Below are positions 1 to 41,009 of a stretch of 41,009 nt of DNA, piece by piece (position 1 is the stretch's first letter; every line of letters starts with the position of its first letter). Made by a program: the position numbers and the translations under genes. Source of the DNA: a virus; the IMG/VR virus record IMGVR_UViG_3300020215_000091, positions 1 through 41,009 of that record; one strand, written 5' to 3'. The notes below the pieces were generated by a model, which saw only the letters and a program-made list of their open reading frames with translations, searched no databases and was not told the DNA's origin.

Positions 1-127
1 CGATTTCCGGAGTCCGGCTGAATAAAGCTTTCGCGGTCCTCGCGCTGCATATCCGAGCCAGCGCTCGGGGTTGTGAGCGATGAGATCAGGTAACGGTAAT
101 TATTCGTCGAAAGTGTGACGATGCCGA
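1..127. repeat. Terminal direct repeat, left copy
   Basis: Bases 1-127 are identical to bases 40883-41009. An exact 127-base overlap is what a de Bruijn assembler leaves at the ends of a circular or circularly permuted contig, so this is best read as one locus counted twice. The adaptor gene reads through the join in frame, which supports a genuine circle of about 40,882 bp. Confidence 0.95.
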
Positions 128-308
128 AGGCTTCCAAGAACTGCCAGCGCGTGTTTTGATCGGTGCAAATCTCGACAAGCGCCTCGGAAAGCTTGTCCCA
201 GGCGACGGTCTGAAGGCCGGCCGAGAGCGATGCAAGCGACGCGACGGTCTGCTCGCCGCAGTTTCTGAGAATGCCGTTGTAAATCTCAAGGGTCGTGAGC
301 TTGGCCAT
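1..308 (-). CDS. SU10-type head-tail adaptor protein, 5' part (split by contig ends)
   Basis: The start codon is ATG at 308-306, directly after the TAA of the upstream methyltransferase. The reading frame runs off base 1 and continues at base 40882 to a stop at 40471, giving 239 aa. The N-terminus (MAKLTTLEIYNGILRNCGEQ) and the central YWKHPTMPATG...DIPEPFDRLVLIPLATM region resemble the SU10-like phage adaptor family, which sits below the portal and joins it to the tail in podoviruses. Its place directly before the nozzle-like gene fits that role. The family call is by recognition, not by search. Confidence 0.8.
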   Translation of the reverse strand, partial: MAKLTTLEIYNGILRNCGEQTVASLASLSAGLQTVAWDKLSEALVEICTDQNTRWQFLEAFGIVTLSTNNYRYLISSLTTPSAGSDMQREDRESFIQPDSGN

Positions 309-1019
309 TTAATACTTCCTCTGAAGGATCATGTGCCGGTTATTCCAGGAGAGGAATCTTTGAGAGAAGTTGATCCGGGATAGCACCACTTCAAACCCGA
401 TGCCCAGGGCCAGGCGTTTCAGCTCTTTATCCGAGATAAAGGTCGTAGAAAAAGTGTTGTCCCAATGCCCGAAGCCAGAAAGCCCGAGGTAATGAATGAG
501 CTCGGGCGCCGGATGCGTGATGAGGAGAACGCCGTCCCGGTCGAGTAAGTTATAGGCGCGTTTTAAGGCGCCGACCGGATCACGGAAGGACTCAAGCACG
601 TGACCCATGAGAATGAAGTTAAATTTGTCCCCAAACTCAAAGACCTCGAAGTCATCCTGAATGAAGTCGTTCGGGATCAGATCGACTCCGGTTGCAATCC
701 AGCCGCGGTCCTTCAAATTCAGGATGTTGTAGGGGACCCCGAACCCGACATCCAAAAACTTCCGGCCGTAAATAATCTCTTCGATGAGCGGAATATAAAG
801 GCGCAGAAGGTACTCGCTTCTTAGGTCAAAGCCCTTTTTATCCGCCCATTTGGCCAGGTATTCGGCGTTGAAGAGGTTTTTATTAATCACAGCATCCCGG
901 AAGACCGTCCCGCAGAAGCAATGAAACCAGTCATCCTGAATGCCGGCGAGATCGGTAATCGCGTATTTTGTGACTTGTGACTTTCCGCAGATGCGGCAAA
1001 GCACCTTATCCTCGCTCAT
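309..1019 (-). CDS. Class I SAM-dependent methyltransferase with N-terminal zinc-binding knuckles
   Basis: 236 aa. Cysteine pairs C8/C11 and C34/C36 look like a zinc-binding N-terminal module. A Rossmann-type SAM site follows with motif I FLDVGFGVPYN near residues 88-98, an acidic motif II (TGVDLIP) and FILMGHVLESFRDP as the motif IV region, as in Methyltransf_11/23 proteins. The ATG overlaps the stop of the GT9 gene (ATGA), and the TAA abuts the adaptor ATG. It is the last gene of a GT9-methyltransferase-Zn-GT9-methyltransferase set, so the likely substrate is a sugar on a virion protein. That substrate is inference. Confidence 0.85.
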   Translation of the reverse strand: MSEDKVLCRICGKSQVTKYAITDLAGIQDDWFHCFCGTVFRDAVINKNLFNAEYLAKWADKKGFDLRSEYLLRLYIPLIEEIIYGRKFLDVGFGVPYNILNLKDRGWIATGVDLIPNDFIQDDFEVFEFGDKFNFILMGHVLESFRDPVGALKRAYNLLDRDGVLLITHPAPELIHYLGLSGFGHWDNTFSTTFISDKELKRLALGIGFEVVLSRINFSQRFLSWNNRHMILQRKY

Positions 1020-2002
1020 GCGGCCACCGCCTGCTCGTCGTAAATCCGGTCAAAAAGCCGAATGAGTTTAATAGGCGCAAATCCCATGGCCGTGCAAAAT
1101 GGCGCATAGGCTTCGTGCTCAATCGGGCATTGCTCGGCCGCCTCGTAGATGATGCGAAAACAAGGCGAGCACGCCACGTCGGCCTGCAACGAATAGTCGT
1201 TCTTAAAATACTTCGTCACGCATTCGCGGGTCGTGTGGGTGAGGAAGCAAAACTTCGGCGTGTCGAAGCAGCCTGCCAGGTGAATCACGCCCGTCTCCGG
1301 CGCGACTACAAGCGAGGCGTATTTACAGGCAAGTGCGGTCTCGCGGAAGCTCCACTTGCCGGACTTGTGGATCACCTGTTCGTGTTGGAGCGCAAGCTCA
1401 AGGATCTGGCAGGCTTCATCTCCCACGGTCACAAAGACGACGTCTGGGTGCTTTTTGATGATTTCTTGCATCACGATATGCGTATACGGGTAGGCCTTGT
1501 GAAGCGAGGACCCTGAAAGGCACCAGACCACAAGGAACTTCCCGAGGAACGCCTCGCGGTTTCTCTGAAAGGCTTCTTCCTCAGCTTCAGCAAAATACAT
1601 TTCAGGCAGGCGCCCGGTCACGGAAAAGCCGGCACTCTCGAACATCGAGTCATAAAAGTTCACGTTGCCGACCGCCATGCGCTCATTCTTTGGGTAGTTG
1701 TATTGCGGGTTGGTCGGGTGAAAAAGGTGCTTTTCCTCGAGCGATTCGCAAAGGTCAATGAGCTCGTCGCAGGCGTTTTCGGCCTGGACCTTGCGGAAAT
1801 ATTCCTCAAGCTCCGCATTCTCCACGCTGTGGCGCTCGTGATAGATCAGACGGTCGATGTGCGGGTTTTCCTTAAAGACTTCCATCCCCTGCTCGGACGT
1901 AAGGACATAGACTTCATGGCCAAGGTTTTTGAGGTACGAAAAAAGAGGCGTCACGATGAGGCAGTCGCCGTATCCCCCAAGCCGCACGATCAGGTATCTC
2001 AC
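1016..2002 (-). CDS. GT9-family (heptosyltransferase-like) glycosyltransferase, copy A
   Basis: 328 aa with a GT-B fold signature. The N-terminal GGYGDCLIVTPL loop (residues 9-20) and the C-terminal APETGVIHLAG motif match ADP-heptose:LPS heptosyltransferases of CAZy family GT9, where these bind the nucleotide sugar. The start is GTG, with GTGA overlapping the previous stop. It is clearly paralogous to the protein at 3107-4192: both share GKFVV..LSG.S.HK, ITVGDE-type segments and a C-terminal ACSPC motif. Because it lies between capsid and neck genes it may modify the virion instead of host LPS. This is inference. Confidence 0.85.
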   Translation of the reverse strand: MRYLIVRLGGYGDCLIVTPLFSYLKNLGHEVYVLTSEQGMEVFKENPHIDRLIYHERHSVENAELEEYFRKVQAENACDELIDLCESLEEKHLFHPTNPQYNYPKNERMAVGNVNFYDSMFESAGFSVTGRLPEMYFAEAEEEAFQRNREAFLGKFLVVWCLSGSSLHKAYPYTHIVMQEIIKKHPDVVFVTVGDEACQILELALQHEQVIHKSGKWSFRETALACKYASLVVAPETGVIHLAGCFDTPKFCFLTHTTRECVTKYFKNDYSLQADVACSPCFRIIYEAAEQCPIEHEAYAPFCTAMGFAPIKLIRLFDRIYDEQAVAA

Positions 2003-2343
2003 GCAACAAGCCCCTTTTTGCGTAGCCGCTTAAAAAGCGCGACATGATAATCGCGCGACTCGTCGGCGACTCGGGCCTGGTGGGCCTCATAGCGGCGGTT
2101 CCACTCCTGGCAATGCTCGGACCCGCAATGTTTTGCACGCTGTTTTGCATAGTCCCAGCGGCCTTGGCTTTTCAGGCGTTCGGCATCCTTTTTCGAGTAA
2201 TTAAACCAGTCGCCGCAGATCCAGCAGCGAAGCTCATGCACCGTATCCTCGCCGTTGTGGAACTTATGCCCGAGCCACGGCTTTCCGAACCGCCTGTCGG
2301 CCCGCACGACCTTCTGGTAGCGGTTCACAAGGATGATCGCCAT
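1999..2343 (-). CDS. Small cysteine/histidine-rich putative zinc-binding protein
   Basis: 114 aa, basic. A CWICGDWF knuckle is followed about 25 residues later by HCGSEHCQEW, giving a plausible CxxC...CxxxxC/H zinc site. I see no HNH catalytic motif. The ATG overlaps the upstream methyltransferase stop by one base (TGATG), and its own TGA is overlapped by the GTG of the next GT9 gene. It is therefore an integral member of the glycosylation cassette, perhaps a scaffold or accessory for the enzymes. I do not recognise a named family. Confidence 0.7.
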   Translation of the reverse strand: MAIILVNRYQKVVRADRRFGKPWLGHKFHNGEDTVHELRCWICGDWFNYSKKDAERLKSQGRWDYAKQRAKHCGSEHCQEWNRRYEAHQARVADESRDYHVALFKRLRKKGLVA

Positions 2344-3110
2344 CAGACCTTTTCCCCGCTTATGTGAAAATCCCCGTTGCAGATGAAGGTCATGTCGATG
2401 TTGTGCCTTTTAAAGAGCACGCGGAAGCCGGCCTTCGTCATTTCATTTGCGAAGGAGTCCAGGTCCCACATGATGTGGTGTTCGCGGACGTGCCAATGCC
2501 CCCAGGTATAAGGGTTTGCCCAGTTGATGAAGAAAGGGTCGGGCATCGCGATAAAAATCCGGCCGCCAGGATTCAGAAGCCTGTGGCACTTCTCAAGCGC
2601 CGCAATCGGGTCTTTGAAATGCTCGAAGATATGGCTTGCCGTAATCAGGTCAAAGGTCTCGTCTGTTTCCTTCGTCTCAAAGTTTCCAAAAATCATAGGA
2701 TGCCTTGATTCACGCTCGGCAATGTCCCATCCCGCCGCGGCAAGGCCCCGGTCGCGTGCTTCGTCTAAAATCCCATCGTTCACGGCACCGATATCGAGGA
2801 TACTTTTCGCCTTGTGGAAATAAGGCCAAAAATGGGAGACGTATCGCCTGAGCAAGGCGTTCGTCTGTGGGCTTTGGTAGCGTTGGACGTATTGATCGTT
2901 GTACGTTCCGAGCTCGATATTCAGCCAGTCGGTAAAAAATACGTTCTTGCAGTTACAGAACGAATACCCGAGGTCCTTTGAAATCACTATCTCTGCCCCG
3001 TCTGGCTTCGCCGGGTTCGGGTAGTGCCCGTTCACAATGACGTCTTGAAAAGAGCCGCAGAACGGGCAGCTTTGGGCTTTTAAGCGCTTGGGAGGCTCTG
3101 CGAGAATCAC
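2343..3110 (-). CDS. Class I SAM-dependent methyltransferase with N-terminal zinc-binding knuckles, second copy
   Basis: 255 aa. It has the same layout as the methyltransferase at 309-1019: paired cysteines C15/C18 and C52/C54, then SAM motif I ILDIGAVNDG (about residues 104-113), motif II (AAGWDIAE), the HIFEHFKDP region and an LNPGGRIFIAMPDP strand. The start is GTG in a GTGA overlap with the upstream GT9 stop. The repeated GT9-then-methyltransferase order suggests an ancient duplication of a two-gene unit. Probable role: O- or C-methylation of a sugar added by the paired GT9 enzyme. Confidence 0.85.
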   Translation of the reverse strand: MILAEPPKRLKAQSCPFCGSFQDVIVNGHYPNPAKPDGAEIVISKDLGYSFCNCKNVFFTDWLNIELGTYNDQYVQRYQSPQTNALLRRYVSHFWPYFHKAKSILDIGAVNDGILDEARDRGLAAAGWDIAERESRHPMIFGNFETKETDETFDLITASHIFEHFKDPIAALEKCHRLLNPGGRIFIAMPDPFFINWANPYTWGHWHVREHHIMWDLDSFANEMTKAGFRVLFKRHNIDMTFICNGDFHISGEKV

Positions 3111-4192
3111 GATGCGAACGCCGCCTCATTTAAAGCGGTTAGGACCCTGTCTCGCCGGTCACTCCACCGCTGGTAGGCCATTTCCAGGCGCGAAAGGACC
3201 TGATTCGGGTCGAATTTGATGCAGATGGGGTACTTTAAGCCCAGGTGCTCGAAGGTCGGGCAGCCGATGTACTCGTAAGGCCCCTTGTGGCAGGGCGAAC
3301 ACGCGGCCGGCGACTGGATTGAAAGGTCATTCGGGAAGTCTCCACCGTGGTTTTTGATCGAGGCTGCGGTCATAAGCTGCACGGTCGGCGCCCCGAGAAG
3401 CGTTGCCGCGACCATGAGGCCCGATTCGCAGCCGACGACGGCGCCCGCGTACTTTGTCATGAGCATCGCCTGGCGGAAGGGGTAGCGCGTGCCGCCTTCG
3501 TACTCGCCTTTTTCGTTGAAATTGCCGCAGCGGTTTATGATCCGCTCGCCTTTGAACTCAACCACGTTACGGCAATCCTCATCGCCGACCGTGATGCAGA
3601 CGGCGTCGGAGTGCCAGGCGAGGAATTGCTTGACGATGGCCTCGGCGTTGTAAAAGAGCTTATGTTTCGACGTGCCTGAAAGATTGGCGATGACGACGAA
3701 TTTTCCTGAATACTCGCGCCTGTAAAGCTTTTGGACAATCGCCTCCTCTTCCTCGCTGAAATATAATTCCCCGACCACGCCGACGTGCTGCGGATACCCA
3801 GCCCAGATCGTCGTCTGGTCGTAGTAATTGTGGCCGCCGAATTTCGCCCGCCGGTGCTCGTCGCTCATGTAGTAGTCGGCCTGGTCTTCCATCGCGATAT
3901 AGGCGTACTCGATCGAGTTTCGGAGGTTAATGAAGCGGTCATACCCTTGCGACAAAACCGCCCAGCGCTTTTCCAGCATATGGAACGGCATCCGCCGGAC
4001 GGGCTCAGACGCCGGCTCAAAGAAGATATGCTCGTCGATGAAGGGATTATTTTCGTAAATCTCAGCGCCCTTCGTGTTGTACTCGAACGCGACATAATCG
4101 AAGCCTTCGCGCTCTTTTAAAAGGCGCGGCAAGTGGGACGCGTGCAAATGGTCCCCATAGGCTCCGAATCTAGAAATCAATACTTTCTTCAT
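3107..4192 (-). CDS. GT9-family (heptosyltransferase-like) glycosyltransferase, copy B
   Basis: 361 aa. Begins MKKVLISRFGAYGDHLHASHLP, the GT9-type N-terminal loop. The C-terminal half has a CESGLMVAATLLG segment where GT9 enzymes carry the nucleotide-sugar motif, although the usual histidine of the HLA motif is replaced here. That may mean a changed donor or a weak enzyme. It shares ACSPC and VGDE blocks with copy A. It is the first gene of the cassette; an AAGGA-type ribosome site precedes the ATG, and a strong hairpin lies just upstream at 4208-4254. Confidence 0.8.
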   Translation of the reverse strand: MKKVLISRFGAYGDHLHASHLPRLLKEREGFDYVAFEYNTKGAEIYENNPFIDEHIFFEPASEPVRRMPFHMLEKRWAVLSQGYDRFINLRNSIEYAYIAMEDQADYYMSDEHRRAKFGGHNYYDQTTIWAGYPQHVGVVGELYFSEEEEAIVQKLYRREYSGKFVVIANLSGTSKHKLFYNAEAIVKQFLAWHSDAVCITVGDEDCRNVVEFKGERIINRCGNFNEKGEYEGGTRYPFRQAMLMTKYAGAVVGCESGLMVAATLLGAPTVQLMTAASIKNHGGDFPNDLSIQSPAACSPCHKGPYEYIGCPTFEHLGLKYPICIKFDPNQVLSRLEMAYQRWSDRRDRVLTALNEAAFAS

Positions 4193-4207
4193 TCGCGTTC
4201 CTTAGTT

Positions 4208-4254
4208 GGATTCAGCCGGGGGTCCTCCGGGTCCGGACCCTGAATCGCCCCCGG
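4208..4254 (-). promoter_or_regulatory. Nested GC-rich hairpin between capsid genes and glycosylation cassette
   Basis: Two overlapping inverted repeats are present: GGATTCAG (4208-4215) with CTGAATC (4240-4246), and CCGGGGG (4216-4222) with CCCCCGG (4248-4254). Inside lies the perfect dyad GGGTCCGGACCC (4229-4240). The two outer helices cannot both form as a simple nested stem, so alternative or pseudoknotted forms are possible. No U-tract follows on the minus strand. It may protect or process the capsid mRNA, or reduce read-through into the cassette. Confidence 0.55.
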
Positions 4255-4270
4255 CCTCCTCCATCTTTCT

Positions 4271-4675
4271 TTACGCCTGGACGAACCGCTCGCGGTAATG
4301 CACCACGGGCTGCACGTTGTGCGCAGCGGCACTCGTCGCGGCCGTCTTCTGATAGACGATGTCATCGCCGGCGCTCAGGTTGGTTTCCGTGAGCGCTGCG
4401 TCGATAATCGTGCTGTCAGCATTCGTGCCGAGGGCCGCCGTGCCAATGGCCGTGAAAGCACCCGTCCCGGCGAGTGAATAGCCGATCAGGATGCTCGCCT
4501 GCGCCGCGGTACCGCCCGTCTTCACGCGGAGATTCCAGTCGGTTAGCGTCACGTTACCCATGACGGTCAACCGGCCGAGCTCCACGGCAGACGCCGAGGT
4601 TCCGTTGATGGCGCCGCTTTCGTTCAGCGGCAGGGTCTGGGCCACGCCGAAGCGCGGGTCAGAGTATTGAGACAT
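4271..4675 (-). CDS. Probable head decoration/stabilising protein
   Basis: 134 aa, rich in Ala, Thr and Gly, with beta-strand-like segments and no catalytic motif. It lies directly downstream of the major capsid gene with an 18-base gap and a GGGGG-type ribosome site about 10 bases before its ATG. Position and composition fit a small capsid decoration protein, as in many HK97-fold phages. A minor spike is possible. I do not recognise a specific family. Confidence 0.55.
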   Translation of the reverse strand: MSQYSDPRFGVAQTLPLNESGAINGTSASAVELGRLTVMGNVTLTDWNLRVKTGGTAAQASILIGYSLAGTGAFTAIGTAALGTNADSTIIDAALTETNLSAGDDIVYQKTAATSAAAHNVQPVVHYRERFVQA

Positions 4676-4692
4676 GGTCAGATGCCCCCTTT

Positions 4693-5637
4693 TTAAGCGG
4701 ACGTGACGTGAATGATGCGCTCGATGCCCTTGCCGGTCGAGTTCAGATCATCCGTCGTCAGATCCCAGATCTTCTTAAAGCCGAGGATGGCGTACCATCC
4801 GAGCTTCTTTGAGCGGCCCATGTCGGTCTCCTCATAACGGAGCTCTTCGGGCAGCGCGACGGCTTCGCAGACCGCCTCTTCGCCGAAAAGAACCGCCTCG
4901 CCATAAGCCGAGCCGTTGCCGATGGTGTTGGAGAGGACGTTGTTGTCCTCAACCACACGGGCGCCGTAGTAGCGGCCGATCTCGTCGTTGAAGCGGAATT
5001 CGGGATCCGCGTACTGCGCGACCGACTGAAGGTAGTCGTACAGACCGCTGATCGCTTCCGTCGCTCCGACGTAGATGTAGTAATTGCCGAGCTTCGGGAT
5101 CTGCTTCTTTTTGGCGTAGTCGATGACCGCGCGGACGTTGTTATCCGATGGGTTGTTCGACGCCGTCAGCGTGGCTGTTCCGTTCGTGGTGAACGTGACG
5201 CCGGCTTTTGTGGTCGCCGTGCAAACCGCCTTGAATTTCGCGGTCTTCATCACCGTTGCGACCGCCACGTCCATCGTGTCTTTCTGGTCTTGGACGAGGC
5301 CCTTTTCGTACTCGGAGCGCATCGTGAACTCAGACAGCGTCTCGAGCTTCTGCGTGTAAGGAACGCCGTTGCCGTACTCGTTCACGACGACGGAGTCCTT
5401 GATGACCTTGATGCGGTTATTCGGCATCGTGGTCGTTTCAACGAGCGTGCCGCCGCGAGTATCAATGCGAAGGCGCTTCGTGAATTCGACGGTGTCGCCG
5501 TTGTTCTTGCCGAGACCGTCCTTTTTGTCCACAAACTGACGCCAGAGAAACATCGGCGCAGCCTGTTCCCGCATCTGCTGAGACAGCTTAGGGGAACGCA
5601 GGTAAGAACCTTCGTTGACCCAGAGTGCCTGTGCCAT
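4693..5637 (-). CDS. Major capsid protein (HK97-like fold)
   Basis: 314 aa, without an obvious N-terminal cleaved delta domain. The pattern of an early WRQFVD segment, EFTKRLRIDTRGGTL, then an MRSEYEKGL..QKDTMDVAVATVM spine helix and a C-terminal DDLNSTGKGIERIIHVTSA resembles the N4 gp56-like branch of HK97-fold coat proteins. GAGGT lies six bases before the ATG. The gene follows the scaffold gene by eight bases, the usual order. It should be the most abundant virion protein, and is a candidate acceptor for the downstream glycosyltransferases. Confidence 0.85.
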   Translation of the reverse strand: MAQALWVNEGSYLRSPKLSQQMREQAAPMFLWRQFVDKKDGLGKNNGDTVEFTKRLRIDTRGGTLVETTTMPNNRIKVIKDSVVVNEYGNGVPYTQKLETLSEFTMRSEYEKGLVQDQKDTMDVAVATVMKTAKFKAVCTATTKAGVTFTTNGTATLTASNNPSDNNVRAVIDYAKKKQIPKLGNYYIYVGATEAISGLYDYLQSVAQYADPEFRFNDEIGRYYGARVVEDNNVLSNTIGNGSAYGEAVLFGEEAVCEAVALPEELRYEETDMGRSKKLGWYAILGFKKIWDLTTDDLNSTGKGIERIIHVTSA

Positions 5638-5645
5638 TTAAAACC

Positions 5646-6368
5646 TCACAGAATTTTCTTTTGCTTTGCGCTCTGCTGCTTCTGCAGCCATTCGCTAGGC
5701 TCCTCGACCTTTTCGGTCTTGGGTTTCTCTGGCGAAGGGTTGTGTCCGGTTTCCGCGTTGGCGGCCGGTGGAAGCGGCGGAACTGCGTTTTTTGAAGTGG
5801 CGTACCTGTCGAACTTTTCGCGCACTTGCTTGGCCGCCTCTTTGACAGCGTCCTCCGCCGTCTTAAAGCGTCCGGTTGTCGCAAGCGCATTCGCCCGCTC
5901 CATGACAAGGTCGACGACTTCATCGTCAAACTCCGGGTGCGAAGACTTAACCCCGCTTCTGAGCGTTTCGATGGTCTTCTGAGACGTCATGGCCCGCTGG
6001 GCTTCGATAACCGCACTCCTCGAGGCCTGGGTCGTCACGTCAGCTAGGAGACTATTCATCTCCTTGGCCGCGGCGGCCGGATCCACAAGGGACTTTTCGA
6101 GGATCGCCTGAATGCGCTCCTGGGTCCGATGTGCTTCCTGGTCGTTGGAAGGCGGGTTTTGCTGCGGCGCGGGATCGGGCCTATGAGCGCCGGACAGGCG
6201 AGTCTCTAACGTCGCCCGCGTGGTCTCAAGGTCCTGGATCTTCGCATCGCGCTCTTTAAGTGCCGTTTCCAGCTCTTTGAGTTTCGTCTGGACTGGGTCA
6301 GACGGGCCCGGTGCATGCGACGGGTCAGCCGGTGGTTCCTGAACCGCCGCGTTCGGTGCATCAGCCAT
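5646..6368 (-). CDS. Capsid scaffolding protein
   Basis: 240 aa, highly charged and helical. Residues about 25-60 form a coiled coil (KLKELETALKERDAKIQDLE). The N-terminal part is Pro/Ala-rich and disordered, and the lysine-rich C-terminus (KQQSAKQKKIL) is the kind of basic tail that binds coat protein in scaffolds such as that of P22. It sits between portal and coat genes, as scaffolds do. GGAAAGGAGAG precedes the ATG. No protease triad is seen, so a separate maturation protease is not evident in this genome. Confidence 0.75.
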   Translation of the reverse strand: MADAPNAAVQEPPADPSHAPGPSDPVQTKLKELETALKERDAKIQDLETTRATLETRLSGAHRPDPAPQQNPPSNDQEAHRTQERIQAILEKSLVDPAAAAKEMNSLLADVTTQASRSAVIEAQRAMTSQKTIETLRSGVKSSHPEFDDEVVDLVMERANALATTGRFKTAEDAVKEAAKQVREKFDRYATSKNAVPPLPPAANAETGHNPSPEKPKTEKVEEPSEWLQKQQSAKQKKIL

Positions 6369-6395
6369 TTTTACTCTCCTTTCCTTTGCCGGATG

Positions 6396-6668
6396 TTATT
6401 CCGCATCGGATTTAACAAACGTGGTCAATTTCTTGAGAGCGGCATCGCCCCACTCAAGCTCATCCGAGATTTGCTCGGAAATTTTTTTCAAGACGCGCAG
6501 CGCTCCGCGAGCGGTCGGGTCGTCGCCTTCAAGCAACGATTCGGTCGCAAGCTCCATTTCGGCAACAATAATGGCCTCGATGTCCTTCCAGCCCGGCTGG
6601 CGCAGGACCTGGGCGATTCGGTCGCGCTTATTCTTTCGCTCTTCAAGCTGCTTCCGCGTCTGCGCCAT
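6396..6668 (-). CDS. Small helical protein of the head module, unknown
   Basis: 90 aa, mostly charged helices (MAQTRKQLEERKNKRDR; DELEWGDAALKKLTTFVKSDAE). Its ATG directly follows the TAG of the 39-codon gene upstream. It lies between portal and scaffold, where small head-completion or accessory proteins are common. No motif allows a firmer call. Confidence 0.6.
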   Translation of the reverse strand: MAQTRKQLEERKNKRDRIAQVLRQPGWKDIEAIIVAEMELATESLLEGDDPTARGALRVLKKISEQISDELEWGDAALKKLTTFVKSDAE

Positions 6669-6788
6669 CTAGTAATTCAGCGTGGCCTTTTTTAGCTTGT
6701 TGTCGGCCGGGTGCTCGAATTTTTTCTTCGCGCGAGATTTCACCTTCGGCATCGGTTCGACTTTCCTGAGCCCCTTTTTCTTCGGCAT
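6669..6788 (-). CDS. 39-aa lysine-rich peptide of the head module
   Basis: Very basic peptide beginning MPKKKGLRKVEPMPKVK. An AGAGGG ribosome site lies eight bases before the ATG at 6788. A second in-frame ATG at 6806 overlaps the portal stop (ATGA) and would add MKRAKH. The TAG is followed immediately by the ATG of the 90-aa gene. A DNA-binding head peptide is possible, but the function is unknown. Confidence 0.6.
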   Translation of the reverse strand: MPKKKGLRKVEPMPKVKSRAKKKFEHPADNKLKKATLNY

Positions 6789-6802
6789 ATGCTTTGCCCT
6801 CT

Positions 6803-8671
6803 TCATATGGCCCCCGTGGCTCCGGGCGGCACAGCCGGCATCCCCGCCGGTTGCACCGCTCCGCCCTGGGCAAGCCCGTTAAAAATCTGATCCATGAGCG
6901 CCTTGATCTCGGGATCTGACTTGATGAGGTCCTGGTAGTCCGGGACCTCGGCCGCCTGCAAGAGGCGCTTAAAGATTTCCTGGGGACGGGACATGATGAA
7001 GAGCCTCGGCTCTTTCATGACCTCGACCAAGAGCTCGCGAAGCTTCTGCTGCAGCTCAAGGCGCGAAACAAACTGCGTGATGCCGACAGCTTTAAAGTCA
7101 TAGGCCATATCGCCTTGGGATGCGATCTTATTGAAATCAAGCTTCGGCACCTTCGTCGTGGTCTTCCTCATGGCGCCGGTCATGGGGTCGGGCGTTTCGA
7201 CTTCCACCTCGCGGAGACCGATGATCCTGTCAATCAGCGCTTGATTAAAAAATTTCGGGTTAAAGAGGATCTTAAAGACCATCCGGACGAGCGGCACGAT
7301 GTAGTCTTTTTCAACGAACCGCGCCGCCTTTAAGAAGCGGTTGTCGGCCATTTGAAGCTTTGCGTTATACTCGCCGAGCGTTGTCGAGCCGCCGGCGTCC
7401 GCGCCCTGGATTTGGCGCAAAACCCCGCTTGCCTCTTGCTGGAACTGGTCTAAGACCGTGATGCCGCGGATGATCTGGTCGAGCGCCGAGATCCCCTGGC
7501 GCGTGAGAAGCACCGCCTGGTGCGGGTTGTCCTTAAAGCGCCAGACGGCCTTCGGCTTGTACTCGATAGAGGCTTTGTCCTTCACCTTGCTTTCGTCGAT
7601 CATGGCGATGTCGAAGGAGCAAATCTTTAGCGAATCAAATCCAAGGTTCACCATCGAGTTCATAAGGTCCTGAAGGTCGACCGAGTTTTCGCAGAAGCCC
7701 AGGCCGTAGGTGTCGTATTTGCGCGGCTTGGTCCGGCAGATCACGACAGGCGTGAGGCCAAAGTCGTTCTGGTCATCCCGGAGAAGGAATTTGCCGTTGG
7801 CAACGGCGATGATCCGCTGCTCGTAGACGTAATGCGCGGGCTTCTTCGGGTCTTTTTCCTGGTTTTTCTTGGAAAGCCCCCAGAATTCGACGACGTTTAA
7901 TTCCGCGTACTGCGAAGGGATCGTGTAGCTTGTGCCGTCGAAACCCTTGACAGTCATGAGCGCCTTTTCGCCTTCGTTTTGCGGCCTTGCAGCGTTGGCC
8001 TCCGACTCCATCATCTCAAGCATCGCCTTGATGCGGTCTTTCGAGTACATGGGGAATGCCGACTCGGCGCTTTCGATAAGCTGCGTGATGGTCTTCGGGT
8101 ATTCGTCGCAGATCCATTTGGCCTTGTAAAAGCGATGGCCGCACGCGGGGTCGAATTTCAGGTAGTGCGGCGAGCGCCAGGTAAAGGTTAAGCCCTTCCG
8201 GTCCTGGGCGACGCCAATCTTTAAAAAAGCGGTCCCGATGTCGGTTGCTTCCTTCAGGACAAACTCGTTCTCGAAATGGAACTCGCCGCGGGAGAAGACG
8301 GCGTCGATGAGCTCCATGATGTAGCCGGCCTCTTCCTTGTCGTTTTCTTCGACGCCCTGGATGTCATAGAAGCGCGGCTGGCCGAAAAGGATCTTGTCGA
8401 GGTAGGCAAAAGCGGTCTCAGATGTCTTTGCTTGCTGCGGGATAAAGACGCGCGACTGCCAGTCCTCCTTCTCATCCCAATCGTCCGGGTGCTGGCAGCG
8501 GATCTGCGACTCGATCACGTTCCACTTGCCGGTAAAGCGGTCGCGGTACTTCACGCCCTCATCGTTGCAAGAAGCGACAAAATTAATGATCGCCTGCTCG
8601 GAGTCCGATGGGGCCAGGACCTTAGGCGCCTTGGTCTTTTTGTCCTTGGTTTCTTTGAGCGGTTTTTTCAC
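6803..8671 (-). CDS. Portal protein
   Basis: 622 aa from GTG at 8671, which overlaps the preceding TGA as GTGA. A TTG 34 codons further upstream opens the same frame but would overlap the previous gene by about 100 bases. Length and features such as QSRVFIPQQAKTSETAFAYLDKILFG, DIGTAFLKIG, YDTYGLGFCENSVDLQDLMN and a Q-rich helical ending fit the large portal/head-tail connector proteins of podoviruses. It forms the dodecameric DNA channel at one capsid vertex and docks the terminase. The C-terminus is Gly/Pro-rich. Confidence 0.88.
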   Translation of the reverse strand: MKKPLKETKDKKTKAPKVLAPSDSEQAIINFVASCNDEGVKYRDRFTGKWNVIESQIRCQHPDDWDEKEDWQSRVFIPQQAKTSETAFAYLDKILFGQPRFYDIQGVEENDKEEAGYIMELIDAVFSRGEFHFENEFVLKEATDIGTAFLKIGVAQDRKGLTFTWRSPHYLKFDPACGHRFYKAKWICDEYPKTITQLIESAESAFPMYSKDRIKAMLEMMESEANAARPQNEGEKALMTVKGFDGTSYTIPSQYAELNVVEFWGLSKKNQEKDPKKPAHYVYEQRIIAVANGKFLLRDDQNDFGLTPVVICRTKPRKYDTYGLGFCENSVDLQDLMNSMVNLGFDSLKICSFDIAMIDESKVKDKASIEYKPKAVWRFKDNPHQAVLLTRQGISALDQIIRGITVLDQFQQEASGVLRQIQGADAGGSTTLGEYNAKLQMADNRFLKAARFVEKDYIVPLVRMVFKILFNPKFFNQALIDRIIGLREVEVETPDPMTGAMRKTTTKVPKLDFNKIASQGDMAYDFKAVGITQFVSRLELQQKLRELLVEVMKEPRLFIMSRPQEIFKRLLQAAEVPDYQDLIKSDPEIKALMDQIFNGLAQGGAVQPAGMPAVPPGATGAI

Positions 8672-8886
8672 TTCGTAAGCGGCTTTTCTTCTTTCGAGCC
8701 TTGCAAAATCGTTTTGTGATCGGCGCGGATCAAGCTCGGGCAGCTCTGGCGGATCGCGTACTGCGCGAAGCAACGGTTGTTGATGTAATGCTGCTTAAAC
8801 TGGCAACAGTCGCGTGTTCCGCAGTAATATTTCTTCGGCTCATCGCCTAAAGCTTTTCTCTCGTGACCGTTTTGCATCGTATGCAA
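8668..8886 (-). CDS. 72-aa cysteine-rich protein between terminase and portal
   Basis: Begins at TTG 8886, nine bases after AAAGGA; an in-frame ATG at 8877 is the alternative. Cysteines are clustered (YYCGTRDCC, NNRC, RQSC), suggesting a metal site. The TGA is overlapped by the portal GTG. The first 40 bases overlap the preceding 37-aa gene in another frame. A chain of overlapping starts through TerL, 37 aa, 72 aa and portal argues that all are translated. No family recognised. Confidence 0.6.
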   Translation of the reverse strand: MHTMQNGHERKALGDEPKKYYCGTRDCCQFKQHYINNRCFAQYAIRQSCPSLIRADHKTILQGSKEEKPLTK

Positions 8887-8960
8887 TATGCGCCGTCCTT
8901 TGTTTGGTAGTCCCGAATCCCTTGTCCACAGCCGTTGCAGTAATACGCCTCGCCAATCAC
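8847..8960 (-). CDS. 37-aa zinc-ribbon microprotein
   Basis: Begins with GTG at 8960 in a GTGA overlap with the terminase stop and ends with TAG at 8847-8849. It has a clean two-knuckle zinc ribbon: CNGCGQ near residues 8-13 and CIRCKT near 26-31. Almost nothing lies outside the ribbon, and it is too short for most gene callers. It may assist the packaging motor or bind nucleic acid; that is a guess from position. Confidence 0.65.
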   Translation of the reverse strand: MIGEAYYCNGCGQGIRDYQTKDGAYCIRCKTVTREKL

Positions 8961-10315
8961 CAGCCGGCGGCCCCGGAATAAACCGCTTTTTTGCGCTCGT
9001 GCGGGTAAACACCCGAGGCTTCGCCCCTGAAATAATCAACGTCTCTTAAGCCCCAGATGCCGTAAACATAGGCGTCGGCGTCATCGGGCGAGCGGCCCAG
9101 GCGCTCTTTGGTCTTTTCCTTGGGCTCAAGCTTTAAGAAACCCTTCGAGTTGATCGCCTTGGGCTCAAAGCGGACGGCCGTGAGTTGCTTTTTAAGCTCC
9201 GGGTCCTCGAAGTGCTCGATCTCCCTGGCCTGAATCTGGGTTTGAAGGTAGGCCCACATTTCGGCGCGGAGGTTCGCCCAGCGCTCAGGGTCTGTTGCGC
9301 GGTCCGAAGAGACAATCCGGATCACGTTCTTTCCCATTTCCTGAAGGCGGTCGCAGATGCCGGCGCCAATGCCGATAGCGTCGATGGCAAAGTCTGAAAT
9401 CCCATGCTTTTGGGCGGTAATCAAAAGCTCGCCCACGATCTTCATCGTGTCGTTTAAGTGAAGTGTCCGCTTTTCAACAACGCGCGTATTCTCAAACACC
9501 ATGACCACGCAGGCGTCGCCGCCCTGAGAGGGGTCGCAAGAGATGATCTTTTTCGTGAACTGATGGTCGTGGAAGACACCTTTTAAGTTGTCGATCATTT
9601 CATTCGTGATGAGAATCGGAATGTCATCGTCGCTTAAGGGCTCCCCGAGCCAGATATGCCGGTAATCGGCTTCGGACTTTTCCTTGCAGATCCGCGCCTC
9701 TTCGATCATGGCCTGCGGGCAATGCGGGTTCTCGTGGTAGTCGATGTGGATTGAAAGGCAATCGGGTCGGCTGAAGAATGCGACATAAACCGGGTCGTCT
9801 GTGACAAGGCGGTTCATTGTCCAGAAGACCTTTGCCTTTTCTTTTCGGATCGTGGGGATGATGACGTCGAGCGTCTGTTTCGTGATGGCCTGGGCCTCGT
9901 CGACCCAGAGGATGTCGACGCCTTCGATGCCCTTGATGTTGATGACGCCCTGCTCGCGGAAGCCGCGGAACCTGATGGCCGAGCCGGAAACCCGGTGGAT
10001 GATCTCTGTTTTTTGAATCTCGAAGTTTAGGTTGTATTTCAGAACGAGGTCTTTCAGGATCGTGTACACGGACTCTTCGATCGAGTTTTGAATTTCACGG
10101 CCGCAGACGATGCGGATGCGCTTTTTCTCGGCGAGGTAGAGAAGAAACCGCGCAACGGTGTGGGACTTGGCGCTTGACCGGCCGCCGTCGATCAGGAAAT
10201 ATCGAAAGTCGTTAAAGCGCGTGATGACCGGCATGAGCTTCGGCGGGGGATTGAGCATTTCTGGAAGCTCCATTTCGAGTTCAGTCGCCGACGTGGAATT
10301 CTGCAATGCGCCCAC
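8957..10315 (-). CDS. terL: Terminase large subunit
   Basis: 452 aa. The ATPase domain carries a Walker A-like GGRSSAKSH (residues about 44-52) and Walker B ILWVDEAQ (about 135-142). The C-terminal RNase H-like nuclease has acidic residues in ISCDPSQGGD (D261) and FAIDAIGIG (D312) and a late SPDDADAYVYG motif, as in PBSX/Terminase_3-type subunits. It cuts concatemers and drives DNA into the procapsid through the portal. The GTG start overlaps the small-subunit gene by 35 bases; an ATG at 10273 is an alternative. Confidence 0.92.
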   Translation of the reverse strand: MGALQNSTSATELEMELPEMLNPPPKLMPVITRFNDFRYFLIDGGRSSAKSHTVARFLLYLAEKKRIRIVCGREIQNSIEESVYTILKDLVLKYNLNFEIQKTEIIHRVSGSAIRFRGFREQGVINIKGIEGVDILWVDEAQAITKQTLDVIIPTIRKEKAKVFWTMNRLVTDDPVYVAFFSRPDCLSIHIDYHENPHCPQAMIEEARICKEKSEADYRHIWLGEPLSDDDIPILITNEMIDNLKGVFHDHQFTKKIISCDPSQGGDACVVMVFENTRVVEKRTLHLNDTMKIVGELLITAQKHGISDFAIDAIGIGAGICDRLQEMGKNVIRIVSSDRATDPERWANLRAEMWAYLQTQIQAREIEHFEDPELKKQLTAVRFEPKAINSKGFLKLEPKEKTKERLGRSPDDADAYVYGIWGLRDVDYFRGEASGVYPHERKKAVYSGAAGW

Positions 10316-10571
10316 CGATTTTTATAGTGGCCATTTGTACGACGTGATCAACCGAGCCTTCGATCTGCTGCACCGGCTTTCCAAAGCCGCGCTCAAGGAT
10401 GATTTCAGCGGCGCGAAGCCGCACCTTTTCGTCTTTGCTTTCGAGGAGCGCGACAATCGTGTTAAAGGCGTCGATGGAGCGCTCGCGAGCAAGAGGCCCG
10501 ATGGTGTCTTTGGGCCTGCCGGCGGGGTTGCCGCTTATGCCTTTCGTCCAGGTCGGGTTACCGCGGGGCAT
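10281..10571 (-). CDS. terS: Terminase small subunit-like protein
   Basis: 96 aa from ATG 10571, preceded by AAAGGCG at six bases; a TTG seven codons upstream also opens the frame. The N-terminus has the GNPAGRPK signature seen in DUF5681-type proteins that often sit directly before large terminases. The middle is helical (VRLRAAEIILERGFGKP). Position, size and the overlap with terL support the DNA-recognition subunit of the packaging motor. It could instead be a separate DUF5681 protein. Confidence 0.7.
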   Translation of the reverse strand: MPRGNPTWTKGISGNPAGRPKDTIGPLARERSIDAFNTIVALLESKDEKVRLRAAEIILERGFGKPVQQIEGSVDHVVQMATIKIGGRIAEFHVGD

Positions 10572-10704
10572 TTGATTCGCCTTTGTTGGCAAATTTCGTT
10601 AAACGCACAAAACGCAGAAAGGATTGGACGACTTTCGCAACCAGGACCGCGAGGCTGAGGAGGCAGAGCGCCAAGCCCGTCCAGGCGTAGAGGGTTGAGG
10701 GCAT
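10558..10704 (-). CDS. 48-aa single-span membrane protein
   Basis: Has one hydrophobic segment of about 20 residues (YAWTGLALCLLSLAVLVAKV) followed by a basic tail, so N-out/C-in topology is likely. Its ATG overlaps the previous TAA by one base (TAATG), and its end overlaps the small terminase start by 14 bases. A holin or membrane-targeting role is possible for a small protein at the head of a late operon, but nothing proves it. Confidence 0.6.
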   Translation of the reverse strand: MPSTLYAWTGLALCLLSLAVLVAKVVQSFLRFVRLTKFANKGESNAPR

Positions 10705-10889
10705 TAGTTGAGCCTTGCGTCGAAGTAGGCCATGGTCTCGAAGTCGAGTACCAGGGTGCCGTGTTTTACGAGAAAAGCGCTGACTTGGCGGCGCCGGCGC
10801 ATGTCGACGATGGCTTTTTGGATCTCGGAGACGGCGAGCTCGATGGGTCTGAGCGTGCCGTGGATGTGGCGCGGTTCGATCTTTTTCAT
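10704..10889 (-). CDS. 61-aa first gene of the late (packaging) operon, unknown
   Basis: Begins MKKIEPRHIHGTLRPIEL and contains a basic RRRR segment, so nucleic-acid binding is possible. Its ATG overlaps the stop of a 28-codon leader ORF (ATGA), and a terminator-like hairpin lies just upstream inside that leader. No strong ribosome site of its own is seen, which suggests expression by translational coupling to the leader. Confidence 0.6.
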   Translation of the reverse strand: MKKIEPRHIHGTLRPIELAVSEIQKAIVDMRRRRQVSAFLVKHGTLVLDFETMAYFDARLN

Positions 10890-10972
10890 CGAACCCAAAA
10901 GAAACCGCGAGAGCCCCTTGGAGGACCCTCGCGGTAGTCACAAGGCTTCCCGGCCGTTGTGGAGAAATTCAT
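10886..10972 (-). CDS. 28-codon leader peptide ORF of the late operon
   Basis: ATG at 10972 follows GGAG by six bases. The peptide starts MNFSTTAGKPCDYREG and ends FFWVR. Its coding sequence passes right through the hairpin of the terminator at 10897-10935, and its TGA overlaps the ATG of the next gene. The ribosome site and ATG lie inside a hairpin (10946-11000). This arrangement resembles a leader peptide of an attenuator. It could also simply be a very small structural gene. Confidence 0.5.
   Translation of the reverse strand: MNFSTTAGKPCDYREGPPRGSRGFFWVR
10897..10935 (-). terminator. Intrinsic terminator in the late leader
   Basis: On the minus strand ACCGCGAG pairs with CTCGCGGT around a GC-rich loop, followed at once by TTTCTTTT. 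It stands between the late promoter and the first late gene, so it would block late transcription unless bypassed. Confidence 0.7.
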
Positions 10973-11000
10973 GCTTGTCTCCGCTCCATCGGCCGGGAAG
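10946..11000 (-). promoter_or_regulatory. Leader hairpin enclosing a ribosome site and start codon
   Basis: Perfect 11-base inverted repeat CTTCCCGGCCG (10946-10956) and CGGCCGGGAAG (10990-11000). Inside it, on the minus strand, GGAGA pairs with TCTCC, leaving ATG at 10972 in the loop. The Shine-Dalgarno of the leader ORF would be hidden in this fold, so translation of the leader could be switched by a protein, RNA or temperature. Confidence 0.65.
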
Positions 11001-11012
11001 ACGACTGCGGAT

Positions 11013-11059
11013 AGGAATTTCCCTACTTAAATTATCAGGGATTCCCCTATGACTTACAA
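11013..11059 (-). promoter_or_regulatory. Late promoter with two operator-like dyads
   Basis: On the minus strand TTGTAA (11054-11059) and GATAAT (11031-11036) are separated by 17 bases, a good sigma-70 spacing. Two 12-base near-palindromes, AGGGATTCCCCT (11037-11048) and AGGAATTTCCCT (11013-11024), lie with centres 24 bases apart, one in the spacer and one at the expected transcription start. They look like binding sites for a dimeric regulator. Confidence 0.65.
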
Positions 11060-11087
11060 CAAGAGAAAGTCACGATTGTAAAAATGT

Positions 11088-11258
11088 TTACTTGAGGCGG
11101 TAGACTTTCATTTCGCGCATGACGATCTTGATGCCGAGTTTGCCGGCGGCGTAGCGTAGCGCCAGGTAGTCGACGCGGCTTTCGATCTGGATAGGCTTTC
11201 CGACCTCGAGCTTGGCGGCTTCTTGCTTCCAGTAGCCCCAGGGTCTGCGAGACTTCAT
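11088..11258 (-). CDS. 56-aa conserved-looking small phage protein
   Basis: Starts MKSRRPWGYWKQEAAKLEVG and ends VMREMKVYRLK. Half the residues are charged or aromatic and it reads as a compact mixed alpha/beta protein. It ends just above the late promoter and is the last gene of the early operon. The ribosome site is weak. Function unknown. Confidence 0.6.
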   Translation of the reverse strand: MKSRRPWGYWKQEAAKLEVGKPIQIESRVDYLALRYAAGKLGIKIVMREMKVYRLK

Positions 11259-11265
11259 GATGCGT

Positions 11266-11442
11266 TCATCGATTATGAAAATTTTTATCTAACGCATAGA
11301 CAAGAGACAACGAACCAAGAAGGACAGTCGTTAGAACAAATGGGAAATCGTACCAATCGTCGGAACCTATAGACAGCTTGTGCCTGATCCAAAACGCGCC
11401 CCACAAAAAGACAAACGGCAAGATAAGCAGCAACTTCTTCAT
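11266..11442 (-). CDS. 58-aa two-span membrane protein
   Basis: ATG 11442 is preceded by GGGAGGGG, a strong ribosome site, which decides against the longer open frame upstream. Two hydrophobic segments are visible: LLLILPFVFLWGAFWI near the N-terminus and FVLTTVLLGSLSLVYAL near the C-terminus. A role at the host membrane is expected. No named family recognised. Confidence 0.65.
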   Translation of the reverse strand: MKKLLLILPFVFLWGAFWIRHKLSIGSDDWYDFPFVLTTVLLGSLSLVYALDKNFHNR

Positions 11443-11453
11443 TTCCCCTCCCT

Positions 11454-11612
11454 TTAGAGAATTGCCCGCAGTTCCCGGCACAAGATAAACTGCGCCTGTT
11501 TTTTCTCGCACCTTAAGCAGAAGCGGTAGTCTTCATGGCCGAACATCACGGGCCTCCGATTCCACGCACCCCACTTATGAAAAAAGATGCACCTGGAAAT
11601 CCGAATCCTCAT
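11454..11612 (-). CDS. 52-aa cysteine-containing small protein (CxxC)
   Basis: Starts MRIRISRCIFFHKWGAWNRR and has an FCLRCEKK knuckle, the pattern (CxxxHKW...CxxCG/E) seen in many small phage proteins thought to bind zinc. An internal ATG at 11546 has an excellent GGAGG site six bases away and would give a 30-aa form. Both share the same TAA at 11454. Function unknown. Confidence 0.55.
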   Translation of the reverse strand: MRIRISRCIFFHKWGAWNRRPVMFGHEDYRFCLRCEKKQAQFILCRELRAIL

Positions 11613-11640
11613 TTCACGCGCCCCAAGGAAACCTGACGGG

Positions 11641-11928
11641 TCACGCCTTACCTCGGGCGCGGATGGCGCGTTCTATCTTCGGCGGGATTTCCTGTTTGAT
11701 CCCTCCATCGGTGCGGTAGTAAGGCTTGCCGTCCTCCCAGATAAACAAGCGCTTCCACGCCTCTCGCTCGGCTTCGACGGCTTCGCGGAGAGCAGAGGCA
11801 AGTCGCTCAATCATCGTTTCCATGCTCATCGAGTGAGCATCTGACCACTCCTTTTGAAACGGGTGCGGCTCAGGATTGAGAAGCGAGGCGATTACCTCCC
11901 GCGCCTTGGCGGTGTACGGGTCGCTCAC
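11641..11928 (-). CDS. Hypothetical phage protein, 95 aa
   Basis: Helical and charged (SMSMETMIERLASALREAVEAEREAWKRL). Begins MSDPYTAKAREVIASLL; an ATGA-type overlap with the preceding gene's stop suggests coupled translation. It belongs to a run of small early genes with no recognisable catalytic motif. Confidence 0.65.
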   Translation of the reverse strand: MSDPYTAKAREVIASLLNPEPHPFQKEWSDAHSMSMETMIERLASALREAVEAEREAWKRLFIWEDGKPYYRTDGGIKQEIPPKIERAIRARGKA

Positions 11929-12305
11929 GATTTAAGCCTCCTATTGACCTCATCGACGGTGAGGATTTTGGATTCGAGGAGGTGAATTAAAAGCATCGCT
12001 CGTGCGTTAGTTTCGGTGTCGGCGTATCCATGTACAACGCCGTGCCAAAGGACAAGCCAATTGCCACAATCGAGCGTCGGCAGACGATAATCTAGCAAGA
12101 GTCCCAGCTCCGCGACGGTGAAGGCGGCGACACGGCGGTGCATCATTTCTGCCGAATACCCGTAGTCCACGCTACGAACGATCCACTCGTCAGGATGTGG
12201 GGCTAAACAATTAATCCAATAAAACGCGCTCTCCTGGGCTACCCCAAGATCACGGAGCTTGCGGGCGTGTCCGAGGCTACAGACCTGGCGTTCGAGGGGG
12301 ATCAC
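11925..12305 (-). CDS. Conserved phage protein with VCSLGHARKLRDLGV motif
   Basis: 126 aa from GTG 12305, in a GTGA overlap with the preceding stop; upstream extensions of the frame are not supported. The N-terminal pattern VCS..HARKLRDLGV.QES.FYW is widespread in phage and prophage hypothetical proteins of this size and probably defines one family. A TVAELGLLLDYRLP segment follows, then a helical C-terminus. The biochemical role is unknown to me. Confidence 0.7.
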   Translation of the reverse strand: MIPLERQVCSLGHARKLRDLGVAQESAFYWINCLAPHPDEWIVRSVDYGYSAEMMHRRVAAFTVAELGLLLDYRLPTLDCGNWLVLWHGVVHGYADTETNARAMLLIHLLESKILTVDEVNRRLKS

Positions 12306-12622
12306 TTCCCGACCTCCTTTTCGATTTGGGCGAGGGCTTCTTTTGCATCGCGCGCTAGGTTGCAAACCTGAGTGCATTCGTCTTCCATTCGGTGAACATG
12401 TAGGCAGCCCGAAGCCCTCCAAAGAATTTGTCGCGCCCCCATGAGCAGGCTGCGGAGGTGGGCGATCTCTTTCCTGGTGTCCGCAAGTTCTGCTCTTACG
12501 GATGGCTGTGCAGCAAGGCTAGCCATTAATTTGATATTTTCTTTGACTAGCTTTCGGCACTCGTCTCGAAGCATTGTCTCGGTCATCATATCTATTTGGT
12601 CTGGGTAGGATTCTTCCATCAT
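12302..12622 (-). CDS. Coiled-coil hypothetical protein, 106 aa
   Basis: Residues about 18-60 are heptad-rich (LRDECRKLVKENIKLMASL; ELADTRKEIAHLRSLL). Three cysteines and two histidines follow in SGCLHVHRMEDECTQVC. ATGA/GTGA overlaps link it to both neighbours. Probably oligomeric. No function can be assigned. Confidence 0.6.
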   Translation of the reverse strand: MMEESYPDQIDMMTETMLRDECRKLVKENIKLMASLAAQPSVRAELADTRKEIAHLRSLLMGARQILWRASGCLHVHRMEDECTQVCNLARDAKEALAQIEKEVGK

Positions 12623-13005
12623 GGCCTGTAACTCCCGTCGCCTTCTTTAAGCGCCTGGTCCAGTGACCGCTCAAGAGAGCCTTTTAATTTTTTCAACGTC
12701 TCAATCTCCTTCTCCGCCGCTTCGAGCTTGGCTTTGAGGTCGGAGATTATTTTGTTCGATTTTTCGGCACTTTCATGGAATTGGTCATGTTCTATGCCCT
12801 TTAAAGCGAAAGCGAATTTGTAAACGTCACGTTCTCTCTCCACCTCTTCGAGCTTAGCTTCAAGGGCGGAGAGGCGGGCGTCTTTGGCTTCGAGGGCTTG
12901 AATTATCCATTTGCGCCGATTTTTTATCGCTATGTCGTCATAGACGGCTGGATGAATTGGCAGAACTTTTTCGACAATCTCCTCGTTCGTCGGCTTGTCG
13001 TTCAT
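12619..13005 (-). CDS. Coiled-coil hypothetical protein, 128 aa
   Basis: ATG 13005 has GGAGGAG upstream and overlaps the preceding stop (ATGA), so it is preferred to a start 11 codons earlier. A globular N-terminus (IHPAVYDDIAIKNRRKWII) is followed by a long heptad-repeat helix through the rest (LEAKLEEVERERDVYKF; LKAKLEAAEKEIETLKKLKG). It shares the coiled-coil style of the next gene. Role unknown. Confidence 0.65.
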   Translation of the reverse strand: MNDKPTNEEIVEKVLPIHPAVYDDIAIKNRRKWIIQALEAKDARLSALEAKLEEVERERDVYKFAFALKGIEHDQFHESAEKSNKIISDLKAKLEAAEKEIETLKKLKGSLERSLDQALKEGDGSYRP

Positions 13006-13142
13006 TTCTGCTCCTCCGCCATTTGGTTGTACCTCCATGCTTCTTCCGATTCAGGTGTTCGCGAGATCCAGCAGACGGCGGTTAGGAGGCAGAGCATGAA
13101 GCCGACGAGAAGCCAGTAAAAAGCGCCGTGGTAGGTTTTCAT
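13002..13142 (-). CDS. 46-aa single-span membrane protein
   Basis: MKTYHGAFYWLLVGFMLCLL begins a hydrophobic span, followed by an acidic, polar tail. ATGA overlaps connect it to the endonuclease-like gene upstream and to the coiled-coil gene downstream. Its small size keeps it out of many annotations, but the overlaps at both ends support translation. Confidence 0.6.
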   Translation of the reverse strand: MKTYHGAFYWLLVGFMLCLLTAVCWISRTPESEEAWRYNQMAEEQK

Positions 13143-13561
13143 GCGGAGTCTCCTTTCGGGATCACGATTTCGACAAGCCTCGGCTGCCGATAGTGGCCTT
13201 TCCATATCTCGAGCGGCCCGGGGCCGCGGCTTTTCCAGAGTTTCTTGCAGATCCGGTATCGGGCATCTTCTAAGCCCTTGGCTTCGGCCCAAGTTTTTTC
13301 TCCGGTCTTGTTGTCGATGAATGAGAAATCCACGGCCCAGTCGATGCCGTCGCCAAGGTCGACGCGGCGCTGCTGTTTCAGATCGCGGATTTCGCCGGCC
13401 TTTTCGCGTAGTTTCATAATGCCGTGGACAGCGCGTTCGAGTTTCGAGCCGCGCGGCGTGCCGGCCAGGCGATTCAAGAGCGGGTCGACGTTGAATTTCG
13501 TCTTTCGCCGCAGCGGGGCTTTGCGCTTGAGTCCGTTCCACTTCGAGATGTCGTAGCCCAT
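13139..13561 (-). CDS. DUF1064-like PD-(D/E)xK endonuclease
   Basis: 140 aa. The core DFSFIDNKTGEKTWAEAKG (D78, E93, K95) matches the D-x(n)-ExK nuclease motif, and the following LEDARYRICKKLWK helix is as in DUF1064 phage proteins. This family is related to Holliday-junction or repair nucleases and usually sits near replication genes, as here. The ATG overlaps the previous TAA by one base. The exact DNA substrate cannot be read from sequence. Confidence 0.7.
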   Translation of the reverse strand: MGYDISKWNGLKRKAPLRRKTKFNVDPLLNRLAGTPRGSKLERAVHGIMKLREKAGEIRDLKQQRRVDLGDGIDWAVDFSFIDNKTGEKTWAEAKGLEDARYRICKKLWKSRGPGPLEIWKGHYRQPRLVEIVIPKGDSA

Positions 13562-13680
13562 TATTTTTTCTTCAAAATGCTGATGTGCCGGCCGTCGTAG
13601 AAGGGGACGCGGGAGGCGTGCCAGTTGTAGTGCTGGCCGTATAGGCGGTGCCAGACATCCCGCTCGGTCAGACCGTGCAT
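13561..13680 (-). CDS. 39-aa small protein, unknown
   Basis: Peptide rich in His, Tyr and Trp (MHGLTERDVWHRLYGQHYNW) ending in KKK. GAGAG lies about five bases before the ATG. It overlaps the HTH gene by 13 bases, and its TAA overlaps the nuclease ATG by one base. Composition is not random-looking, and the chained overlaps support it. Confidence 0.55.
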   Translation of the reverse strand: MHGLTERDVWHRLYGQHYNWHASRVPFYDGRHISILKKK

Positions 13681-13862
13681 TTTTCTCTCATCCAGGCCTC
13701 GAGGCTTTCCCGGTGGAAGCGCCAGGTGCCGCCCAGTTTTACGCCGGGAAGTGCTTTTTGCTTCATGAGGCGGTAGATCGTTCCTTCGCTGAGCTGGATG
13801 AGCTCGGCGGCCTCTGAGAGTTTCAAAAACGGGCTTTTGATTTCGACGGTTTCACGGTTCAT
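13668..13862 (-). CDS. Excisionase/MerR-like helix-turn-helix protein
   Basis: 64 aa. LKLSEAAELIQLSEGTIYRL is a typical HTH_17 helix-turn-helix, followed by the wing LPGVKLGGTWRFHRESLEAWM found in excisionase-family DNA-binding proteins. It could act as excisionase partner to the integrase, or as an early transcription regulator; its distance from int (9 kb) favours the latter slightly. ATGA overlap with the previous stop. Confidence 0.8.
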   Translation of the reverse strand: MNRETVEIKSPFLKLSEAAELIQLSEGTIYRLMKQKALPGVKLGGTWRFHRESLEAWMREKCTV

Positions 13863-14320
13863 GCTTGTCCCCTTTCCTTTCGCAGTTGCTCTTCAAACAA
13901 CGCCATGATTTCGGCACTCGAAAGCTGTTTGCTGTCCGAAGCGTGCGCTTCTGGTAAATTTCGGATTCCCTTGTTTTCCGGTACAAAAGTCGGTCGGAAT
14001 ACCATGATGCTGTACTCCCAGGCTCCGGTTGTGCCGCGGCGCTTTTTCTTGAGCGTGTGGCCGCCAAACTGCGGCTTTTTTAAATGCCGAAGCTGCGCCG
14101 AAATCGAGGCCTGTGGGTCTTTTGTGACCTCGGCGATTTCCTCGAGCGTCCGCCATTGACCGTCCTTCATGAGGTCAAATATTCGACCGATTTGTTTCGT
14201 CAGGCGTTCGCAATCGAGCGCCGGGTCGTAGTCAGGACCTGAGAATTTTGGCTTCAAGTGCGAAAAGCGCCGGCGGGGCTTGTAGTCGTCCTCGTAGCGG
14301 AGCTCGGGGAAGGGGGTCAT
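13859..14320 (-). CDS. Winged-helix DNA-binding protein of the replication module
   Basis: 153 aa. Residues about 45-105 form a winged-helix pattern: IFDLMKDGQWRTLEEIAEVT, then QASISAQLRHLKKPQFGGH and the basic wing TLKKKRRGTTGAWEYSI. Proteins of this type often lie next to phage O-like initiators and may regulate replication or transcription. The C-terminal third is a charged helix. ATGA overlap with the previous gene. Confidence 0.7.
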   Translation of the reverse strand: MTPFPELRYEDDYKPRRRFSHLKPKFSGPDYDPALDCERLTKQIGRIFDLMKDGQWRTLEEIAEVTKDPQASISAQLRHLKKPQFGGHTLKKKRRGTTGAWEYSIMVFRPTFVPENKGIRNLPEAHASDSKQLSSAEIMALFEEQLRKERGQA

Positions 14321-14631
14321 TTTTTGTCTGCGAGCGACTTGATAAGCGCTTTGAAAGCCGGATCCGGGCCGTGCTTAAAGCGTTCGCCGGCTGGCAGTTT
14401 CAAAAACGATTGATTCTTAACGAGGTCTTGCGTCCTCTCGCGAAGGATCGCGATGAGGTTCGACCCCGGGTAAAGCTCCGTCCGGTCCTTGCAGAAACCG
14501 ACCACGGCTTTCAGAAAGGCCTCGTCGGGGAGGTCTTTCAAAAGCTCGAAGTAGATTTCAGCCTCGAACTTCCGGTCCGGGAAGGCGGTGCAGATCAATA
14601 GCGCCGCCCGGTTGAATGTCTCGATTCGCAT
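14317..14631 (-). CDS. Possible helicase-loader/replisome accessory protein
   Basis: 104 aa, helical. The pattern FNRAALLICTAFPDRKFEAE...LLKDLPDEAFLKAV..FC recalls small phage helicase-loader or G39P-like proteins, where a helical domain regulates the replicative helicase. Its 5' end overlaps the 3' end of the O-like gene by 74 bases, and it is followed by the winged-helix gene. The family link is tentative. Confidence 0.5.
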   Translation of the reverse strand: MRIETFNRAALLICTAFPDRKFEAEIYFELLKDLPDEAFLKAVVGFCKDRTELYPGSNLIAILRERTQDLVKNQSFLKLPAGERFKHGPDPAFKALIKSLADKK

Positions 14632-15370
14632 TTTCGTTTAGCCTCCGAAGTGATTCGAGGTTATGTTCTTGCGCCTTCGTCAGGTACGGCCTTCTTGCCT
14701 CAGCCACCGGCGGCTCGATCCAATCTCGCCAGTAGTCGTTTTTCAAAAAGCGGGATGCGTCTTTGGGATACTCATCACTCGCGGCATAATGCCGAACGGC
14801 CTTCATGAGTTTTTGGATGTCGGGCTCTTGGAGTTTCAATCGCTGAAACTCTCTCAACGCGTCTTGCTTCCCGACCTTTTTTCCGCGCCTTGCCGGATAT
14901 GCGCTCCAAAACAGCTCGAATTCAGCCCTGGATTTTCCCCCTTCACAATCCCCCTCTTTTTCCTTTTCCTTTGTCTCTGTCTTTGTCTCTTCTTTTCTTT
15001 TGTCTTTGAGCCTTTGCGAAGCCTTTAACAAGGCTTCGATTCCATGCTGCTGAACCAACGAAAGAACTTTTTTATGGAAAGGATGACCCTCAAGCAGGCT
15101 TCCGTAGTGGAACGGTATAAACTCAACCAAAAGCCAGTATCCGGCCTTAAAGCAGTTCACCCGCTCCTTGTCGGCATTGAAGAGCCGGAAGGCCGTCGCC
15201 TCGTCGATCTTTTCCCCGATCTGAAATTCGGCGAGCTCAAGGTCCACTTTCCAGACCCCGGAGTGGTCGGCGTTGTCGCAGAGGTAGTCCCAAAAGCACT
15301 TGTAGAGGACGGGGAGTTTTCGATACCACGGGTCTTTCCAGATTTCGGTGTCGCGGCTGCGTTGCTTCAT
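14558..15370 (-). CDS. Phage replication initiator (O-like replisome organiser)
   Basis: 270 aa in two parts. The N-terminal part (DTEIWKDPWYRKLPVLYKCF...SGVWKVDLELAEFQIG) is the DNA-binding fold common in phage replisome organisers. A Lys/Glu-rich linker follows (near residues 125-148). The C-terminal part has FWSAYPARRGKKVGKQDALR and RFLKNDYWRDW, typical of O-like proteins that recruit helicase. The linker-coding DNA is a purine tract with repeats and may hold the origin, as in lambda O. The start ATG overlaps the stop of a 9-codon mini-ORF. Confidence 0.75.
   Translation of the reverse strand: MKQRSRDTEIWKDPWYRKLPVLYKCFWDYLCDNADHSGVWKVDLELAEFQIGEKIDEATAFRLFNADKERVNCFKAGYWLLVEFIPFHYGSLLEGHPFHKKVLSLVQQHGIEALLKASQRLKDKRKEETKTETKEKEKEGDCEGGKSRAEFELFWSAYPARRGKKVGKQDALREFQRLKLQEPDIQKLMKAVRHYAASDEYPKDASRFLKNDYWRDWIEPPVAEARRPYLTKAQEHNLESLRRLNENANRDIQPGGAIDLHRLPGPEVRG
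14930..15012. other. Candidate replication origin inside the initiator gene
   Basis: A strongly strand-asymmetric tract (purine-rich on the minus strand) with repeated GAGACAAAG units around 14974-14994. Lambda-type phages keep the origin within the O gene, in the linker-coding part, exactly where this tract falls. The repeats are few and short, so this is only a candidate. Confidence 0.3.
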
Positions 15371-15396
15371 TCGTTAATAAAAATCAGGGTTTCCAT
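15367..15396 (-). other. Nine-codon bridging mini-ORF
   Basis: ATG at 15396 overlaps the TAA of the 81-aa gene (TAATG); it encodes METLIFINE and its TGA overlaps the ATG of the replication initiator (ATGA). It spans exactly the gap between the two genes. It may relay ribosomes from one gene to the next; chance is possible for so short a frame. Confidence 0.35.
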
Positions 15397-15641
15397 TATG
15401 TTGAAACGCGCTTTTTGGAGCGTTTTTCAGGCAAAAAAATTTTCACGTACTCGTCACAGCCTTCCCGCACCGCGGACACGATCCGATCCAGAAGCGCCTG
15501 TCGAGACCTCGCTGAAGAATGACGACGGGCTGCTTGCTGGGGGGGGGCTTGGACGGTCTTCTTTGCCTTTCTCACGGTCGCGCACGAGCAGGGCACGATC
15601 TTTGTTGTGGGCTCGCCGACTTGCGGGAAGAGATCATTCAC
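15396..15641 (-). CDS. Hypothetical protein, 81 aa, with homopolymeric C tract
   Basis: GTG 15641 overlaps the preceding TGA (GTGA). The N-terminal part holds CSC and a disordered Ala/Pro/Gln/Arg stretch; the C-terminal half is helical (RQALLDRIVSAVREGCDEYV) and ends with KKRVST. A run of nine G (15539-15547, C on the coding strand) is a slippage-prone site, so length variation or a sequencing error is possible. Function unknown. Confidence 0.55.
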   Translation of the reverse strand: MNDLFPQVGEPTTKIVPCSCATVRKAKKTVQAPPQQAARRHSSARSRQALLDRIVSAVREGCDEYVKIFLPEKRSKKRVST

Positions 15642-16333
15642 GCCGGCACAATCCTCTTGAACGTGTACGCCCACACCCACGGGTTTGCGTTCCAATACTT
15701 CGAGACCCACGCGCCCAAAGAGAAAGCGGCCCGGTAACTATCGGCTCCGCCCCAACCACCGAAGGTCCCGTCAGCGTTTTGTCCGAACTCGAACCCCTCC
15801 GCCTTCGCATCCTCCTCGCTGATGTCCTGTAGGCGCTGCACCCGGACGTCGGTAATTTCGAGCGTGATGCGGGAGGCCCAGCGGGGCATCGAAACGGGCG
15901 ACTTCCAACCCGGGCGGTTGATCGTTCTGAGCCTTTCTTCGTGCAGCCCCTCGAAGCGCCGTAGCCAGTAGCCGTCATTGTGATCGGCTCGATACCAAAC
16001 GTGCGATTCTGAAATCTGCTCCCATGTCTCCCTGACCCACAGCCGGTCTCCGGGGAGGCCGTAGGGCGCATCCCCGAGAACGCCGACGATATTTCCGCAC
16101 CAGTCTTCGGCGAGCCAGGTCTTACCCTCCTTCGCAAGGTTCATGCCGGCGGCTGGCGTCCCCTTCAGCGCGGACGGCGCGAACGGGTGCGTCTCAAAAA
16201 CGAATTTCTCGATCCCGGCATAGGCCGGCTGCGGCTTCACAACCCGCCGCGTCTGCGTCTTCCGTCCTTCGAGGATGGCTCGGACCATCGGGGCGCTGAA
16301 GAGGATCGGACGCTCTTTAACGGCGGTTGTCAT
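15638..16333 (-). CDS. ASCH-domain-like phage protein
   Basis: 231 aa. The N-terminal RPILFSAPMVRAILEGRKTQTRRVV is the hallmark of a large phage family usually annotated as ASCH-domain or morphogenetic protein. The middle has LPGDRLWVRETW, and the end MPRWASRITLEITDVRVQRLQDISEEDAKAEG, both conserved in that family. ASCH folds bind RNA or modified nucleotides; the phage role is not established. GGGA lies about eight bases before the ATG. The gene is divergent from the plus-strand gene at 16396. Confidence 0.85.
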   Translation of the reverse strand: MTTAVKERPILFSAPMVRAILEGRKTQTRRVVKPQPAYAGIEKFVFETHPFAPSALKGTPAAGMNLAKEGKTWLAEDWCGNIVGVLGDAPYGLPGDRLWVRETWEQISESHVWYRADHNDGYWLRRFEGLHEERLRTINRPGWKSPVSMPRWASRITLEITDVRVQRLQDISEEDAKAEGFEFGQNADGTFGGWGGADSYRAAFSLGAWVSKYWNANPWVWAYTFKRIVPA

Positions 16334-16339
16334 CGAGCG

Positions 16340-16395
16340 ATCCCAAGCGCTTTTAAGCGCAAGCGGTCAAAAAAAAGCCTGATAGAATCAGTTGC
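16340..16395. promoter_or_regulatory. Divergent intergenic with two dyads and a T-tract
   Basis: Between the ASCH gene and the plus-strand Zn gene lie GCGCTTTTAAGCGC (16347-16360), a perfect dyad, and CTGATAGAATCAG. On the minus strand the latter is followed by GC and eight T, a weak terminator for the upstream gene. On the plus strand TAGAAT (16383-16388) could be a -10 box, but no good -35 is seen. Confidence 0.4.
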
Positions 16396-16572
16396 ATGCC
16401 CCACCAAACCTACGTCCTCGTGAAAAACCGCGTCACGTACACGGGCGTCTGCCTCTGCGAGAAAAGCTATGACCATCCGAAGCGGTGCGACGGGTGCGGG
16501 GAGGCGATCACGGGAGCCGGGGTTGTGACGGAGGCGGGGGTGTTTCATGTCGACTGTCCGCGGCTCACTTAG
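16396..16572 (+). CDS. 58-aa zinc-finger-like protein on the opposite strand
   Basis: Begins MPHQTYVLVKNRVTYTGVCL. The second half has CDGCGEAITGAGVV...GVFHVDCPRL, a CxxC...HxxxC treble-clef or LIM-like zinc pattern that is unlikely to arise by chance, and an earlier CLC. It is convergent with the gene at 16565 (8-base overlap) and lies antisense within the minus-strand operon. No clear ribosome site precedes the ATG. If real, it is expressed separately from its neighbours. Confidence 0.5.
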   Translation: MPHQTYVLVKNRVTYTGVCLCEKSYDHPKRCDGCGEAITGAGVVTEAGVFHVDCPRLT

Positions 16573-16996
16573 GCGCCTCAAGTAAAAAGCCGTTGTGGGC
16601 GAGTTTTTCGTAGAGCGTCTTACCTTGGTCTACGACGAGGTACGGCATAAAGACCTCTTCGATCCGGACCATGTCGGTCTCGACAAGCGCAAGCTGCGCT
16701 TGGACCCACCTTAGAATTTGACGCCAAGCGATCCGCTTTGCCTGAAGGACGTATTCCTCCTGGTTCCGAATCCGGTGCATCCGGCCGACGAGCATCGAAT
16801 GAACCGCCTTCCACCGGCACGGCAGCTTGAACGGGATGCGCTTCCCGGAAACTTCGACAATGAAGGCGACTCCGGAAACTTCGCCGTCCTCGTATTCGAC
16901 CTGGATGGACTTCGCGCCGTAGCGGCCGAGGACTTTCTGGATCTCTCCGACCGTCTGCGAAGGGTCGATCTTCGTTGTTTCCATGAAAAGCGTCAT
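16565..16996 (-). CDS. Conserved early phage protein, 143 aa
   Basis: The pattern TVGEIQKVLGRYGAKSIQVEYEDGEVSGV..., then IPFKLPCRWKAV..., and a helical C-terminus with ARQI/WRQILRWVQAQLALVETDM recurs in hypothetical proteins of many phages near recombination genes. ATGA overlap at the start; an ATG four codons inside is the alternative. Role unknown, but the neighbourhood suggests DNA metabolism. Confidence 0.7.
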   Translation of the reverse strand: MTLFMETTKIDPSQTVGEIQKVLGRYGAKSIQVEYEDGEVSGVAFIVEVSGKRIPFKLPCRWKAVHSMLVGRMHRIRNQEEYVLQAKRIAWRQILRWVQAQLALVETDMVRIEEVFMPYLVVDQGKTLYEKLAHNGFLLEAPK

Positions 16997-17181
16997 AGAG
17001 AAGCCGAGGCCGGAAATTCCATCCGCTTTGAATTAAGCGCCCTTTCGCGGGGTCCGCTATGTACGGCTTTCACGCAACTCGGCTTCAAAAGGACCCGCGC
17101 CGGCGCGGCTGCGTGCCGCGCATCGCCCGTCCGGACTTCCGAGGCGGTCTTACGCTTAAACGACGGTGCGGGGAAAGTCAT
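16993..17181 (-). CDS. Hypothetical basic protein, 62 aa
   Basis: Starts at ATG 17181, overlapping the NinB-like stop (ATGA), and ends with TGA overlapping the next ATG. The sequence is basic and low in order (Arg, Ala, Pro, Ser), without domain features. The matching overlaps at both ends are the main support; composition alone is not convincing. Confidence 0.45.
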   Translation of the reverse strand: MTFPAPSFKRKTASEVRTGDARHAAAPARVLLKPSCVKAVHSGPRERALNSKRMEFPASASL

Positions 17182-17594
17182 TTTTCGAGTGCTTCCCAAA
17201 ATTCGGTGGTGTCGACGTCGAAGATTTCGCGGACAACCTCGTCGACGCGCTGGAGATACTCGCTGAATTCGGATTTCGTCAGGTCTGAGGTCGTGGCTTC
17301 TTCGATGGCCTTGAATTGGCCTTTGTCGAAAATCTTTTCGGCAAGGATGTGGGTCTTGAGGTCGATGTGCAGCGCTTCGGGGCTGAAATGCCCTTGCTCT
17401 TTCAAGCCGCAATCCTCGATCAAATAGGTCAGGTAGCGCCAGTAGAGCGCGTTCTGAGACAAAGAGCGCGTCGAGCCCCACTTCGCCGTGAAGGTCTCGC
17501 CGGGCCGGGGGCATTTGCCGTTAAATTGAACCTTGGCAAAGAGCTTCCCCTCTTCCATCTTCGTGGCGAGAACCTTCGCGGCGACTTTGGGCAT
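17178..17594 (-). CDS. NinB-like recombination protein
   Basis: 138 aa from ATG 17594 (TAATG overlap). RSLSQNALYWRYLTYLIEDCG followed by a long helical region and a C-terminal EYLQRVDEVVREIF matches NinB/Orf-type proteins, which bind single-stranded DNA and assist lambda-type recombination as RecFOR-like mediators. It stands with the YqaJ exonuclease and ERF annealing protein, completing a recombination module. The frame stays open far upstream, but that part overlaps the exonuclease. Confidence 0.7.
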   Translation of the reverse strand: MPKVAAKVLATKMEEGKLFAKVQFNGKCPRPGETFTAKWGSTRSLSQNALYWRYLTYLIEDCGLKEQGHFSPEALHIDLKTHILAEKIFDKGQFKAIEEATTSDLTKSEFSEYLQRVDEVVREIFDVDTTEFWEALEK

Positions 17595-17791
17595 TAGAAG
17601 TTGTCGACCCCGTTGCTTTCCTTTTCCTTCCTCTCGAAGACGTAGAACGGCGTTCCGGGGAACATGTTGAGCTCGATGTAGCGCCTCCCGTCGTCGGTCG
17701 TTTTCAGGATGCCGACGGGGAACCATTGCGTTTTTTCTTTCCCGGCTTTCGTCGTGTACGTCTTTTTCGTGCAGATGTTCTCGATGAGCAT
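17594..17791 (-). CDS. Conserved small phage protein, 65 aa
   Basis: MLIENICTKKTYTTKAGKEK, then TQWFPVGILKTTDDGRRYIELN and MFPGTPFYVFE: a compact beta-rich protein of a type common beside phage exonuclease or recombination genes. TAATG overlaps at both ends. The fold looks OB-like, so single-strand DNA binding is possible but unproven. Confidence 0.65.
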   Translation of the reverse strand: MLIENICTKKTYTTKAGKEKTQWFPVGILKTTDDGRRYIELNMFPGTPFYVFERKEKESNGVDNF

Positions 17792-18390
17792 TAACGGATC
17801 CTCTCCACCGTGGCCTCGAGTTCCGCGGCGAAGGCCTTGACCGCTGCGTCGAGCTTTTCGATAAACTTCTCGTCGCGCTCGACGCGCACGATGAGAGGCC
17901 GGACACCTGGGTAATAGCTCTCAAAATCCCACCACTTGCGCCCGGTGACGTAGAGGTTGCCCTGGACTTGCTGGACGTACTCCGTGGGGAGTTTCGCGCC
18001 GAGGACGTACTCGATATGGACGGGAAGGCTCGGGCATTTGATTTCAAGGCCGCCGTCCTCGCCGACCAAGCCGTCCGGAGAGCAAGCGCAAAGCCGAAGG
18101 TCGTCCTTGTAGCAGAGCCCGACTTCGACGACGGTGTTGTCGGTGAGCATTTCGTAGAGCGCCCGGGCCTCGGCCTCAAGTTCGGCGCCGCGCTGCATGG
18201 CCTCGTTTTGGAAGGCGTTTTCACGCGCTCCGACCAGGCGCTCGCCGGCAAGCTGATACAGAAGCTTCTGGCGCTGCTTCGACGGCTCCCCGGAGGCGGT
18301 GACGATCTTGTCAAAGTTCGAGGCGGTGAGCAGGCCACACCGCGCAGCCGCCCACTCCTCGGATCCTTGGACGCAATCGAGGATCGTCAT
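17791..18390 (-). CDS. YqaJ/lambda-type exonuclease
   Basis: 199 aa. WAAARCGLLTASNFDKIV is the family's N-terminal block; SPDG (D106) and LEIKCP (E116, K118) give the D-ExK catalytic core; EYVQQVQGNLYVTGRKWWDF is the conserved helix after it. Such enzymes digest one strand from double-strand ends, giving tails for the annealing protein encoded just upstream (ERF). ATGA overlap with that gene. Confidence 0.9.
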   Translation of the reverse strand: MTILDCVQGSEEWAAARCGLLTASNFDKIVTASGEPSKQRQKLLYQLAGERLVGARENAFQNEAMQRGAELEAEARALYEMLTDNTVVEVGLCYKDDLRLCACSPDGLVGEDGGLEIKCPSLPVHIEYVLGAKLPTEYVQQVQGNLYVTGRKWWDFESYYPGVRPLIVRVERDEKFIEKLDAAVKAFAAELEATVERIR

Positions 18391-19097
18391 TTTTTCTTCA
18401 TTGCCCCGAGCGCGTTTACCGCCTTCTGGAACATCGCCTTCGGCAGCTTCGCCAGGGATTCGACGCCCATGTATTTCAGGAACCGCGCTTCGTCGACCAT
18501 GCGGTCATTGATGAGGTCGATGAGTTGGTTTAACTGCTTTTCGTCGATAAACTCCGTCCCGGCGGCGACCCCGTCGTCGTCCTGGTCGAAGGTGGCAAGG
18601 CCGGTCAGCGCCAGGAGCGTATAGCGCTCAAGGTACGTGATCGTCGAGCCGATGGCTTGGATCGCGTTTTTCGAGCCCGACGTGTCGGCCGGCGCTGAGA
18701 GGGTTGTTTCCTCAAAGTGGCCCTGGACGTGCGTGACTCGACAGGTGACGTGGATTTTGTCGTCCTGGCGGGTCTTCCAAGAGGCCGAGAGGCCGTGTTT
18801 GGAAAGCTCGGCGCTGATCTTTTCCGTGACGTTCCCCAGCGTCGCGTGGGCGTAGCCGACGCGGCCCTTGTCGGTCGAGTAGCCGACCTTCTTGTCCTTT
18901 TCGATCTTTGGAGCGTTCGCCTTAAAGGCGCTCATGGCCTTGTGGTAGGCCTTCCGCGCTTCATTGGCCTCCCATCGTTCGTTTAAGATCATGAGCCTTT
19001 CGAGCTTTTCCAGGTCCGCGCCGGACTCCACGGCAAACCGGATCATTTCAGCCGGGGACTTCTCCGTGCTGACCGCAACCGCCTTTTCGTTTTCCAT
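18387..19097 (-). CDS. erf: ERF-family single-strand annealing protein
   Basis: 236 aa from ATG 19097, which has AAAAGGAG at five bases. An ATG at 19145 in an ATGA overlap is the alternative and would add 16 residues. The block KVGYSTDKGRVGYAHATLGN, then GSKNAIQAIGSTITYLERYTLLALTGL and DDDGVAAG, is diagnostic of ERF-type annealing proteins. They form rings on single-stranded DNA and pair complementary strands with the partner exonuclease. The C-terminus is helical. Confidence 0.9.
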   Translation of the reverse strand: MENEKAVAVSTEKSPAEMIRFAVESGADLEKLERLMILNERWEANEARKAYHKAMSAFKANAPKIEKDKKVGYSTDKGRVGYAHATLGNVTEKISAELSKHGLSASWKTRQDDKIHVTCRVTHVQGHFEETTLSAPADTSGSKNAIQAIGSTITYLERYTLLALTGLATFDQDDDGVAAGTEFIDEKQLNQLIDLINDRMVDEARFLKYMGVESLAKLPKAMFQKAVNALGAMKKK

Positions 19098-19141
19098 CGC
19101 TTCTCCTTTTCGCCGTATCTCAGACGGCTTCGTTCCGTTAT

Positions 19142-19330
19142 TCATGCAACGCTCCTTTGAATTTCAGCCTTCCACCGCTCGGTCTGGATTGCGTCAAGCG
19201 CCTGCGCGTGCTCGGTGCAGAGTTTGAACGCGACAAGGGCCCGGGCGATTTGCTTATCGGAAGCGTCTCGGTACGCCTCAAGCGGCGTCTCGCCGTCGCA
19301 GATGAAGCAGTTAAAGCGCGGCTTCCTCAC
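19142..19330 (-). CDS. 62-aa protein with CxxC and CTEH
   Basis: GTG 19330 overlaps the preceding TGA (GTGA). NCFICDG near the N-terminus and CTEH in the middle may together hold zinc; the rest is helical and ends EIQRSVA. Small zinc proteins are frequent in this genome. Function unknown. Confidence 0.6.
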   Translation of the reverse strand: MRKPRFNCFICDGETPLEAYRDASDKQIARALVAFKLCTEHAQALDAIQTERWKAEIQRSVA

Positions 19331-19527
19331 GACAGGCCCTTTTCTTCGAGGTAATCCTGGAGCACGAGTTCGTGCGCCCGTTCCTCGACGACGCATTCGG
19401 CAATGAGCCGGTGAACGCGCCGCTTGTAGGTCTCGAAGGTCGCGTACTGCCGGAGGCTTTCCTTGGCCTCTTCGGAAATCTTCATGCGATCGATGATTTG
19501 GTCGATGGTCCGGAGCATGGTCATCAT
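19327..19527 (-). CDS. Hypothetical helical protein, 66 aa
   Basis: Begins MMTMLRTIDQIIDRMKI at an ATGA overlap with the preceding stop. It is charged and all-helical (RRVHRLIAECVVEERAHELV). The long upstream frame extension is arginine-rich antisense-like sequence over the neighbouring gene and is not used. Confidence 0.6.
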   Translation of the reverse strand: MMTMLRTIDQIIDRMKISEEAKESLRQYATFETYKRRVHRLIAECVVEERAHELVLQDYLEEKGLS

Positions 19528-19793
19528 TCCCGGTCGTACTCCCTTTCCTTGTTGCACTCCCGGCAGATTTCGGACCCGAGCTCGGCTTCGGCTTCTTCGC
19601 AGAGAACGCAGATGCCGTCTTTCAGGCATCGCTCGTAGCGGTCCTCGTCGGTCTCGTCGTCTTCGAGTTCGCCTTCGAGCTCGAGGTCTTCCGGGTAAAG
19701 GGGTGACGGCAGCGGGGCGTTCAGGTAAAGGTCCCCGGCGGGGTTCCATCCGTCCTCGTGGGGCGGGAAAACCGGGAAGTTGTCGCCGATCAT
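19524..19793 (-). CDS. Acidic protein with C-terminal zinc-ribbon cysteines, 89 aa
   Basis: The N-terminal half is Pro-rich; the middle is very acidic (LELEGELEDDETDEDRYE). The C-terminal third has CVLCEE and ICRECN, a two-knuckle zinc pattern. An acidic patch next to a ribbon could mimic nucleic acid or bind a host protein; that is speculation. Overlaps both neighbours by four bases. Confidence 0.6.
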   Translation of the reverse strand: MIGDNFPVFPPHEDGWNPAGDLYLNAPLPSPLYPEDLELEGELEDDETDEDRYERCLKDGICVLCEEAEAELGSEICRECNKEREYDRE

Positions 19794-20056
19794 TTTTCCC
19801 GCTCCGCAAGCATAGCGTCGGCATAGGCCATTCTCATTCGAGCAAGCCGCGTGAACGCCTCTTTGTAAGAGTACCCATCCTCACCTATTGCGTCACAGGC
19901 ATCCTGAAACGTGATAGGCGCATGCGCCGCGAAGTAGTCGCGGAGGGTCATGCCTGTTTGTGCGGAAATTGCGTGATTGCCATCCGCGCAAGAACCGTCC
20001 TTCGTGTATTCGCTTGCCGGCCTCGGAAACGCCGGACCCCCATCAGGCTTTTTCAT
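19790..20056 (-). CDS. Conserved phage protein with MTLRDYFAAHA motif, 88 aa
   Basis: ATG 20056 is preceded by GGGAGGGCGGC and overlaps the transglycosylase stop. GMTLRDYFAAHA followed by a short linker and YKEAFTRLARMRMAYADAML belongs to a very common phage hypothetical family that shares the LRDYFA motif. Function unknown. Confidence 0.7.
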   Translation of the reverse strand: MKKPDGGPAFPRPASEYTKDGSCADGNHAISAQTGMTLRDYFAAHAPITFQDACDAIGEDGYSYKEAFTRLARMRMAYADAMLAEREK

Positions 20057-20547
20057 GCCGCCCTCCCTGTGAGTGCCGCGTACTTTTCGAGATAGCGGCG
20101 GGTGACCTTTGGCAGAGGCTTCGACTTGGCGACGTAGGCGATCCCCGCGTTGTAGGCGATGAGGATGTTCCGCGTCGTGACGGGTTTGCCGAAGGCGCGG
20201 AGCATCTGCGGGATGCGCTTTGTGAAATACCACCGAGCGACCTCTTCCTGTTTGGAGGGCGAGGCCTTCACTTCGGCCACGGTGTAGCGGCCATGTTCGC
20301 GGATGACGGGCGCGGTGATCTGATACCGCCCGAAGGCCCGGCCCCCGTCGCCGATGACATAGGGGCGGTTCGAGCTTTCGATCTGCGCGATGGCCGGGAG
20401 GCTCACTTCCGCCGCGAAGACCGGAGAGCAGGCGGCAAGGAGAAGCCCGATCCAGAGCACCACAAGGAGGATGTCCCGGGCGTTCTCCCGGAGCCACCGG
20501 CGCACGGCCCGGCGCTCGGCGCGTTCGAGGGCCTTGTGCGCGTTCAT
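20053..20547 (-). CDS. Lytic transglycosylase (SLT-like) with lipobox-like N-terminus
   Basis: 164 aa. A basic N-terminus leads into a hydrophobic segment ending LLLAACSPVFAAE, which holds a lipobox (LAAC) as well as a possible signal-peptidase I site. The catalytic domain begins AIAQIESSNRPYVIGDGGRA with the expected glutamate in IESS, then FGRYQIT and NILIAYNAG, as in soluble lytic transglycosylases that cleave peptidoglycan. No other endolysin is evident, so this may be the lysis enzyme, yet it lies among early genes and far from the holin-like genes. ATGA overlaps at both ends. Confidence 0.8.
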   Translation of the reverse strand: MNAHKALERAERRAVRRWLRENARDILLVVLWIGLLLAACSPVFAAEVSLPAIAQIESSNRPYVIGDGGRAFGRYQITAPVIREHGRYTVAEVKASPSKQEEVARWYFTKRIPQMLRAFGKPVTTRNILIAYNAGIAYVAKSKPLPKVTRRYLEKYAALTGRAA

Positions 20548-20741
20548 TGAAGGATCTCCTGGGCCTTCACGCCGCAGAGCCTGATCAAGATAAGCTGGCG
20601 GCGGATTTCGCGGCGGAGGGCGACGTCTTCAATGCGGCGATTCACGATATCGACGCATTTGTCGGCGGCGACTTGCATTGTCAGGACCTCGAGGGAAGCG
20701 AGGGTTTCTTTCTTCTTGGGGCGGCCGATGGCGGAGGTCAT
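20544..20741 (-). CDS. Hypothetical helical protein, 65 aa
   Basis: Begins MTSAIGRPKKKETLASLEVL; basic N-terminus then helices (VALRREIRRQLILIRLCG). ATGA overlaps with both neighbours. A small DNA-binding or adaptor protein is plausible; no family recognised. Confidence 0.6.
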   Translation of the reverse strand: MTSAIGRPKKKETLASLEVLTMQVAADKCVDIVNRRIEDVALRREIRRQLILIRLCGVKAQEILQ

Positions 20742-21061
20742 GACCGGCCCTCGGCTTTGGCGATGGCCACTTTCAGCGCGTTTCGCCAGTCGGCGTTCCG
20801 CATCTGAGTGTTATAGTCCTGAGCGGCAATCCACTCGAACGCCTGCTTCGCTGCCTCCAACAGCTCCGGCGCGGCGGCGATCAGGGCGGCGTTGGCCAAT
20901 GCTTCCACATAGCGTTCTGCATTGTTCACGCCATCCAGACGGTCATGTACGTCTGCTAGGATCGCGTCTTCTTCGTTCCTAATGGTGATTCCGAACGAAC
21001 GGCCACCATCTGAAACTTTCCACGGCCCCGGTGTGTGCTTCACTTCGGTCTTCGTGCTCAT
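20738..21061 (-). CDS. TPGPW-motif phage protein, first gene after the leader
   Basis: 107 aa from ATG 21061, with GGAAAGGGAG upstream; an upstream extension runs through the terminator and is not used. HTPGPWKVSDGG, then AERYVEALANAALIAAAPELLEA, is a widely distributed phage hypothetical family. It is the first gene downstream of the tandem terminators, so its expression should depend on read-through. Function unknown. Confidence 0.7.
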   Translation of the reverse strand: MSTKTEVKHTPGPWKVSDGGRSFGITIRNEEDAILADVHDRLDGVNNAERYVEALANAALIAAAPELLEAAKQAFEWIAAQDYNTQMRNADWRNALKVAIAKAEGRS

Positions 21062-21077
21062 TTCTCCCTTTCCGGCC

Positions 21078-21123
21078 AATAAAAAAGGCCCTGTCGTTAC
21101 GCCGAAGGGCGCAAGACAGAGCC
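21078..21123 (-). terminator. Second of two tandem terminators in the early leader
   Basis: On the minus strand GGCTCTGTC pairs with GACAGGGCC (one mismatch), with an inner CGCC/GGCG stem, and TTTTTTATT follows. It ends 16 bases before the ATG at 21061. Confidence 0.75.
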
Positions 21124-21168
21124 AATAAAAAAGCTCTAGCAAGACACCTTTCGGTGTCCTACTAGAGC
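21124..21168 (-). terminator. First of two tandem terminators in the early leader
   Basis: On the minus strand GCTCTAG and GACACC pair with GGTGTC and CTAGAGC around a GAAA loop, and six T follow directly. Its 5' arm is also the 3' arm of a longer helix with 21257-21281, so the two folds exclude each other. Confidence 0.8.
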
Positions 21169-21281
21169 GTCTTACTTTTTCGTTTTCTTAACGCCAGCTA
21201 CCCCGCTTTTGGCGGGTAAAACTGGCGGGGTCGACGGGGTTCGTACCGCCGACTTCCGAAAAAGTAGGGCTCTAGTAGGAC
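21156..21281 (-). promoter_or_regulatory. Candidate antiterminator of the early leader
   Basis: Perfect 13-base inverted repeat GCTCTAGTAGGAC (21269-21281, plus strand) and GTCCTACTAGAGC (21156-21168). It is extended by CGAAAAAGTAGG against CTTACTTTTTCG to about 25 pairs with a small internal loop. Between the arms are two more stems, GCCAG/CTGGC around a C-rich/G-rich hairpin, and GTCG-CGG/CCG-CGAC. When this helix forms, the 5' arm of the first terminator is occupied. Confidence 0.65.
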
Positions 21282-21415
21282 GTATTCAGACCGACGCGGA
21301 CCGAACCGGGGGTCGTGGCGGACCGTAGGGAAACGAGCCTCGCGTCGGCTTTGACTTGGCCGAAAGGCTGATAAGAGGAAACGCCACGTTCCCGGTTCAT
21401 ATTCACGCTGATCTT
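21169..21415 (-). promoter_or_regulatory. Structured leader region without coding sequence
   Basis: About 250 bases between the Zn-ribbon gene and the terminators hold no convincing gene on either strand. Besides the antiterminator arm, an 8-base stem CCGACGCG/CGCGTCGG spans 21291-21347. The unusual density of stems suggests a sensing RNA, a processing site or an anti-termination signal acting on RNA polymerase, like HK022 put. Confidence 0.5.
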
Positions 21416-21565
21416 CTATACCTTTTTCTTCTTCTTGTCAACAGCCGTTTTCGGCTGATCCCACCGCGCGGACTTGCACTTCGGGCAGATCCGCACGTCT
21501 CGCTTGCGCGGCGTCCACCTGTGGCCGCAGCGCTTACAATCCAATTCCGTGATTTTGACTTCCAT
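21416..21565 (-). CDS. 49-aa zinc-ribbon protein, first gene of the early operon
   Basis: MEVKITELDCKRCGHRWTPR followed by ICPKCKSARW is a clean rubredoxin-like zinc ribbon (CxxC...CxxC), with a Lys-rich tail KKKKKV. The ATG is seven bases from a -10 box, so a transcript from that promoter would be nearly or fully leaderless. As the first product of the early operon it could act on the leader RNA or on RNA polymerase; this is inference from position. Confidence 0.75.
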   Translation of the reverse strand: MEVKITELDCKRCGHRWTPRKRDVRICPKCKSARWDQPKTAVDKKKKKV

Positions 21566-21572
21566 ACCTAAA

Positions 21573-21601
21573 AGTATACCTAACGGTGAACCCGTAGTCA
21601 A
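21573..21601 (-). promoter_or_regulatory. Early promoter P1
   Basis: On the minus strand TTGACT (21596-21601) and TATACT (21573-21578) are 17 bases apart, near-ideal for sigma-70. The start codon of the Zn-ribbon gene begins seven bases after the -10 box. The segment AGGTATACTTTTAGGTATG is nearly identical to that at P2. Confidence 0.75.
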
Positions 21602-22749
21602 GTTGAAAGGACCGGATTCCCAATAAAGGAGCACCGGGTTAACACCGTCTGTTTCCGGCCGTTATAGATTGAGTGTTCCTTGATGGTCCCCTTGAGCTGC
21701 ACGGGCTCGTTGTCCGAAGCGTCGAAGCCCTTGGCGGTAAACCAGACGAATTCGTTGTTATCTGAATCGACCATCGAGACCGCAGCCATCGGACCAAACG
21801 CCGATTCAAAACGGCGTATGCGCTTTATCGTTAGATTAAACACTCGGCGCTCTTTGACTTGTCCGACCCAATTCGATTCACCGGCCGGGCGCTCCAATGT
21901 CTTGGGTTCGGTTTCCCGATCGTATGCATTGATGGCCGATACGATGATGCCGAAAACCTTGCTGTCGACTCCGATGCCAGAGAAGGCCAGGCGCATATTG
22001 TGGTAATAGTCATTCGCTGAATCGATCGTCTTCGACCATTCCAAAACGCGAAGCGCTTTTTCCTTGTCACAATCCTGTACGGGCAAAACGTCTTCTGGCT
22101 TGCGAAATACAGACAGGTGTGCGCTGACCCTACCAGCCGTCGAGAGAAACCCAGTTTCTTCCGCTTTTTTTCTGCTTACATAGCCGTACTGGCGCACGGC
22201 GCATGCCGAAAGAGTCAGAATGTACTCGAAATCATGAATCCTTTCGCCGCGCCCACGATACCCGCCCTCGCCTCCGAGGGCATCGTCTGAAAAAAGATAG
22301 AAGTACGTGAGAACGCGCTCGACGTCGTAACCCATGAAGTCAATCAGACACGCCGTACCAACCTGAATGAACTCGCCGGAGGCGTTCCGTAGCAGCAACG
22401 TCTTCTTTCTAAGCCTTGGCTTCTTGCAATGGTCGCAGACGAAACGCGTTCTATATATCACGGGCAGCTCCATTGCCCTGAACGCCGGGGCCTTCTTTAC
22501 GAGATTTTCTTCACCGACACGGTCTAGCGCAGCGACAAACTCATAATCGGCATACTTGAGAACGGATATTGATACGGTCACGTTGGTTTCGTCTATCACG
22601 CACTCGTGACCATGATCGTCCTTTGTCGTCCTTATTTCCCGCTCTCCAATTACGAGCTCGGGCCTTGGAAGCCCAAGCTTATCGGCTTTCTTGCGGAGCT
22701 TTGTCAGTCTCGCTTCAACCTCAGATATACATGCCGTCGGAATCTTCAT
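21598..22749 (-). CDS. Zinc-knuckle plus OB-like DNA-binding protein of mobile elements
   Basis: 383 aa from ATG 22749. RFVCDHCKKPRLRKKTLLL and FIQVGTACLIDFMGYD near residues 110-150 form a four-cysteine zinc site typical of a large family in ICEs, plasmids and phages. The C-terminus has NWVGQVKERRVFNLTI...VQLKGTIKEHSIYNGRKQT, an OB-like strand pattern. A DNA replication or recombination role is likely; no enzymatic motif seen. Base composition is less GC-rich than its neighbours, which suggests transfer. Its stop overlaps the -35 of P1. Confidence 0.7.
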   Translation of the reverse strand: MKIPTACISEVEARLTKLRKKADKLGLPRPELVIGEREIRTTKDDHGHECVIDETNVTVSISVLKYADYEFVAALDRVGEENLVKKAPAFRAMELPVIYRTRFVCDHCKKPRLRKKTLLLRNASGEFIQVGTACLIDFMGYDVERVLTYFYLFSDDALGGEGGYRGRGERIHDFEYILTLSACAVRQYGYVSRKKAEETGFLSTAGRVSAHLSVFRKPEDVLPVQDCDKEKALRVLEWSKTIDSANDYYHNMRLAFSGIGVDSKVFGIIVSAINAYDRETEPKTLERPAGESNWVGQVKERRVFNLTIKRIRRFESAFGPMAAVSMVDSDNNEFVWFTAKGFDASDNEPVQLKGTIKEHSIYNGRKQTVLTRCSFIGNPVLST

Positions 22750-22756
22750 ACTTACA

Positions 22757-22785
22757 AGTATACCTATAGGTAATACTCTTTGCAA
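22757..22785 (-). promoter_or_regulatory. Early promoter P2 with perfect dyad
   Basis: On the minus strand TTGCAA (22780-22785) and TATACT (22757-22762), spacing 17. TACCTATAGGTA (22761-22772) is a perfect 12-base palindrome overlapping the -10. The ATG lies seven bases downstream of the -10, as at P1. Confidence 0.7.
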
Positions 22786-22797
22786 GCCTTTTTTAAA

Positions 22798-23673
22798 TTA
22801 TTTTCCGGCCCTTTCGTAGACCCGGTTTTGCGCCTTCTTTAGCTCTTGGGCGCCCAGGTGGACGTAGTTGGCGACGGTCTGGTTGTCGGTGTGTCCGAGC
22901 TGCCGCACGATCTCGGCTTCGGTCGCGCCGTGCTTGGCCCAAAAGGTCCCCATACCGTGACGGAACGAATGCGGGTTCATGCGGATCCCGAGTTTCCGGC
23001 CGATTCGCGCCAGGCGGTCGCGCACGTTTTTATCGGTCATGTGTCCGAACTTCCCCACGAGAAGCCACTCGGATTTTTCATCGCGCCATTCAAGATAGGC
23101 TTCGATGATCTCGCGCGTCTTTTCCGTGAAGACCGGCTCTTTCCAGCGCTCGACTTTCGTTTGATAGACCCTCACCGAGCAGTTTGCGAGGTTTAGGTCC
23201 TCGACTTTGATTTTCACGAGCTCCCCCACGCGAATGCCGGTGTCGAAGAGTAGATGGATGATGACGCGGTCGGTGAGCGGGAATTTCCATTCCGCGGCCC
23301 ATATTTTTTGAAGGCGCTCGTCGTTCTGGTAGTAGGCGTCCACGGGCGGCGGGCGGCGGAAAGGGTTCTGCGTGAAGATGTTTCGCTCGATATGCCCTTC
23401 CCCATGCGCCCATCGGAAGAAGGAGACGACGGCAAGGCCGTGCCGGCGTTTGAAGTCCCGGGCCTGCGGGTCCGTGCGGCCGCCGTTGTGGGCGAGATCG
23501 CGGTTTTCGGCGGCGCGGATGATCGCGTCGTTTATCTCGCTTGCCGTCTTGGCTTCGAGGAGCGGTTTCTCGAGGTGGGCTTGTATCCTTGTGAGGCGCC
23601 GGCGCTCCTTTTCGATTTGGAGGCTCGACGTGAAGGTAATCTCTCGGCGGTATCTTAGGTACGCTTCGATCAT
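22798..23673 (-). CDS. int: Tyrosine recombinase/phage integrase
   Basis: 291 aa. The catalytic residues of the family are all present: R148 in TGIRVGEL, K173 in QTKVER, H235xxR238 in NPHSFRHG, H261 in LGH and Y270 in VANYVH. An N-terminal SAM-like core-binding domain (residues about 1-110) precedes them, with no long arm-binding domain, closer to XerC/D-type simple integrases. It should catalyse site-specific integration, making the phage temperate. A promoter lies upstream at 23723-23751. Confidence 0.92.
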   Translation of the reverse strand: MIEAYLRYRREITFTSSLQIEKERRRLTRIQAHLEKPLLEAKTASEINDAIIRAAENRDLAHNGGRTDPQARDFKRRHGLAVVSFFRWAHGEGHIERNIFTQNPFRRPPPVDAYYQNDERLQKIWAAEWKFPLTDRVIIHLLFDTGIRVGELVKIKVEDLNLANCSVRVYQTKVERWKEPVFTEKTREIIEAYLEWRDEKSEWLLVGKFGHMTDKNVRDRLARIGRKLGIRMNPHSFRHGMGTFWAKHGATEAEIVRQLGHTDNQTVANYVHLGAQELKKAQNRVYERAGK

Positions 23674-23697
23674 GACCCTTTCTTTACCACAGGATTA

Positions 23698-23834
23698 TTC
23701 CGCTGCGGAAAAGTCAGGGGAAAGTGTACTTTCGGACAGTACGCGATTCAATCCACTTATTTATATTTATTTAATTCTAATAAGCCTTTTCACGGACTTT
23801 TTAAAAATGTCCGAAGGGAACTTTTTACTGTCCG
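23698..23834. promoter_or_regulatory. Integrase promoter and candidate attP/control region
   Basis: On the minus strand TTGAAT (23746-23751) and TACACT (23723-23728), spacing 17. TTCCGCTGCGGAA (23698-23710) is a perfect dyad near the expected start. TACTGTCCG occurs in opposite orientation at 23733-23741 and 23826-23834, and further GTCCG half-sites form the dyad at 23793-23813. The AT-rich core 23752-23790 is the kind of DNA used for strand exchange. No tRNA end is recognised. Confidence 0.5.
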
Positions 23835-24229
23835 GATTCTACTTCGTCGCCAGCACGCCTTCCGGCAGCCTTTTGGCTCGGATCGGTAGGGGCTTCAGAA
23901 GTGGAAGTGGTGGGATCTGTTGGCGCGTCTTTGAAGAGGTATTTAACAACGACAAAACATAATCCGATAATTTGAAAGAAATTTTCGCCAGTTACGAGTG
24001 CAAAGAACCACCTATACTCAAGTAAATTATTCCTATTCAGCCAGACGATGGTGATTGAGATCGCGGCCTGCATGGCAAGCATGCCCACCAGACAGCAGCA
24101 GAGCGTAGTCGACCAGAACCCGCGAAGCTTGAAGTATTCTTCGCGACCGCGGTTCTCAATGGATTCGCGGGATCTTTCGACCTCGCGGATTCTTCGACTC
24201 GATCCCCGGCGAGGCTTGAAAATATTCAT
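23825..24229 (-). CDS. Two-span membrane protein of the lysogeny module
   Basis: 134 aa. A basic N-terminus (MNIFKPRRGSSRRIREVERS) precedes two hydrophobic segments, about residues 38-64 (STTLCCCLVGMLAMQAAISI) and 76-100 (FFALVTG...IIGLCFVVVKYLF). The tail is Pro/Thr/Ser-rich and disordered. It is the next gene after the ImmA-like peptidase. Superinfection exclusion or membrane signalling is plausible; no family recognised. Confidence 0.6.
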   Translation of the reverse strand: MNIFKPRRGSSRRIREVERSRESIENRGREEYFKLRGFWSTTLCCCLVGMLAMQAAISITIVWLNRNNLLEYRWFFALVTGENFFQIIGLCFVVVKYLFKDAPTDPTTSTSEAPTDPSQKAAGRRAGDEVESGQ

Positions 24230-24250
24230 GCTTGGTCGCGCTGACCCGCC

Positions 24251-24760
24251 TTAGCAGCGGCTGATGCGATATCCGATTACTTCGGGAGAGACCTGAAAAA
24301 GCGCGGCGATTTCGTGATGCGGTTTGTCACGGTGTTTTTTCAGGAGGTCGAAAGGAACGAGAAGGTTTGCGGCAAAGCAATTTGCTTCTTGCTCAACGGG
24401 GTCTACTTCAACGCCAAGTGGACGACGGTAAAGGATTGCGTATTCATCGGGGTTCCGATGCAGGTCTTCCTTATGCATCAGCCAATGGCCGAGCTCGTGC
24501 GCAACCGTAAATCGGCGGCGGTTGCCGGAGTCGAGTTTATTGACGTACACGACACCGTCCTCAAGCTTAATGTAACCCATTATGTCCCGATGTTCGTCTC
24601 CAAAAAGAGATTCACGGACTTCGAGGCCGTAGTTCCGGGCAATGTCGTATACGACAACGGGGGGTTCCTGGACAAAGTTTTCACGCAGGACCCGCTGGGC
24701 CTCAGCTTGAGCTTTTTGGAAGTCAGTGTTCCTGGCCTCGGGCACGGTTATAACCCCCAT
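24251..24760 (-). CDS. ImmA/IrrE-family metallopeptidase
   Basis: 169 aa. The zinc motif VAHELGHWLM (HExxH, residues 88-92) and downstream EQEANCFAANLLVP carrying the third ligand define the family. These peptidases usually cleave a phage or ICE repressor in response to damage. The C-terminus (PHHEIAALFQVSPEVIGYRI) forms a short helix-turn-helix-like end. The partner repressor gene is not adjacent and not identified. The ATG is only four bases from a TATAAT box; an AGGAG also lies 12 bases upstream. Confidence 0.88.
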   Translation of the reverse strand: MGVITVPEARNTDFQKAQAEAQRVLRENFVQEPPVVVYDIARNYGLEVRESLFGDEHRDIMGYIKLEDGVVYVNKLDSGNRRRFTVAHELGHWLMHKEDLHRNPDEYAILYRRPLGVEVDPVEQEANCFAANLLVPFDLLKKHRDKPHHEIAALFQVSPEVIGYRISRC

Positions 24761-24764
24761 ATAA

Positions 24765-24792
24765 ATTATACACTCCTAACAGAACTTATCAA
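24765..24792 (-). promoter_or_regulatory. Proximal promoter of the ImmA gene
   Basis: On the minus strand TTGATA (24787-24792) and TATAAT (24765-24770), spacing 16. The start codon is four bases from the -10 box, so its transcript would begin within or at the ATG, reminiscent of the leaderless lambda cI mRNA from pRM. Confidence 0.65.
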
Positions 24793-24856
24793 GATTTAAC
24801 AAGGCTATCAAGGATGGGCCACATCGGCATTGTATGCCCGCAAGATAATTTTGCAA
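24789..24856 (-). promoter_or_regulatory. Distal promoter with short leader ORF
   Basis: On the minus strand TTGCAA (24851-24856) and TACAAT (24829-24834), spacing 16. An ORF of 11 codons, MWPILDSLVKS, starts at 24824 and ends at 24789, its stop overlapping the proximal -35 box. Transcripts from here would carry the AGGAG of the ImmA gene. Confidence 0.45.
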
Positions 24857-24879
24857 AGAATTTTTTCAAACCGCTGCAC

Positions 24880-25083
24880 TTAGCGCCTGTTAAAAGCCCG
24901 CCTCAAGCAGTAGCTCCGCACAATCGAGATCACGGTAAAGATAAGCCCGATCGTCAGGTTGTGGCTGATCGGGATGCGGATGCCGAACCATGGGAAGATG
25001 ATGGCCTGCGCGGCGCAGTTGATCCCGTAGCCGACCACGACATTCGTGAGCGATTCGACGAGGCTCATCCGTTTGGATTGCAT
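24880..25083 (-). CDS. DUF7220-like small membrane protein
   Basis: 67 aa. MSLVESLTNVVVGYGINCAA, then a PISHNLTIGLIFTVISIVRS span and a YCLRRAFNRR end match a common phage family of two-helix membrane proteins (DUF7220 type). It overlaps the MazZ-like gene by 19 bases. The role is unknown. Confidence 0.75.
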   Translation of the reverse strand: MQSKRMSLVESLTNVVVGYGINCAAQAIIFPWFGIRIPISHNLTIGLIFTVISIVRSYCLRRAFNRR

Positions 25084-25373
25084 TCGTCCCTCCGGTCAAA
25101 CCAGGCTAGAAACAAAAGACAACAGATCGCATGACTCAAGTGCGAGCGTCCCGTTTCCGGGTCTTTCTTCTCGCCTCCATACCAGGCTGTGAGGTGTCGC
25201 ATCGCGGCTGAGAAATACCGGTCCCGGGCCTCTGGCACGTGCTTCCAGTTGTCGGGGCTGTACTTCTTCGCGCCGGCGGTGAGGACATGGACAACGTCTT
25301 CAACCTCGGTCCACGGGAGAAGCGACCAGCGCGGCTTCTCCGAGTCGAATTTCGTGCCTTGAGGGACGGTCAA
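25065..25373 (-). CDS. dATP/dGTP diphosphohydrolase-like protein (MazZ/DUF5664 type)
   Basis: 102 aa. GTKFDSEKPRWSLLPWTEVE, then VLTAGAKKYSPDNWKHV and AAMRHLTAWYGGEKKDPETG...SHLSHAICCLLFL are the conserved blocks of this MazG-related family. In Z-genome phages the enzyme removes dATP/dGTP to favour 2-aminoadenine; no PurZ is visible here, so it more likely adjusts nucleotide pools or removes signalling nucleotides. ATGA-type overlap with the phosphoesterase. Confidence 0.85.
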   Translation of the reverse strand: MTVPQGTKFDSEKPRWSLLPWTEVEDVVHVLTAGAKKYSPDNWKHVPEARDRYFSAAMRHLTAWYGGEKKDPETGRSHLSHAICCLLFLAWFDRRDECNPNG

Positions 25374-26263
25374 AAGTAACTCCCGGTCAAAATAGACTTC
25401 TTGATCGTGATGGTCTCATGCCCGCTATGGACGCCTTCGCGGGTCGGCGTGAGCTTGATGATCGGGCAGCCGAGGAAGTTTGGCTTCCCGTTGAAGGTCG
25501 GAACGTAGCCCTGCCGGCCGGGGACCCAGCCTTTTTGGAAGCTGCCGGTGCGGACGAGAAGGATGTCGCGCTGCTTTACGTTCATCTGCCGATCGAGGTA
25601 CATCCGGACCGGGAAGCCCACGTTCATCTTGTGGTCGTGGCCGGCGATGCAGATGTCCACGTCCCACACGTCCGCCATGTCCTCGAGCTTGTTGAGCGAG
25701 GATCCGGCCTTTCGGCCGCCGCCGCTTTTGGAGCCCGCGGTGTGGTGGGCGTAGATATCGACGGATTGGTTTTTCCCGACCGTGCTGCCCTTGTACTTGA
25801 AAAGGAGCCGGATGATCGAGATCCCGCCGAGATATTTCGCGTTCAGGTATTTACACATCCGCATGGTCGAGGTGTCGCCGGCGGCGAATTTGTAGTGATG
25901 GTTTCCCTCGATGAGCCCGATGATGCGGCCTTTCATGAATTCGAGCTCTTTGCAGAAGTCGCGCGTTCGCTTGTCCATGTAGTCGTCGAGCGAGTCGTAG
26001 GTCGTCTCGTGGAGCTCAGAGTGCGCGAGCTTCCGGCGCTCGGATTCGGAGCCCAGGTCGTCGTAGTCTCCGAGGCCGAGGAAGTACACGTTCGGGCTTT
26101 CCTTCATGAGCTTCTTACAGTAATCGAGGAAGTGCCGCCAGCCCTCGACGTCGCAGTTGTAGGCGTAGCGGTGGACGTCCGAGAAGACGGGGATAAAAAA
26201 ATCGTCCCCGAAGCGGTCGAGGACGATTTCGTATTTGTGGGTCGTGAAGAGTTGGTCACTCAT
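25370..26263 (-). CDS. Calcineurin-like metallophosphoesterase
   Basis: 297 aa. All metal-binding blocks are present: SDVH (28-31), GD (65-66), GNHH (120-123), AHHT (172-175) and GHDH (208-211). Substrate may be nucleic acid ends, cyclic nucleotides or phosphoproteins. A location beside a nucleotide hydrolase suggests DNA or nucleotide work. The ATG overlaps the stop of an 11-codon mini-ORF (ATGA). Confidence 0.85.
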   Translation of the reverse strand: MSDQLFTTHKYEIVLDRFGDDFFIPVFSDVHRYAYNCDVEGWRHFLDYCKKLMKESPNVYFLGLGDYDDLGSESERRKLAHSELHETTYDSLDDYMDKRTRDFCKELEFMKGRIIGLIEGNHHYKFAAGDTSTMRMCKYLNAKYLGGISIIRLLFKYKGSTVGKNQSVDIYAHHTAGSKSGGGRKAGSSLNKLEDMADVWDVDICIAGHDHKMNVGFPVRMYLDRQMNVKQRDILLVRTGSFQKGWVPGRQGYVPTFNGKPNFLGCPIIKLTPTREGVHSGHETITIKKSILTGSYF

Positions 26264-26295
26264 TCAGATGCCCAGACCGACCAGGCCGGGTCCAT
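26260..26295 (-). other. Eleven-codon bridging mini-ORF
   Basis: ATG 26295 begins four bases after the upstream TAG, encodes MDPAWSVWASE, and its TGA overlaps the phosphoesterase ATG. It spans the intergenic gap exactly, like the METLIFINE frame at 15367-15396, and may keep ribosomes on the message. Confidence 0.3.
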
Positions 26296-26299
26296 CCAG

Positions 26300-26551
26300 C
26301 TATAGCCTTCCTTTTGATACGTCTTTGTCGGTATCGGTGACGGTGTAGGAGCGGAAGCGGTTTCCTTCGCGCTTGGTTTCGACGGCGACGAGTCCGTCGA
26401 GCCTGCTTCGCTCGAGTTCGCGCTCGACTGCGGCCCATTTTTCCGCGATTTCCCAGGGCTCCATGACATCGCCGATCGTTACCTCGATTGTTGGAATACC
26501 TTGACGGTTTCCGCGTACAACGCGGACATTTCCGGCGAACTTGAGCGCCAA
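26300..26551 (-). CDS. Hypothetical protein without a normal start codon, possibly expressed by frameshift
   Basis: 83 aa if it starts at TTG 26551; no ribosome site precedes it. The frame and protein-like sequence (KRTLRQLDALLLALKF) continue upstream without any ATG, GTG or TTG back to the end of the holin-like gene, where AAAAAAG lies directly before that gene's TAA. A -1 slip there would join the two. The body contains GIPTIEVTIGDVMEPWEIAE and a charged helix; no family recognised. Confidence 0.6.
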   Translation of the reverse strand: MALKFAGNVRVVRGNRQGIPTIEVTIGDVMEPWEIAEKWAAVERELERSRLDGLVAVETKREGNRFRSYTVTDTDKDVSKGRL

Positions 26552-26586
26552 GAGTAGCGCGTCAAGCTGCCGGAGCGTCCGCTTAG

Positions 26587-26763
26587 TTACTTTTTTGCGA
26601 TGGCCTGCCTAAGCGTGGCGAATGCAAGCATCAGGGCCTCGCTGTTCACGAATTTGATAAATTCTTGCAGATCAAAACCGTTCTGAATGACCCCTTGCAC
26701 GTACAGCGCAAGCGCCGACAGAGCGCCAAGAATCACAAGGGCATACGTCTTTTTTCCTGACAT
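26587..26763 (-). CDS. Holin-like single-span membrane protein, 58 aa
   Basis: AAAAGGAGG lies just before the ATG at 26763. KKTYALVILGALSALALYVQ is a hydrophobic span, followed by GFDLQEFIKFVNSEALMLAF and RQAIAKK, the layout of many small phage holin-like proteins that have GKKTY at the N-terminus. Lysis is the likely role. It precedes the candidate frameshift site, and it follows another membrane protein with a coiled coil. Confidence 0.65.
   Translation of the reverse strand: MSGKKTYALVILGALSALALYVQGVIQNGFDLQEFIKFVNSEALMLAFATLRQAIAKK
26590..26596 (-). other. Candidate -1 programmed frameshift site
   Basis: The minus strand reads GCA AAA AAG TAA: the heptamer A-AAA-AAG, as in E. coli dnaX, in the right phase, followed immediately by the stop codon. 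AGG-rich sequence lies about ten bases upstream, where an internal ribosome-site stimulator would act. The -1 frame is open for 96 codons beyond it and closed just upstream. Confidence 0.5.
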
Positions 26764-26790
26764 GCCGCCTCCTTTTTTTAACCTACTTTG

Positions 26791-27090
26791 TTAAGGCCTT
26801 TTTTCATAAATGGCTTTTCGCGTCTTCGAGCCTTCTTCCTCGATGATCCGCTGCGTCTCGGCATGACGCTTGAGCGAATTTTCATTCAGGTCTTTGAGCG
26901 CGTCGGCCATCTTGAGGCAGGCCCCGCTGATGGTTTCTTGCATCCGGAGCTCGCGCTCGTTCGAGGTTTTGAGGACGTATTTCACAAGAAGCCCGAACGC
27001 GATGAGGAGCGCCACCGCAAACACAAGCGCAATGCCCTGATTGGCGGCTTGTTCAATGAGTGGGATCGGGTCGGCGGTCGGCATGGTCAC
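26791..27090 (-). CDS. Membrane-anchored coiled-coil protein (holin/BhlA-like)
   Basis: 99 aa from GTG 27090, with ATG 27084 as alternative. One membrane span (IALVFAVALLIAFGLLVKYV) near the N-terminus is followed by a charged helix (LKDLNENSLKRHAETQRII). This resembles BhlA/UviB-type or holin-associated phage proteins. It ends just before the 58-aa holin-like gene, forming a likely lysis pair. Confidence 0.6.
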   Translation of the reverse strand: MTMPTADPIPLIEQAANQGIALVFAVALLIAFGLLVKYVLKTSNERELRMQETISGACLKMADALKDLNENSLKRHAETQRIIEEEGSKTRKAIYEKRP

Positions 27091-27119
27091 GAGTCCATTT
27101 TTCGATCATCTTCGTCCCT

Positions 27120-29666
27120 CTAGTGACTTGATTTTCCAAACCGGCATCCGCGCGGCGTCACGGTCTGGTTGCTTGAAGGTGCGGACGTGATGTTGATGCC
27201 GGGTATTGACGTTGCTTCCATGTACTTCTTGTCATCGGTGTCGAAGAGCTCGAGGCTGAAGGTCCCGGTTGTCCCAAGGGAAGCTGGAAGTCCGACGTTC
27301 GAGATGCTTAAAGTGTAGGCGCCGTAAAACTCGGAGTTCCCGTCGCCCGCGCGTTCGCACGTGATGACCTGGCCGTTCACGGTGCAGGCGCTCCAAGTGC
27401 CTGAAATGGTCGAGGAGGAGGCCGCCGACGTCCCGCCCGAGTTCAGCGTGAAGCCGGACGGCAGCGTGATCTTAAAGTAATCGGTGTGGACAATCTCCCC
27501 GATGAAGCGCGGGATCGTGAAATTAAAGGTAAGCGTCGTGTTCGAGGACTGAACGAGCGTGCCGGCCGTGACCGACGTGTTTGTAAAGCGCCCATAGTCC
27601 TTGTGGAAGCCGGCATCCGGGCTTGTAGCCACGTCATCTTCCACGCCCGAGGCGCGGGTCGTGCCGCGGACCCCATAGGTGCCGATATCGTCTTTGACTT
27701 CCTGGTGGAGCCAGGAGGGGTACGTCACGGCAACCGGCCCCCCGATATCAATGGCGGCCGACCCGTTCGGGAGTTTGGGGTCCGGGACCACCCCGGCGAC
27801 GGTCGAGTCCGTCGTGATGGGAAGGCTCGCCGGGTTCACGGAGTTGGCTTCCTCCCCGGTCGCCGTCTGCCAGCTGGCCAGGGTCGTCGCGGAGCCGGAA
27901 AAGAGCGTCGAGGATCCGCCGCGGCGGTAGTACACGTTCCGGTTGCCGGTGAAGGTGTTCCCGGCGGGCATCGAGGCGCAGACGTTTCCGTTGTCGCAGA
28001 TAATAACCGAGTGATTCATCGCCCAGGAGTCGTTATTCGATGAAATGTCCACGATCCGGAAGGCGTAATCGAAGTTCGTGGAGGAGGTTCCGGCAGCTAC
28101 GACGGTTAAAAACCGAAGGTCGATCCCCGTGAGATTCGCAGTCGACGAGTTGGCGTTGTCGAGACCGAACCCCGCCCAATGGTTGTCGTAGATCAGACTG
28201 TTCCACCACCAGATGTTGTACGTGGGCTTGGTTGAAGGGTGTTCCGAGCCGATATGCAAGCCAAGACGCGCCCCATTGGCCAGGCCGTGCCCCTGCCCGG
28301 CGCCGCAGACTTCGATGCCATAGCCAAAAACGTCGTGGGAGCCGTCGATATAGAAGGCTGCGTCAAAGGATGGCGTGGTCCTCGAAGTGCCGTTGTTGCA
28401 CGTGTAACCCCTTAAATAAACGGTCTGGATCGCGTTTGAGTTCGCCCCGAAGTCGAGGTCGTCGACCCCGGCCATCCGGCCGTTCGTACTTTTAAAGTGC
28501 GTGTAGCCGTTGTAGGCGCCGCCGTAGTTGGTGATCGGCTGGCCCGCGTTTCCCCCGCCGGCGTAGGCCGAGCCGTAGCTTGTTTTCAGGCGGTAAGACC
28601 AGCTCGACGAGGCGTTTTCACCGGAGCCGGCAAGCTCGGCATAGAAAAGGTGCGAATCCCGGGCTGAGGCGATGATCTCGAGGTTTAGATCCTCGGTATT
28701 GGTGCCTGATGCGGAGTAGCCGACGCCGTTGGAAGCAATGATCGTGATATCCCGAAACCGGATCCCGATGGCCTTTGTTTCGTCATTCGTCGACCTTAAA
28801 AGCCCGCGGTCTCCGGTGCCGGAGTAATGCGTGAAATTTCCAATCCGGACGCTCGAGGTCGAGGGGTCTAGGTTTCCTTCAAGGCGTACGTAGAGCGTGT
28901 TCGATTCGCGCTTAAAAGTGCCTTCCTGAAGGGACGAGACCTGGCCGCCCCACCATCCGAGGCCCTTGTGGACGCCGTTGTCGAGGTAGGAGACGGTTTT
29001 AAGGTGCGTCTGCGTCTGCGCGGCGGATTGGACATAGACCCCGGGCGTGTAGAACTGAACCCCGGAACCGTTCGAGGTGATGTCGATCGCGGCGCCGTAC
29101 CGCGTGGCCGAGACCTTGAACGAGCCGGTAGGCGCGGGATCCCCGCCGTTTGAGCCCGTGCCGCGGATGTAATAGGTCGTGTCGGCCGTCAGACCCCCCG
29201 GCATAGAGCCTGTCGCGGAGAAGCGGATTTCGTCCCCGGTGCCGAATCCGTGGCTTGCGAACGTGAACGTGTCGGTTGAGGCGTCAACCGTGATGTTCGA
29301 CTTGACCGTGGAGGCCGACCATCCGGTCGACGTGACCGGGGCGCCGTAGAGAATCGGGTTCGCCCCGGATCCGTAGGCCTGGACGTAGATCGGGTTCGAT
29401 GCGCAGCTTGTCGCGGTCGAGGCCCCGGCGACAAACTCGGCGATGGAGCCTTCCCAGGTCTTCCCGCGCTTCAAATTGATCGTGCTGCCGCACTCGACCC
29501 CGTTGGCGTAGTAGGAGGTGCCTTTTAAGTCCGTACAGGGCGAGGCCAGGGAACACGTCGCGTAGTTTGAGACCGACGAGTCGAAGTAGAGATTGACCGG
29601 CGCGGCCAAGGCCGGCGCGGTAAACGCGCCAAAGACAAGCGTTAAGAAAACGAGTGTCTTACGCAA
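27120..29666 (-). CDS. Large exported beta-helix, tailspike-like protein
   Basis: 848 aa. TTG 29666 starts a textbook signal peptide (MRKTLVFLTLVFGAFTAPALA, cleavage before AP). The body is rich in Ser, Gly, Asn and Thr with repeats of short beta-strands and long Asn/Gly turns, like pectate-lyase-type right-handed helices of tailspikes. The last 150 residues (ITLPSGFTLNSGGT onward) look like a separate Ig-like adhesin domain. Cysteines come in close pairs (CSLASPC, CDNGNVC), as expected for a protein that forms disulfides after export. Confidence 0.7.
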   Translation of the reverse strand: MRKTLVFLTLVFGAFTAPALAAPVNLYFDSSVSNYATCSLASPCTDLKGTSYYANGVECGSTINLKRGKTWEGSIAEFVAGASTATSCASNPIYVQAYGSGANPILYGAPVTSTGWSASTVKSNITVDASTDTFTFASHGFGTGDEIRFSATGSMPGGLTADTTYYIRGTGSNGGDPAPTGSFKVSATRYGAAIDITSNGSGVQFYTPGVYVQSAAQTQTHLKTVSYLDNGVHKGLGWWGGQVSSLQEGTFKRESNTLYVRLEGNLDPSTSSVRIGNFTHYSGTGDRGLLRSTNDETKAIGIRFRDITIIASNGVGYSASGTNTEDLNLEIIASARDSHLFYAELAGSGENASSSWSYRLKTSYGSAYAGGGNAGQPITNYGGAYNGYTHFKSTNGRMAGVDDLDFGANSNAIQTVYLRGYTCNNGTSRTTPSFDAAFYIDGSHDVFGYGIEVCGAGQGHGLANGARLGLHIGSEHPSTKPTYNIWWWNSLIYDNHWAGFGLDNANSSTANLTGIDLRFLTVVAAGTSSTNFDYAFRIVDISSNNDSWAMNHSVIICDNGNVCASMPAGNTFTGNRNVYYRRGGSSTLFSGSATTLASWQTATGEEANSVNPASLPITTDSTVAGVVPDPKLPNGSAAIDIGGPVAVTYPSWLHQEVKDDIGTYGVRGTTRASGVEDDVATSPDAGFHKDYGRFTNTSVTAGTLVQSSNTTLTFNFTIPRFIGEIVHTDYFKITLPSGFTLNSGGTSAASSSTISGTWSACTVNGQVITCERAGDGNSEFYGAYTLSISNVGLPASLGTTGTFSLELFDTDDKKYMEATSIPGINITSAPSSNQTVTPRGCRFGKSSH

Positions 29667-30876
29667 ACTCGCACTCTATGAAACCGCCGGACGTTCCGGT
29701 GCCGGTGGGGCTCGAGGCGGCGACGGACTCGACGCTCAAATCATCGGTGTTCGCCGTGAACGACACCCCTGTCGCATCGGTGTCGCAGGCGTCGGTTGTG
29801 GAGCCTGAAAGAACCACTTGAATCGCCGCATCCGCGGTGCCGTTTTTATTGATAGAGACGGTCCAGGTGCCCGGGTTCGGCGCGTTCTGGACGCTGTAGC
29901 ACATTTTTTTGCAAACGATGTTGGACGGCGGCCGGAAGCGCCGGACGTTATTTTCAGTCGTGTTCGAGACCGCGCCCATCGCGTAGTAGTGGGTCAGCGT
30001 GTTCGAGCTGTTGCCGTAGAACGGAATGAGAAACTTCGCGGTTGCGGGTAAAGTTTCAATCTTGTCGCGCACGGCATCCTTCGTTGGCACGCTGTTATCG
30101 CCGTTCCAGCCGGTCGCGTCATAGGCCTCGGTCGGAACGATGAAGTCCGCGGTTGTCGTGAGCGTTGCGCTGCCGGCGGTCAGCGTGTGGTCGGTGCCGG
30201 AAAGGTTAAACGTGATGGGGTACGTGGCCGCGGTGCCGTCGCCGAAGGTCGAGGCGTTCGAGCCGCCGAAGATCACATCCGCGTCGAACGTCGCGTTGCC
30301 GGTGACGTGGAGCGTTCCCGAGACCTGAAGACGCGCATCCGGAGTCGTGGTCCCGATGCCGACGTTCCCGGCTGTCGGCTGAAGGATAACGTAGCTTGTC
30401 GTGCGCGTGGCGCTCGAGGTGCCGTGAATCGTGATGTCGCCGTTGTCGGCGCTTGAGCCGTAGACGAGCGGCGCCGTGATTTGCGTCGTGAAGGTCGGGG
30501 ACGTGCCGAAGACCATGGAGCCAGACCCCGTCTCGTCTGAAATGGCCGAGGCGATGCCGACCGAAGTGGTAACGCCTGAGGCCGTTGCGCCATCGCCCAC
30601 ATAGACGCCCGTAAGGACAGGGAGCTGAACAACCAAATCGTCCAGGGTGTTTAAGGCATCCTGGACCGTGTCATCGGACGAATCGAGATTGCCGTCAAAG
30701 CTTGATGTCTGGACGTTGACACTCGACGCGCTTAAAGACGAGCCTGCAACTTGTACCTTTAGCGGGTTGTTGGCCGTGCCTATCTCATCGCCGTCGCCCT
30801 CGACCAGCGTGGCCCGAGGGGCTGCGGCGCAGCTCGACTGAATCAACAAAAGCGCAAGAAGTAGGGTTTTCTTCAT
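29659..30876 (-). CDS. Fibre-like protein with signal peptide and VEGDGDEIG motif
   Basis: 405 aa from ATG 30876. MKKTLLLALLLIQSSCAAAP is a signal peptide, possibly with a poor lipobox (QSSC). TLVEGDGDEIGTANNPLKV follows at once, the motif shared with two neighbours. The middle has GNVGIGTTTPDARLQVSG and repetitive beta segments as in phage fibres and bacterial surface proteins. The C-terminal domain holds paired cysteines (CKKMC, ACDTD, ECEFA). The frame extends further upstream but crosses the previous gene. Confidence 0.7.
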   Translation of the reverse strand: MKKTLLLALLLIQSSCAAAPRATLVEGDGDEIGTANNPLKVQVAGSSLSASSVNVQTSSFDGNLDSSDDTVQDALNTLDDLVVQLPVLTGVYVGDGATASGVTTSVGIASAISDETGSGSMVFGTSPTFTTQITAPLVYGSSADNGDITIHGTSSATRTTSYVILQPTAGNVGIGTTTPDARLQVSGTLHVTGNATFDADVIFGGSNASTFGDGTAATYPITFNLSGTDHTLTAGSATLTTTADFIVPTEAYDATGWNGDNSVPTKDAVRDKIETLPATAKFLIPFYGNSSNTLTHYYAMGAVSNTTENNVRRFRPPSNIVCKKMCYSVQNAPNPGTWTVSINKNGTADAAIQVVLSGSTTDACDTDATGVSFTANTDDLSVESVAASSPTGTGTSGGFIECEFA

Positions 30877-30878
30877 GT

Positions 30879-31154
30879 TTAGCTGATGACAACCGCCAGG
30901 GATGAACTTTGTTGCTGTGTGGTCATTGCCGTCTCCGTTGCTTGCTCGACTTCGTACTGCGTCACCGTATCCTTGATGTGCTGGATGATCCCGCGCTTCA
31001 TGCACGCGCCCTTTGTTTCGTTCGGGAGGCATCCTGTAGCGGCGGTGTAGGAGTCGCGGATCCTTCCGACCTTGTCATCCGGAATCGTGAGCGTGATTTC
31101 GGCGGCGTGGGCGGTTTGGGTTACAAAAAGAATGGATAGAACGATTTTTTTCAT
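30879..31154 (-). CDS. Small exported protein, 91 aa
   Basis: ATG 31154 with AAAGGAG upstream. MKKIVLSILFVTQTAHA is a signal peptide ending in AHA. The mature part begins AEITLTIPDDKVGRIRDSYT and has two cysteines (GCLP, GACMK) that could form one disulfide. The C-terminus is Gln/Ser-rich. Similar IPDD-type proteins without signal peptide occur beside phage tail genes. Probably a chaperone or subunit of the neighbouring fibres. Confidence 0.65.
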   Translation of the reverse strand: MKKIVLSILFVTQTAHAAEITLTIPDDKVGRIRDSYTAATGCLPNETKGACMKRGIIQHIKDTVTQYEVEQATETAMTTQQQSSSLAVVIS

Positions 31155-31164
31155 GGTTTCTCCT

Positions 31165-32772
31165 TTAAGCGCAATTTGCATCTGTGCCAGACGAGATTCC
31201 CTGCCACGCCGCGCCGTCGTAGAAGCAAAGCTCGTCTGGCGTCGGCGTCGAATCGACGTAGATGTCTCCGCTAGCCGCGCTTGCCGGCGGGGAGGCTTGC
31301 GGGTTTAATCGCATGGCTCCTGAAAGCCGCGCGCGGCCACCGGCCGGCGTTAGGACAAGATCGCCACCGACCGTATCAATCCGTCCGTCTGTCTGGTCGT
31401 GGTAGATCGTGACGGCGTCCGTCGGCGTTGCGGCATCCGCGGATTGAATGCGAAGGGTCGGGTTGGTGACAAGACCGACTCCAAAATTCGTGTTTATGTC
31501 AGCACTCTCAACGATCATAAAATTTCCCGATCCAAGAGTTGCCGAGTTTAATATGAGGCCAAATTTAAATGAATCGTTGGTTTCCGCAGTATCAAATTGC
31601 GCTTGCACTTGAGTTGAACCGCCCCACGCCGTATTGTTGTTAGAGTTTATATATAAATTTGTATCTATTACTAAGGAATCGGCGCTATCTAAGGTGATTG
31701 AGACTGCGCTTGATTCAAGATCAACGGTCATGCTGTTGTTGTTCGTGTTGCCGATCCCGGCAATCGACAAAATACCGGCGGCTCCCGAGAGAGAAACCCC
31801 GGCGGATCCGCCAAGCTGAGAAATCGACCCCGAAATTGCCTGGTTTCCGGTCAACGATAGATCACCGCCGCTTGGAGCGACTGTCAGATCGCCGCTCGAT
31901 GAAAGGGTAAAGTCGGCCTTATTCGTTGCCGACCCGTCCGAATCGTTGTAAGTGAGGCGCAGGTTTTGGCCGGTGGCGTGGTTGACTTCGAGCGCCATGT
32001 CCGGAGAGGTTGCGGCGATGCCGACGTTTCCGCCGAAATAGCTTTTGGCCGTGCCTGCGTTGTAGAGCGCCCAGGTGTTCGCTGCCGCAGCGGTATTCGT
32101 GTGGATCGCGTAGTCCGTGGTTCCGGCGGTTTGGGATTCGACCTTAATCCCGTAGTTCGTGGTAAGCGTCCCGCCGCCGTCATTGGTTGCGGAGGAGACG
32201 CGGATGCCGTAGGCGCTCGTCATCGTGCCTGAGCCTGAATTTCCGTACCCTTCGACCCAGTAGCCGATGGCTTCAAGGACGTTGGAATTGGATTCATTCA
32301 TCGCCCAGGCGTCCACGCCGACAAGAAGCTCTCCCGTCCCTGTGCCGTAGTGGGTGGACTCGCCGTAAAGCCCGAGCATCGCGCCGAAGTTTTTGTTGTT
32401 CGTGGCTTTCGTCCAGGCGATTGCGGCGGCTGAGTATAAAAGAACCGTCGTGTTGTTGGCGTTTAGGTCAAAAAGTGTCCCGGCTTGGAGCCCAATGAGA
32501 TAGTCTTTCGAGGTGTCCGAAAGCGTGTGTTCGTTGTTGAGGCCCAAGCTGAACGTGCTGGATGGGTACACGCCCGTCGTGTCGTCCACGGCGGCCAGGT
32601 CGCCGAAAGCGACATGCCCGGAAACGTCCAAAGAATTTACCGTTACCTTGAGCGGGTTTCCGGTCACGCCGAGTTCGTCCCCGTCGCCCTCTACAAGCGT
32701 TACCCGCGGCGCGGCAAAGGCAGACGCCGCCAGGAGCATTGAAAGAAGCGAAAACGCCGCGAGCTTTTTCAT
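31165..32772 (-). CDS. Large fibre-like protein with signal peptide and VEGDGDELG motif
   Basis: 535 aa. The signal peptide MKKLAAFSLLSMLLAASAFA is followed by APRVTLVEGDGDELGVTGNP. The body is repetitive beta-rich sequence with GGNVGIAATSPDMALEVNHA, then NLRLTYNDSDGSATNKADFT and DLTVAPSGGDLSLTGN, common in trimeric phage fibres. The C-terminal GDIYVDSTPTPDELCFYDGA is a fibre-tip-like module. Its ATG overlaps the stop of the 46-aa gene (ATGA), so the five exported proteins probably form one transcription unit. Confidence 0.7.
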   Translation of the reverse strand: MKKLAAFSLLSMLLAASAFAAPRVTLVEGDGDELGVTGNPLKVTVNSLDVSGHVAFGDLAAVDDTTGVYPSSTFSLGLNNEHTLSDTSKDYLIGLQAGTLFDLNANNTTVLLYSAAAIAWTKATNNKNFGAMLGLYGESTHYGTGTGELLVGVDAWAMNESNSNVLEAIGYWVEGYGNSGSGTMTSAYGIRVSSATNDGGGTLTTNYGIKVESQTAGTTDYAIHTNTAAAANTWALYNAGTAKSYFGGNVGIAATSPDMALEVNHATGQNLRLTYNDSDGSATNKADFTLSSSGDLTVAPSGGDLSLTGNQAISGSISQLGGSAGVSLSGAAGILSIAGIGNTNNNSMTVDLESSAVSITLDSADSLVIDTNLYINSNNNTAWGGSTQVQAQFDTAETNDSFKFGLILNSATLGSGNFMIVESADINTNFGVGLVTNPTLRIQSADAATPTDAVTIYHDQTDGRIDTVGGDLVLTPAGGRARLSGAMRLNPQASPPASAASGDIYVDSTPTPDELCFYDGAAWQGISSGTDANCA

Positions 32773-32909
32773 ACGATCTCCACGACGACAGGATTGTTGG
32801 TCGTTCCGATTTCAACGCCGTTTCCATTGACAAGCGTGATGCCGGCAGCGGCCCAGGCGGTTCCGACCAGCGCGGCCCCACAAAAAAAGCCCACGATAAA
32901 GTTTTTCAT
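32769..32909 (-). CDS. 46-aa exported miniprotein: signal peptide plus shared motif only
   Basis: MKNFIVGFFCGAALVGTAWA is a signal peptide; the mature part is just 26 residues, GITLVNGNGVEIGTTNNP plus VVVEIV. This is the N-terminal motif of the two large fibre-like proteins, here alone. Its ATG is five bases from a possible -10 box (32915-32920). It may cap or nucleate assembly of the larger proteins, or bind the same partner. Confidence 0.65.
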   Translation of the reverse strand: MKNFIVGFFCGAALVGTAWAAAGITLVNGNGVEIGTTNNPVVVEIV

Positions 32910-32914
32910 GTTTG

Positions 32915-32943
32915 TAAATACCTATGGCTTAATAACTTATGAA
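32915..32943 (-). promoter_or_regulatory. Candidate promoter of the exported-fibre operon
   Basis: On the minus strand TTCATA (32938-32943) and TATTTA (32915-32920), spacing 17, with ATAGGTAT across the -10 as at P2. Weaker boxes than P1 and P2. The start codon lies five bases past the -10. Confidence 0.4.
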
Positions 32944-32950
32944 TTTATTA

Positions 32951-33043
32951 GGCGCTTTTTCCCCATTTCGCCGGGGAGCGTGTAAACTAGAAGCGCCTTA
33001 TAGGACTTGCGGTTTGCCCGCGGAGGGCATCTGGGAGGAGCTA
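32951..33043 (+). promoter_or_regulatory. Hairpin-rich leader of the plus-strand island
   Basis: GGCGCTT (32951-32957) pairs with AAGCGCC (32991-32997), with CCCC/GGGG nested inside. TGTAAACT near 32983 could be an extended -10. Further stems GCGG/CCGC and TGCCC/GGGCA precede the GGGAGG ribosome site at 33033. No -35 stands out. Confidence 0.4.
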
Positions 33044-33322
33044 TTGGTCTGGTACTTAAAACCGATCTTTAATACCACTTGCGCGACTTGTAATCAGCCG
33101 TTCGATATCCCCTTTCCACTTGAAACAAACAAGCCGTTCTTTGCCTGCTGCCAATCGTGCGGCATAAAATACAAAATTGAGCTCAAAAAAGATTACGGAC
33201 ACTTTGAGAACTACAAAAGCCAAGTAAAAAATACAGCAGAGCTAATAAGTAAACTTTCCGAGAGTCAGTTAATAGATATTCTCGGCCTTTCTTTTCTCGT
33301 GGAAATAGAGCAGGTCGATTAA
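33044..33322 (+). CDS. Plus-strand moron gene with four-cysteine zinc site
   Basis: 92 aa from TTG 33044, five bases after GGAGG; the ATG at 32939 opens the same frame but crosses the hairpin leader. CATCNQPFDIPFPL and CCQSCGIKYKI give a CxxC...CxxC zinc site, followed by helices (NTAELISKLSESQLIDIL). Base composition is much more AT-rich than its neighbours and the strand is opposite, typical of a recently gained moron. Possible lysogenic-conversion or defence gene; no family recognised. Confidence 0.65.
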   Translation: MVWYLKPIFNTTCATCNQPFDIPFPLETNKPFFACCQSCGIKYKIELKKDYGHFENYKSQVKNTAELISKLSESQLIDILGLSFLVEIEQVD

Positions 33323-33383
33323 TGGTTGCTACAAAATCGTCAAACTCATTATCGAGTGTATTCATTTGGAGGCAAAGAAACTA

Positions 33384-33554
33384 ATGGCTTTCTGGATCGT
33401 TGGTTTTGTTTTAGTGGCGTTTTTCATGTCATTAGTGTTCACGCCTTGGTACATCGGCCTTGCGGTTCTGGCTGCACTATTTGCTGTCATTAAATTTCTC
33501 GAATTCAGCCATAAGTGCGCTGATCGCGAAGAATCTAAGACTAAGCATCTTTAG
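33384..33554 (+). CDS. Plus-strand moron gene, two-span membrane protein, 56 aa
   Basis: ATG 33384 follows GGAGG by 11 bases; an in-frame TTG at 33366 is less likely. AFWIVGFVLVAFFMSLVF and IGLAVLAALFAVIKFLEF are two membrane spans with a short PWY turn between them; the tail is charged. It is codirectional with the zinc-site gene 61 bases upstream and converges on the ejection-protein gene with a 14-base overlap. Possibly a membrane partner of its neighbour. Confidence 0.6.
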   Translation: MAFWIVGFVLVAFFMSLVFTPWYIGLAVLAALFAVIKFLEFSHKCADREESKTKHL

Positions 33555-35427
33555 AAGCCTCGCCGATCCTCGCCGCGCGACCGGCAGTCGCGAATCTCGG
33601 AGCCAGCCTTTCTGACGATGCTCTCGTAGCGCGTCCAGCCGGCGCAAGGGGCCATCCCTTACCGAGTAATTCCTGACCTGTCTTTGAGCCGAGGAATTTT
33701 GAGATCATCGCGTCTCCGCCGATGAAGTAAAGCGCTTTGACAGGGTTTGTAAACAAAAGGGTAGCCTCTGCTGCCAGTCTGGTTAGAAACGCCGTTTGCG
33801 AACCGCTAGCGATCTTTTCCGCCTTACCCATCCCACGAGTAACCGTCCCAAGATCCTTAACGATCTTGTATTGATCGGGTGTAAGGATCGTTTTCAGTTT
33901 TGCATCCCCATATTTTTCAATCTGTCTTGTCACGCCGTGTGGAGTAAACGCTCCATTCGCGTTCTTAGAGGCCTTAAAAAACTCCTCAAGAAACGCTGAC
34001 TGCACCTGTGGGATGTTGTCTTTTCCGATGATCTCGTAAATCTTGGGTATATCCTCAATTGACGTGGTTGGGCTCGTCAGGGCTGGCACGATCTTGTCGT
34101 ATTGGCCGGCCTTACCAAGATCAAAAATCTTTTCTCCATAAACGCTGTTGAGCTTGTCGATCCCCTGCTTATAAAACGCATTAGCAGTTTGAATCGACTT
34201 TGCAAGGTCTGGCCTTTGTTGGATAATCGCCGCGTCCAGGTCATCGGAGAGACTAGCGACAAGCTTCTTTAAAGTGGCCTTGTTTCCGGTCGCAACGGGA
34301 TCGGAGATGTTATTAATTTTTTCGTTCAGCTCACGAATCGCCGCTTGCACCTTTTTTCCATTCAAAGGCACGTTGATTACTTCGCCCTTTTCGATCGTCC
34401 CAAGGTAAGGGTCCTGGATCTCTCTCTTGACCGTCTTTTTCGGATCTAAACCTTCTCGAAGATTTTTGAAGTAGGCTATGTCTTGAGCAGACCCAAGAAG
34501 CTCCGCAGCATCCCTTTTGTTGGCCAGGACAGAGTCAATAAACTCAAGTGACTTTGACGGATTTACTTCAATGATGCGGCCATCACGAGGCAAAATAGCG
34601 TCTTCGTATAGCTGATTTTTAATTCTCATGAAGTTTGCGCGATAAGCCTCGGCTCCTTTATGCACATTCATGCCAGCCGTAACGAGGTCAGGCGACTTCC
34701 CTGTTTTCTTGACTATCGCGTCTGCGATTTGACTCATCCGCTCTTGGGCACGCGCAATCTTATCCTGGACGCCGCCTCCAAAAAGACCCTTGCCAGCGAG
34801 CGCTTCAATGGCAGGAACGGCCCGGCTGTTAGAAATTGCGGACGCCGGAAGATCAACGCCTAAATTCCTTCCAGCGTCGACGACGTCGGCGTCAACCTTT
34901 GATGCAAAAGGAGCGATTTTTCGCCCGGCCATAGCCGCCTCAGCGCCCTTGCCAAGCAATGATACCGTCCCGGCAATGGGGTCAATGGCGTTTCCGGTTT
35001 TTGCGGCTAGATTCCCGAGCGCTTCCAGACGGCCTACGCGCCCAACCTGGCCAATCTTAGCCGCAGCGGCGCCACCACCACTCGCCAGCATCGCCAGGTC
35101 CGCGAGCGCTCCGACAGGATCTTCAAGAAGCGTCGTCTTCGCAAGATCTGGGCTTCCGTACCTATCCCTATAAACATTCGCAAGACTGTCGACATAGCGC
35201 TCTTGCGGTTGCACTCCTGGGATCATCTTTTGACCTGCCCCAATAGCCAAACCGCCAAGAGCTTTAACGGTCTCAATCGGGTGCATCACGGCATTGGCGA
35301 TGCTTCCAATGAATTCACCGCCGCTTCTTGCAAGCGTCGTGCCTGGCGCCGTCATGAGATTGGGCTTGTCTTCCGTTTCGATCTCGTAAACGGACCCGTC
35401 CTCGAGCTCGACTTCCCAGATCGCCAT
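33541..35427 (-). CDS. Large internal virion/DNA-ejection protein
   Basis: 628 aa. Begins MAIWEVELEDGSVYEIETED. An N-terminal Gly/Ala-rich region with hydrophobic patches (ALGGLAIGAGQKMIPGVQ; LASGGGAAAAKIG) could enter a membrane; the rest is long helices with many Lys/Asp residues. It is the last of three consecutive genes after the tail genes, the usual place for podovirus ejection proteins that form a channel through the host envelope. No lytic domain was found in it. Confidence 0.65.
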   Translation of the reverse strand: MAIWEVELEDGSVYEIETEDKPNLMTAPGTTLARSGGEFIGSIANAVMHPIETVKALGGLAIGAGQKMIPGVQPQERYVDSLANVYRDRYGSPDLAKTTLLEDPVGALADLAMLASGGGAAAAKIGQVGRVGRLEALGNLAAKTGNAIDPIAGTVSLLGKGAEAAMAGRKIAPFASKVDADVVDAGRNLGVDLPASAISNSRAVPAIEALAGKGLFGGGVQDKIARAQERMSQIADAIVKKTGKSPDLVTAGMNVHKGAEAYRANFMRIKNQLYEDAILPRDGRIIEVNPSKSLEFIDSVLANKRDAAELLGSAQDIAYFKNLREGLDPKKTVKREIQDPYLGTIEKGEVINVPLNGKKVQAAIRELNEKINNISDPVATGNKATLKKLVASLSDDLDAAIIQQRPDLAKSIQTANAFYKQGIDKLNSVYGEKIFDLGKAGQYDKIVPALTSPTTSIEDIPKIYEIIGKDNIPQVQSAFLEEFFKASKNANGAFTPHGVTRQIEKYGDAKLKTILTPDQYKIVKDLGTVTRGMGKAEKIASGSQTAFLTRLAAEATLLFTNPVKALYFIGGDAMISKFLGSKTGQELLGKGWPLAPAGRATRASSERLAPRFATAGRAARIGEASKDA

Positions 35428-36473
35428 TATTTTTTCCTCTTCACCGAAACAACTTTAAGGCCATTAAACATTTGGCCGGCCTGAGGGACCCCGCTTACAG
35501 TCTGCGCAGCCACATTCTGCGTGTTTGATGCGTGTGCTGGTGCGCCAACGTCGGAAAAACGCGCGAACGTCGCTGGGTCTTCCCCGTATAACGTCTTGTA
35601 CGTGTTGATCGCTGCGTTTTGACGCGCCTTGATACTGTTTCGGAGTTTCTTGATCTGCGGGGCCATCCTGGCAACGGACAGGAGGTCGTCATTAGCGACT
35701 GCTTGTCCGAAGAGGATCATTTCGCGATCAGAAACAGCGCCTTTTGTGTTCGTGACGTAATCAAGCTGCGCCTCAGTCAAAATGGACTTTAAGTTCTGCC
35801 ATTGACCGAGAATTGGGTTATTCGGGTCTGCCTCTTGCATCGCCTTGATGTTGATTTTTCCGAGCCGCCCCTGAAGCACCGCTGGCAATGACTTGAGGAA
35901 TCCCTCGGCCTCGTCTAGCCTTGCAAGCTTAATCGGGTTTTCCTCGGACATCGAAATAAGCGTTGCGACGCGCTCATCCTTCGCTTTTTGAAGCGATGGG
36001 CTCAGGGCGCTTCCATTTTGTCTGTCTTTAAAATTCTTATACGTCTCGGCCGCCATATTCTGCCTGTGCTTCGTGTACTCGAGCTGATTGTTCATCTGGT
36101 CTCTGAGCATCCCGAAGATGTCTTTAAAGTCTTCCGGATTGCCGCCATACGCGACGATATGGCTGGCCAGGGTATTCATCTTCGTCTGCGGATCAAGCTT
36201 CTGGTTCTGGGCAATTTGCAAGAAACCGTCACGGAATCGGGCCAACGCCTGGCCCTGGCGGTTTTGCATGTATCCTCCGGCAAGCGCGTTCATGGCCTGC
36301 GCCGGGGTGTGTACCGGAGCGCTTGTCTGTTGCACGAGTTGAGCCAGCGCGGATAACGGCGTACCCATAATGGCGGGTTCGCCCATCATTGGGCCGGGTC
36401 CAGAGATTGCGCCGGGTCTTTCCTCTCGCTCTTGTTGGAGCTTTGCAAGTGCGATAAGGTCGCGTGTATTCAT
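35427..36473 (-). CDS. Internal virion protein, 348 aa
   Basis: Mostly helical, Gln/Ala-rich, with MNTRDLIALAKLQQEREERP at the N-terminus and KVVSVKRKK at the end. TAATG overlaps join it to both neighbours. Order and composition fit a second DNA-ejection protein, as in P22 (gp7, gp16, gp20) or T7 (gp14-16). No catalytic motif. Confidence 0.6.
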   Translation of the reverse strand: MNTRDLIALAKLQQEREERPGAISGPGPMMGEPAIMGTPLSALAQLVQQTSAPVHTPAQAMNALAGGYMQNRQGQALARFRDGFLQIAQNQKLDPQTKMNTLASHIVAYGGNPEDFKDIFGMLRDQMNNQLEYTKHRQNMAAETYKNFKDRQNGSALSPSLQKAKDERVATLISMSEENPIKLARLDEAEGFLKSLPAVLQGRLGKINIKAMQEADPNNPILGQWQNLKSILTEAQLDYVTNTKGAVSDREMILFGQAVANDDLLSVARMAPQIKKLRNSIKARQNAAINTYKTLYGEDPATFARFSDVGAPAHASNTQNVAAQTVSGVPQAGQMFNGLKVVSVKRKK

Positions 36474-37243
36474 TAAAATATCCCCCGAAGGCCGGCCAGA
36501 TTTTGAAGCCCGAGGAGGTTTTGAAGACTCAGGCCGGTATTTTTTGGATAATAGTCGGACAGCATGTAGGACTCGGAGGATGCCGGCCGCGCTGAATTCA
36601 TATATCCGGATCCGGCCCCAACAAGAGCGGCAAGAGGTCCGCCGGTAAAGAAGCCTTGAAGGCCGCCCGTCAAAGCCCCCATGAGCCCGCTTTCCTTCGG
36701 CGTGTTCACCTTCGCCGTATACGGCAAGAGCGCCTGGTACATCGCAGCCGCCTGGGCAGCATCTGCCTGGCCGGCATTCGCCGAAAGCCCGAGGAGGTTC
36801 TGTCCCATCTGGTAGTACGGGAGAAGGTAGCCAGACTGAAGCGCCTCGAGGTTCCGGAGCTTCATTTCGTTCGAGGCAAGCGCGGCCTCAGTTGAGGCGC
36901 GGCTGATAAGGTCTGAAAGGGCCCCCCGATAGACAGAAGACCCACCGAGACCGCGGCCGATCAACGCGTTTTCAAGCCTAGGCTGGGCAATCCTTAGCGA
37001 TTCATCGGCCAAGAGGTTGGCATACGGGTCGGACATCGACCCGGATTTGAGACCCAAGGCGCTGACGAGCTCGCGCCGGATGGATTCGGCCTGGGTGCGA
37101 TCTGCAAGAGCCTGGGCGTCTTCGGTAAGCCCGTATGAATTCCCGTTGTATCCTGAAGTCAGTCCGAACGCGCTAAACGACGGCGGCGTGGGTTTCTTGA
37201 ACTCGGGAATCGAGATCGTTGGTTTCTTTTGTTTCAGCGACAT
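36473..37243 (-). CDS. Internal virion protein, 256 aa, glycine/alanine-rich
   Basis: ATG 37243 has GGGAGAG before it; upstream in-frame ATG codons would lie deeper in the GNAT gene. The N-terminus is Pro/Ser-rich, the middle helical (ASTEAALASNEMKLRNLEAL), and a glycine-rich hydrophobic stretch (GLMGALTGGLQGFFTGGPLA) may be membrane-active. These are features of small ejection proteins. It overlaps the acetyltransferase by 71 bases. Confidence 0.6.
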   Translation of the reverse strand: MSLKQKKPTISIPEFKKPTPPSFSAFGLTSGYNGNSYGLTEDAQALADRTQAESIRRELVSALGLKSGSMSDPYANLLADESLRIAQPRLENALIGRGLGGSSVYRGALSDLISRASTEAALASNEMKLRNLEALQSGYLLPYYQMGQNLLGLSANAGQADAAQAAAMYQALLPYTAKVNTPKESGLMGALTGGLQGFFTGGPLAALVGAGSGYMNSARPASSESYMLSDYYPKNTGLSLQNLLGLQNLAGLRGIF

Positions 37244-37805
37244 AGCTCTCCCACTCATTTCGGAGGACGCTATGTACGACGACGTTTTCACGCCTATCGT
37301 CTATGGTGAAGTAGTCCCGAAGGACTCCTTCTCTCTTGAATCCTGACCGCTCGATCAAGGCAAGGCTCGGCCTGTTCGACTCAAGGGCCGACATTTCGAT
37401 GCGGTGCATTTTTGGAAACGTCCGGAAGCAAAAGTCCACAAGCGTCCGGATCGCGTCTTCTGAATAGGTGTACTTGCCGCGCCGGATCTGGCGCCCAAGG
37501 CCTTGCATAAAGTCTTTGCCCATCATCCCGGAAATCGAGCAGCCGTTTTCTGTCAGATCCGATATATAGACGTACCCCGCCCGGCGCGTGGCCTTCCCTT
37601 CCTTCGTCATGACCGAGAATCCGGTAAGCTGAAGCGTCCGGAAAAGAATTTCCACGTAACTATTGGCCTCGTCCTGGGTCATCTTTTTAAGACACATCTT
37701 TTGCATGAACCCGCGCTCATCTTCGCGGTGCATCCGCGCGAAGTCCTCGAATTCGTGAGGCTCGATTTCAAACAAGATGACGCGTTTTCCAATAATCGGC
37801 TTCAC
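37173..37805 (-). CDS. GNAT-like N-acetyltransferase in the tail module
   Basis: 210 aa from GTG 37805 (GTGA overlap). The block MHRIEMSALESNRPSLALIE followed by RSGFKREGVLRDYF is the C-terminal half of a RimJ/RimL-like GNAT fold, where acetyl-CoA binds. AGYVYISDL is the preceding strand. It probably acetylates an amine on a virion or host protein, or a sugar made by the glycosylation cassette. Its place between fibre and ejection genes is unusual. Confidence 0.75.
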   Translation of the reverse strand: MKPIIGKRVILFEIEPHEFEDFARMHREDERGFMQKMCLKKMTQDEANSYVEILFRTLQLTGFSVMTKEGKATRRAGYVYISDLTENGCSISGMMGKDFMQGLGRQIRRGKYTYSEDAIRTLVDFCFRTFPKMHRIEMSALESNRPSLALIERSGFKREGVLRDYFTIDDRRENVVVHSVLRNEWESYVAETKETNDLDSRVQETHAAVV

Positions 37806-38926
37806 GGCAGCTCGGTTAAAATGACCGTTTTCTCAGACACCGTCAGGCTTGAGGCACCGACCTTCATTTGGACGTTGATCGTTTTCGGGCCCTGTGCGTA
37901 GGTCGTCTGGTAATGAAGGTGAAGCTGCCCCGTCTGGCCCGCCCCGCCGAAATTGGTCCCGCGCTCGGAGTTGGCAATGTCAGCCCCGTCGTCAAAGAGG
38001 GCCGTTACGATATCAATCCCGGCGGCGGTGTTGGAGATATAAAGCCCCGCATCCATCCGGACAGGCCCGCCGCTCGTATAAAAATGGATCTCGCATTCGG
38101 TAAGGTCGGACCCGTAAGTCGTGTCGTTGATCGTGTCGTCCGTTGAACCTGCGCGGACGACAGAGTTTGTCACGCCTATTTCGGCGATGTTCCCAACCTC
38201 GAAACTGCTGAGCTCGCCGGACCCGGTCGCGTTCATGTAAAACCATCCAATAATCCGGTAGACCGTTCCGGACCATGTCGCATAGCGCTTTTTGCCGCTC
38301 GTATTCGAGACCGCATAATCCGAGTGCGACGGGGCCGTGGTGTGCATTTTAATGTTCCCTGAGCCATCGACGCCGATATATCCATACGTCGAGGTAGCGC
38401 GAAGGTTCGTGCCGCCGGCCCAATGGGCGTCTGTGGCAAGATTCAGGGTCGTCTCGGTTGTTTTCTCGATTGAGGCGCCGTTGACTTCGAGCATCCCCAG
38501 CTCAACCGTAATCGTTGAAGTTGATGCCTGTTTGCACCGAAGGCCGTTCCGCCAGTTTTTTGGGAGCGCCCCCAGACTGATCCAGGCGTCATTGGCCTGG
38601 TTTCGGAGCTTCAGAAGATTTTGAGATCCAGAGGTATCAATCCAGACGTCCCCAGACTGGACCGTTGCCGGCGCGGACGTCCCGACATGAACGATGCCCT
38701 GAATCACCCATTCGGAGTTGCGATAACGCTTAAGGTGCTTAGTTGTCGTGTCAATCCAGGTCTGACCGTCGATCGGTGAAGAAGGGGCCGTGGCTTTGCA
38801 AAGCACCTTTTGATTAAGCGCGGTCTTGATCGCGTCAAACTCCCCGTCGAGATCCCGGTCGTCGATGGGGTTCCCGGCGTTAAAGTCGGCAAGGGCACTA
38901 AAATATCGAGAGTATTCAGTCGACAT
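37802..38926 (-). CDS. Tail fibre/appendage protein
   Basis: 374 aa. The N-terminal MSTEYSRYFSALADFNAGNP and GEFDAIKTALNQKVL segment recurs in podovirus fibre proteins that attach to the tail. SPIDGQTWIDTTTKHLKRYR is a typical fibre repeat, found twice in variant form (SGDVWIDTSGSQNLLKLR). The remainder is beta-rich and Gly/Ser/Thr-rich. AAGGT lies six bases before the ATG. It has no signal peptide, unlike the fibre-like genes at 27-33 kb, so it is the likely true virion fibre. Confidence 0.75.
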   Translation of the reverse strand: MSTEYSRYFSALADFNAGNPIDDRDLDGEFDAIKTALNQKVLCKATAPSSPIDGQTWIDTTTKHLKRYRNSEWVIQGIVHVGTSAPATVQSGDVWIDTSGSQNLLKLRNQANDAWISLGALPKNWRNGLRCKQASTSTITVELGMLEVNGASIEKTTETTLNLATDAHWAGGTNLRATSTYGYIGVDGSGNIKMHTTAPSHSDYAVSNTSGKKRYATWSGTVYRIIGWFYMNATGSGELSSFEVGNIAEIGVTNSVVRAGSTDDTINDTTYGSDLTECEIHFYTSGGPVRMDAGLYISNTAAGIDIVTALFDDGADIANSERGTNFGGAGQTGQLHLHYQTTYAQGPKTINVQMKVGASSLTVSEKTVILTELP

Positions 38927-38929
38927 GGC

Positions 38930-40471
38930 TTACCTTATTTTTTCGTTCTCGAATTTAACGCGCACGATGAAATAAGGGATTTCAATCGTCGCGTTGAGTA
39001 CGGAGTGATAAATGTCGATTGCAAGCTGCTTCCCTCGCCCGAGGACGTCGGAGGTCTGAAAGCGAGTGTTGCCAGATGCCCGATAATAGGACGCCCGGTA
39101 GAGGGCCGACCGGTAAAGCGCGATGTCGGCTGTGAGCGTGATAGCTTTATTCAATGTCGAAGATGAGGCGCTTCCGACACCGTACCAGTAGTCAAAATTG
39201 ATCGTGAAGTTCGCACTCGCCGCGTCGTGCTTAATGATGCCCTCAAACTGCCGGGCGGCCTTATTCCGGTTCGGGTCTCCGAAGTAGAGAAACGGAAACG
39301 AGTACTGAAAAGCGATCGCCGCCCCGTCATCGTTGGTTCCGCTGTTCATCTTGTAAACATACCCATCGCCGCCAACGAGCATGGTCCCGTCTTGGCGCTC
39401 GCAGAAGCTATGGCACTTGTAACCCTCCCAGCGCCCGACGAAATTCTTGATATCGAGCGAGTACACGAGGATCTGGTGCCGCGACGCCGAAGGAAGCCCG
39501 ACGTAGAGGTGGTTCAGGTTATGGGAAAACCCGAGCGACACGTCGCCCTTGTCTGCAACTTCTGAAAGAATTTCACGGTAAAGCGGCGCGATGTATTTGG
39601 AAAGGTCGTCCGTGTCGAGGTCTTGGTTAGCCATCGAGGAGCGGAAGCTGTTCACGCCTTCAAGCGACGTGATAGCCAGGTCATTCCCGAGGGCCAGAAC
39701 GCCGTGCCCCGAGACGCAGTTTAAGGGGATGATCTGCTGAAGTGCGAAATTCGCAGGGTCGGTGCCGCAGTCGAAAATCACGACATGCTTTTTAAAGATG
39801 AAGACGAGAAACTTTTCGGCGAAGGTCTTAAACCCGATCAGCGTGTCGCCGACCGGCAGAATATACGAGAAATCGAGCACCGCCGCGTCCGACGTGCCTG
39901 TCCAGGCGGTCGCGCCATTGGCGTTGTCGGTTTTCGAGCAATAGGCTTTCATCGGGTTGGTTGTCGAGTTAAGCCATACCTTGTGCTGATGGACGTGTAC
40001 CGCCGTCGAATCCTGGGGCATGTTCGCGTCCGACGAAAGGTTCGAGACGGCATAGGCGGCCGTGCATTTCCTCGGGATCCCGCCGTCCACCATAATGACT
40101 TCATTCCCGAACATAACGGCCATCCCGCGGACTCCGCTCCCACGGCCGGTGTCCAAGTCCGTGAACGTGTCTGTCCCGTTAAACTTCGCCCAGCGCGTCC
40201 CCTCCCGAATAAAAACGTCGGTTCCGCCGCCGTTCCATTTCGGCTCGAAGATGTATTTGCAGGCGTTCGTAAAAGAAACGCTGTTCAGCTTCGTAACGCC
40301 GTCGCGCTGCCGGATGACCCCGAGGCCGCTTTTAATGTCCCGCTTGATGTAGCCGTTTTGGATGTCATAGGCAAATTCAGGCGACATATTGAGCCGGTCG
40401 GAGGTCCGGTTCATGCCCCTGAAATTCTGATAGGTAAAGGCCTTCAGGCTGGAAGGCGCGGCCATGACCAT
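38930..40471 (-). CDS. Tail nozzle/stabilisation-like protein
   Basis: 513 aa. The N-terminal FRGMNRTSDRLNMSPEFAYD and NGYIKRDIKSGLGVIRQRDG, then repeated short beta blades (LIGFKTFAEKFLVFIFKKHV; GHGVLALGNDLAITSLEGVN), match the large beta-propeller-like tail proteins of podoviruses (T7 gp12/P22 gp10 role). It follows the adaptor with a one-base TAATG overlap and precedes the fibre gene by three bases, which fits a nozzle to which fibres attach. Confidence 0.75.
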   Translation of the reverse strand: MVMAAPSSLKAFTYQNFRGMNRTSDRLNMSPEFAYDIQNGYIKRDIKSGLGVIRQRDGVTKLNSVSFTNACKYIFEPKWNGGGTDVFIREGTRWAKFNGTDTFTDLDTGRGSGVRGMAVMFGNEVIMVDGGIPRKCTAAYAVSNLSSDANMPQDSTAVHVHQHKVWLNSTTNPMKAYCSKTDNANGATAWTGTSDAAVLDFSYILPVGDTLIGFKTFAEKFLVFIFKKHVVIFDCGTDPANFALQQIIPLNCVSGHGVLALGNDLAITSLEGVNSFRSSMANQDLDTDDLSKYIAPLYREILSEVADKGDVSLGFSHNLNHLYVGLPSASRHQILVYSLDIKNFVGRWEGYKCHSFCERQDGTMLVGGDGYVYKMNSGTNDDGAAIAFQYSFPFLYFGDPNRNKAARQFEGIIKHDAASANFTINFDYWYGVGSASSSTLNKAITLTADIALYRSALYRASYYRASGNTRFQTSDVLGRGKQLAIDIYHSVLNATIEIPYFIVRVKFENEKIR

Positions 40472-41009
40472 TAGGCGTTAAAACTCACTCTCGGTTTTAG
40501 CTCCGGGGAGCCGTATATTTCATGAAGCTTCGCCAGGTTCCCTTCAATGTCCTGGCCGTTTCCGAATACCGTCACGCGATGGGCGGCCGCCTCGTCGTTT
40601 CCGAGGTAGACCATCGTCTTCATCGTGGCCAAGGGAATGAGGACGAGCCGGTCGAACGGTTCAGGGATATCCAGGGTCGCGTTGGGCGAGCCCGTCGCCG
40701 GCATCGTCGGGTGCTTCCAGTAGCGGAAATTCACAAGATCGCCATTTTCGGATGCAGTCGCATATTTGTTGAAAATCAGGTATCCGGCGAATTTCGTGTA
40801 TTCGGTCGGATATCCCGTCATGGCCGTTTCAATGCCCTTCGGGTACTTCCGATCCCACTCTTGGGGCGTCAAGTATTTGATGCGATTTCCGGAGTCCGGC
40901 TGAATAAAGCTTTCGCGGTCCTCGCGCTGCATATCCGAGCCAGCGCTCGGGGTTGTGAGCGATGAGATCAGGTAACGGTAATTATTCGTCGAAAGTGTGA
41001 CGATGCCGA
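40471..41009 (-). CDS. SU10-type head-tail adaptor protein, 3' part (split by contig ends)
   Basis: This is the continuation of the gene that starts at base 308. The frame is open to the right end of the window because the terminal 127 bases duplicate the left end. The unique part here (40471-40882) encodes the last 136 residues, including the YWKHPTMPATG motif and a helical segment with PLATMKTMVYLGN typical of the adaptor family. The stop TAA overlaps the ATG of the nozzle-like gene by one base (TAATG), so the two are probably translationally coupled. An internal ATG at 40932 is not the real start. Confidence 0.8.
   Translation of the reverse strand, partial: GIVTLSTNNYRYLISSLTTPSAGSDMQREDRESFIQPDSGNRIKYLTPQEWDRKYPKGIETAMTGYPTEYTKFAGYLIFNKYATASENGDLVNFRYWKHPTMPATGSPNATLDIPEPFDRLVLIPLATMKTMVYLGNDEAAAHRVTVFGNGQDIEGNLAKLHEIYGSPELKPRVSFNA
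40883..41009. repeat. Terminal direct repeat, right copy
   Basis: Exact copy of bases 1-127. Joining 40882 to 1 restores an uninterrupted 239-codon gene on the minus strand. A real short terminal repeat, as in T7-like phages, is less likely because the repeat falls inside a coding sequence, not next to the terminase genes. Confidence 0.95.

Follow-up and report, generated by a model that had tools for sequence, protein, structure and literature searches.

In the trp and his attenuators, regions 2 and 3 of the leader RNA pair to form an antiterminator, regions 3 and 4 pair to form a terminator, and a terminating ribosome favors the terminator. The phage leader described here resembles these systems in containing three strands, the middle one of which is common to both helices, and a short upstream open frame, of ambiguous coding signal, that ends within the first strand. 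Unlike the trp and his leaders, it is located in a phage, in front of an operon for DNA metabolism, and its putative peptide lacks a regulatory codon run; furthermore, the arms of its long helix lie 100 nt apart, two extra hairpins are present, and a second terminator follows the first one.

The put RNAs of phage HK022 cause processive readthrough via the zinc-binding domain of the beta' subunit of RNA polymerase. These RNAs, which measure ~70 nt and consist of two stem-loops, have a processive effect on RNA polymerase (PMC9378689); lambda N and HK022 put, the familiar examples of early-gene control in lambdoid phages, both operate by processive antitermination (PMC6256539, PMC9378689). Like put, the present leader is a structured RNA at the head of an early phage operon, with terminators downstream, but its element, ~130 nt long and three-way, has a closing helix of 23 bp and is in direct competition with a terminator. 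An earlier note on this DNA had named an antitermination RNA such as HK022 put as one possible identity of the element; the size and the shape, the two features compared (130 nt compared to ~70 nt and two stem-loops), do not favor that identity.

Several other RNA-based controls have been described in phages and prophages. As outlined in PMC4825925, the P4 immunity RNA pairs with an upstream segment, seqA, and a downstream segment, seqC, causing premature termination; in the present leader, likewise, one segment (B) can pair with a segment on either side, A upstream and A' downstream, the arrangement given in that outline for seqA, the CI RNA and seqC. Unlike what is outlined there for P4, however, the downstream pairing here is itself an intrinsic terminator, a trans-acting RNA is only hypothetical, and the leader has no sequence or Rfam match. 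In the Gifsy-1 prophage, the leader RNA isrK has a small ORF of 45 codons and an intrinsic terminator with partial readthrough (PMC4825925), and the present leader also combines an intrinsic terminator with a possible small ORF; however, the short isrK RNA activates translation of the read-through mRNA, and the sections of that article dealing with isrK describe no competition between a terminator and an antiterminator. Prophages of Clostridioides difficile (PhiCD119-like) carry c-di-GMP riboswitches in their genes (PMC3649979), which, like the present element, are leader RNAs in prophage-type genes but belong to a known aptamer class, whereas no known aptamer is matched here. Finally, a broad survey of bacterial premature terminators revealed diverse, largely uncharacterized attenuators, with phages absent from its main text (PMC2965389).

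Genome organization and the zinc-ribbon gene

The IMG/VR virus record IMGVR_UViG_3300020215_000091 consists of 41,009 bases, all of which were analyzed (hereafter, the window). Its ends are an exact direct repeat of 127 bases (1-127 and 40883-41009), so that the record is probably a complete, circularly assembled genome of ~40.9 kb. The recognizable genes are on the minus strand, where an M78 (ImmA-like) peptidase, an integrase, a phrog_2319 protein and the zinc-ribbon gene are followed by the leader, then by an operon encoding, in order, a phrog_1273 protein, a transglycosylase-like protein, an Erf annealing protein, a YqaJ recombinase and a replication-initiation-like protein, and then by the terminase and head genes. 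The operon opens with the phrog_1273 gene (20738..21061, minus strand; 107 aa), which starts at ATG 21061 and has the Shine-Dalgarno sequence GGGAG. A strong promoter-like site, TTGATA-16-TATAAT (11 of 12 positions), is located at 24765-24792, directly before the M78 peptidase gene, and a 14-pair hairpin followed by TTCTTTT (10904-10935, minus strand) is a possible terminator near the boundary after the terminase. The best tblastn matches of the 395-aa phrog_2319 protein (21598-22785) include relatives with ~28-30% identity; the relatives among these best matches are mostly large Aeromonas phages, along with many Vibrio phage records.

The gene immediately upstream of the leader (21416..21565, minus strand, stop codon TAG) encodes a zinc-ribbon protein of 49 aa, MEVKITELDCKRCGHRWTPRKRDVRICPKCKSARWDQPKTAVDKKKKKV, which produces only weak, general zinc-ribbon matches, below the cut-off, in PHROGs and Pfam. 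Its relatives were found in IMG/VR viral loci (64) and in GTDB genomes (15). The family shares the motif C-x-R-C-G-H-x-W-x-P-R...R-I-C-P-K-C-K-S and is common in phages as well as in bacterial and archaeal MAGs.

Just upstream of the zinc-ribbon ATG, there is a candidate promoter, TTGACT-17-TATACT (21573..21601, minus strand), with 10 of 12 consensus matches, an assignment that consists in the consensus match only. It is the sole promoter-like match in 20700-21800, compared to a mean of 0.3 in shuffled sequences, and transcription from it would yield a nearly leaderless zinc-ribbon mRNA. A possible operator is apparent within 21573-21605, where the -35 and -10 elements enclose an imperfect palindrome, CTACGG-GTTCA-CCGTTAG, and a direct repeat, AGGTATAC/AGGTATGG, is located around the start.

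Three strands and two terminators in the leader

The leader comprises 354 bases of the minus strand, from the zinc-ribbon stop codon (21418-21416) to ATG 21061. In its first part (21288..21415), folding predicts an upstream structured domain, a long stem-loop, for which an alternative crossing helix of 8 Watson-Crick pairs (21348-21341 with 21298-21291) can be drawn; judging by eye, this helix appears to be a pseudoknot form. The domain is followed by strand A, GTCCTACTAGAGC (21269..21281), the 5' arm of the antiterminator, which is the perfect complement of strand B (21156..21168). This 13-bp perfect inverted repeat (21281-21269 with 21168-21156), its extension to about 25 pairs, further stems between its arms, the double role of its second arm, and the tandem terminators had all been pointed out in the earlier note, and all these features are present, except that the extension reaches 23 pairs: the 13 pairs are joined, across a CC/AGAC internal loop, by 10 Watson-Crick pairs between TACTTTTTCG (21257..21266) and CGAAAAAGTA (21173..21182). 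The stems between the arms are two predicted hairpins, H1 (21230..21253) and H2 (21192..21227).

Strand B is both the 3' arm of the antiterminator and the 5' arm of an intrinsic terminator, T1 (21127..21168), with a 16-bp stem, a GAAA loop and a TTTTTT tract, located 72 nt upstream of ATG 21061. The T1 hairpin (21168-21133; 16 pairs, -28.5 kcal/mol), the 3' arm of which we denote A' (21148-21133), is followed by TTTTTTATTGGC. The same 12 bases form the tail of the second terminator, T2 (21081..21123, also with TTTTTT; hairpin 21123-21087, -26.4 kcal/mol), and lie 13 nt from the ATG. The six-base match CGCTCT, which resembles boxA and precedes the GAAA-loop stem of T1, is not significant in 350 nt; a tRNA-like element was rejected as well.

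The A:B helix is not a chance occurrence. Nowhere else in the 41-kb window do exact inverted repeats of 13 bp occur within 300 nt, and when the leader was dinucleotide-shuffled 20,000 times, 30 of the shuffled sequences contained an exact inverted repeat of at least 13 bases, even though membership in a terminator arm was not required. When terminator-like hairpins were surveyed in the window and ~165 loci (1.85 Mb, both strands counted), the alternative upstream partner of T1 ranked best among 219 such hairpins, with a score of 33 compared to 27 for the next one. Against dinucleotide shuffles, the fold of the whole leader has a z-score of -8.7, the segment from A to B of -10.5, the segment from A to T1 of -8.4, and the upstream 133 nt (21415-21283) of -4.3; the terminators themselves contribute to these high z-scores, so the scores alone do not show a switch.

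Predicted competition between the antiterminator and the first terminator

The terminator and antiterminator helices are mutually exclusive, with strand B common to both. In the segment 21282-21127, the fold with A:B forced has an energy of -75.0 kcal/mol and the fold with B:A' forced -75.9 kcal/mol, a difference of less than 1 kcal/mol, and the findpath saddle lies ~4 kcal/mol above the bare antiterminator. In minimum-energy folds of the growing transcript, the A:B helix is fully formed once the 3' end has reached 21156 and is kept up to 21135; T1 prevails from 21133, when its last pairs form. In these computed folds, the long helix forms first in the growing transcript and is nearly equal in energy to T1. 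Given that these are nearest-neighbor energies, calculated without pseudoknots, real kinetics or RNA polymerase, we infer, rather than observe, that the leader is antiterminated by default. When A is masked, as it would be by a ribosome, T1 forms.

Strands A and A' differ at 2 of 13 positions, and both changes keep the pairing with B via G-U, so that all 13 positions of A and of A' pair with B. This relationship fits what a three-strand switch needs; a recent duplication could produce the same.

On balance, we interpret the leader of this phage replication and recombination operon as a transcription attenuator in which B switches between A and A', and consider its layout likely to be functional, at close to an even chance. 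The reading that we narrowly prefer is that of a conditional terminator that forms if A is occupied, the trigger and the use of the switch being our extrapolation. Transcription would start at the candidate promoter at 21601 and proceed through the zinc-ribbon mRNA into the leader. Strand A would emerge first and pair with B once the latter is made, forming a long antiterminator with two hairpins as its cap, so that T1 would lack its 5' arm and be read through. If, instead, A is occupied or held elsewhere, B would pair with A' and T1 would form. The most likely occupant of A would be a ribosome finishing the leader frame of 42-44 codons, the stop codon of which is within A, and the next candidate would be a factor that binds the structured domain upstream. 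T2 would be passed either through its leakiness or with the help of a separate antitermination factor.

Of the two designs that the earlier note had read into this layout, the attenuator agrees with the exclusive helices and their near-equal energies, whereas for a riboswitch, the searches returned no Rfam family and no homolog of the leader. If the attenuator interpretation is correct, a local bistable switch in front of a phage replication operon would mean that phages can gate an operon with a leader RNA in the manner of bacterial biosynthetic operons, a prospect that is at present based on one sequence with no relatives found in the searched collections.

The second terminator and alternative explanations

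The main weakness of the attenuator reading is T2. Competition of the terminators with the long helix, as originally proposed, holds for T1 but does not extend to T2, which stays intact when A:B is forced and accordingly forms in either state; no alternative partner of comparable strength for the T2 arms was found. As T2 has no antiterminator of its own, a switch confined to T1 would be insufficient to open the operon, and the 13 nt between the T2 tail and the ATG leave hardly any room for a promoter of the first operon gene. Either T2 is leaky, or it is passed by a separate antitermination mechanism, or both terminators serve as insulation.

Processive antitermination of the lambda N/nut or HK022 put kind would account directly for the passage of T2 and for tandem terminators right before the operon. 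Under this scenario, which we consider unlikely, by default, the immediate-early transcript ends at T1 and T2, both of which are passed by RNA polymerase once it has been modified at the leader; the modifier would be an RNA element or a phage protein such as the zinc ribbon, with the A:B helix as part of the loading RNA. The zinc-ribbon gene is the first one after the candidate promoter, and put requires no protein factor (PMC9378689). However, put RNAs, at ~70 nt with two stem-loops, are unlike the leader element, no nut/boxB element could be established, the zinc ribbon has weak and general zinc-ribbon matches only, and the exact match of A to the T1 arm is left unexplained.

Also unlikely, in our assessment, is ordinary insulation, whereby the tandem terminators separate the establishment module from the next operon and A:B is a stable hairpin or a leftover of duplication that does not switch. 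Insulation would be useful here, with the recognizable genes on a common strand and, upstream at 24792, a strong site resembling a promoter (11 of 12 positions), and A and A' resemble copies of each other; but the first operon gene would then have no visible promoter (13 nt from the T2 tail to the ATG), and neither the exact complementarity to a terminator arm nor the near-equal energies would be expected.

RNA immunity of the P4 kind, with a released leader piece containing B that binds A in trans in the lysogen, so that B in cis forms T1 and the lytic operon is turned off, is improbable: B has two complementary strands, A and A', like the P4 RNA with seqA and seqC as outlined in PMC4825925, and the genome carries integrase and ImmA-like M78 genes, but Rfam yields no match to a phage regulatory RNA, the strands recur nowhere else in the genome, and B, in a released piece that is itself hypothetical, would have to escape its own partners in cis.

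Searches for relatives of the leader

No homolog of the leader was found by blastn in phages (INPHARED) and plasmids (PLSDB) or by nhmmer and blastn in the zinc-ribbon loci, and none was detected in the IMG/VR and GTDB searches, collections that may omit records very near the window. Searches of viral and genome contigs via the first operon gene and via the zinc-ribbon relatives retrieved no leader relative either, and with the 395-aa phrog_2319 protein, the terminase and Erf as queries, no close relatives were found. A search with the exact antiterminator pattern gave no match; the repeated terminator-tail pattern occurs in 18 contigs, none of which, on folding, contains a similar leader with paired terminators. 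A single-sequence covariance model, run on the loci and on 50 viral records, recovered the window only, plus weak matches, a weak negative given the low power of such a model. The best of these weak matches (L028:3887-3951, 22.5 bits, E 0.019) covers the two inner hairpins only and is likely due to chance.

At gathering scores, no Rfam family matches the leader, phage regulatory RNAs included. The small RNAs ncS54 and Spot 42 were rejected as far below the cut-off (best ncS54 match, 17.9 bits compared to 43); the sub-threshold ncS54 match aligns to T1 and T2, a generic resemblance of double terminators. No second copy of the A and B strands was found elsewhere in the genome. The zinc-ribbon protein, which had been put forward as a candidate ligand, is a guess in that role: its family is common in phages (64 viral loci), and no similar RNA was found adjacent to its relatives. 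In a crude ORF scan, many members of the family are directly followed by another gene, which means that the leader does not regularly accompany the zinc-ribbon gene.

A possible leader open reading frame

About 350 bases of the leader had been thought to have no coding role; this is uncertain, as a 44-codon open frame (21406-21272) extends over the initial 38% of it. The possible leader ORF (21272..21406, minus strand) comprises 44 codons from GTG 21406 or 42 codons from ATG 21400, which are located, respectively, 9 nt and 15 nt past the zinc-ribbon stop codon and in frame with the zinc-ribbon gene. The stop codon of the ORF, TAG 21274-21272, falls within strand A, so that a ribosome at the stop would cover A and, with A masked, T1 would form. 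A frame placed in this manner occurs in 2.1% of shuffles. The codon score exceeds those of 98.5% of stop-free mononucleotide shuffles and is matched by 24% of the stop-free stretches read out of frame in real genes, whereas only 6.5% of in-frame stretches score lower; the codon signal is, therefore, ambiguous. The Shine-Dalgarno sequence is weak, no homologs of the putative peptide, VNMNRERGVSSYQPFGQVKADARLVSLRSATTPGSVRVGLNTSY, were found in the searches for relatives, and no regulatory codon run is seen in it by eye.

Control by a ribosome reading this ORF is attractive but unproven. In its full form, a translation-sensing RNA switch of a temperate phage, in which a ribosome finishing the small ORF blocks the antiterminator and shuts the replication operon, it appears unlikely. 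If the leader ORF does matter, the decision would be tied to translation, and if translation sensing is real, the phage would read the translation capacity of the host before committing.

Readthrough of the zinc-ribbon TAG would fuse the leader ORF (21272-21418 region) to the zinc-ribbon gene, giving a protein of ~97 aa, a curiosity. TAG ends 2 of the 35 genes counted.
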